A stretch of DNA of 40,966 nt from an uncultured cyanobacterium. Lineage in GTDB: Bacteria; Cyanobacteriota; Vampirovibrionia; Gastranaerophilales; Gastranaerophilaceae. Shown in pieces: positions 1 to 40,966 of the stretch. The position numbers and the translations under genes are program-made. Every line of letters starts with the position of its first letter. Within the stretch, counting starts at the first letter, position 1. The notes under the pieces are model-generated. The model saw only the letters and a list, made by a program, of their open reading frames with translations. It ran no database searches and was not told the DNA's origin. The DNA is taken from positions 1-40,966 of the forward strand of contig CALYTW010000005.1 of the NCBI GenBank assembly GCA_945487905.1, read 5' to 3'.

Positions 1-148
1 AATTAGTCAAAAGTGATGTTTTTACTCAATTTATGCCATTTTTATTATTATAAACCAAATTTAATGTGTCGTAAACCACTGATATTACTGCATTTACACT
101 TATTAACACATTATTGCAAGAGTCTAAAAACATTGATATAATTGAGTT

Positions 149-370
149 ATGGAAGTTAAAGAGTTTAACAATGACAAATTAGACATTAATGAATTGTACT
201 ATCTTGTTCAAGATGTTTATAATACAAGTGTTGTAGCAGATGTCTTTTGTAGCAATTTTCAAAAGATAGATGAAATCTGCAATATAACTTCATTAGTTCA
301 GTTGATACATCAAAAGATAGACAAAGCATTTGCTATGATTATCGATACACAGCCCGAGATAGAAGTGTAA
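149..370 (+). CDS. hypothetical protein, 73 aa
   Basis: ORF with coding-like amino acid composition (MEVKEFNNDKLDINELYYLVQDVY...); no family recognised. Confidence 0.5.
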   Translation: MEVKEFNNDKLDINELYYLVQDVYNTSVVADVFCSNFQKIDEICNITSLVQLIHQKIDKAFAMIIDTQPEIEV

Positions 371-518
371 TCGTCTAATTACATAATATTACTTTTTTAT
401 TACATCTTGAAAAATAACAGTAGAAAGACTTTCAGCCTTATTTGTTTTACTTGTAATTTTGTAATTTATAAACTATATAAAAAATAAAAAATGATATTTA
501 GGCTTTTGAGTGCAAAAT

Positions 519-870
519 CTATGCTAGTTTCTTGTAATGTTCAATTAAATTGATAATTTTAGCACTATTCACATCGACGATTTTTTCATATAAATGTTGA
601 ACAAAAAGTTCCAATGACGTATAATGAGGGGAGTTTTTTATTACAAGATAGTCCTTTGGCGAATATGTCAAAGGGTTTTTTGTAGGTATAACTTATGTTT
701 TCACCGTTGAGTGTTAAGTTCTGAAGTAAATAATTTATCAATTCTTTCTTTTCGTTTTTATCTGCGTAATTGTATAAATCATCAATTTCATTACAAATTT
801 TAAGGAATTTTGCACCTTCTTCTATAAAATTAATATTAGTATTTTCAAATAATAATTTTAACTTCCCGCA
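519..870 (-). pseudogene. decayed C-terminal remnant of a serine site-specific recombinase
   Basis: Minus-strand reading gives NFIEEGAKFLKICNEIDDLYNYADKNEKKELINYLLQNLTLNGENISYTYKKPFDIFAKG, which resembles the C-terminal tail of large serine recombinases (…NLTLNGkklsytYKKPFD…). It then frameshifts near position 610 into SLELFVQHLYEKIVDVNSAKIINLIEHYKKLA* with stop at 519-521. No N-terminal catalytic part is present. Confidence 0.6.
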
Positions 871-1089
871 ACTTACGAAGTTTTTATCCTTTTGCTATCC
901 TTGCAAAAACTCAAACCTTGTCGGAGTTTGAGGAAATTTTCACAAACCAACTGGAAAAAAGGATAATATTAAAGCAGTTCTCCGGAACCTGCTTGTCACA
1001 CTCACTTGTGCCAACACCGTTTTCGCCTCTCTCAATACAGTGCACTGGACTGTTTTGCTCGGCAGAGTGCTGTCTAATACGCTACTCTC

Positions 1090-1123
1090 AAAAATTCGCT
1101 CACGTCACTTATCGCGAATTTTT
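1090..1123. repeat. inverted repeat AAAAATTCGC-N14-GCGAATTTTT
   Basis: 10-bp perfect arms read directly from sequence. Confidence 0.7.
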
Positions 1124-1270
1124 GTTCGGACAAAGTCTGGCTTCTTACAAGTCTAAATTATAAAAAACAAAATAAAAATACAAAAGTTTGATTTTGCGGT
1201 GATGTATTTTACAATATTTATTAATAAACAGAATCCCCTTGTCGATAGGAGGATTTTGTTATAAATTCAA

Positions 1271-1666
1271 CTATAATAACCTGATATCTAAATCTCTGGA
1301 ATATTCTTTTGCGTTAATTCTCGAATCCATCAATCTCATAAGTGAGTGTTCTCTGTGGTATAGGCGAGTAACGGAAACTGTAGGAAAAAGCCCGAGAGCA
1401 TTTTTACATTTATCCCAAAATGTAGGTTTTTCAGGCATTGCACTAATTACTAATTTATATAGTTTTTCATTGCGATGATGGTGCTTATCAAAAATAGATG
1501 CTCTTTTAGATTTCATACGAGCTATCAAATCATATCCGCCGGCGGATAATTTTGAAACTTCTGCATTTTGAGCAAACTGGGTTGCTAGTTTTGGTGTCCA
1601 GTTGCCTTTAGCAATAATACATCCTTTAAAATTTGTTGTTGTTTCGTTTATAGGTAAAATGTTCAC
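1271..1666 (-). CDS. hypothetical protein with N-terminal MNILPINETTTNFKG motif
   Basis: 131 aa ORF; preceding AAGGAG-like Shine-Dalgarno (ctccttc on + strand just upstream of the start); motif shared with other proteins in this window. Confidence 0.7.
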   Translation of the reverse strand: MNILPINETTTNFKGCIIAKGNWTPKLATQFAQNAEVSKLSAGGYDLIARMKSKRASIFDKHHHRNEKLYKLVISAMPEKPTFWDKCKNALGLFPTVSVTRLYHREHSLMRLMDSRINAKEYSRDLDIRLL

Positions 1667-2052
1667 AATAATACTCCTTCAAAATCGTGTTAATAATGAT
1701 ATCTAAGACTTGCGATTTTGTAAATACCTCTATTTGGTAATTGAATCTGCGGAAAAGTCACAAAAGTATTCAAAATCAATAATATTAAGAAAAATTAGTG
1801 TTAATACATCTTAATATTTCTCTTAAAATTTTTGTTTTTTACGTAATTTACTTCAAAATCTACCTTAATTTATCCGAATTAGGCACAAATGTCCCTTGTT
1901 CGCATTAAAAAAACCAGCCTGTAAAAGTTATAGGCAATGATTAAACTCTCAAACTTTGCAGCAAGGTTGGGGTCATTCTACCCCAACAAAAAATTTTATT
2001 GAAAAATCAAGTTGTGTGCAATTTTTTGCACTGGAAACAGAACAGTAGTGTG

Positions 2053-2290
2053 TGACAATAAGTAGTCATGCTGAACTCGTTTCAGCATCTTACCAATTTA
2101 GCGTATTTATTATTTTACGGTAAGACCCTGAAATAAATTCAGGGTGACAATAAGTAGTCATGCTGAACAAGCCGAGCAGAGGATGTAAGCGTAGGCGATA
2201 TCCGTTTAATGCGAGGCGAGTTTCAGCATCTTGCAAACTTGTAGTTCTATAAGGACTTTGGACAGATTCTGAAATAAATTCAAATGACAA
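2053..2290. repeat. dispersed-repeat cluster (tgacaataagtagtcatgctgaac direct repeat, ACCCTGAA/TTCAGGGT hairpin)
   Basis: 24-nt exact direct repeat at 2053-2076 and 2145-2168; palindrome accctgaaataaattcagggt at about 2125-2145. Confidence 0.75.
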
Positions 2291-2446
2291 GAGAGTTATT
2301 TAGGTTAGATTTACCATATTGACCATTTTTCAGTGCAAAAAATTGCACCATACAGGCTCAGGATTAGTATTATTAAATAATCCTTAGAGTAATTGTACAA
2401 CAAACAACAAAAAAGTAATACCTCATAAGACAATAAGTGTATTGTG

Positions 2447-2674
2447 TTACATTTTTTTGTACTTATGATGCAGATATTCTACGACTCCTATATGTAAAAG
2501 TGTAAGCACACCTGTAACAACCCCCAGAATTTTATGAGTTTTAACAACAGGTTTGGAAGAAGTAAAGGCACGTGCTGTCAAAAGCAGCATAGAAGCAGCT
2601 GCTGCATAACCTGTATTTTTAGGAGTCAAAAAAGTGTTTGGTTTTGTATTATTTATTGGTTGCACAGATGTCAT
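2447..2674 (-). CDS. small membrane protein (MTSVQPINNTKPNTF...), two predicted hydrophobic segments
   Basis: 75 aa from internal Met at 2674 (ORF track starts at 2701); AAAASMLLLTARAF and ILGVVTGVLTLLHIGVV hydrophobic stretches. Confidence 0.5.
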   Translation of the reverse strand: MTSVQPINNTKPNTFLTPKNTGYAAAASMLLLTARAFTSSKPVVKTHKILGVVTGVLTLLHIGVVEYLHHKYKKM

Positions 2675-2819
2675 AACGATTATAATATAACACAAAAACA
2701 TAAATACAATGTATCAATGTATGACATACGACCGATTGAAGAATAAATCTTATTGTATAAAAGATTTATGGGATTTATTCACAAATTAGGGCTTGGATTA
2801 GTATCCAAGACTTTCGTAA

Positions 2820-2936
2820 ACTTCTATAAAATCAGAACAAACCGGTTTCATAAGAGCAAATGGTATAAAAGATTTATATATAGATAAAAATGCAGATGAG
2901 GAAGTTGAACGGTTCTTTAAGCTAATTCAATCTTAA
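2820..2936 (+). pseudogene. orphan 3' end of a coding region (…GFIRANGIKDLYIDKNADEEVERFFKLIQS*)
   Basis: Strongly coding-like reading frame bounded upstream by an in-frame stop at 2817-2819, with no start codon. Confidence 0.4.
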
Positions 2937-2994
2937 TTTTATCTATAACTCCCAATTTTTTTTGCCGTATTTATCATAATGAACAGCAAGTAGT

Positions 2995-3039
2995 GTAGAC
3001 TTCAGTCTACCGATAAATTTTGGTTGACTTTAGTCAACC
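2995..3039. repeat. paired palindromes GTAGACTTCAGTCTAC and GGTTGACTTTAGTCAACC
   Basis: 2995-3010 and 3022-3039; each is a near-perfect hairpin, related in sequence (TAGACT/TTGACT core). Confidence 0.8.
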
Positions 3040-3362
3040 CTACTTTTTAGTGCAATTTTGGGGACAAAAGGGTGCAAAAAGAGGACATTTTTGCTACTAA
3101 AATCGGATATTTTGGACATTTTAACTTAACCGACTTCCGACCTCACAAAATCGCTAAAACTTACTAAACTTGGCACTTTTGCCGATTAAAAATATTTACC
3201 CATTTCGACCATAAAATAACAATCGCCATGAGTGGCTTTATATTTGGATATTTACCCAAAAACACCTATCTCACACTTGCACTTAATTTATACCTATATA
3301 TTTCTTCGGCTCTCTGTTTTTCCACTCTGTCGGCTATGCTAAAAGAGGGTTCTTGTTTTTCT

Positions 3363-3980
3363 CTATATTGTTCTGCAAAGTCCTACAACTTTACCGATTA
3401 AAATTAAGTCATCAGCCGTGTTTCCGCTTATGGTTCTGACACGATATTCCGGATTATCAGACTTGATTATTATCTCATCAAGATTTTTTGAAAGTCGTTT
3501 TATAAAAAATTCCTGATTAAAACAAAATACATAAATTTTGTTGTCCTGTATCTGCTCTCCGCTCCAATGTTCCACAATAAGATTATCTCCATCGTTTATA
3601 GCCGGAGACATACTATTCCCTGATGCATTAATTATTGAATAACTTTTTTTGCCGGAAAACCCGTTGATTAAAGCTGTTGGCATCGGCATTTTTATTTTAT
3701 CTTCTGAAAATACTACGGAACCACTTCCACAGCTCGCAAAAACATCCGGATAATAGTCTACATAAACAATATTGCTTTCATCTTCGGATATATCGTTGAA
3801 AAGTGCAATATTAAAATATTCTTCTATCCGCTTAAGTTCGCTGACCGTAACTTGACTTTCGTTTTTAATACGATTGCTTACGGTTTGTCTCGTTATTCCG
3901 AGTGCTTCTGCTAAAAGCGATTGGTTAACATATTTTCCGCTTTTACCGGAAATGATTTTGAGGAGTTCGTCTAATTTCAT
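3363..3980 (-). CDS. phage-type S24/LexA-like repressor (HTH + autocleavage domain)
   Basis: HTH QSLLAEALGITRQTVSNRI; C-G cleavage candidate in DVFASCGSGS; catalytic Ser in GNSMSP; catalytic Lys in FFIKRL. Confidence 0.88.
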   Translation of the reverse strand: MKLDELLKIISGKSGKYVNQSLLAEALGITRQTVSNRIKNESQVTVSELKRIEEYFNIALFNDISEDESNIVYVDYYPDVFASCGSGSVVFSEDKIKMPMPTALINGFSGKKSYSIINASGNSMSPAINDGDNLIVEHWSGEQIQDNKIYVFCFNQEFFIKRLSKNLDEIIIKSDNPEYRVRTISGNTADDLILIGKVVGLCRTI

Positions 3981-4004
3981 TTTTCACCATTTGAAAATTA
4001 ACAC

Positions 4005-4033
4005 TTGACATTTGTAAAATAATATCATACAAT
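4005..4033 (+). promoter_or_regulatory. sigma70-like promoter TTGACA-17-TACAAT driving the 4149 gene
   Basis: -35 TTGACA 4005-4010, -10 TACAAT 4028-4033, exact 17-bp spacer. Confidence 0.6.
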
Positions 4034-4062
4034 ATTAATCAAGATGTAAATTTATATATGAC

Positions 4063-4091
4063 ATTAAACCATACATTTTACATTCTGTCAA
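4063..4091 (-). promoter_or_regulatory. sigma70-like promoter TTGACA-17-TTTAAT driving the repressor
   Basis: Minus strand -35 TTGACA (4091-4086), -10 TTTAAT (4068-4063), 17-bp spacer. Confidence 0.5.
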
Positions 4092-4148
4092 TCGCTATCT
4101 ATTGGTATATGTTGTTTATTAGAGAATAACTGCAGGGAATAAAGGAAA

Positions 4149-4445
4149 ATGACGTTTAAGAGCAAAAAATGTTTTTATAAGGATAACGGAAAAAAGGGCG
4201 GTCGACCAAAGCAAGATTCAAAAATATACATCCAAATACCTGAAATTAAGCTTGTACACCTAACCAAACCCCAATATAATACACTGGTCGAAAAATACGG
4301 GCATGAGTTGATATCAAGAGCAATAAAGATTCTTGATAATTGGCTTATGTCCGGTTCTCCTTATGCATCAAAGTATATTGGTAAAAATAATTATGCACAT
4401 TTCCGTATTGATGGGTGGGTTATTAATGAAGCGAGCCGAAAGTGA
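4149..4445 (+). CDS. small phage/MGE-associated protein (KKGGRPK…GKNNYAHFRIDGWVI)
   Basis: 98 aa ORF; resembles small proteins next to phage repressors/replication genes; opposed to the S24 repressor. Confidence 0.6.
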   Translation: MTFKSKKCFYKDNGKKGGRPKQDSKIYIQIPEIKLVHLTKPQYNTLVEKYGHELISRAIKILDNWLMSGSPYASKYIGKNNYAHFRIDGWVINEASRK

Positions 4446-4547
4446 GCCGTTAATTGACGGTTATTTCCTTTTACCCTATTCCCCTGCAATTGCTTTACCA
4501 ACGTTTTTTATGCTACACTTGTAATATTAAATAAAGAGGATATTTGT

Positions 4548-7500
4548 ATGAAGAAGTTTTGCAAAATATTTGGATTTATTCTGCTGGGGATAATTGTAAT
4601 TGCTTATTTAAGTTTTCTTTTTGTACTTCCGAATGTTGTAGACATCAATCAATTTAAACCTGAAGTTCAAAAAATAGCCAAAGAGCAGTCGGGTTTGGGG
4701 GTAAATTTTGAAAATGCTAAAATAATAACAACACCGCTTTTAGGTGTTGGAGTTAAGGCAGACAATTTATCGGTAACACTTCCTGATAATTCGATTTTGT
4801 TTTCGGCAGATAACCTGAAAACCAGAGTTGCACTTCCGAGCCTTGCTCTTTTAACCCTTAAAGTTTCTTGTTTTGAGCTTAATAATTCGACAATAAATCT
4901 TGAAATAGTTAACGGAAAACAGTACAAAATTATTTCTATTATTGAAGATATCCTCAATACATCCAAAGAACAAAAACTTGAAGAAGGATTAAATCCTGAA
5001 AAGCCGCAAGGCAGTTGGTTTAATCCGGCATGGATTAGAATAAAAGTTCCTTATATAACTTTGAATAATTACAAAGTTTTGATTAAAGACCTTAAAACAG
5101 GGCATTATCTTGATTTGAACGGTGAACAGCTAAAAGCGGGATATTTTAACGGTAAAACGGTTAAAGTTAAAACTTATGCGGAATTATTCAGCGATAAAAA
5201 TAAAAATATTACTGCTAATGTGGACATAGATACTTTTTTGCCTCCGCCAGCACCACAACTTGACAGTGAAGACGACAGGGCGGAAAGAATCGAAATTCCG
5301 CTTCCAAACTTTGTTGATTTATATAGAACCTATGATTTGAAAGCTAATCTTGACTCAAAATTAAGAATAAGGAATGGTAAGAAAGGGTTTGTTTCCTATG
5401 GTTACATTGATTTGGAAGGATTGACATTAAAAGTTTCAAAACTTGTTATTCCGGAATCATATTTCAGAGCAAAAACTTTCGGGCAAAATGCAGAAATAGA
5501 CACAAATATAGCTATTGCAAAAAACCAGAATCTTGAACTTCTCGGCAAATTAAATTACGGTAAACATCCACGTATGGATATGAATATAAAATCCGCAGAA
5601 ATTAAATTTAATGATTTATTGAGTCTCGGAAAGGCTTTTCTTGATTCTTTAAACATTAAACACGAGTTTGGAAAATTTACTGCTACAGGCTCTATCAAAT
5701 CAGATTGTTACATAAAAACCAATTTCAAAAATCTTCGTTCAACAGGTTCTGTTATAGTTAAAAACGGCGGGGTCGGGGTAAACGGAATCGGTCAGGTAAT
5801 AAAGGGGGCAAATGTAAACGTCATATTGGACGGCAGCGTTCTTGATATACAGAATTCAAGTCTATATGTCAATAATTCGCCTGTTTCGATTGACGGAACT
5901 ATAGACAGCCGTTCGGTTGCGGATATAAATATTAAAGCCGACAAAATTCCTCTTGGTATGCTGTTTAACGCTTTTGCACCGATGGAAATGCGTCAGGCAT
6001 ACAATTTTCGTTCGGGAGATGCGACTTTTAATATAGCTTTGAATGGTAAACTGAAAGAAGCCGTTGCAACCGTTAAGGCAGGGTTGGTTAATCTGAATAT
6101 TTCCGACAGAAAAAATACTTTTAGGGTATATAATAAAAAATTAACCGCAGACTTCTATTGCAATACAAAAGAATTGAGCGGATTAATTAAAAATGAAGAA
6201 CTGAATATCAGTTTACCTCAAACCATTTCAAATATTTCTATTCCAATGTTTGAAATCGAAATAACCGAAGGGAATATTGTAATTAAAGAAAATAAAATTA
6301 ACTTTAATAACAATTCAGTAATTACCTTTGCGGGAAGCGTTATAAACTACATCAAACCGAAATTAATTAACTTTACCGTTGCAGGTAATATTTCAACCGA
6401 AGATTTGATTAAAGTAATAGGTCGTGAATTCAAACCGTTTATACACAGCTCCGGTAATTTACCACTAAAGCTTACTTTTCAAGGAGACAACAAACGCCAA
6501 ACGCTTTTTGCACAAATACTTGCGGATAAAAATAATTTTATTACTCCGGTTGATTTTGCGGAACTAAAAGATAAAAATATCTCTTTGCAATCTGTTGTTG
6601 ATTTTAAGGGTAACAGGATAAAAATTAAGAAAACGGGTTTCTTTACAAGGAACGTAAGCGTTGATGAAAAAGGAAACGAAGTTGTTACGCTGGACGAGGT
6701 TTTGGGACTTGACGGCACAATAATGGGAAACAGAATTAATCTTATCAAAGTAACTATGCCGAATGAATTGAGTGGCAAATTACATATATTTCCTCGTTCT
6801 TTGTTTACAACAAACGGAAAAGCGTTTATTTTCGGAGAAACTTCTCATCCCAGAATGAGAGGCGGATTTGAGATTAAAAATCTTTCAATTCCGGAACTTT
6901 TGATGTCATTGAGAAAAGGCGCTTTAAGATTAAGAGGGGATGAAATAGCACTTTCTGCTGAAGATTTGCTTTTGAACGGTTCTGATTTAGCACTTAATAC
7001 AAACTTTAAATTGATTCAGCAAGGTGTCTTTACGCTTGATAATGTAAATATTAATTCAAGGTATTTTAACCTTGACAAAGTCATGAAGGTTTCCGATTTG
7101 GCGATGAAATACGTACCTCAGGGGGTAAATAGCGGGGTAAACAGTGGTGCAAATGTGGCTGATATTCCTCTTATAATTTCAAGAGGTGTGATTAATTTTG
7201 CAAGGTTGATTACCGGAAATATTGATATTTCAAATATTCGTTCAAGAATTGCTATGAGAAACAATATTTTCTACCTTGATAATCTGAGAGCAAATGCTTT
7301 TAAAGGCGGAGTAAACGGGGATATTTCGGTTAATCTTATTTCTATGCTTTTGAATATAAAACTTAAAGGCGAAGAAATTGATGTCGAAAAGGCTATGCTT
7401 GATGCTTGCGGTATGAAGGGTATGTTATCGGGTACGGCAGAATTCGATACTGATATTTCGCTTTCCGGTACAACAATGGAAGATCAGATGAAAAGCTTGA

Positions 7501-8234
7501 AGGGAAATGTAAATTTCCTTATAAAAAACGGTCAATTCGGACCTTTTGGAAAATTGGAAAACCTTATTCTTGCCGAAAATATCAGAGAATCCGCTTTCTT
7601 CCAATCGTTTATCGGAAATCTGCTCAGCGGACTTTTGACAATTGATACAACACACTTTACAGAACTTAAAGGCACTCTGACCTTTGATGACGGAATTTGT
7701 TACATAGAGCCGATAACTTCATCAGGCGATATTCTTGCATTACATTTGTTTGGCAAATTCGACTTACTGCAAAATAAAATTGATATGAAAGTCAGAGCAA
7801 GAATGGCGTCCTTAGTTTCCAATCTTTTAGGGCCAATTAGTGCAATCAACCCTGTTAATCTTGTAAACAGTGCTGCAAGTATGAATGTTGTAACCGCAAA
7901 GGCATTTTCTTTGTTCTGTGAAGTTGCTCCTGTAGAGGAAATAGAAATGCTCCCAAGTTTCGCAAATTCATACGTAGATAACTCGGCTACAAAATTCCAA
8001 ATTGTTGTAAGAGGAGATGTTGCTAAACCGCTTACTCTCGTAAAATCGTTTAAGTGGCTTACAACACAAATGGAATTTGCAAAAGCAAAAGATTTTGCAG
8101 ACAGTCTGCCTGAACAGGATGAAGACAGCAAGGCAACGAATATAGAGGAATTAATAGAAGAACACAATTCCTTCGGCTATAAAGCAAAACAGTTTGGGAA
8201 AAAGATTGTTCATCCGTTTGGTAGTAATAAATAA
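4548..8234 (+). CDS. AsmA-family protein (membrane-anchored large beta-rich protein)
   Basis: 1228 aa; N-terminal TM helix then AsmA-like N-terminus, and C-terminal AsmA-like region (LKGNVNFLIKNGQFGPFGKLENL…). Confidence 0.8.
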   Translation: MKKFCKIFGFILLGIIVIAYLSFLFVLPNVVDINQFKPEVQKIAKEQSGLGVNFENAKIITTPLLGVGVKADNLSVTLPDNSILFSADNLKTRVALPSLALLTLKVSCFELNNSTINLEIVNGKQYKIISIIEDILNTSKEQKLEEGLNPEKPQGSWFNPAWIRIKVPYITLNNYKVLIKDLKTGHYLDLNGEQLKAGYFNGKTVKVKTYAELFSDKNKNITANVDIDTFLPPPAPQLDSEDDRAERIEIPLPNFVDLYRTYDLKANLDSKLRIRNGKKGFVSYGYIDLEGLTLKVSKLVIPESYFRAKTFGQNAEIDTNIAIAKNQNLELLGKLNYGKHPRMDMNIKSAEIKFNDLLSLGKAFLDSLNIKHEFGKFTATGSIKSDCYIKTNFKNLRSTGSVIVKNGGVGVNGIGQVIKGANVNVILDGSVLDIQNSSLYVNNSPVSIDGTIDSRSVADINIKADKIPLGMLFNAFAPMEMRQAYNFRSGDATFNIALNGKLKEAVATVKAGLVNLNISDRKNTFRVYNKKLTADFYCNTKELSGLIKNEELNISLPQTISNISIPMFEIEITEGNIVIKENKINFNNNSVITFAGSVINYIKPKLINFTVAGNISTEDLIKVIGREFKPFIHSSGNLPLKLTFQGDNKRQTLFAQILADKNNFITPVDFAELKDKNISLQSVVDFKGNRIKIKKTGFFTRNVSVDEKGNEVVTLDEVLGLDGTIMGNRINLIKVTMPNELSGKLHIFPRSLFTTNGKAFIFGETSHPRMRGGFEIKNLSIPELLMSLRKGALRLRGDEIALSAEDLLLNGSDLALNTNFKLIQQGVFTLDNVNINSRYFNLDKVMKVSDLAMKYVPQGVNSGVNSGANVADIPLIISRGVINFARLITGNIDISNIRSRIAMRNNIFYLDNLRANAFKGGVNGDISVNLISMLLNIKLKGEEIDVEKAMLDACGMKGMLSGTAEFDTDISLSGTTMEDQMKSLKGNVNFLIKNGQFGPFGKLENLILAENIRESAFFQSFIGNLLSGLLTIDTTHFTELKGTLTFDDGICYIEPITSSGDILALHLFGKFDLLQNKIDMKVRARMASLVSNLLGPISAINPVNLVNSAASMNVVTAKAFSLFCEVAPVEEIEMLPSFANSYVDNSATKFQIVVRGDVAKPLTLVKSFKWLTTQMEFAKAKDFADSLPEQDEDSKATNIEELIEEHNSFGYKAKQFGKKIVHPFGSNK

Positions 8235-8236
8235 AT

Positions 8237-9334
8237 TTACACCGCAAAGCGGAAATGAACAATATCTCCGTCTTGTACTATATAATCTTTGCCTTCAAGC
8301 CTTGTAACACCTTTGTCTTTGCAGGCTGAATAAGATTTGCATTCGGCAAAATCTTTGTAGCTAGTGACTTCTGCTCGAATAAACCCTTTTTCAAAATCAG
8401 TGTGAATAACTCCGGCTGCTTGAGGAGCTTTTGTGCCTTCCGCACAAGTCCATGCACGGGTTTCTTTCTCTCCTGCAGTTATAAAAGTTATGAGGTTCAA
8501 AAGTTTATAAACTGTTTTTATCATCTTATCAATACCGCTATCCTGAACTCCCAGTTCTTCAAGATATTCTTTTGCGCCTTCTTCTCCCAGTTCCACGAGT
8601 TCTTCTTCGATTCTGGCACATATAATAACGGTTTGCGCCCCGTGCGATTCGGCATATTCTTCTACAAGCCTTGTATAATTGTTTCCTTCTTTGAGGTCAA
8701 ATTCAGAAACGTTAGCACAATAAATCACAGGCTTAACCGACATTAAGCTTAGCGGTTTTATAACAGCAATTTCATCATCATTAAAGTGGTCTTTAAGATT
8801 GACAAATGTTCCTGCGCTTAAAAGTTCCGACAACTTGTTCAAAGCTCCTTCTTCAAGCTTAGCGTCTTTATCTCCGCCCTTTGCCTGTTTTGTAATACGA
8901 GCGATTCTGCGTTCAATTGAAGCTAAGTCCGCAAGTGCAAGTTCTGTATTTATTGTTTCAATGTCGCTTATCGGGTCAACTTTTCCTTCAACATGAACAG
9001 TGTTTTCATCATCAAAACATCTTACAACCTGAATTATTGCATCAACTTCTCTTATGTTATGTAAAAACTGATTTCCAAGACCTTCCCCTTTGCTTGCACC
9101 TTTTACAAGTCCTGCAATATCAACAAATTCAATAACTGTAGGGATAATTTCTTTTGATTTGCATAAATCAGCAAGGACTTTAAGTCTTTCGTCAGGAACG
9201 GTAACAATTCCGATGTTCGGTTCTATTGTACAAAACGGATAATTTGCACTCTGGGCGTTTTTTGTTGCCGTAAGTGCATTAAACAAAGTCGATTTTCCTA
9301 CGTTAGGTAGTCCTACAATTCCTGCTCTTAACAT
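8237..9334 (-). CDS. ychF: redox-regulated/ribosome-binding ATPase YchF (OLA1 family)
   Basis: GLPNVGKSTLFNAL P-loop, NYPFCTIEPNIGIV, VDIAGLVKGASKGEGLGNQFL, C-terminal TGS-like domain. Confidence 0.95.
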   Translation of the reverse strand: MLRAGIVGLPNVGKSTLFNALTATKNAQSANYPFCTIEPNIGIVTVPDERLKVLADLCKSKEIIPTVIEFVDIAGLVKGASKGEGLGNQFLHNIREVDAIIQVVRCFDDENTVHVEGKVDPISDIETINTELALADLASIERRIARITKQAKGGDKDAKLEEGALNKLSELLSAGTFVNLKDHFNDDEIAVIKPLSLMSVKPVIYCANVSEFDLKEGNNYTRLVEEYAESHGAQTVIICARIEEELVELGEEGAKEYLEELGVQDSGIDKMIKTVYKLLNLITFITAGEKETRAWTCAEGTKAPQAAGVIHTDFEKGFIRAEVTSYKDFAECKSYSACKDKGVTRLEGKDYIVQDGDIVHFRFAV

Positions 9335-9341
9335 CTTTTCC

Positions 9342-9539
9342 TTATCCTCTCTTTACAACATGTCTAAGTTGTTCGCCGTAACTGTTAAAAGTTCCGCAGG
9401 TTTCTTCTATTGTGTATGAAACTTCGCTGTCATAAGATTTTTCTTTTTCGGCAAATTCTACAGCCTTCTCTAAATCCTTAAATTCTCCTGCCATATCCGG
9501 TTCAAAATATGAAGGCTTGTCAATATAAACTTGGTACAT
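9342..9539 (-). CDS. hypothetical protein (MYQVYIDKPSYFEPDMAGEFKDLEKAVEFAEKE…)
   Basis: Internal Met at 9539 is preceded by a GAGGAG Shine-Dalgarno and is preferred to the track start at 9593. Confidence 0.6.
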   Translation of the reverse strand: MYQVYIDKPSYFEPDMAGEFKDLEKAVEFAEKEKSYDSEVSYTIEETCGTFNSYGEQLRHVVKRG

Positions 9540-9594
9540 AATAATTTCTCCTCTTTTAACCAAGATTTTAAAACCAAAAAAATAAAAGGTCAAA

Positions 9595-10719
9595 CTATCT
9601 GCGGTAGGAAATATATCTGTTTTTTCCTTTTTGAGAACTTGTCAGTTTACTGTTATTATTAGCTTTTTTGGGTTTTACATCATTAATTTTCAGGTTAATA
9701 CTTCCTTCGGTTTCTTTCTGCACATTTGCTCTAAACTCTTTCGGGTACCAACTTCTAGTAGCAAAAAGAGATTTTCCGCCATTAATATTATCACAGATGT
9801 CGTCTATGTATTTTTGAAGGTTATTTGAAATATCAAACTCAGGATTTAACAGAGCATATTGTTTTAAGGGCATATCAGACCTGTCATTGTTTATAAGTTT
9901 TATTACCGGTGCAAGATTTCCGAGGCTGTCATTTCCCCCTCTTGCAGTTGGAATAAGATGTTCAATCGTCATTTCTGACATGCTCAAAAGCCTCTGTGCG
10001 ATTACATTATGCGGTAAGTAAGAATATTTGACTACAAAAGCATCAAAATCCACAAACGAACGGGGAAGTTGATACCACAAACTGTATAATTCATTTAATT
10101 TTGCAGCATTTTCTTCATTTGTTTCTATACTAGCAAGCTGACCCAAAACATCTCTCCTGCTGAACGAACCGTCGTAAATTCTTACTATTGCACTATCTCT
10201 AATTTGATCTACGTAGTTTTTTGAATGTCCATTCAGACTGTTGATTATTCTGTCGGATTCCTCGCTGTCTAAAATGTGATTCTGTTTGCGTCTCAGGTTG
10301 TTAATGGAATCATCTCTTTTGTCATACAAAATATCCTGAAGTGTTTGTTTTCCGCATCCGGTATTTTGTTTAAAAAAATCAAAAACTTGAGTTTCAACTT
10401 TCTGCATATAATTTTCGTAATTATTCAGAAAGTTTACAACTGCCTGAGCATTGGATTTCTTTGCGAGTTTGGCATAAATCCCTCTTAAATCATAGGATAA
10501 CAGCATAGGTCTTCGTGTATATGCACATAATCTTTTTTGATAATGAGCCATTATAAAACTTGCATCAGGCGTAGCTTTAAAGATTGGCATATAGCAAGCG
10601 GAAGTTAACCCGCTGATATTTGTATCTGAACTCATGCCCGATTGTTGTTGTGCATTAACTCTTTCGTTTGTTTTCCCAACATGATTTATCCCAAGTACAG
10701 GATTTAGTGAAATCTTCAT
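9595..10719 (-). CDS. hypothetical protein with HNH nuclease-like motif and N-terminal MKISLNPV…PIFKA motif
   Basis: 374 aa; TIEHLIPTARGGNDSLGNLAPVIKLINNDRSDMPL matches the HNH pattern (H-P-GG-D/N-NL-N-R); upstream CAYTRRPML could be a displaced first element. Confidence 0.65.
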   Translation of the reverse strand: MKISLNPVLGINHVGKTNERVNAQQQSGMSSDTNISGLTSACYMPIFKATPDASFIMAHYQKRLCAYTRRPMLLSYDLRGIYAKLAKKSNAQAVVNFLNNYENYMQKVETQVFDFFKQNTGCGKQTLQDILYDKRDDSINNLRRKQNHILDSEESDRIINSLNGHSKNYVDQIRDSAIVRIYDGSFSRRDVLGQLASIETNEENAAKLNELYSLWYQLPRSFVDFDAFVVKYSYLPHNVIAQRLLSMSEMTIEHLIPTARGGNDSLGNLAPVIKLINNDRSDMPLKQYALLNPEFDISNNLQKYIDDICDNINGGKSLFATRSWYPKEFRANVQKETEGSINLKINDVKPKKANNNSKLTSSQKGKNRYISYRR

Positions 10720-10835
10720 AATCTACCTATAATGATACACCTATTTCAAAATATGAGAAAATATTTTTTGCTATCTTTACAATAAATCGTTACAAATCTA
10801 CAAGATTGTGCTAAAATTTAACAAGTGAGGTGCTT

Positions 10836-12161
10836 ATGAAAGAAACAACCGTTAGATATCCATTCTTAACAAGAGACGTAAAAATATATGAACAAGAAAA
10901 CGGACACAAAATCGTTTTAGCATACAAAGAAGGCGGAATGGTAAATGTGTCAAGCTGGGTTAAAACAGGTTCTATTAACGAAAATGATATGAATAATGGA
11001 ATATCTCATTTTCTTGAACACTTGATGTTTAAAGGTACTCATAAGCATAAAGCAGGCGAATTTGACCATATACTTGAATCAAAAGGTGCTATAGTTAATG
11101 CTGCAACGTGGAAGGATTATACGTTTTACTATGTAACTTTACCAAAAGGAGAACATAACGAGAATCTCGACCTTGCAATAGAACTTCACGCAGATATGAT
11201 GACAGACCCTGTTATTCCCGACTATGAGATGGGTGCATCGTTTGATATTAACGATAAAACGGTTACTGACAAGCGTGAACGCCATGTTGTTATTGAAGAA
11301 ATTCGTATGAGGAAAGACCAGCCATGGACGAAGGTCTACAATTCAACTAATGATGCAATGTACACTTCTCATCCGTATAAAAGAGATGTTATAGGTACTC
11401 CGGAAATAATTTCACAAGTTTCTCAGGAAGAAATTATGAATTATTACAGAACTTTTTACTCTCCTGAAAATGTTACAACAATTGTTGTAGGGGAATTTGA
11501 TTTCGATGAAGTTTTGAATAAAGTAAAAAAAGCATTTAACTGGGGCGAAAGACCTCATCCTCCAAAAAGAGATATTTTGCCTGACAAACCGGTTAAAGAA
11601 ACGGTTTATATAGAAAACGAAGCAAATATTAATTCTTCGTTTATGATGTTCGGGTATTTGGGGGTTCAAGCAAGAGATTTAAAAAATCTTATTGCTCTGG
11701 AAATGCTTTCAATAATCTTAGGCGAAGGCTCAAGCTCAAGGCTTTATGTAAACCTTGTTGAAAATATGGAAGAAAATATTTTCAACATAATTGATGCAGA
11801 AAGTTATTCTTTTAGAGACGGAAGTAATTTTTTCATTCAGGCTAACTTCAACCCTGAATATAAGGAAAAAGCGGTCGAGCTTGTTAAGGCTGAGGTTGAA
11901 AAACTTAAGGAAGGAATAAGCGAAAGAGAATTAAACAAAGCTAAAAAGAAACTTAAATCAAATTTTGCCTCAGAAGCTGAAACAGTTTCGGAAATAGGTG
12001 AATCTATAGGCTATTATATGACCGTATGCGACGATTTGGATTTAGCAGAGGATTATATTCCGGTTTGCGAATCAATAACAACAGATTATCTTGTTGAAAC
12101 AGCAAAAAAATACCTTGATATTAACAATGCAGTTATATCAGTTCTTGTTCCAAGAGGCTAA
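10836..12161 (+). CDS. M16 family zinc metallopeptidase
   Basis: HFLEHLMFKGT (HxxEH), downstream VVIEEIRMRKDQPW, typical M16 architecture; start at 10836 preceded by GTGAGG. Confidence 0.93.
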   Translation: MKETTVRYPFLTRDVKIYEQENGHKIVLAYKEGGMVNVSSWVKTGSINENDMNNGISHFLEHLMFKGTHKHKAGEFDHILESKGAIVNAATWKDYTFYYVTLPKGEHNENLDLAIELHADMMTDPVIPDYEMGASFDINDKTVTDKRERHVVIEEIRMRKDQPWTKVYNSTNDAMYTSHPYKRDVIGTPEIISQVSQEEIMNYYRTFYSPENVTTIVVGEFDFDEVLNKVKKAFNWGERPHPPKRDILPDKPVKETVYIENEANINSSFMMFGYLGVQARDLKNLIALEMLSIILGEGSSSRLYVNLVENMEENIFNIIDAESYSFRDGSNFFIQANFNPEYKEKAVELVKAEVEKLKEGISERELNKAKKKLKSNFASEAETVSEIGESIGYYMTVCDDLDLAEDYIPVCESITTDYLVETAKKYLDINNAVISVLVPRG

Positions 12162-12215
12162 AAAAGACAAAAGTTATTATAATATGGTTGTACAGGAGAT
12201 TTTGAAAGAAAACTT

Positions 12216-14021
12216 ATGACAAAAACCCGAGAAAATGTTAGAAATTTTTGTATAATTGCACATATAGACCACGGTAAATCTACTCTTGCGGACAGGCTTC
12301 TTGAAGCAACAGGAACTATTGCAGAAAGAGATATGCAGGATCAGCTTTTGGACACAATGGACATAGAGCGTGAGCGTGGTATTACAATTAAACTCAACGC
12401 CGCACGAATGAGTTACAAAGGGTCAGACGGTAAAAACTATATTTTTAACCTTATAGATACTCCGGGGCATGTTGATTTTTCTTACGAAGTGTCACGTTCA
12501 CTTGCCGCTTGTGAGGGTGCTTTGCTTATAGTTGATGCAACACAGGGGGTTGAGGCACAAACATTAGCTAATGTTTATATGGCAATTGAACAAAATCTTG
12601 AGATTATTCCGGTTATTAACAAAATTGACCTGCCGTCAGCGGATGTAGACAGGGTAAAAGAGGAAATAGAAGAAATTCTGGGCATAGATTGTTCAATGGC
12701 GATTCCTGTCTCAGCAAAAACCGGAGAAGGTATAGACAAAGTTCTTGAAGCGATTGTTGAATTTGTTCCCCCGCCTGCTGATAATACGGAAAAACCTTTA
12801 AGAGCATTGGTTTTTGATAGTTCTTACGATCCGTATCTTGGTACACTTTGCTTCTTCAAAATTATGGACGGGAAAATGAAGCTAGGAGATAAAGTACGCT
12901 TTATGGCATCCGGAAAAGAGTATGAAATTGTTGAAATCGGGTATCTTACGCCAAACAGAGTACAGGTAAATGAGCTTATTTGCGGAGACGTAGGGTATTT
13001 TGCAGGTTCTATAAAAGAAATTACCCGCTTTGTGGGAGATACTGTTACTCTTGTGGAAAATCCGGCGAAAGAACCTTTACCCGGGTACAAAGAAGCTTTG
13101 CCTATGGTATTTTCAGGAATGTATCCTGTTGACAACGAAGACTATCACGAATTAAAAGAATCTTTAGAAAAACTCAAACTTTCCGATAGCTCAATTACCT
13201 TTGAGCCTGAAACATCTTCTGCACTTGGTTTTGGCTTTAGATGCGGTTTTCTGGGTATGCTTCACATGGAAATCGCACAGGAGCGTTTGGAAAGAGAATA
13301 TAATCTTTCTCTTGTAACAACAGCGCCTTCAGTAATTTACAGAGTTCATAAAACAAACGGAGAGGTTGTTGAGATAGACAATCCGGCAAATTTACCTCCT
13401 GCACAGTATAGAGATTATATAGAAGAACCTTATGTAAAAGTTTCCATTATCATGCCTAACGAGTTTGTCGGTACACTTATGGATTTGGCACAATCAAAGA
13501 GAGGCATATTTATTAACATGAATTACCTTGACAAGGTTCGTGTCGATTTAATTTATGAAATCCCGCTTAGCGAAGTTATTACTGATTTTTATGACCAATT
13601 AAAGTCACGTTCGAAAGGTTACGCAAGTTTAGATTACGAATTTTGTGATTATAAGCGTTCAAAACTTGTTAAACTTGATGTAATGCTTGCGGGAGAAGTG
13701 GTTGATGCTCTTTCAGTAATTTGTCACGAAGACAATGCATACTATATAGGGCAAAAATTGACAGAAAAATTGAAAACAATTATACCGAGACAAATGTTCG
13801 AAGTTCCTATTCAGGCAGCAATAGGCGGAAGGGTTATTGCGAGAACAAATATTAAAGCATTGAGAAAAAGCGTGTTGGATAAATGTTACGGCGGAGATAT
13901 TACCCGTAAACGCAAGCTTTTGGAAAAACAAAAACGTGGTAAAAAACGTATGAAAGCAATCGGACGTGTAGAAGTTCCGCAAGAAGCATTTATGGCGGTT
14001 TTGAGTCTTGATGAAGAATAA
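12216..14021 (+). CDS. lepA: elongation factor 4
   Basis: [33 protein letters not shown]-terminal [27 protein letters not shown]. Confidence 0.98.
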
Positions 14022-14112
14022 ACGGTTAGTTTAAAATAATTTCTTTGTACTTTACATTTAGCCCTTTTTTTAATAATATATACTAAAATGAGAGTATTTC
14101 GGAGTTAGTTTA

Positions 14113-14832
14113 ATGGTTGAAAATAAATATAATCGTGTGTTATTAAAAATCAGCGGAGAAGCTTTGCTCGGCGATCAGCAGTTTGGCATTGATCCAAAAC
14201 CCGTTGAGATGATTGCGGAAGAAATTCGTTCAATTTATGAAAGAGGGGTTGAGATTGCAGTCGTTGTCGGAGGCGGAAATATCTTTAGAGGTATGAAAAA
14301 TAGTGCCAGACTCGGAATGGATCAAGCATCCGGAGATTATGTCGGCATGCTCGCAACAGTTATGAATGCTGTTTGTTTACAATGCGCTTTGAAAAAAATT
14401 GAAGTTGAATGCAGAGTTCAAACAGCTATTGCAATGAATCAGATTGCTGAACCTTATGTCCGTCACAGAGCAATCAGACATCTTGAAAAGGGTCGTGTGG
14501 TTATATTTGCTGCAGGAACAGGAAATCCGTTCTTTACTACAGACACAGCTTCGGCACTTCGTGCTTCGGAAATAGGCGCAGATGTTATGCTTATGGCTAA
14601 AAACGGTGTTGACGGGGTTTACAGTGATGACCCGAGAACAAATGCGGATGCTAAAAAGTTTGAAACAATTTCTTTTGCGGAAATTATACAAAAAGATTTG
14701 AAAGTTATGGATACATCGGCGTGTGCTTTGTGCAAACAAAACGATATTCCTATTATTGTATTTGATTTTAAAGCGGAAGGAAGTCTTGTTGATATTATGA
14801 ACGGTAAATCCGTCGGAACGTACATAAGTTAG
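14113..14832 (+). CDS. pyrH: UMP kinase
   Basis: [51 protein letters not shown]. Confidence 0.98.
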
Positions 14833-14854
14833 TTTTATTATAAAGGAGAATGTT

Positions 14855-15421
14855 ATGTCAGAAGCTCTTGAAGAAATGTATTTATTAGGTGAAGAAAAAA
14901 TGGAAAAGGCAATTTCTCAGATGAAAAGGGAATTTTCATCGGTAAGAACCGGAAGGGCTAATCCGGGAATATTAGATAAAGTTGTTGTTGAATATTACGG
15001 AGCGCCAACACCTATCAGACAAATGGCGCAAGTAAGTGTTTCGGAAGGTACAACTCTCGTTATTACTCCGTTTGATAAAAGCATTATTAAAGAGCTTGAA
15101 AAAGCAATAATTAAAGCAGAAATCGGAGTTACACCAAACAATGACGGAACTTGTGTAAGATTGAACTTCCCTCCTTTAACCGAAGAAAGAAGGAGAGAAA
15201 CCGCAAAAGAAGTTAAGAAATTCGGCGAGGATGCAAAAGTTGCAATAAGAAATGCCCGCAGAGATATGGTTGATGATTTAAAGAAAATTGAAAAAGACGA
15301 AAATCTGCCTGAAGATATGGTTAAAGATAATCAGGATAAAATTCAAAAAATGACAGACAAATATGTAGGCATGATTGATTTAATGGTTAGCGAAAAAGAA
15401 AAAGAGGTTATGACCGTATAA
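14855..15421 (+). CDS. frr: ribosome recycling factor
   Basis: FSSVRTGRANPGILDKVVVEYYGAPTPIRQMA, downstream of pyrH. Confidence 0.98.
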   Translation: MSEALEEMYLLGEEKMEKAISQMKREFSSVRTGRANPGILDKVVVEYYGAPTPIRQMAQVSVSEGTTLVITPFDKSIIKELEKAIIKAEIGVTPNNDGTCVRLNFPPLTEERRRETAKEVKKFGEDAKVAIRNARRDMVDDLKKIEKDENLPEDMVKDNQDKIQKMTDKYVGMIDLMVSEKEKEVMTV

Positions 15422-16254
15422 TGGATTGCAGAAGGCTAATTACAGGAATAGTAATCGGGTTCACAGCATTTTTTGCAATGCTTGCCGGAGGAGTATGGCT
15501 TTCTCTGCTTGTTTTGGGCGCATCTTTTTATCTGGCAAAAGAATATACGGAAATCTTACAGCACAAAGGTTTTCTGCCAAGTTTTAAAATTATTGTTATA
15601 TCGAATATTTTATTTGCATTAGCTATGTTTTTTTACAGGCTGGAATTTATACCGTTAATAATTACGGTATCTGCTGTTATGGCTTTATTAACAGTATTAT
15701 TTAAAGGTAAACAGCCTTATATTGCCAATGTTGCAACAACAGTATTCGGATTTATATACTGCGGTTGGTTTCCGCTTTATCTTATACTGCTCAGACACAT
15801 GGGGGATACCTCGCCAAGCAGTTTTATCCCTTATCCAGAAGGGGCAAATTATTGTCTGGTAATTCTTTTTTCGGTGTTGTTAACAGATACTTTTTGTTAC
15901 TTTGCAGGCATGAAGTTTGGTAAACATAAACTTGCACCTGTAATAAGTCCTAATAAAACGATTGAAGGTTCCATAGGCGGTTCACTTTTTGGGATAACAG
16001 CTGCGGTAATTATCGGAATTATGCTGTGTATTCCATGGTATCACGCAATTGCCCTCGGTATTATAACTTCAATTTTTGCTCAGCTCGGGGATTTGTGTGA
16101 ATCTATGATTAAAAGAGATGCGGGAGTTAAAGATTCCAGTAATATTCTTCCCGGTCACGGCGGATTTTTAGACAGGCTCGACAGTTATATTTTAACGATA
16201 CCGGTTGTTTATTATTATGCACTTTACATCATAAATTTTAAGGGTTGGTTTTAA
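15421..16254 (+). CDS. cdsA: phosphatidate cytidylyltransferase
   Basis: SPNKTIEGSIGGSL… and DLCESMIKRDAGVKDSSNILPGHGGFLDRLDS signature; overlaps frr by TAATG. Confidence 0.96.
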   Translation: MDCRRLITGIVIGFTAFFAMLAGGVWLSLLVLGASFYLAKEYTEILQHKGFLPSFKIIVISNILFALAMFFYRLEFIPLIITVSAVMALLTVLFKGKQPYIANVATTVFGFIYCGWFPLYLILLRHMGDTSPSSFIPYPEGANYCLVILFSVLLTDTFCYFAGMKFGKHKLAPVISPNKTIEGSIGGSLFGITAAVIIGIMLCIPWYHAIALGIITSIFAQLGDLCESMIKRDAGVKDSSNILPGHGGFLDRLDSYILTIPVVYYYALYIINFKGWF

Positions 16255-16946
16255 TGCTTGAAGAAGTTTTCGGAGATAAAGCTGACAAAGAGCTTCTTGA
16301 AAAAGCTCTGACTCATCCTTCGTACACAAAAGAAAAAGGAGATTTAGAATCACTTGACAATTATGAGCGATTAGAGTTTTTTGGAGATTCGGTTTTAAAA
16401 CTTTATACTTCAAAACTGCTTTATGAAATATATCCGAACTACCCTGAAGGAAAGCTTTCTAAAATACGTTCGATTCTTGTATCTGATTACACTTTGCATA
16501 AAATAGCACTTGAAATTGGTTTGGATAAAATAATGATATTCGGAAAGGCGGAAGAAAAGCAGGGCGGAAGACACAGAGAGTCTAATCTTGCGTGTTCTCT
16601 TGAAGCTGTTTTGGGAGCTTATTTTCTCAGCGCTAAAGGTGTTTATGTAGAGCAGTTTATAAACAAGTATATTCTTCCCTTTGCGAAAGACATTGATGAA
16701 CATTTTGAAAAATATAATGCTAAAGATGTTTTACAGCAATATACACAAGGAGTTGATAAGACTCTGCCGGAATATAAGACATTAAGCATAACAGGGCCTG
16801 CGCACAAACCTGTGTTTGAAATTGAAGTAGCTTGGCATGGAGAAACTCTTGCTGTATGCAAAGGTGCGACGAAAAAAGAAGCACAGCAAGAATGTGCATA
16901 CGAAGCATGTAAAAAACTCGGGGCAGTGACTGATAAGGTAAAATGA
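16254..16946 (+). CDS. rnc: ribonuclease III
   Basis: NYERLEFFGDSVLKL signature and C-terminal dsRBD; start overlaps cdsA stop (TAATG at 16252-16256). Confidence 0.95.
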   Translation: MLEEVFGDKADKELLEKALTHPSYTKEKGDLESLDNYERLEFFGDSVLKLYTSKLLYEIYPNYPEGKLSKIRSILVSDYTLHKIALEIGLDKIMIFGKAEEKQGGRHRESNLACSLEAVLGAYFLSAKGVYVEQFINKYILPFAKDIDEHFEKYNAKDVLQQYTQGVDKTLPEYKTLSITGPAHKPVFEIEVAWHGETLAVCKGATKKEAQQECAYEACKKLGAVTDKVK

Positions 16947-16982
16947 GAAGCCTGTCGGAACGTTATTATCGGCATCCATCCC

Positions 16983-17020
16983 GTCATTCTGCTCTTCCTT
17001 TGTCATTCTGCTCTTCTTTT
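16983..17020. repeat. two tandem 19-bp units gtcattctgctcttc(c/t)ttt
   Basis: 16983-17001 and 17002-17020. Confidence 0.7.
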
Positions 17021-17042
17021 GTCAATATCCCCTTCCTTTCTC

Positions 17043-17070
17043 GTCATTCTGAGCAAAGCGAAGAATCCGG
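17043..17070. repeat. dispersed intergenic repeat gtcattctgagcaaagcgaagaatccgg
   Basis: Same core (GTCATTCTGAGC) recurs at 21449-21460 and, in variant form, 21470-21490. Confidence 0.6.
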
Positions 17071-17212
17071 TTGATTTTAAATTGGTAATAAGACCAAAAT
17101 AGAAAAAGTTAATCAAAGGCTTGATTTCTCGGCAAAAAATAGCGATTTAAAAATGCAAATTGATAATTTTAAGACTTGGTATAAATAGTTTTAGTGATAT
17201 AATAACTACACA

Positions 17213-18865
17213 ATGACAAATCAATTGATTAGCGATATTAAAAACAAAGCTGAACAAAGAGCTGGAAAAAATTCCGTAAAGACTTGTGCGGATGCTCTTG
17301 CGGAAATACTTACAGAACTTGGAGCGGATACTGTTTTCGGTTATCCTGGTGCTTCTGTTATAAGTATTTATAATTCGCTTTCGGTTTTGAAAACTATCAA
17401 GCATATTTTAGTTCGTCATGAGCAGGCGGCTGTTCATTCGGCTGAAGGTTATGCCAGAGTCAGCGGAAAAACAGGTGTTGTGCTTGTGACGTCAGGCCCT
17501 GGATTTACTAACACAATTACAGGCATTGCAGATGCTTATGCGGATTCAACTCCGCTTGTTATTTTAGCGGGAGATGTTCCGGCAAGCAATAACAAAGGCA
17601 AAATTTTTCAAAAAGTAGACATTCAATCTATGACGAAAACATGTGCAAAGAAAACTTTTGTTTTGTCTGCAAGAGATGATATAAAGCAGGTTATAAAAGA
17701 AGCTTTCGAGGTTGCAAATTCGGAAGGAAAAGGTCCTGTTGTTGTTGCTTTGCCGAGAAATATTCTTGAATCAAAGTATTCGGCTAAGATTACAAAAGAG
17801 ATTCATAAGAAGAAAAAACTTCCGATAAAAGATTCGGATTTGGATAAAGTTATAAAACTGATGTTTAATTCCAAATCGCCGTTAATGCTGCTTGGCGGTG
17901 GTGCATCCTGTGCTTCTGCCAATATTAAAAAATTAGTTGCGAAAACAAAAATACCCGTAATTTCAACTTTGATGGGTGTGGGAACTTTTCCTTCTTCAGA
18001 TAAAAATTATCTTGGAATGATTGGTATAAACGGTTCTTATCTTGCAAATTCCGCACTTAACAATTCGGACTTTATATTAGCACTGGGTGTAAGTTTCTCT
18101 GACCGTTCAACCTGTAGAAAAATAGATTTTGGAAGAACTGCCAAGATTGTAAGCATTAATTTAAAACAAATTTACAGAAATTTTGAGCTTGAAATACCTT
18201 CTGATGTAAATTTATTTTTAGAAGGTTTATTGTTTAAACTCAATAATATTCAAAAATATACCGATTGGCATCAAAAAATAAAGTTGATAAGAGAAGATAA
18301 CTTAAACAGCGTGCAAAATACTGCGGGCTTAAATTCTTCTTCTGTTTTAAAGGCAATATATGAATATACAAAGGAATACGAGCCTATAGTTGTGACAGAT
18401 GTAGGCCAGCACCAAATGGTTACGGCACAGTATTTTAATTTTAATAAACCCAAAAGGTTTATTACTTCAGGCGGATTGGGAACAATGGGGTTTGGACTTC
18501 CTGCAGCAGTGGGTGCTCAGCTTGCAAAACCGGATTCTCTGGTAATCAATATTACCGGAGACGGCTCTTTTCAGATGAATCTTCAAGAACTTGCTACTTG
18601 CAGAGAACACAATATTCCGATTAAAGTTGTTATAATGAATAACGGTTATCTGGGCATGGTTCGCCAAATGCAGGAAAAAATATATAACAACACTTATCAG
18701 GTAGAAATGAACAACCCTGATTTTACAAAAATAGCGGAAGCATATGATTTGTTTGCTGTTCGGGTAAATAAGCTTGATGAGCTTGTTCCGGCTCTGCACA
18801 AGGCAATTTCACATAAAGGAACGGCGATAATCGATATTTCGATAAACTCTTTCGAAGAAATTTAA
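17213..18865 (+). CDS. ilvB: acetolactate synthase large subunit-like ThDP enzyme
   Basis: FGYPGASVISIYNSL, VLVTSGPGFTNTITGIADAY, ITGDGSFQMNLQELAT…NNGYLGMVRQMQEKIY (ThDP motif). Confidence 0.88.
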   Translation: MTNQLISDIKNKAEQRAGKNSVKTCADALAEILTELGADTVFGYPGASVISIYNSLSVLKTIKHILVRHEQAAVHSAEGYARVSGKTGVVLVTSGPGFTNTITGIADAYADSTPLVILAGDVPASNNKGKIFQKVDIQSMTKTCAKKTFVLSARDDIKQVIKEAFEVANSEGKGPVVVALPRNILESKYSAKITKEIHKKKKLPIKDSDLDKVIKLMFNSKSPLMLLGGGASCASANIKKLVAKTKIPVISTLMGVGTFPSSDKNYLGMIGINGSYLANSALNNSDFILALGVSFSDRSTCRKIDFGRTAKIVSINLKQIYRNFELEIPSDVNLFLEGLLFKLNNIQKYTDWHQKIKLIREDNLNSVQNTAGLNSSSVLKAIYEYTKEYEPIVVTDVGQHQMVTAQYFNFNKPKRFITSGGLGTMGFGLPAAVGAQLAKPDSLVINITGDGSFQMNLQELATCREHNIPIKVVIMNNGYLGMVRQMQEKIYNNTYQVEMNNPDFTKIAEAYDLFAVRVNKLDELVPALHKAISHKGTAIIDISINSFEEI

Positions 18866-18956
18866 AAGTACTCGTTACAATCCGATACACTTTATTGAAT
18901 TGCGAAATACTTTGGGCTATTCTGTTTAAGTAGTAGTTTTATTTTTGGGTAATTAA

Positions 18957-19988
18957 ATGGAAAAAGGTTTTGTAGAGAATGGATTTATCATAAATCTAAG
19001 CAACTCAAAAAACACAAATCAATTGATTTATGAATTGAGCAATATCATGGAACATCCTGATATAAGAGGTAAGCGAATATGCTTAAAGCTTGGAAGTATT
19101 GACTTGAAACAATCTCAGCTTTTGAGTATAAAAGCTTTGATTGAATCAACCGATGCGGAAATTGCATTTATTGATACGATTTCGGAACAGACGGGAGCTT
19201 CTGCGGAAAGTCTCGGAATAGTTATATCCAAGATGGGCGATGAAATGCAGGCAGATGCGGCATTAAATAATATTCCCGAAGGCGAGCCGGTTGTTATGAA
19301 AGAGGAGCTTGACACAGAAGAAGTTCCTTCAGATGATTTTGAACCGGAAGAAAATGAAGAAAATAAAAATAAAGTTGTTGAAGTTGATTCCGGCATAGAT
19401 GTTTCCGAAATAAATCCGATTAGCACACTGGAAGGAGTTGAGGATACTTATACAGAGGTTTCTGAACACGAAATATCCGAAATAATACCTTCAGAACATT
19501 ATGAAAACGAGTTTGAACGTCTTGCAGCAAGCGAAGGATTGATTTCGAACGAAGACATCAGCAAGTATATCTTGCTTGATACCGGAGAAGTCCTTCCAAA
19601 TGGTGCCGAAGAACATGCAAAAGATACAAAAGCATTGCCGACATTGTATTTGAATCAGACATTGCGTTCGGGACAAACGGTTACTTATGAAGGAAATATC
19701 CTTATTATAGGCGATGCACATCCCGGAAGCGAAATAATTGCAGACGGAGATATTACTGTTTGGGGCATTCTGGGCGGAATTGCTCACGCCGGAAAAAACG
19801 GAAATATTTCTTCAAAAATCAGAGCATTAAAGCTTAATGCAATCCAGTTAAGAATTGCAGGGTTGTACGCAAGACGCAATGATACTTTAAATGTTCCTTA
19901 TGTACAAAAATCAAATGAATTTGTACCAGAGGAAGCTCAGATTGAAGAAGGTAAAATTGTTATTTATAAAAAATTAAGGAGAGACTAA
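18957..19988 (+). CDS. minC: septum site-determining protein MinC with long acidic linker
   Basis: C-terminal MinC domain (LRSGQTVTYEGNILIIGDAHPGSEIIADGDITVWGILGGIAHAGKNGN…); followed by minD and minE. Confidence 0.93.
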   Translation: MEKGFVENGFIINLSNSKNTNQLIYELSNIMEHPDIRGKRICLKLGSIDLKQSQLLSIKALIESTDAEIAFIDTISEQTGASAESLGIVISKMGDEMQADAALNNIPEGEPVVMKEELDTEEVPSDDFEPEENEENKNKVVEVDSGIDVSEINPISTLEGVEDTYTEVSEHEISEIIPSEHYENEFERLAASEGLISNEDISKYILLDTGEVLPNGAEEHAKDTKALPTLYLNQTLRSGQTVTYEGNILIIGDAHPGSEIIADGDITVWGILGGIAHAGKNGNISSKIRALKLNAIQLRIAGLYARRNDTLNVPYVQKSNEFVPEEAQIEEGKIVIYKKLRRD

Positions 19989-20800
19989 TGACCGGTCGAG
20001 TAATAGTAATCACATCAGGCAAAGGCGGTGTAGGTAAAACTACAACAAGTGCAAATATAGGAACTGCTCTTGCAAAAGAAGGATATAAAGTAGTTCTTAT
20101 TGATACAGACTTGGGTTTGAGAAACCTTGATCTCTTGCTTGGTTTGGAAAACAGAATTGTCTATACAATTGTTGATGTAATCGAAGAAAGATGCAAGCTG
20201 AAGCAAGCTCTTGTTAAGGATAAGAAAAATCCTAATCTGTCACTGCTGGCTGCAGCTCAAACAAGAGATAAATCCGCAGTAAACGCAGAACAGCTTAAAG
20301 AGATTTGCGAAAAACTTAAAGAAAAGAACGATTTTGTACTTGTTGACTGTCCAGCTGGTATTGAACAGGGATTTCAAAACGCTGTAGCCGGAGCTTCCGA
20401 AGCAATCGTTGTTACGACTCCTGAAATGTCTGCTATAAGAGATGCTGACAGAATTATAGGGCTTTTGAATACAAAAGAAGAAATCACAAGTACAAGACTT
20501 TTGTTGAACAGAGTTCGTCCGAATTTAATTAAAAACAATGAAATGATGAGCGTTGATGACGTAGTCGGAATTTTAGAAATACCTTTAATCGGTATAATCC
20601 CTGAAGATACAGGTATTATTACTTCTACAAATAAGGGAGAGCCGATTGTTAATGACGAAAATTCTCTCGCAGGTCAGGCTTATAGAAATGTTGCAAAGCG
20701 AATCCTCGGGGAAGAAGTTCCGTTCCTTGACTTGGATGAACCGAAAGGGTTTATGGCAAAGATTAAAGATGTTTTTGCAAAATTGAAAGCGAAGGTGTAA
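19988..20800 (+). CDS. minD: septum site-determining ATPase MinD
   Basis: ITSGKGGVGKTTTSANIGTALA deviant Walker A; LIDTDLGLRNLDLLLGLENR. Confidence 0.98.
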   Translation: MTGRVIVITSGKGGVGKTTTSANIGTALAKEGYKVVLIDTDLGLRNLDLLLGLENRIVYTIVDVIEERCKLKQALVKDKKNPNLSLLAAAQTRDKSAVNAEQLKEICEKLKEKNDFVLVDCPAGIEQGFQNAVAGASEAIVVTTPEMSAIRDADRIIGLLNTKEEITSTRLLLNRVRPNLIKNNEMMSVDDVVGILEIPLIGIIPEDTGIITSTNKGEPIVNDENSLAGQAYRNVAKRILGEEVPFLDLDEPKGFMAKIKDVFAKLKAKV

Positions 20801-20801
20801 A

Positions 20802-21371
20802 ATGGGGCTTTTGACTAATTTGTATAATAAAGTTGCAAAATTTTTTCGCCAACAGGAAGGTGCTGCTGAAGATGAAGCTTCAAAATCCGTTGCAACAAGC
20901 AGATTGAAACTTGTTTTGATGCAGGACAGAACCAATTTGACTCCTAAGATTTTGGAGCAGATGAGAGGCGAACTTGTAGATTTGCTTTCAAAATACTTGG
21001 AAATGGACAAGGATTTGCTAGAGCTTAATTTTGAACAAGAAGGTGATCAGGTTGCATTGATGCTTTCTATACCTGTTATTAGAGCAAAAGACGAAGATGA
21101 AATCGAGGAAGCTCTTTCTGTGCAAAGAAATTCAGAGGATGAGTCAGTCGAAACCGATGATCTGTCTGATGAAGAAGAAAAAGAAGAAGAATATATCGAA
21201 TCGATAGATAGTGAAGATGATTCTGAAGGAATTGGAGAAGAAACGGAAGAAAGTTCTTCTGAAATTGATGAAAATGAATCAAATTTGGTTAGTGAAGTTA
21301 ATGAAGGAAAAAAATCTAAGAAAAGTTCCAAAAAAAATAACGAAGAATATATCGAATCGATAGATACATAA
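20802..21371 (+). CDS. minE: cell division topological specificity factor MinE with acidic C-terminal extension
   Basis: ATSRLKLVLMQDRTNLTPKILEQMRGELVDLLSKYLEMD core, then about 90 aa Glu/Ser-rich tail. Confidence 0.93.
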   Translation: MGLLTNLYNKVAKFFRQQEGAAEDEASKSVATSRLKLVLMQDRTNLTPKILEQMRGELVDLLSKYLEMDKDLLELNFEQEGDQVALMLSIPVIRAKDEDEIEEALSVQRNSEDESVETDDLSDEEEKEEEYIESIDSEDDSEGIGEETEESSSEIDENESNLVSEVNEGKKSKKSSKKNNEEYIESIDT

Positions 21372-21416
21372 GAAGCTGTATTATAAACTTGTAAATATCT
21401 TTTGGGGTTATAGCGA

Positions 21417-21440
21417 CGGATTTGTTATATAGCAAATCCG
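21417..21440 (+). terminator. hairpin CGGATTTG-N8-CAAATCCG downstream of minE
   Basis: Perfect 8-bp stem followed by cttatttt; weak U-tract. Confidence 0.45.
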
Positions 21441-21539
21441 CTTATTTTGTCATTCTGAGCCCTTCCCCCGTTATTCTGAGCAAAATCGCATTTTCCACTT
21501 AATATATCTTAACAATTTCATCCACGTCCGTATATTAAA

Positions 21540-22682
21540 TTACAAATGGGTAATGTTATCTCTGGTAATTACGGCATCATAATTTTTATATCCGAGAGTC
21601 TGTAAAATATTATCAGAATGGTTTCCTGCAATTTTTCTGCATTCATCGGAATCATAATTTACCATTCCTCTTGCAAATTCAGTTCCATTTTCATCGCATA
21701 TAGAAACGACTTCGCCCTGTTTAAAATCGTTAATTATTTCAACAATTCCTATCGGCAAAAGGCTCTTGTATTGATTTAAAATAGCATCTTTTGCGCCTTT
21801 GTTAACAACAATTTTTCCTAGAACATTTGTGGCATAACCAATCCATCGTTTTTTACCGGAAAGATTTTCGTCAGTAGGAATAAACATCGTTCCCAAATCT
21901 TCTCCGTTAAATATTTTGTTAATAATGTACGGAGTTTTTCCGTTTGCGATTAAAACTTTTCCCCCAAAACGTGTAACCAGTTTTGCGGCTTCAAGTTTGG
22001 TTTTCATACCGCCACGACCGCCTTCTGACGGGTCTGTTCCGAGAGAAAGAATCTTATCCGTTACTTCCGTTACTTCTTTAATAAGCTCTGCATTCGGATT
22101 TTCTTTAGGATTAGCAGTATAAAGTCCGTCTATATCTGAAAGAAGAATAAGCAAATCTGCATCAAGTTCGCTTGAAACGAGGGCGGAAAGTTTATCATTA
22201 TCCGAAAAAGAAACCTTAATTCCGGCAAGTCTGTCCGCAAGTTCAATTGTAGAAACGGTGTCATTTTGGTTAATAATCGGCACAACTCCCATTTCAAGAA
22301 GTTTATTTAAGGTAGTTCTGAGACTTAAATATCTGTGGCGGAGTGAAAAATCATCTTCTGTCAAAAGAATTTGAGCGATAGGAATATCAAATACACTAAA
22401 TCCGTTTTCGTAAAAAGACATCAAACGGCTTTGCCCTACTGCTGCACAGGCTTGTTTTACACCGTCTTCTTCTGTTGTTTCCAAATTAAGTTTTTTCTTA
22501 CCCAAGCCTACTGCACCGGAAGTTACAACGATAACTTCTTTTCCTGATTTAACAAGTTTGGAAATATCTTCAATAAAAGAATATATGCGGGAAAGTGCAA
22601 CCTCGCCTTCATCATTTCTTAAAACATTTGTTCCGAGTTTTATAACAATTCGTTTGACGTTTAAAAATTCTTTTCTTTGCAT
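21540..22682 (-). CDS. proB: glutamate 5-kinase with PUA domain
   Basis: RIVIKLGTNVLRND, VTSGAVGLGKKKL, NDTVSTIEL…FSDNDKLSALVS, GGRGGMKTKLEAAK. Confidence 0.97.
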   Translation of the reverse strand: MQRKEFLNVKRIVIKLGTNVLRNDEGEVALSRIYSFIEDISKLVKSGKEVIVVTSGAVGLGKKKLNLETTEEDGVKQACAAVGQSRLMSFYENGFSVFDIPIAQILLTEDDFSLRHRYLSLRTTLNKLLEMGVVPIINQNDTVSTIELADRLAGIKVSFSDNDKLSALVSSELDADLLILLSDIDGLYTANPKENPNAELIKEVTEVTDKILSLGTDPSEGGRGGMKTKLEAAKLVTRFGGKVLIANGKTPYIINKIFNGEDLGTMFIPTDENLSGKKRWIGYATNVLGKIVVNKGAKDAILNQYKSLLPIGIVEIINDFKQGEVVSICDENGTEFARGMVNYDSDECRKIAGNHSDNILQTLGYKNYDAVITRDNITHL

Positions 22683-22821
22683 ATTATTAATTATATAAAT
22701 TCAAATACATATTTCAATAAAATATACATTTAAGTATGCCATTTTTCCATCATTTGATGTATGTTACAAAACTTTACAAAATGTTAATATATTGATGTAA
22801 AGGGTTTTGGAGGATTATTCG

Positions 22822-24015
22822 TTGTACGCATACAAACAGCAGATTCTTAGAGAAGACATATATGCAGTACCCAAACGAGTTGCACACGTGAGGCAGAAAC
22901 CTCGTATAATAAAAAGAAAAAAAATAAATCCGATTGTTGAGTATTTCAGGCTCTTTGTAACTTTATCTTTTTTGTTTGCATTTGCAATATTTGTTCTGCC
23001 TACTTCTTATCACAATTTGGTAAAACAAGTTTTTTATCCGAGTACCATAAAAACAATTACGGGATATCAAAACAGTTTATCGGATAAAAATCCGTTTGCA
23101 AACAAAGGTGTAAATTTATACAGTATATCAAACCCAGTCGTAAATTATATTCACAACGACTTTTTCAATAATCAGTATCTCTTGACTCCTGCTATTCAAA
23201 AAGAACACAATGAAGTTACAACAATGTATCACACAGGCGAAATGCTTGATTTGAAAAAGCAATTGAAGGATTTAATGTTACAATATCCTTCCATTAAGCC
23301 TGCTATATACGTATGGGAATACGAGGGCGGAAAATATGTCGATATTGATTCTGAAAAACTTTATCCCGCTGCGAGTATTATAAAGCTTCCAGTGCTTGTA
23401 AGAATGTTTAAATCAATTGAAGCAAATCAATTTACCATCTATGATGAAATGAAAATGACAGAACCCTATCGTTCTTCAGGTTCTGGAAGTCTGCAATTCT
23501 CTTCTGCAAACAAATCATATACAATAGATTATCTTGCAAAAATAATGATTCAAGAATCCGACAATACCTCAACCAATATGATTATGTCAAAAATGGGAGG
23601 AATGGAAGATGTTAACGCAGGCTTAAGAGAATGGGGAATTTCCAGCACTTATGTAAGAACGTGGCTTCCGGATTTAGGAGGAACAAATAAAACAACTGCT
23701 TCTGATATGGCAAAAATCCTTTACAATCTTGATAACCCAGGATTTTTAAATATAAATTCCAGAGAATACATTATAGATTACATGAGCCATGTCAAAAATA
23801 ATCGTCTTATACAAGCAGGCTTAGGCGAAGGCGCTCTATTTATTCACAAAACAGGTGATATCGGTACAATGCTTGGAGATGCCGGAATTGTTTATGCCCC
23901 GAACGGGAAAAAGTATATTGTCGTAATTCTTGCACAAAGACCTTATAACTCTCCTCAGGGAAAAGATTTTATCGTTAAAGCTTCAGAAATTATTTACAAG
24001 TATATTGTCGGATAG
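22822..24015 (+). CDS. membrane-anchored class A beta-lactamase-like serine hydrolase
   Basis: SxxK (AASIIKLP), SDN (ESDNTSTN), KTG (HKTGD), N-terminal TM helix. TTG start at 22822 chosen because GGAGG lies at 22809-22813. Confidence 0.85.
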   Translation: MYAYKQQILREDIYAVPKRVAHVRQKPRIIKRKKINPIVEYFRLFVTLSFLFAFAIFVLPTSYHNLVKQVFYPSTIKTITGYQNSLSDKNPFANKGVNLYSISNPVVNYIHNDFFNNQYLLTPAIQKEHNEVTTMYHTGEMLDLKKQLKDLMLQYPSIKPAIYVWEYEGGKYVDIDSEKLYPAASIIKLPVLVRMFKSIEANQFTIYDEMKMTEPYRSSGSGSLQFSSANKSYTIDYLAKIMIQESDNTSTNMIMSKMGGMEDVNAGLREWGISSTYVRTWLPDLGGTNKTTASDMAKILYNLDNPGFLNINSREYIIDYMSHVKNNRLIQAGLGEGALFIHKTGDIGTMLGDAGIVYAPNGKKYIVVILAQRPYNSPQGKDFIVKASEIIYKYIVG

Positions 24016-24020
24016 AATAT

Positions 24021-24056
24021 GAGGATGCGGAAAAAGTCGAAAAACAGCCTTGGTAA
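24021..24056 (+). pseudogene. orphan coding tail EDAEKVEKQPW*
   Basis: First 20 nt identical to 38084-38103, where it encodes EDAEKVEGQM*. Confidence 0.35.
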
Positions 24057-24115
24057 ATTGTTAGGTTTTGCAACAAAAAGTACTGCGGTAATTCCTTGCC
24101 ATTATTGAGTTTTGA

Positions 24116-24214
24116 CAAATAAAAAATTTTATATTACAAAAGTTGTTAAATACAAAAATGCTCAAGCAGGTTGAAATACCAACACAGGAAGAATGGGCAA
24201 TGGCGGATGATTAA
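24116..24214 (+). pseudogene. orphan coding tail QIKNFILQKLLNTKMLKQVEIPTQEEWAMADD*
   Basis: Coding-like frame bounded upstream by stop TGA at 24113-24115; could alternatively be a tiny ORF from ATG 24158. Confidence 0.3.
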
Positions 24215-24293
24215 AATTGTAATACAGGTTTAAGTCGAACATATTTATAGCATTAACTATCCAAATATTTTTTCATTAGACTAAAAATTACTC

Positions 24294-25118
24294 TTAAAGG
24301 CTTAAATAATATTCCTTCATCAGCTTTGCATCGTCTTCGATATTTGGACTCTCGCAAACTATAACTCCTTTTATATCGAAAGCTTTGAATGCTCGCAGAA
24401 GGTCTTTGTAATTCATATCCGATTCTTCAAGGTTAAGATGTTTCTTTTCGCCTTTTGCACCATATTCTATTCCAGCTATATGTGCGTGAAAATTATCCAA
24501 AGCTCTTTGTCCAAGTTCTTTTCCAATTTTTTCAAAAATCGATGCAAATTCATCATAGGTATTCCAAAATCCGTTGTACCTTGCGTGTATGTGTGAAAAA
24601 TCTACACAAGGAAGTACTGTTTCAAACTCTTTTGAAAGATTGACAATTTCGTCTAAATCTCCCCATTGAGTAGACTTACCTGTGGTTTCAGGTCGAATCC
24701 ATATTTTGTTTCCGGCTTTATTTAATTCAGAAGTGATAATTTTAGTTTGTTTTTTTATTTGTTCATAAACTCTCTCAGCTTCCTGTCCCAGATAAAATCC
24801 GGCATGATAAGTTATGCTGTATCCTCCAAGTTCGTCGGTTGTCATGGCTGTTTCAATTATTCTTTGAACACTGGCTTCAACCTTTTCTTCTTCCCTTGCG
24901 TTAAGGTTGACATAAAATGGTGCGTGTGCAGTAATGATTTTTCCGGAAGCTTTTACATCAGCTCTGCTTTGGTCGGAAATTCTTACTCCATGGACAAATT
25001 CAAGCTCAAGTCCGTCTAAGCCCATTTCATCATGGATTTCGAATCCTCTTTTATATCCCTTGTTTCCTGCCTTTAAAGGAACTCCAGCTGTTAAAAAATA
25101 CAATTTGTCCATTTTCAT
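24294..25118 (-). CDS. endonuclease IV-like TIM-barrel protein
   Basis: IITAHAPFYVNLNAREEEKVEASVQRI, YHAGFYLG, RPETTGKSTQWGDLDE, CVDFSHIHAR, FHAHIAGIEYG metal-ligand pattern. Confidence 0.85.
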   Translation of the reverse strand: MKMDKLYFLTAGVPLKAGNKGYKRGFEIHDEMGLDGLELEFVHGVRISDQSRADVKASGKIITAHAPFYVNLNAREEEKVEASVQRIIETAMTTDELGGYSITYHAGFYLGQEAERVYEQIKKQTKIITSELNKAGNKIWIRPETTGKSTQWGDLDEIVNLSKEFETVLPCVDFSHIHARYNGFWNTYDEFASIFEKIGKELGQRALDNFHAHIAGIEYGAKGEKKHLNLEESDMNYKDLLRAFKAFDIKGVIVCESPNIEDDAKLMKEYYLSL

Positions 25119-25185
25119 TCTTTACCTTATGCTTGTGGTTAATCCTACAAAACTACCTACTATTTATCCTTTATTTACCCACTCC

Positions 25186-25212
25186 GGATTGATTCGCTTT
25201 GCTCGCAATGAT
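25186..25212. repeat. dispersed intergenic repeat ggattgattcgctttgctcgcaatgat
   Basis: Resembles a widespread class of intergenic repeats (…TTCGCTTTGCTCGCAATGA…); single copy in window. Confidence 0.35.
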
Positions 25213-25255
25213 GCAGAGCCTGTACTTCTTCTAATTAACGCAATACATTGACCCA

Positions 25256-26197
25256 CTACTTGAATTCTTCTCCGATTTTCGGATTTACGATTCGGATAAA
25301 ATCTTTACTATCCCCGATAAAGAAACTCCCGAATTGCAAAACTGTCGGAACGATTAAACCTTTAGATGTTGCTATGAAGAACTTGTCATCTTCAATTTTA
25401 GATACCGTTCCTGCGGGATGAGGAATTGAAAATGCATCCGAGGCAACTTCCGCTCTCATAATTTTCATTAAATTTCCACGAAAGGTTGTACTTGCAATAA
25501 TAAATGGATTCAATGCACGAATGAATCTTTCTATTTCCTCAGCAGTCTTGTTGTAATTTATGAAAATATCTCTTTCATCCAATCCTTTTCCTGAAATAAA
25601 ATCTCCGGCAGGTTGTTTTATTCTGGGTAGTTCTTGTGTTTCATACAGTTGAAGCACTTGAAGCAAAAGCTCAATACCAAGTACATTCAGCTCATTAAAA
25701 AGAGTACCCATAGTTGCTTTGGAATGTATATGGTATGGTTTTTGGGCAATTATATCTCCTGTATCAAAGGAGTCATCCATAAAATGAATGGTTACGCCCG
25801 TTTCTGTTTCGCCGTTCATAATAACCCTTGAATAAGGATTTCCGCCTCTGTATTTTGGAAGCATAGATGGATGAACATTTATAAATCCGTCTTTTGTAGC
25901 ATTCAAAAGCACTTTTGGTATTTTATAGTTAAACGAACAAACAACTGCTGCATCAATATCAAGACTGCACACTTTTTCTATTAATTGCGGTTCATCCAGT
26001 TCATCATAATCAATATAATTAAGTCCTCTGTGGATTACAAAGTTTTTAAAATCATAAAACATATTGTGGTTTTTTTTAGGCCCTAAAACACCAACAATAT
26101 TTACACCTGCCATTAGCAGACCGTCAAGCCCGATATAAGCCATATCGGGAATTCCGACAAAAAGTATTCTCTTTTTAAAAGCTAATCTGTTAAACAT
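25256..26197 (-). CDS. formyltransferase-fold protein (methionyl-tRNA formyltransferase-like)
   Basis: NVHPSMLPKYRGGNPYSRVIMNGETETGVTIHFMDDSFDTGDIIAQ signature and a C-terminal Fmt_C-like region. Confidence 0.85.
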   Translation of the reverse strand: MFNRLAFKKRILFVGIPDMAYIGLDGLLMAGVNIVGVLGPKKNHNMFYDFKNFVIHRGLNYIDYDELDEPQLIEKVCSLDIDAAVVCSFNYKIPKVLLNATKDGFINVHPSMLPKYRGGNPYSRVIMNGETETGVTIHFMDDSFDTGDIIAQKPYHIHSKATMGTLFNELNVLGIELLLQVLQLYETQELPRIKQPAGDFISGKGLDERDIFINYNKTAEEIERFIRALNPFIIASTTFRGNLMKIMRAEVASDAFSIPHPAGTVSKIEDDKFFIATSKGLIVPTVLQFGSFFIGDSKDFIRIVNPKIGEEFK

Positions 26198-26291
26198 TCA
26201 TTCACCACGGATATATCAAGTATACCTCAATTTGTGTAAATTAACAATCACTTTACTCGTTCAGCAAACACCGCTCACTTCACATACAGCC

Positions 26292-26319
26292 TTGAAATAA
26301 ACTATTTGCATGATATAAT
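26292..26319 (+). promoter_or_regulatory. promoter TTGAAA-16-TATAAT with extended -10 (TGATATAAT)
   Basis: 26292-26297 and 26314-26319, upstream of the RHH gene. Confidence 0.6.
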
Positions 26320-26348
26320 GTTTACATATACGGATATATGGAGGGAAT

Positions 26349-26537
26349 ATGGCACGTGTATTGATTTCAATGTCGAACGATTTTTTGAATAGAGTAGACA
26401 GTATTGCAACCAGCGAACAAAGAACCAGAAGCGAGCTTATTCGTGAGGCTTTGCGTGTTTATATAAAACGCAATAAGATTTCTAATAATGCCAAAGCTGA
26501 AGAAAATGCACAGCTTTTGTCCGAACTCTTAGGCTAA
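26349..26537 (+). CDS. ribbon-helix-helix (CopG/MetJ-like) DNA-binding protein
   Basis: ARVLISMSNDFLNRVDSIATSEQRTRSELIREALRVYIKR is a classic RHH; GGAGG upstream. Confidence 0.88.
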   Translation: MARVLISMSNDFLNRVDSIATSEQRTRSELIREALRVYIKRNKISNNAKAEENAQLLSELLG

Positions 26538-26563
26538 AAAAATGCTCTCATTTTATTGAGAGC
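26533..26563 (-). terminator. intrinsic terminator GCTCTCA-N6-TGAGAGC followed by T-rich tract on minus strand
   Basis: Stem 26544-26550/26557-26563; minus-strand downstream sequence ATTTTTTT; overlaps the 3' end of the RHH gene. Confidence 0.7.
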
Positions 26564-26612
26564 AAAGTATGTGAATGAAAAATATTTCGTCTGTGTTTTT
26601 ATGAAGGGGAAA

Positions 26613-27161
26613 TTACATACCGAGTTGTGATTTATAAAAACTGCTTGATGCGATTTTTGTTTGAATATAATTAACTCCGTCTGCATTTGATGCTATCTGC
26701 AAATCTGCCAATTTATCCAATCTTTTTGTAAGCTTTGTTTCAGGATAAGAAACTGAGTTGTTTCTTAATCTGACCCATGTTGCTGCTTCTTTTTGAGTAG
26801 CGATTGTTTCTTCCTGAAGGGTCGGCTTCCTTAAAACATGCATGCTTTCGTGTGCTATTAAGCAAGCTATTTGTTCAACAGGAGCGCCTGAATATACAGA
26901 ATTTATAAGAATAACCCTTCTGCCGGTGCTGTCATACGAATTTGTAGCATAAACAGTTCCGTATCCCGAAAGATTATAAAACTTAATTCTTACAGCATTT
27001 TTCTTTAAGTTAGCGAATACATCGTGTTCGCCGGATTGTTCCAAAAGCTGTAAAGCTGAAACTATTTTTGCATCTGATGAGAAATCTCGAACGCTGTATG
27101 CAAAAGTTTGCGTAACTGTTAAAGCAAAAAATACAAATAAAGCAACTAATACATTTTTCAT
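26613..27161 (-). CDS. secreted HExxH metalloprotease-like protein
   Basis: Signal peptide MKNVLVALFVFFALTVTQTFA; IACLIAHESMHVLRKPTLQEETIATQKEAATW (HExxH plus downstream Glu). Confidence 0.7.
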   Translation of the reverse strand: MKNVLVALFVFFALTVTQTFAYSVRDFSSDAKIVSALQLLEQSGEHDVFANLKKNAVRIKFYNLSGYGTVYATNSYDSTGRRVILINSVYSGAPVEQIACLIAHESMHVLRKPTLQEETIATQKEAATWVRLRNNSVSYPETKLTKRLDKLADLQIASNADGVNYIQTKIASSSFYKSQLGM

Positions 27162-27293
27162 AACACATACTCCTGAATCATTAACCTTATATATGTGTTA
27201 ACGGCTTATTTTTCCTGCACTTTAGGCAGTTTTTTTGCTTTGTAACATTGCTTAATAAATATTTACCTAAGAGGTAGTTTTTCATACAAAAAA

Positions 27294-27329
27294 GCATGAA
27301 TTGTTAAGAAGTATCTTAACAATTCATGC
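27294..27329 (-). terminator. intrinsic terminator with perfect 16-bp stem (GCATGAATTGTTAAGA-N4-TCTTAACAATTCATGC)
   Basis: Perfect inverted repeat; T6 tract on the minus strand immediately after; downstream of the binding-protein gene. Confidence 0.85.
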
Positions 27330-27348
27330 GTAATTTACAAATCTTAAT

Positions 27349-27445
27349 ATTTCTGCGGCATTTCTGCGGTATTCTGGGGCTAAATAATTTATCCTTAACT
27401 TACTCCAAGTTTACCCCTAAATTTACCCCGAAATTTACCCCCTTA
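27349..27445. repeat. short tandem repeats: 11-bp atttctgcggc units, then 12-bp tttaccccnaaa units
   Basis: tttacccctaaa 27410-27421, tttaccccgaaa 27422-27433, partial third unit overlapping the stop of the next gene. Confidence 0.65.
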
Positions 27446-28240
27446 ACCCAAACCCCATTTTTTGCGGAGTCTGGTTATTACATTCTTTCTCTGCATATCT
27501 TTTATTGCCGAATCAAGTTCTTCTTTTAGTCTGACCGTTGATTCGCTCTTTTTAAATGCTATTCCGTAAGGTTCGTTTGAATACCTTCTCGGGAGTAATT
27601 TTACGCTCCTGTCATCAAGAGCAAATCTGTTTAAAATTGTGTCATCAGATGTTATTGCTTCTATTTGACCGGATTTTAGCGCTTGATAAACATCAGGATA
27701 ACTCCTGTATCCTCTGATGTTTGCCGAGGGAATAAGTCTTGGGATATTTTTCTCCGCTGTTGTTCCGAAAACAACTCCTATGCTTGAGCCGGACATATCC
27801 TGAAGTCCTTTAATTCTGCTGTCAGATCTTACCAATAAAGCTTGTCCTGCACTGTCATATGGAATTGAAAAGCTTATTATTTCCTCTCTTTGAGGAGTAA
27901 TTGTAACTGTTGAAATAACTATATCAACTTCTCCGGTAGAAGCTTTAATAAGTCTGTTAGAAGGCGTAACCGGAATAAATTTTACACCGTTGCGATTTTT
28001 TACTATGTATTGTGCAATATAAGAAGCCAAATCTGCATCATATCCGATAATTTTCCCCTTTGCATCGTAAAAACCAAAGGGTTTTGAATTATCATTTATT
28101 CCTACCTTTATATAACCTCTCTGGATAATTTCACTATACAAATCTCCTTCGGTGAATTCATCAGTTTTATGAAAAAGCACTAAATAAAAAGCTGAGATAA
28201 TTAAAAACAGTATAATTAAGAAAGAGCCAAATTTTTTCAT
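27443..28240 (-). CDS. periplasmic amino-acid-type substrate-binding protein (SBP_bac_3)
   Basis: IKVGINDNSKPFGFYDAKGKIIGYDADLASYIA, VDIVISTVTITPQREEIISFSIPYD. Confidence 0.9.
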   Translation of the reverse strand: MKKFGSFLIILFLIISAFYLVLFHKTDEFTEGDLYSEIIQRGYIKVGINDNSKPFGFYDAKGKIIGYDADLASYIAQYIVKNRNGVKFIPVTPSNRLIKASTGEVDIVISTVTITPQREEIISFSIPYDSAGQALLVRSDSRIKGLQDMSGSSIGVVFGTTAEKNIPRLIPSANIRGYRSYPDVYQALKSGQIEAITSDDTILNRFALDDRSVKLLPRRYSNEPYGIAFKKSESTVRLKEELDSAIKDMQRKNVITRLRKKWGLG

Positions 28241-28953
28241 TATTTCGCCTTTGCTTCTTCAAGCTTAGGTTTTCTTCCGCACGATTTATCTTCGTCACAG
28301 AATCCGTAACGCTCGCATTTGGGAACGAGATATGGTCTAAGCCAAGGTTCTTCTTTGGTAAGTTCTTCACACATTGCCTGCACCATTTTTCTAATCTCAT
28401 ACTGCGCTCTGGTGCAAAGTCTTAAGTTAGCGATATGTATCATTTCTCTGAGGTTAAGACTGGCTACAACAGAAGTGGAAGCTGCATTAGGAAGCACAGC
28501 CCTTGCATCTTCCGCAGGAATGCCGGCTTCTGTAAATTCGCAATACAGTTTAGAGATGTCTCCCATAAAATTAATAAATTTTTCTTTCAAAACAGGGTTT
28601 CTGTCAATTGTGGGCGGAATCAAATAATCGAACTGCCCTTTTTCTTTGACATATCTCTGTGATTTTTGTGAAAAAGACATGTGTCTGTGCCGTACAAGCT
28701 GGTGCGTACATGCTCTTGAAACATTTGAGATTGCAAAAGTTACTTGAATATGCTCAATTGTCGAATAATGTCCTGAAGAAATTACACGTTCAATTAATTT
28801 CAGCATTTTTTCTTCATCATCAGTACTGTTGTAAATATTAAAGGGCGTATCTGCACTGTAGCAGGTTCTGCACGCTGTATAAACAGTTTTAAGCATATTT
28901 TCCGGCTTTGAAATTAAATGCACAACCGGTTTGTTGTCATTATTATTGTTCAT
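28240..28953 (-). CDS. thyX: flavin-dependent thymidylate synthase
   Basis: RHRHMSFSQKSQR ThyX motif (RHRxxSxxxxSxR); NLREMIHIANLRLCTRAQYEIR. Confidence 0.96.
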   Translation of the reverse strand: MNNNNDNKPVVHLISKPENMLKTVYTACRTCYSADTPFNIYNSTDDEEKMLKLIERVISSGHYSTIEHIQVTFAISNVSRACTHQLVRHRHMSFSQKSQRYVKEKGQFDYLIPPTIDRNPVLKEKFINFMGDISKLYCEFTEAGIPAEDARAVLPNAASTSVVASLNLREMIHIANLRLCTRAQYEIRKMVQAMCEELTKEEPWLRPYLVPKCERYGFCDEDKSCGRKPKLEEAKAK

Positions 28954-28989
28954 ACTAATTCTCTCTTCTTCTACCGCTTTGGTACTTTA

Positions 28990-29319
28990 TTAAAATGATG
29001 CCGTTGAAGCACTTGCAGCTTCTTCATAAGGGTTTTCCATACCTGATTTTAGAGCTTCCGCATATGCTGCTTCAAAAAGTTTGTCCGAGTTTTCAGCTAT
29101 TTGCGGATTTTCAATAATAGCTTTCAAATCGTTGTTAACATCATCCGTTCCTTTGAAAAGCATTGAACGTCCGATTGTTTCAGCCTTATGGTTTGAAAAA
29201 TCTTTTAATTGGGGGGTTTCTTCCGCAGTCGAATCCTGTTCAGGTTCAAAGCTTTGTTTTCGGATGCTGTTAAAGTTCGTTTGATTTACACTAATTTTAG
29301 GACCATTAATTTCACTCAT
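28990..29319 (-). CDS. hypothetical protein, 109 aa, low complexity
   Basis: ORF with clear spacing; contains MLFKGTDD segment; no family recognised. Confidence 0.6.
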   Translation of the reverse strand: MSEINGPKISVNQTNFNSIRKQSFEPEQDSTAEETPQLKDFSNHKAETIGRSMLFKGTDDVNNDLKAIIENPQIAENSDKLFEAAYAEALKSGMENPYEEAASASTASF

Positions 29320-29475
29320 GCTTACCTCACTTATATATTCAATTTGTCATATCCGTCGTTTTTTGTTTTTTGTTTTTTTTTTTCAACTATCCGGTTATTC
29401 TAAAACCTATAATAAAATTTTTTTGCCAGTTATTGCGTAAATGTTTACAAAACGTAACATATTTCTCAAGTCAGA

Positions 29476-29880
29476 TTATCTTTGTGTATTACCCTTGATA
29501 ATGTCTGAAACCCACGGTATATAGCTGTACATGCCCATGAATGAAGTGACTGCAAGATAAAGAATTATCGAAGTCGTACAAACCTGAATAAGCGAAAGAC
29601 CAAATAAAAACGGTATCGGCATGTTGATAAAGTACGGAATTGCATTTATTATGGGAATTCTGTAAAGAATTACATAAACCATTTCTCCTAGTATTGAAAT
29701 AAGGAAAAACAAAATTGATAAAAATATAGACTGCATAATGTGATACATTAAAAACGGTCTTACCGTTTTCTTTGATATTGCCGCAATGACAAGCCATGCA
29801 AATCCGACAAAACCTGCTGTCAAATAAGTTCCTGCGGAAAGGATTTTTTCTATGGGATAAGCTTCATTAAAATTCTGCAA
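29476..29880 (-). CDS. Tic20/Ycf60-like small membrane protein
   Basis: Four hydrophobic segments; RPFLMYHIMQSIFLSILFFL and LAVTSFMGMYSYIPWVSDII resemble the cyanobacterial Tic20 pattern (…FirFNtMQAilldI… / …glYaeIPtiSea…) from memory. Confidence 0.6.
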   Translation of the reverse strand: MQNFNEAYPIEKILSAGTYLTAGFVGFAWLVIAAISKKTVRPFLMYHIMQSIFLSILFFLISILGEMVYVILYRIPIINAIPYFINMPIPFLFGLSLIQVCTTSIILYLAVTSFMGMYSYIPWVSDIIKGNTQR

Positions 29881-30937
29881 CGATTTCTCCCTTTCTTTCT
29901 TCTTCTATATAATCTTCTAAAACCTGTATAAATACCAGTTTATACTCGTCGTTTTCCGGTCTCAGATTTATCGCTGCTCTGTAAGAAGTCAGTGATTTTT
30001 CTATTTCTCTGTTCATAAAGAATACATTTGCAATAAGTACATAAATGCTCGGATCGAGTTTATTTATTTTAAGTGCTTCTCTGTATTGGATTTCAGCTTC
30101 CTTATACATGCTTAAATTTGAGTATAAATTACCGAGAAGAATGTATGCGTTTGCCTCTGTAGAATTAATTTCGATGGCTTTTTTGTAATACTCTATTGCA
30201 TCCTGATAATCTCTAAAATCTGTTTTAGCAATAGCATAACAGATATAAGCTTTATAATTATCCCCTTCCAGAGCAATTGCTTCATCAAACTTTTTGTAGC
30301 AGTTTTCTTTATCTTTTAATACGGAATATGTATTTGCAATACAAAGAGCGACTGTTTTATTTTCCGGAGCAAGTGTATACACTTTTTTGTAATATTCCAA
30401 TGCGTTTTTATAATCAGATGTTTTATATGATACATTTCCTAAATCGATAAGTGCTGTCATATTCTCAGGGTCAATAGAGAGTGCTTTTTCATAGTATGCT
30501 TTAGCTTCGACATAGTCCTCAAAATCGTGATAGAGAAGTGCGATTGCATTGTAAACTTCAGGGTCGTTTGAGGCAAAGTCCAACGCTCTCGAATAGTAAT
30601 GAAGTGATTTTGAAAAATTTTTCATATCAGCATAAGTATTTCCCAAATTGTAATAAACCAAATAATTACTTGGATTAACAATCATAGCTTCGTTAAAATA
30701 CTTTATAGCTTTTTTGTATTCCTTAGAGAAAAACCACAAACTTCCAAGATTAATTAGAGCCTGCATATCTTTCGGGTCTATTGCAAGCAGGCTTTCATAT
30801 ACGGATATAACTTTTTCATACTGGTTATCTAATGCGTAAAATTTGGCTAAATCGTGGTAATTATCCGTATTATTCGGCTCAAGAGCCATTTTTAATACGG
30901 TTTTTTGAATATTTTTCTCTATCTCTTTCTTATCCAT
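29867..30937 (-). CDS. TPR-repeat protein
   Basis: About nine consecutive 34-aa TPR units (e.g. AYYEKALSIDPENMTALIDLGNVSYKTSDYKNALEYYKKVYTLAPEN). Confidence 0.95.
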   Translation of the reverse strand: MDKKEIEKNIQKTVLKMALEPNNTDNYHDLAKFYALDNQYEKVISVYESLLAIDPKDMQALINLGSLWFFSKEYKKAIKYFNEAMIVNPSNYLVYYNLGNTYADMKNFSKSLHYYSRALDFASNDPEVYNAIALLYHDFEDYVEAKAYYEKALSIDPENMTALIDLGNVSYKTSDYKNALEYYKKVYTLAPENKTVALCIANTYSVLKDKENCYKKFDEAIALEGDNYKAYICYAIAKTDFRDYQDAIEYYKKAIEINSTEANAYILLGNLYSNLSMYKEAEIQYREALKINKLDPSIYVLIANVFFMNREIEKSLTSYRAAINLRPENDEYKLVFIQVLEDYIEEERKGEIVAEF

Positions 30938-30948
30938 AAATCGTCCTC

Positions 30949-31350
30949 TTATTTTTTATATTCGGAATATTCTTCTGATTCTTTGAGCCATGTTACACTT
31001 GGAATGCTGAAGGCATGATTCCAAAATTTTTCGATTGCATAAGCATCTCTGTCTTCCTGATGCAAAATATGAACCACCACATCTCCGTAGTCAACCAGAT
31101 TCCAGCGATTTTTCAGGTCATTTTCACGTCCTATAGGGAGTCTTGAAAAAGTAGTTTTGACCTTATCCGTAAGGTTCTCGGTCAAAGCTTTGACCTGAGT
31201 ATTGGTTTGAGCCGAACAAATTACAAAATAATCAGCAAAAGAAGAGACATTGCTGATATTGAGAATTGAAATATCTTTGGCAATCTTTTCATCTAAAAAC
31301 CTTGCTATAATGCATGCAAATTTATATGAAGTAATTTCTTCAGTCATCAA
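30949..31350 (-). CDS. rsfS: ribosomal silencing factor RsfS
   Basis: ISNVSSFADYFVICSAQTNTQVKALTENL; NRWNLVDYGDVVVHILHQEDRDAYAIEKFW. Confidence 0.94.
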   Translation of the reverse strand: MMTEEITSYKFACIIARFLDEKIAKDISILNISNVSSFADYFVICSAQTNTQVKALTENLTDKVKTTFSRLPIGRENDLKNRWNLVDYGDVVVHILHQEDRDAYAIEKFWNHAFSIPSVTWLKESEEYSEYKK

Positions 31351-31784
31351 ACTACCCCGTCAATTATATCTATTCTCTTTTGATGTCTTCCGCCCTCAAA
31401 AGCTGTCTTTAACCAAGCATCAACTATATCAAGAGCTAAACCCAAACCGGTTACTCTTTCTCCTAAGCACAAAATATTTGAATCATTGTGTGCCCTTGTC
31501 ATTCTTGCAGTAAATGTATCCGTACAATGTGAAGCCCTTATTCCTTCAAAGCGGTTTGCTGCAATAGACATTCCGATACCTGTTCCGCAAACCAGAATAC
31601 CCATGCCATTATCTGCCAAAACCTCTTTTGAAACAGCTTTGGCGATTTCCGGATAATCGCACGGTTCTTCTGAAAAACAACCCAAATCGGAAATCTTATA
31701 TCCAGAATCTTTAAGGTGCTTTATGATTTCCGTCTTTAACCTGTATCCGCCGTGGTCAGAGCCGATTGTAATTTTATTATTCAA
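31347..31784 (-). CDS. rpiB: ribose 5-phosphate isomerase B
   Basis: IGSDHGGYRLK, GILVCGTGIGMSIAANRFEGIRA, ARAHND-like MTRAHNDSNILCLGERV. Confidence 0.96.
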   Translation of the reverse strand: MNNKITIGSDHGGYRLKTEIIKHLKDSGYKISDLGCFSEEPCDYPEIAKAVSKEVLADNGMGILVCGTGIGMSIAANRFEGIRASHCTDTFTARMTRAHNDSNILCLGERVTGLGLALDIVDAWLKTAFEGGRHQKRIDIIDGVV

Positions 31785-31850
31785 TTTAATCTCCCCTGTG
31801 CTAACTTATATAGTATCATATTGTATGTTATTTATACCCATACAAATGAA

Positions 31851-32291
31851 CTATTTTAGGCATACGGTCATATCTGCTTCTATACATACTTTTCCGTCAA
31901 CAGAACCTATTGCATGACACTTGCTTATCGGGCCTTTTGATTTCAAAAGCTCGATTTCCATATCAAGTCTGTCTCCGGGGCGTACAATATTTTTGAATCT
32001 TACATTATCTGCACCAGCAAAAAGTGTTAATTTACCTTTGTATTCAGGCAGACACATCAAAATTGGCGCAGAACATTGTGCTAAAGCTTCCAACTGCAAA
32101 ACCCCTGGCATGATAGGATTATTTGGGAAATGTCCCTGAAAGAACTCTTCATTCATAGTCAAATTTTTGTAGCCCTTTGAATATTTTCCCGGTACACATT
32201 CCGTAATTCTGTCTACCAGTAAAAATGGATATCTGTGAGGAATCATCTCCATTATCTGCATTGTATCAAATGATAAAATTTCTTCTGTCAT
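31851..32291 (-). CDS. fabZ: 3-hydroxyacyl-ACP dehydratase FabZ
   Basis: IPHRYPFLLVDRI, FFQGHFPNNPIMPGVLQLEALAQ. Confidence 0.96.
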   Translation of the reverse strand: MTEEILSFDTMQIMEMIPHRYPFLLVDRITECVPGKYSKGYKNLTMNEEFFQGHFPNNPIMPGVLQLEALAQCSAPILMCLPEYKGKLTLFAGADNVRFKNIVRPGDRLDMEIELLKSKGPISKCHAIGSVDGKVCIEADMTVCLK

Positions 32292-32532
32292 TTTTATATC
32301 TCCTTATTTTCTGACACACTTAAATTGGACAAAATTTTCATAAATCTATTTTACAATAATCTGATAAGATTGTCTATTTATAAATACTGAGTAATGTATA
32401 TAAAGATTTTTATTAACATTGTAATTTTATAATTGAAATTTGTTTTGTTTTGACAATATATCCACAAATCCAATTTTATAACCTAAAATTTAACTATTAA
32501 TTTTGTATCTGATAGTGCTAAGTGGCAGAATT

Positions 32533-33369
32533 TTATATTCTGATTAATTTACCCCTTAATTCTTTTGCGACCTTTGTATGCACAGCATGCCCTGCTTCTT
32601 TTACGAGTATTTGAGCTCTCATATTCAACGGAGAAACCCCTGTAAGGTACAAATCTCCGAACAAATCAAGAATTTTATGTTTAATCGGTTCGCTTTCGCT
32701 TCGCAATTCCGTGGTGTAACCGACATCTTTAAGCCCGACAGTGTTATCAATAGTCACACCCTTTGCGAAGCCCAGTGCCTGATATTTTTTTAGGTCTTTG
32801 TAAAATCCGAAAGTTCGTGCTTCAATTATTTCTTCAAGATTTTTAAAATCAACCGAAACCCAGCGTTTGCGTAAATCCGGATGGTCATAGTTTACCGCAT
32901 AAGAAATTGTCAGTTCATTATCAGGCAAAATCACAAGACTTGTCTTTCCGTTTAAATAATAAACAGGTTCGCTTACTGTGTATAAGGTATCGTTTTTACC
33001 GTCGATACCCGCTTCTTTGAATAATTTTACCCATTCTTTTGCGCTTCCGTCAAAAATCGGGAATTCTGTTTCCGAAAGGTAAACATCTATGGAATCAATT
33101 TTGCAGATGGCACAAGCAGCCATAAAATGTTCGCAAAGCATTGCTTTATATTTATAATCTCCGAGAAGGTTACGGTGTTCTTTACTGCAAAGAGTTACGC
33201 AATGGTCTGTTGAATAAAGGTTATCAATATCGGCATTAAAGCAGACCTCCGAACCTTTTGAAAATATGCGAATTTTACCGCCTCGAGACGGTTTTATAAC
33301 AACCTCGCAAAATTTATTTTTCATCAGCGATCCGCCCGCTGTTTCAATTTCTTTTTTTATTGTAACCAT
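32533..33369 (-). CDS. lpxC: UDP-3-O-acyl-N-acetylglucosamine deacetylase
   Basis: VCFNADIDNLYSTDHCVTL, MLCEHFMAA, FPIFDGSAKEWV, EPIKHKILDLFGDLYLTG. Confidence 0.93.
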   Translation of the reverse strand: MVTIKKEIETAGGSLMKNKFCEVVIKPSRGGKIRIFSKGSEVCFNADIDNLYSTDHCVTLCSKEHRNLLGDYKYKAMLCEHFMAACAICKIDSIDVYLSETEFPIFDGSAKEWVKLFKEAGIDGKNDTLYTVSEPVYYLNGKTSLVILPDNELTISYAVNYDHPDLRKRWVSVDFKNLEEIIEARTFGFYKDLKKYQALGFAKGVTIDNTVGLKDVGYTTELRSESEPIKHKILDLFGDLYLTGVSPLNMRAQILVKEAGHAVHTKVAKELRGKLIRI

Positions 33370-33456
33370 TTTATTAATTGAAAATGAATAATGGATAATG
33401 GAAAATAAAAATTTAATTGAATACTTTTCAAATTTCCATTCTTAATTTTCCATTCT
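33370..33456. repeat. AATGGAAAAT/ATTTTCCATT-type intergenic repeat
   Basis: Inverted occurrences of aatggaaaat and attttccatt between lpxC and lpxD; similar text near 36440-36475. Confidence 0.5.
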
Positions 33457-34560
33457 TTACACCTTCATCCCTTCTGTAACATTTTCTTCAAACGATTTTA
33501 ATAGCGGCTCGTATTTTTTGAATTTGCTTATTAAATCGCCGGCATCTTTCATTATTTTAAGTTGTTTAATAAATTCTTTTCTCGGCACAGCAGGAGAACC
33601 TACAACAATCGATTTTGCCGGGAAGCTTTTTGAAACACCTGCTTGTGCTGCAATAATTGTGTCATCTCCGATTGACAGATGGTCAGCAAGACCTGCCTGA
33701 CCTGCTATAACGACTCTGTCTCCGATTACACAGCTTCCGGCAATACCTACTTGAGAAACTATCATACAACCTTTTCCTATACGGCAGTTGTGACCAATCA
33801 TGACAAGATTGTCGATTTTAGTATTATCTCCGACTATTGTATTCTCGATAGTTCCTCTATCAATACAAGTATTTGCACCGATTTCAACATTATTTCCTAT
33901 AACAACAGAGCCGATTGAAGGAATCTTGAAAATAACCTGTTCCGTGTTGCCTTCTCTAATTTCTCCGTCTTTGCGTGCTTGTTCGATATTATTAGGATTT
34001 TCTGTTACAAAGCTGAATCCGTCAGCACCCAGTGAAACTCCGTGATGAAGAATAACTTTGTTCCCGACATGAACTCTATCCCCTATATTTACACCGGGAT
34101 GGAAGAAACATTCAGCACCGACAACGGCATCATTTCCGATATAACCGTTGGCGAGAATTTTTGTATTATTTCCGATAACTGCATTTTCGCCTACATAGAC
34201 ATTTGCTCCCAAGGAAACATTCTGACCTAATTTCGCTGAAGGATGCACAACTGCAGTTGCGTGAATACCTTCATTAACCTTGGGTTCTTCATAAAACATG
34301 CTGATTAATTTCATCATAGCTAAACGTGGTCTTTCAACTTCAATTGTTGTAAATCCGTCTATATTCACTCCCAGTGGAACAAGCGCCGCTTGAGCTTTTG
34401 TATTACTAAGGTTTGCAATTTCATCTTCGCCGAGGGCAAGAGCAAGCGTATTTTCGTCTGCAAGAAGCGGAGGTGCTATTTTTGTAATAGCAACATCTTT
34501 AGCTTTTGTAAGCATACCGCCCGTACTTTGTGCAATTTGTTCCAATGTAAAAGTCTTCAT
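33457..34560 (-). CDS. lpxD: UDP-3-O-acylglucosamine N-acyltransferase
   Basis: Left-handed beta-helix hexapeptide repeats; [27 protein letters not shown]. Confidence 0.95.
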
Positions 34561-34578
34561 AATAAAACTCCTTATATC

Positions 34579-35049
34579 CTAATTAGCATGTATCCTTTTT
34601 ATCATATTCGTCGTAGATTTTCCCTCTACAAATTCTATAAATTCTACCCGAATATTCTTTTTTTCAACAATCTCTCTTTCGGGCAGGGTCTCCATTGAGT
34701 AATCAGCTCCTTTTGTATAAATATCTGGCTTAATTTGCTCCAAAAGTTTTGCCGGAGATTCCTCTCTAAATAATACCACATAATCGACACAACTCAAATA
34801 TGTTAACAATTCTGCACGGTCGTTTTCGTTGTTAATAGGGCGCCCTTCTCCTTTGAGTTTGCGGACAGAACTGTCGGAATTGAGCATCACAATCGAAAAA
34901 TCCGCAAGTTCTTTAGTTTTTTGAAGATATTTGGCATGACCTACATGTAAAATATCAAAGCATCCGTTTGTTACGGCGAATGCTTTCCCTTCATTTTGTC
35001 CTTCACGAACGATATTTATTATTTCCTGTTGTGTAACGATTTTTCCCAT
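34579..35049 (-). CDS. D-glycero-beta-D-manno-heptose 1-phosphate adenylyltransferase-like (RfaE domain II)
   Basis: VTNGCFDILHVGHAKYLQKTKELAD, LNSDSSVRKLKGEGRPINNENDRAELL, YTKGADYS. Confidence 0.88.
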   Translation of the reverse strand: MGKIVTQQEIINIVREGQNEGKAFAVTNGCFDILHVGHAKYLQKTKELADFSIVMLNSDSSVRKLKGEGRPINNENDRAELLTYLSCVDYVVLFREESPAKLLEQIKPDIYTKGADYSMETLPEREIVEKKNIRVEFIEFVEGKSTTNMIKRIHAN

Positions 35050-35114
35050 AACAAAACCCCTCTGATTATATTCTATGTCAAAAATACTTGAAAATGAAGT
35101 TAAATTATTATTAG

Positions 35115-35371
35115 TTTGCGGCTAAAATGGTAGAAAGAGCTAATGAAGCAACAATGAATTTCCGTAATTATTTTGGTTCGCATCGTATAAAAACTGCAGC
35201 AGAACATACGAAAGAATCTTATTTCCATCCTGCGGACGGTATTTCTATTAAAATCAGAAATAAATGGGGTAAGATTATTACTAAAGAAACCCTGACAAGA
35301 GAGAAATTTCATGATGCTTATGGCAAAGCCTATGATAAAATTACTGGACAAAAACAGTTTGGAATTACTAT
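35115..35371 (+). pseudogene. truncated coding remnant (…FAAKMVERANEATMNFRNYFGSHRIKTAAEHTKESYFHPADG…KFHDAYGKAYDKITGQKQF)
   Basis: Strongly coding-like frame with no own stop before running antisense into asd (frame stays open to 35792). Confidence 0.5.
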
Positions 35372-36460
35372 TTACCTCTGTCCCCAAACACCCATATCAA
35401 TTACGCTTTTGCAAATTCGTACAGTATTTAATGCGGCACCGATTCTCAGGTTATCGGCAACGCACCAGAGTGCGATTCCGTTATCAAAAGCGAGGCTTTT
35501 TCTGATTCTTCCGACAAACACAGGGTCAACATGTTCCGCATCACGTGTTGTCGGATATTCAAAGTTATCCGGGTTATCTATAACTCTGATGCCAAAGGAT
35601 TCTGCCAGAATCGAACGTACTTCCTCAGGGGTTACTTTTGCTCCATTTACCCCCAAAAATTCTATGTCTACAGCTTCCGAGTGTCCTCTGAACACTGGTA
35701 CACGAACAGCTGTGCAGGCAATTTTTACATCATCAGAGAGGTGCAAAATTTTACGTGTTTCGTTTGTAACCTTCATTTCTTCTTTTGTGTAACCGTTTTC
35801 GCAAAATACATCAATTTGCGGAATTACATTAAACGAAATCGGTTTTTTAAAACATTGGTTTTCAAATTTTTCGCCTTTAAGATTGGCTTCGGTATCAGCT
35901 CTTAATTCGTTGATGGCAGCCAAACCCGCACCCGAAACGGATTGATATGTGGAAACAACAATTCTTTTGAAGCCGAATTTTTTTAACGGTTTTAAAACTA
36001 GCATTAGTTGGGAAGTTGAGCAATTCGGATTCGCAACAATTCCTTTGTGCCATTTTAAATCTTCATCATTGACCCCTGCGATTACAAGCGGAACATCCTT
36101 TTCCATACGAAAAGCAGATGAATTATCAATAATCATACCGCCGCGTTTAACAATTTCAGGCGCATATTTTTGGCTTGTTGAACTGCCTGCCGAAGCAAGT
36201 ACAATATCAACTCCGTTGAACGAATCCGGAGTTGTTTCTTCAACCGTATATTCTTTGCCCTGAAATTCAAGCTTTGTGCCTGCACTTTTCGGACTTGAAA
36301 GAAACTTTATTGTATTAAATTCAATTTTGAGTTCATCAACTATTTGTGTAATTTCTCGTCCGACAACTCCGGTTGCACCTAAAATTGCTATATTTGGTTT
36401 ATTCATTATTTTTTCTTGTCTCCTTGTAAAGTATTTTTTAATGTAATTTTCAATTTTCAA
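35372..36460 (-). CDS. asd: aspartate-semialdehyde dehydrogenase
   Basis: NIAILGATGVVGREITQIV, GIVANPNCSTSQLMLVLKPL, VPVFRGHSEAV; Met at about 36406 is the likely start. Confidence 0.95.
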   Translation of the reverse strand: MKIENYIKKYFTRRQEKIMNKPNIAILGATGVVGREITQIVDELKIEFNTIKFLSSPKSAGTKLEFQGKEYTVEETTPDSFNGVDIVLASAGSSTSQKYAPEIVKRGGMIIDNSSAFRMEKDVPLVIAGVNDEDLKWHKGIVANPNCSTSQLMLVLKPLKKFGFKRIVVSTYQSVSGAGLAAINELRADTEANLKGEKFENQCFKKPISFNVIPQIDVFCENGYTKEEMKVTNETRKILHLSDDVKIACTAVRVPVFRGHSEAVDIEFLGVNGAKVTPEEVRSILAESFGIRVIDNPDNFEYPTTRDAEHVDPVFVGRIRKSLAFDNGIALWCVADNLRIGAALNTVRICKSVIDMGVWGQR

Positions 36461-36463
36461 CTT

Positions 36464-37216
36464 TTAAATTTCCATTATTTTGTCCAACCCATACACAAAT
36501 CCGTCGTTTGATGCTGCGTACCTTATTCCGAGTAAAACTCCAGGCATGTAGCATTCACGATTTGTTGAATCGTGGCGGATTGTCAGTATTTGTCCTTTTG
36601 AACCGAACAAAACTTCCTGTGATGCCATATATCCCGGCATGCGTACCGAGTGTATATGAATATTATTGTACGCATTTGCCCCTCTTGCACCATCCATGGA
36701 TTCTCTTTCAACACAATTCCCTGTTGTATAACTTTCTGCTCCTCCGCTTATCAAAGAGGCTGTCTTAACTGCCGTACCTGACGGTGCATCCTTTTTTTGG
36801 TTGTGATGAAGTTCTATAATCTCTGCGTTCTCAAAATATTTAGAAGCCATTTCGGCAAATTTCATCATCAAGACAGCACCGGTAGAAAAATTCGGTGCAA
36901 TTAAGCAGGACGTATTACGCTCTTTGCTTAATTTTTCCAATTCTTCTATCTGTACATCCGAAAGCCCTGTCGTACCTATAACCATCTTTATATTATTATT
37001 TAAGCAGTAAAGTGCATTTTCGTATATTGAATCCGGCTGGGTAAAATCAACAAGAACATCTATTTTTACCGAATCTTTGGCATCTTTTATTGTTGTAAAT
37101 TGTCCGTTAAAAATGTCAATCTGTGCAACAAGTGTCATATCATCGGCAGAGTTAACAGATTTAACAACCTCCTGCCCCATTTTTCCGTTTGCACCGCAAA
37201 TCGCAACTTTTATCAT
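36464..37216 (-). CDS. dapB: 4-hydroxy-tetrahydrodipicolinate reductase
   Basis: KVAICGANGKMGQEVV, IELHHNQKKDAPSGTAVKTA. Confidence 0.96.
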   Translation of the reverse strand: MIKVAICGANGKMGQEVVKSVNSADDMTLVAQIDIFNGQFTTIKDAKDSVKIDVLVDFTQPDSIYENALYCLNNNIKMVIGTTGLSDVQIEELEKLSKERNTSCLIAPNFSTGAVLMMKFAEMASKYFENAEIIELHHNQKKDAPSGTAVKTASLISGGAESYTTGNCVERESMDGARGANAYNNIHIHSVRMPGYMASQEVLFGSKGQILTIRHDSTNRECYMPGVLLGIRYAASNDGFVYGLDKIMEI

Positions 37217-37428
37217 AATTTATCCCTTCTATAATCATATCTATTATACTACAAAAAGATTCAGCGGGCAAAAGATTGACAAAATTCCAGCAAGGTTAAA
37301 TGTTTATTCCCAGCCGAACCGGTAAAAGATTTGCAGTAATTTTTAAGTTTAAATATTAAAAAATAATTAGCAAATTTATTTTTTACAAGTTTTTATTAAA
37401 TGTTGTGACAAAAAATGGAAGGGTGTAT

Positions 37429-38034
37429 ATGCAAATTAATCCAATTAGCTATAGCTGTAGTAACTCAAATAAAATTAAGTCAAAAAATGTATCAGAGGTT
37501 AATTTTCTTGGTGCAAAACAAAAACTCATTTCTGTGAATACTGACTCTTTTAGAACTAAAGAAGCAAAAATAATATATGATAAAATACAAGGATATCTAA
37601 AGTTGCTTAAAGAAGGAAGCATTAAAAACGTTAAAATATTGCATGAAAATATAAATGGCAAAGAATGTTATGTTTTAAGAGAATCTGATATTTTATTATC
37701 AATAAATAGAAGTTCAGATAATTTTAAATTAAGGCTTTCTAAAAAATATAATGACCATTCCGAAAGCGCTTTATTAGAAGCTAATTTTGATAAAAACGGG
37801 CAAATGTTTTCGGGCTATGATTTTGAAAGACAACTGCATTTTGAACGTACTAATTCTAATCTAAGAAGAATGTCATCTATGGGAAATACATATTTGCCAG
37901 TTGGGCAAAATGATAAAGAGTGGCAATCTAATGGTCGTACTATAAACACTATTCCTCTAATTGATTGTGTTAGTGACGGCGTGTATGAAATATTTATTGA
38001 ATTAGCAAGGTTGCATACATCAATTTTAAAATAA
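37429..38034 (+). CDS. hypothetical protein with N-terminal MQINPIS…VNFLGAKQ motif
   Basis: ORF of 201 aa from ATG 37429 preceded by GGAAGGG; coding-like composition. Confidence 0.65.
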   Translation: MQINPISYSCSNSNKIKSKNVSEVNFLGAKQKLISVNTDSFRTKEAKIIYDKIQGYLKLLKEGSIKNVKILHENINGKECYVLRESDILLSINRSSDNFKLRLSKKYNDHSESALLEANFDKNGQMFSGYDFERQLHFERTNSNLRRMSSMGNTYLPVGQNDKEWQSNGRTINTIPLIDCVSDGVYEIFIELARLHTSILK

Positions 38035-38083
38035 TTGAAAATGAAGTAGCCGGTAGCCGGTAGGATATAATTTCTTACCAAAA

Positions 38084-38116
38084 GAGGATGCGGAAAAAGT
38101 CGAGGGGCAAATGTAA
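38084..38116 (+). pseudogene. orphan coding tail EDAEKVEGQM*
   Basis: 20-nt exact match (gaggatgcggaaaaagtcga) with 24021-24040. Confidence 0.35.
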
Positions 38117-38233
38117 AACAGATTGTACTTAATACTACAAGTTTGGAAGTAAATAGGAAAACAATTTTTCGAACTTGCTTGGTTGTCGGCGTTAAACGTG
38201 TCTGCGTGTTTTGCTTCGCAAAAGCACTCCGCA

Positions 38234-38501
38234 CTGTCTTGAATTATTGGCAGTTCGAAAACCTCCATTCGTTAAGTTTTGCTATTGCAAAACAGCTACT
38301 CATTTCGATTTTCTCACTTGGACGGCGTTCCGTTCGCTATTGCTCACTCCAGCCTTGCCAAAATCCGCTGTCTTGGATTATTGGCAGTTCGAAAACCTCC
38401 ATTCGTTAAGTTTTGCTATTGCAAAACAGCTACTCATTTCGATTTTCTCACTTGGACGGCGTTCCGTTCGCTATTGCTCACTCCAGCCTTGCCAAAATCC
38501 G
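38234..38501. repeat. two tandem copies of a 134-bp unit
   Basis: 38234-38367 and 38368-38501; nearly identical (one a/g difference noticed); each contains hairpin GTTTTGC-TATT-GCAAAAC. Confidence 0.92.
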
Positions 38502-38678
38502 CTCTGCCGCCAATCCGCTTTCTTATCCTTAGAATTATCCGTTTTTCTAAAACAATACTGTAATTTTGGTTCAAACTCTGACATGATTTAGATTTAAGCA
38601 AGAATAGAAAAAGGATAAAAATTTCCGAGTAATGGGAAGATGAAATTATTGTCGGATTAACACAACCTACCAGCTAAA

Positions 38679-38777
38679 ATGCAAACAGTTTCCGCAAAAA
38701 TCAATGAAATAATTTCTGCAATAAATCTTTATCAAGCATTGGGCGGAGTCGATTTTACAGAAATTGAGAATATATGA
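38679..38777 (+). pseudogene. possible C-terminal remnant of a TolC/NodT-type outer membrane efflux protein (…SAINLYQALGGVDFTEIENI*)
   Basis: LYQALGG near a C-terminus resembles the typical end of the family; only 32 codons remain. Confidence 0.3.
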
Positions 38778-38880
38778 TAAAATAAAGTAAGTGAGTTGGC
38801 TTTAAATAAAAAACCTAATATGAAAATCATATCAGGGCTTGTTTAGAAGTGGAAGTATGAAAAAGAATTATGAAAAGATT

Positions 38881-40656
38881 TTATTTATTTTCAATCTTAT
38901 ATTTTTTCTGAACTCTGTATCTTGATTCATAATCTTGATACTTAATTTTAAAATCTAAATCTTCCTCCTTATTTCTATGGCTATATTCGTGTTTATCAAA
39001 TGTCGTGTTATAAAGCTGAATTACGCTTGTTGAAATATTTGAGCAATGCGCAGATATTCTTCTTAAATCGGTCAGCAAATCAGAATACAAAAATCCTGTA
39101 TCAATAGAACACAAGCCCTCTTTCAATCTTTGAATGTGGTTGTTTTTTGCTCTGCGAACCCCTTTTTTAATTACGGTATCCAATGGATCAACTTTTGTTG
39201 CTAATTCAAGATTATCAGTTTTATATACATCAAAAGACATATAATATATTTCTTTAACGGCATTGACGATTGTTTTTAAGTCTTCGACAGCTTCTTGCGA
39301 TAATTTATTTTCCGAATCATTGAATTTTTTAGCAATCTTTAAAATATTACTTGCGTGGTCGCCAATTCTCTCAAACTCACCTATTGCAAGAAGTAATTGC
39401 GATATTTTGTTACCGTCTTCTTCTGTTAAATCTTTGCTTGAAAGTTTTACTAAAAAGGAACCTAATTTATCTTCATAAGAATCTATTTTGATTTCATTTT
39501 CTTCAATTTCTTCAGCCATTCTTGGTCTAAGAGTTTTTAGCATTTTTGCAGAATTAATAAAATTAAACTGTGATAATTCGCCCATTTCTAATGTTTTTTT
39601 ATAGCATTCAGATATTGCAAAAGTTGGTGATAACAATAATCTTTCGTCAAGAAAGACGGTTTTATCTGCTTCTACTTTATTTTCTGGGATATATTTGACT
39701 GCAAGTTTTTCAATTAATTTTGAAAACGGTAAAAGTATAAATGCCGCAGAAACATTAAATATTGTGTGAAAAATTGCTATTCCAAACGGATTTATATTTG
39801 TATTTAAAAATTTCAAGTTCAAAAATAATTGAAGAAATAATATTAAAGGCAAAAATATGCAAATACCAATAACATTAAAAATAATATGAACACCTGCCAC
39901 TCTTTTTGCATTGGTATTTACCCCAATACTTGCCAATAATGCCGAAATACATGTTCCTAAATTTTGCCCTAAAATAATAGGCATAGCAGATGCCCAAGTT
40001 ACACCACCACCCAATGACAATGCTTGCAAAATCCCAACAGAAGCTGATGAACTTTGAATAATCATTGTAATAATCAATCCTGCAAGTAAACCCAAAATCG
40101 GATTTGAAAAAGCCGTCATAATATTTTTAAATTGCGGAATATCTGATAATGGTGACATAGCACCTGACATCAATTCCATACCGAACATTAAAATAGCAAA
40201 GCCAATTAAAATAGTGCCGGCATTTTTGCGTTTATTGCTTTTGGCAATCATAATTAAACAAACACCTATAAAAGCAAGAATAGGTGAGAATGTTTCAGGT
40301 TTTATTAACTTAAATAATTCACCGGCACTTTCTTGAATTGCTGTTAAACTCAAAAGCCAAGCAGTAATTGTTGTACCGACATTAGCACCCATAATTATAG
40401 TTACGGTTTGAGATAAATTCATAATTCCTGAGTTTACAAGACCTACTAACATGACAGTAAGTGCGGATGAAGATTGAATTATGGCAGTAATACCCGTACC
40501 CATAATAAACCCCTTTAACGGATTTGAAGTCATTTTCTTTAAAAGTTTTTCTAGTTTGCCGCCCGCAATTTTTTCTAAACCTTGTGACATAATCGTCATT
40601 CCATATAGAAAAAATGCCAAACCGCCTATTAGAGTAAATATTGAATATATATCCAT
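38881..40656 (-). CDS. Na/Pi cotransporter family protein with C-terminal PhoU-like domain
   Basis: GLAFFLYGMTIMSQGLEKIAGGKLEKLLKKMTSNPLKGFIMGTGITAIIQSSSALTVMLVGLVNSG; second QSSSAS repeat; PhoU-like helices. Start at 40656 preferred (GGAAGG upstream). Confidence 0.93.
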   Translation of the reverse strand: MDIYSIFTLIGGLAFFLYGMTIMSQGLEKIAGGKLEKLLKKMTSNPLKGFIMGTGITAIIQSSSALTVMLVGLVNSGIMNLSQTVTIIMGANVGTTITAWLLSLTAIQESAGELFKLIKPETFSPILAFIGVCLIMIAKSNKRKNAGTILIGFAILMFGMELMSGAMSPLSDIPQFKNIMTAFSNPILGLLAGLIITMIIQSSSASVGILQALSLGGGVTWASAMPIILGQNLGTCISALLASIGVNTNAKRVAGVHIIFNVIGICIFLPLILFLQLFLNLKFLNTNINPFGIAIFHTIFNVSAAFILLPFSKLIEKLAVKYIPENKVEADKTVFLDERLLLSPTFAISECYKKTLEMGELSQFNFINSAKMLKTLRPRMAEEIEENEIKIDSYEDKLGSFLVKLSSKDLTEEDGNKISQLLLAIGEFERIGDHASNILKIAKKFNDSENKLSQEAVEDLKTIVNAVKEIYYMSFDVYKTDNLELATKVDPLDTVIKKGVRRAKNNHIQRLKEGLCSIDTGFLYSDLLTDLRRISAHCSNISTSVIQLYNTTFDKHEYSHRNKEEDLDFKIKYQDYESRYRVQKKYKIENK

Positions 40657-40689
40657 TTTTGTTGCCTTCCATTTTATTATAAATATTAA

Positions 40690-40713
40690 AAGGTGCATCA
40701 AACGGTGCACCCT
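40690..40713 (-). terminator. hairpin GGTGCA-N8-TGCACC between small ORF and Na/Pi cotransporter gene
   Basis: Imperfectly extended stem; minus-strand downstream TTTTAATATTT. Confidence 0.4.
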
Positions 40714-40719
40714 TTATAT

Positions 40720-40857
40720 CTAATTCCCTAAGTATTTTGATAATAAGAACATTGCAACAGTTGTTACTATCATAAAAATTAGCGTACTTATTACCCCCGT
40801 TCCTGAACTTTCAGAAAACCGTTGGGGTTCTTTATTTTTATTATTATTTTCTTCCAT
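40720..40857 (-). CDS. 45-aa single-TM small protein MEENNNKNKEPQRFSESSGTGVISTLIFMIVTTVAMFLLSKYLGN
   Basis: Complete small ORF below the ORF-track length cutoff, AAGGGA Shine-Dalgarno upstream, hydrophobic helix. Confidence 0.55.
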   Translation of the reverse strand: MEENNNKNKEPQRFSESSGTGVISTLIFMIVTTVAMFLLSKYLGN

Positions 40858-40966
40858 TTTATATTCCCTTTTTTGTTGCAAAAAGATTAAATATATATAT
40901 GCTGTGCTTATTGCAAGTTAAATCCCTGCAACTATTAGACCGTATTTCATAAATTTCATAAATTTA

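What the first reader, a model, noticed from the sequence alone, without database searches (positions are those of the whole stretch)
1271..1666. Recurring short N-terminal motif on unrelated hypothetical proteins
Three small proteins begin with M-x(1-3)-[IV]-x-P-I-[NS]: MNILPINE (this locus), MTSVQPINN (2447-2674) and MQINPIS (37429-38034). A fourth begins MKISLNPV (9595-10719). In three of them this is followed, 5-45 residues later, by F-[KL]-[GA] (TTNFKGC, EVNFLGA, MPIFKAT); the protein at 28990-29319 also has MLFKGTDD. The rest of these proteins show no obvious similarity. A shared N-terminal tag on diverse passengers suggests a sorting, secretion or processing signal not among the standard Sec/Tat/lipoprotein types. 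The motif is short and could be partly coincidence.
Basis: partly seen in the sequence, partly recalled or inferred. Interest (0 to 1): 0.62.

Follow-up and report, generated by a model that had tools for sequence, protein, structure and literature searches.

The report
Undescribed N-terminal tag in gut bacteria
About 3% of the genes sampled from a whole order of common gut bacteria (Gastranaerophilales) encode proteins that start with the same short two-part tag, although the proteins behind it are unrelated; the tag looks like an address label, possibly for export, but where it sends them is not known.

Summary
The window lies in a Gastranaerophilales-type MAG (G000, 1.66 Mb). I gene-called about 2 Mb sampled from 17 genomes plus 1.26 Mb around a family found independently. 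Proteins there start more often than chance with a two-part tag: box 1, a small hydrophobic head (M-x(1-4)-[IV], often ..P-I-[NS]); an Asn/Gln/Ser/Pro-rich, acid-poor linker of variable length; box 2, [PVIT]-[SN]-F-[KRN]-[GA]. It occurs at 2.7% of gene starts against 0.31% of internal Met (p=5e-22), and 4.1% against 0.20% in the second set; no enrichment was seen in other orders of the class. The 61 curated tagged proteins form 45 passenger clusters (amylase, M16 peptidase, 5'-nucleotidase, HNH, PTPase, AAA, ankyrin, unknowns). One family keeps F-x-[GS] in 80 of 80 orthologues while the linker varies. Function is inferred: most likely an uncleaved type-III-like export signal (about 0.38). Secretion could not be tested, and a related family with a type III gate lacks the tag.

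The parts
1271..1666 (-). Tagged gene, 131 aa; small alpha/beta domain behind a disordered N-terminus; patchy (6 of 117 genomes of the family have a match)
   Evidence: GTG start with AAGGAG; orthologues L204-L207; invariant F13, G15, H63, Y70, H104, R116; AlphaFold pLDDT <50 for residues 1-13, about 81 mean
1646..1666 (-). Box 1 (head) MNILPIN
   Evidence: sequence; head enriched at gene starts
1622..1633 (-). Box 2 (core) NFKG
   Evidence: F and G invariant in 5 orthologues with different linkers
1674..1679 (-). Shine-Dalgarno AAGGAG supporting the GTG start
   Evidence: upstream sequence
37429..38034 (+). Tagged gene, 201 aa, beta-rich domain; patchy (5 of 57 genomes, counting G000 itself)
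   Evidence: relatives L022-L025; N-terminal residues 1-37 predicted disordered
37429..37449 (+). Box 1 (head) MQINPIS
   Evidence: MQ invariant and I/V kept in 5 relatives
37498..37515 (+). Box 2 (core) VNFLGA
   Evidence: VSFEGG, VSFEGG, ISFRAG, VTFGNA in relatives
9595..10719 (-). HNH nuclease-like protein, 374 aa, divergent tagged member
   Evidence: Pfam HNH_4 2.3e-5, above its cut-off; relatives L044, L276, L260, L242 with related cores
10573..10587 (-). Divergent box 2 PIFKA at residues 45-49 of the HNH protein
   Evidence: sequence; relatives have NFKG / PSFGS / PQFQA / VQFRR
2447..2674 (-). 75-aa membrane-like protein with the head only (MTSVQPINN), no canonical box 2; borderline
   Evidence: one relative, 66% identical over 75 aa in L263, where the F is not kept
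28990..29319 (-).
   Evidence: conserved over full length in 63/65 genomes of the genus

Best explanation
The tag is one functional N-terminal signal carried by a large, changing set of accessory proteins of Gastranaerophilales. SHOWN: two short conserved boxes around a disordered, Asn/Gln/Ser/Pro/Thr-rich, acid-, Ala- and Leu-poor linker of variable length; enrichment at gene starts; unrelated passengers; conservation among orthologues. INFERRED: it is an uncleaved export signal of the type III kind, read in an unfolded state by one of the flagellum-type export gates these bacteria have. The divergent second set (FliE-FliF-FliH-FlhA, with rod-like genes in some families) is the likeliest reader, because one genome, G046, seems to keep it after losing the flagellar set. 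In this reading the small hydrophobic head and the F-x-G/A core are the recognition points, and the passengers (amylase, M16 peptidase, nucleotidase, PTPase, HNH, ankyrin, membrane proteins) act outside the cell.
For: Start-specific enrichment: 53/1936 vs 30/9723 internal Met, p=4.9e-22; independently fetched flanks 35/848 vs 10/4909, p=3e-21. 61 proteins in 45 passenger clusters, with varied Pfam domains. F-x-[GS] kept in 80 of 80 orthologues, P at -2 in 77, with linkers of varying length and sequence. Composition against the rest of the same proteins: N 2.4x, Q 1.8x, P 1.7x, S 1.5x, T 1.35x; D 0.23x, E 0.35x, A 0.37x, L 0.63x. This matches published type III effector N-termini: Ser/Thr/Pro enriched, Leu and acidic residues depleted, coil-rich (PMC2669295). 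Disordered N-termini in both AlphaFold models. Type III gates are present: a flagellar-class FlhA in 50 of 54 order genomes, a divergent-class FlhA in 50, at least two FliF-family matches in 50; G046 has only the divergent FliF/FlhA and no flagellin. One FliK, an established type III substrate, starts MSVLSESNILDLSFKAF. Two tagged window families are patchy, as effectors often are.
Against: No secretion data. Family f9 in the same class has a full-length FlhA in most members searched but no tag enrichment, so a type III gate alone does not imply the tag. The flagellar gate recognition motif FxxxPhi is not met: hydrophobic at +4 in 37% against 29% of internal controls, p=0.17. Many cores lie at residue 10-13, closer to the head than the 19-24-residue spacing reported for FlgD (PMC8983047). 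AAA, CheR-like and acyltransferase passengers are normally cytoplasmic or inner-membrane. The FliK match is a single case; the other FliK-like protein found lacks a clear core. Proximity of tagged genes to type III genes was not shown.
Confidence: 0.38

Rival explanations
1. Intracellular sorting or docking motif: the tag is a disordered linear motif that binds one conserved intracellular receptor (membrane patch, scaffold, chaperone or AAA+ machine) and gathers diverse enzymes there; nothing is exported.
For: AAA, CheR-like, acyltransferase, amylase and HNH passengers fit a cytoplasmic role; short core in disorder, as in typical linear motifs; f9 has a type III gate but no tag.
Against: Patchy accessory families and PTPase, ankyrin, M16 and nucleotidase passengers fit export at least as well; no receptor identified.
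Confidence: 0.28
2. Export signal of a different, non-Sec route (a type I, IV or unknown exporter) particular to this order.
For: The tag was found only in this order although type III gates are found more widely in the class.
Against: No candidate exporter was tied to the tag; type IV and type I signals are usually C-terminal (general knowledge); the composition resembles type III signals.
Confidence: 0.17
3. Processing or stability signal: the tag is a site for N-terminal modification, protease recognition or controlled degradation.
For: N-terminal, disordered, conserved core.
Against: No cleavage-type residue pattern was apparent; the core abuts very different domains.
Confidence: 0.08
4. 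No common signal: shared ancestry of the passengers, or start-region composition bias (A-rich codons, Asn/Lys/Ile-rich ends) plus chance F-x-G.
For: A minority of tagged proteins are paralogous (largest cluster 4; adjacent tagged pairs 8 vs 1.6 expected); starts of the ATG AAN ATH type are common in AT-rich genomes.
Against: Shuffling the same N-termini gives mean 7.5 against 53 observed; 45 clusters; F and G invariant in a divergent family and F-x-[GS] in 80 of 80 of another.
Confidence: 0.06

Closest known systems
Type III secretion effector N-terminal signals (injectisome and flagellar export)
   Same: N-terminal, disordered, Ser/Thr/Pro/Asn-rich, acid- and Leu-poor, on unrelated passengers without another signal peptide; type III gates present in the genomes
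   Different: Classical effector signals have no fixed consensus; here a conserved [SN]F[KRN][GA] core and an I/V head recur across dozens of families; secretion not shown
Early flagellar subunit signals: N-terminal hydrophobic residues plus gate recognition motif FxxxPhi (PMC8983047)
   Same: Two elements, small hydrophobic residues at the extreme N-terminus and a Phe-centred motif downstream, with an unstructured spacer
   Different: +4 hydrophobic not enriched (p=0.17), core is F-x-G/A, spacing often under 15 residues, passengers are mostly enzymes and unknowns rather than rod/hook proteins
Sec/Tat/lipoprotein signal peptides
   Same: N-terminal address on varied passengers
   Different: No basic n-region followed by a hydrophobic core, no twin arginine, no lipobox in the tags shown

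Membership tests
Sec / Tat / lipoprotein signal peptide | hydrophobic h-region of about 10 or more residues after a basic n-region, or RR motif, or lipobox | tested here: not met
   Read directly in the window and ortholog N-termini; note that the curated set was chosen to exclude hydrophobic N-termini
Type III secreted protein | N-terminal signal composition (Ser/Thr/Pro enriched, Leu and acidic depleted, coil) | tested here: met
   composition; disorder; criteria from PMC2669295
Type III secreted protein | organism encodes a type III export apparatus | tested here: met
Type III secreted protein | secretion depends on that apparatus | not testable with these tools
   needs experiment
Type III secreted protein | tag absent where the apparatus is absent, present where it is present | tested here: inconclusive
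Early flagellar (rod/hook) export substrate | gate recognition motif FxxxPhi | tested here: not met
   hydrophobic +4 37% vs 29%, p=0.17
Early flagellar (rod/hook) export substrate | hydrophobic signal about 19-24 residues before the GRM | tested here: not met
   core F often at residue 10-13 in the curated set; spacing requirement from PMC8983047
Single homologous protein family | passengers homologous over their length | tested here: not met
   45 BLAST clusters among 61 tagged proteins; remote homology among some small ones not excluded

The most novel reading that the evidence does not exclude
An entire order of animal-gut bacteria delivers some tens of proteins per genome (about 3% of genes) out of the cell through a second, flagellum-derived type III apparatus, using a conserved two-part N-terminal address that has not been described, and shuffles that address onto new passengers.
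Probability: 0.27. Interest if true: 0.85.

Novelty: new variant of a known kind. Interest (0 to 1): 0.6.

Why it matters
It gives a first handle on a sizeable set of mostly unannotated accessory proteins in uncultured, widespread gut bacteria. If it is an export signal, it would define their secretome and predict host- or microbe-facing proteins from sequence alone. It would also give a rare case of a type III signal with a readable consensus, making the open question of what a type III gate recognises testable by point changes in F, G and the head.

Tried and rejected
(1) FxxxPhi gate recognition motif: first seemed to fit the five 1271-1666 orthologues (F-x-G-x-[IVL]) but is not enriched overall. 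(2) DNA-pattern counts over 386 genomes of the phylum: not specific, since small AT-rich cyanobacterial genomes show similar counts. CCNATHWSNTTYNNNGS gave no consistent excess over its control; other fixed DNA patterns did not separate tag-bearing from other lineages well enough. (3) Unsupervised EM motif search drifted to Walker-A and Cys motifs. (4) Gapped-word enrichment was dominated by signal peptides and membrane helices. (5) A genome-contig scan with the HNH protein found no relative. (6) Fold searches: 1271-1666 has only a weak match to ribosome-hibernation factor pY (5mmj_y, E=0.033, TM 0.44-0.48); 37429-38034 none. (8) No paper describing the tag was found; the library lacks most subscription journals. 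(9) Searches failed through my own input errors and carry no result.

Full report
WHAT THE WINDOW IS. The window is bases 1-40966 of contig C5 of a 1.66 Mb, 115-contig assembly. Its relatives belong to one order. Close relatives of a family from these genomes in named records are labelled Candidatus Gastranaerophilales or Melainabacteria, with some records mislabelled. I treat it as a Gastranaerophilales genome; that name rests on these record titles.

CHECK OF THE OBSERVATION. The quoted N-termini are exactly as stated. The GTG start of 1271-1666 has a good ribosome-binding site. I wrote a simple codon-usage gene finder and ran it on about 2 Mb sampled from the own genome and 16 others. [IV].P[IV][SNT] is about ten times denser in residues 1-10 than elsewhere, and [IVP][SN]F.G is several-fold denser in residues 1-40. 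A two-part rule (I/V in residues 2-7, low-acid non-hydrophobic linker, core [PVITLQ][SNAT]F[KRNGQST][GAS]) is met by 53 of 1936 starts (2.7%) against 30 of 9723 internal Met (0.31%); shuffled N-termini give a mean of 7.5. The rule was shaped on these data. In flanks fetched independently around another family it is met by 35 of 848 starts against 10 of 4909 internal Met; a large share of those 35 belong to one adjacent paralogous family, so the families are fewer than the genes. Outside the order, 2 of 304 genes meet it, both unconvincing by eye (order against outside p=0.027).

1271-1666 and 37429-38034 are clear members. 9595-10719 (HNH domain above cut-off) is divergent (PIFKA), but relatives carry NFKG, PSFGS, PQFQA or VQFRR at the corresponding place. 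2447-2674 keeps the head only. 28990-29319 is a different thing: a small protein conserved end to end in 63 of 65 genomes of the genus.

ANATOMY. Curated by rule and by eye, 61 tagged proteins fall into 45 passenger clusters. Curation by eye is a weakness; the statistics above do not depend on it. Position 2 is mostly N/K, position 3 I/V, position 6 I or N, position 7 N/S. Around F: V/P/T/I at -2, S/N at -1, K (then R/G/N/Q) at +1, G (35) or A (22) at +2. The linker is rich in N, Q, P, S, T and poor in D, E, A, L. Pfam passengers include alpha-amylase (two), M16 peptidase, calcineurin-like/5'-nucleotidase, DSP-PTPase, HNH, AAA, ankyrin, CheR-like, PlsC-like acyltransferase and FliK; many have no family.

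CONSERVATION. In the 1271-1666 family (5 sequences, 23-42% identity to the window protein) the six invariant columns are F13, G15, H63, Y70, H104 and R116. In the 37429 family the core reads NFLGA, SFEGG, SFEGG, SFRAG, TFGNA. In a membrane-protein family found in many species, 80 of 80 orthologues have F-[KNRSEQTG]-[GS] with P at -2 in 77, behind a conserved MI.[KR][IV] head and a linker that varies in length and sequence. Both AlphaFold models put the tag in a region of pLDDT below 50 (for 1271-1666 up to and including F13). A conserved core in a disordered, otherwise drifting tail is the mark of a linear recognition signal.

MACHINERY. The order has two classes of FlhA, about 865 bits and about 720 bits, each found in 50 of 54 genomes searched, with 46 or so having both; the gaps are mostly in incomplete assemblies (counts read by hand from its list, and my notebook entry saying that every genome has both was too strong). 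At least two FliF-family matches occur in 50 of 54. The divergent set includes FliE, FliF, FliH and FlhA and, in several families, rod-like proteins in the same cluster (names partly by eye). Flagellins occur in 53 of 54 and rod/hook C-terminal domains in 54. G046 has the divergent FliF/FlhA but no flagellin, although it is 87% complete. Family f9 has one FlhA per genome in most members searched; G056 and the cyanobacteria tested have none. A third, about 490-aa protein matching only the FlhA C-terminal half is present in most of the order and was not seen in f9.

HOW IT MOST LIKELY WORKS. Shown: a common N-terminal signal, two boxes, variable disordered spacer, unrelated passengers, order-level distribution in this sample. 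Inferred: export by a type-III-like route. For it: composition like published effector N-termini (PMC2669295), gates present, patchy effector-like families, one tagged FliK. Against it: f9 has a gate and no tag, the FxxxPhi test failed, spacing differs from FlgD (PMC8983047), several passengers are usually intracellular. I therefore give type-III-like export 0.38, an intracellular docking tag 0.28 and another export route 0.17.

NOVELTY. I found no description of this tag in the searched literature, which lacks most subscription papers. It works like a protein address signal, a known kind, but with a consensus and a carrier set I could not match to a known one.

Noticed in passing
G000:C54, C81, C67, C11, C45; L007, L136, L138, L140-L155: Most Gastranaerophilales genomes carry two flagellum-type export sets (two FlhA classes, two FliF; two FliPQR-like sets read in G000/G009); the second is divergent and, in several families, clustered with rod-like genes. 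G046 appears to keep only the divergent one.
   Followed up: partly
L142:3872-5338, L139:6016-7482, L144:8225-9691, L147:7539-9020, L153:3585-5072: A third FlhA-related protein of about 490 aa that matches only the C-terminal half of FlhA behind a different N-terminal domain; found across the order, not seen in f9.
   Followed up: partly
L004:12794-14434 and 14501-16198; L214-L221, L271-L292: Tandem pair of tagged membrane-type proteins of about 550 aa, widespread in the order; the two G000 members have no Pfam family.
   Followed up: partly
window 28990-29319: Small acidic protein of unknown function conserved in 63 of 65 genomes of the genus.
   Followed up: partly
window 1271-1666: Predicted fold weakly resembles ribosome hibernation factor pY (5mmj_y, Foldseek E=0.033, probability 0.95, TM 0.44-0.48).
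   Followed up: partly
54 relatives: Many flagellin-like genes: up to 13 Flagellin_N matches per genome.
   Followed up: no
L213, L229, L232, L285: Public records of this lineage are titled Acinetobacter sp. or Clostridiaceae although they carry close relatives of Gastranaerophilales genes; probable mislabelling.
   Followed up: no
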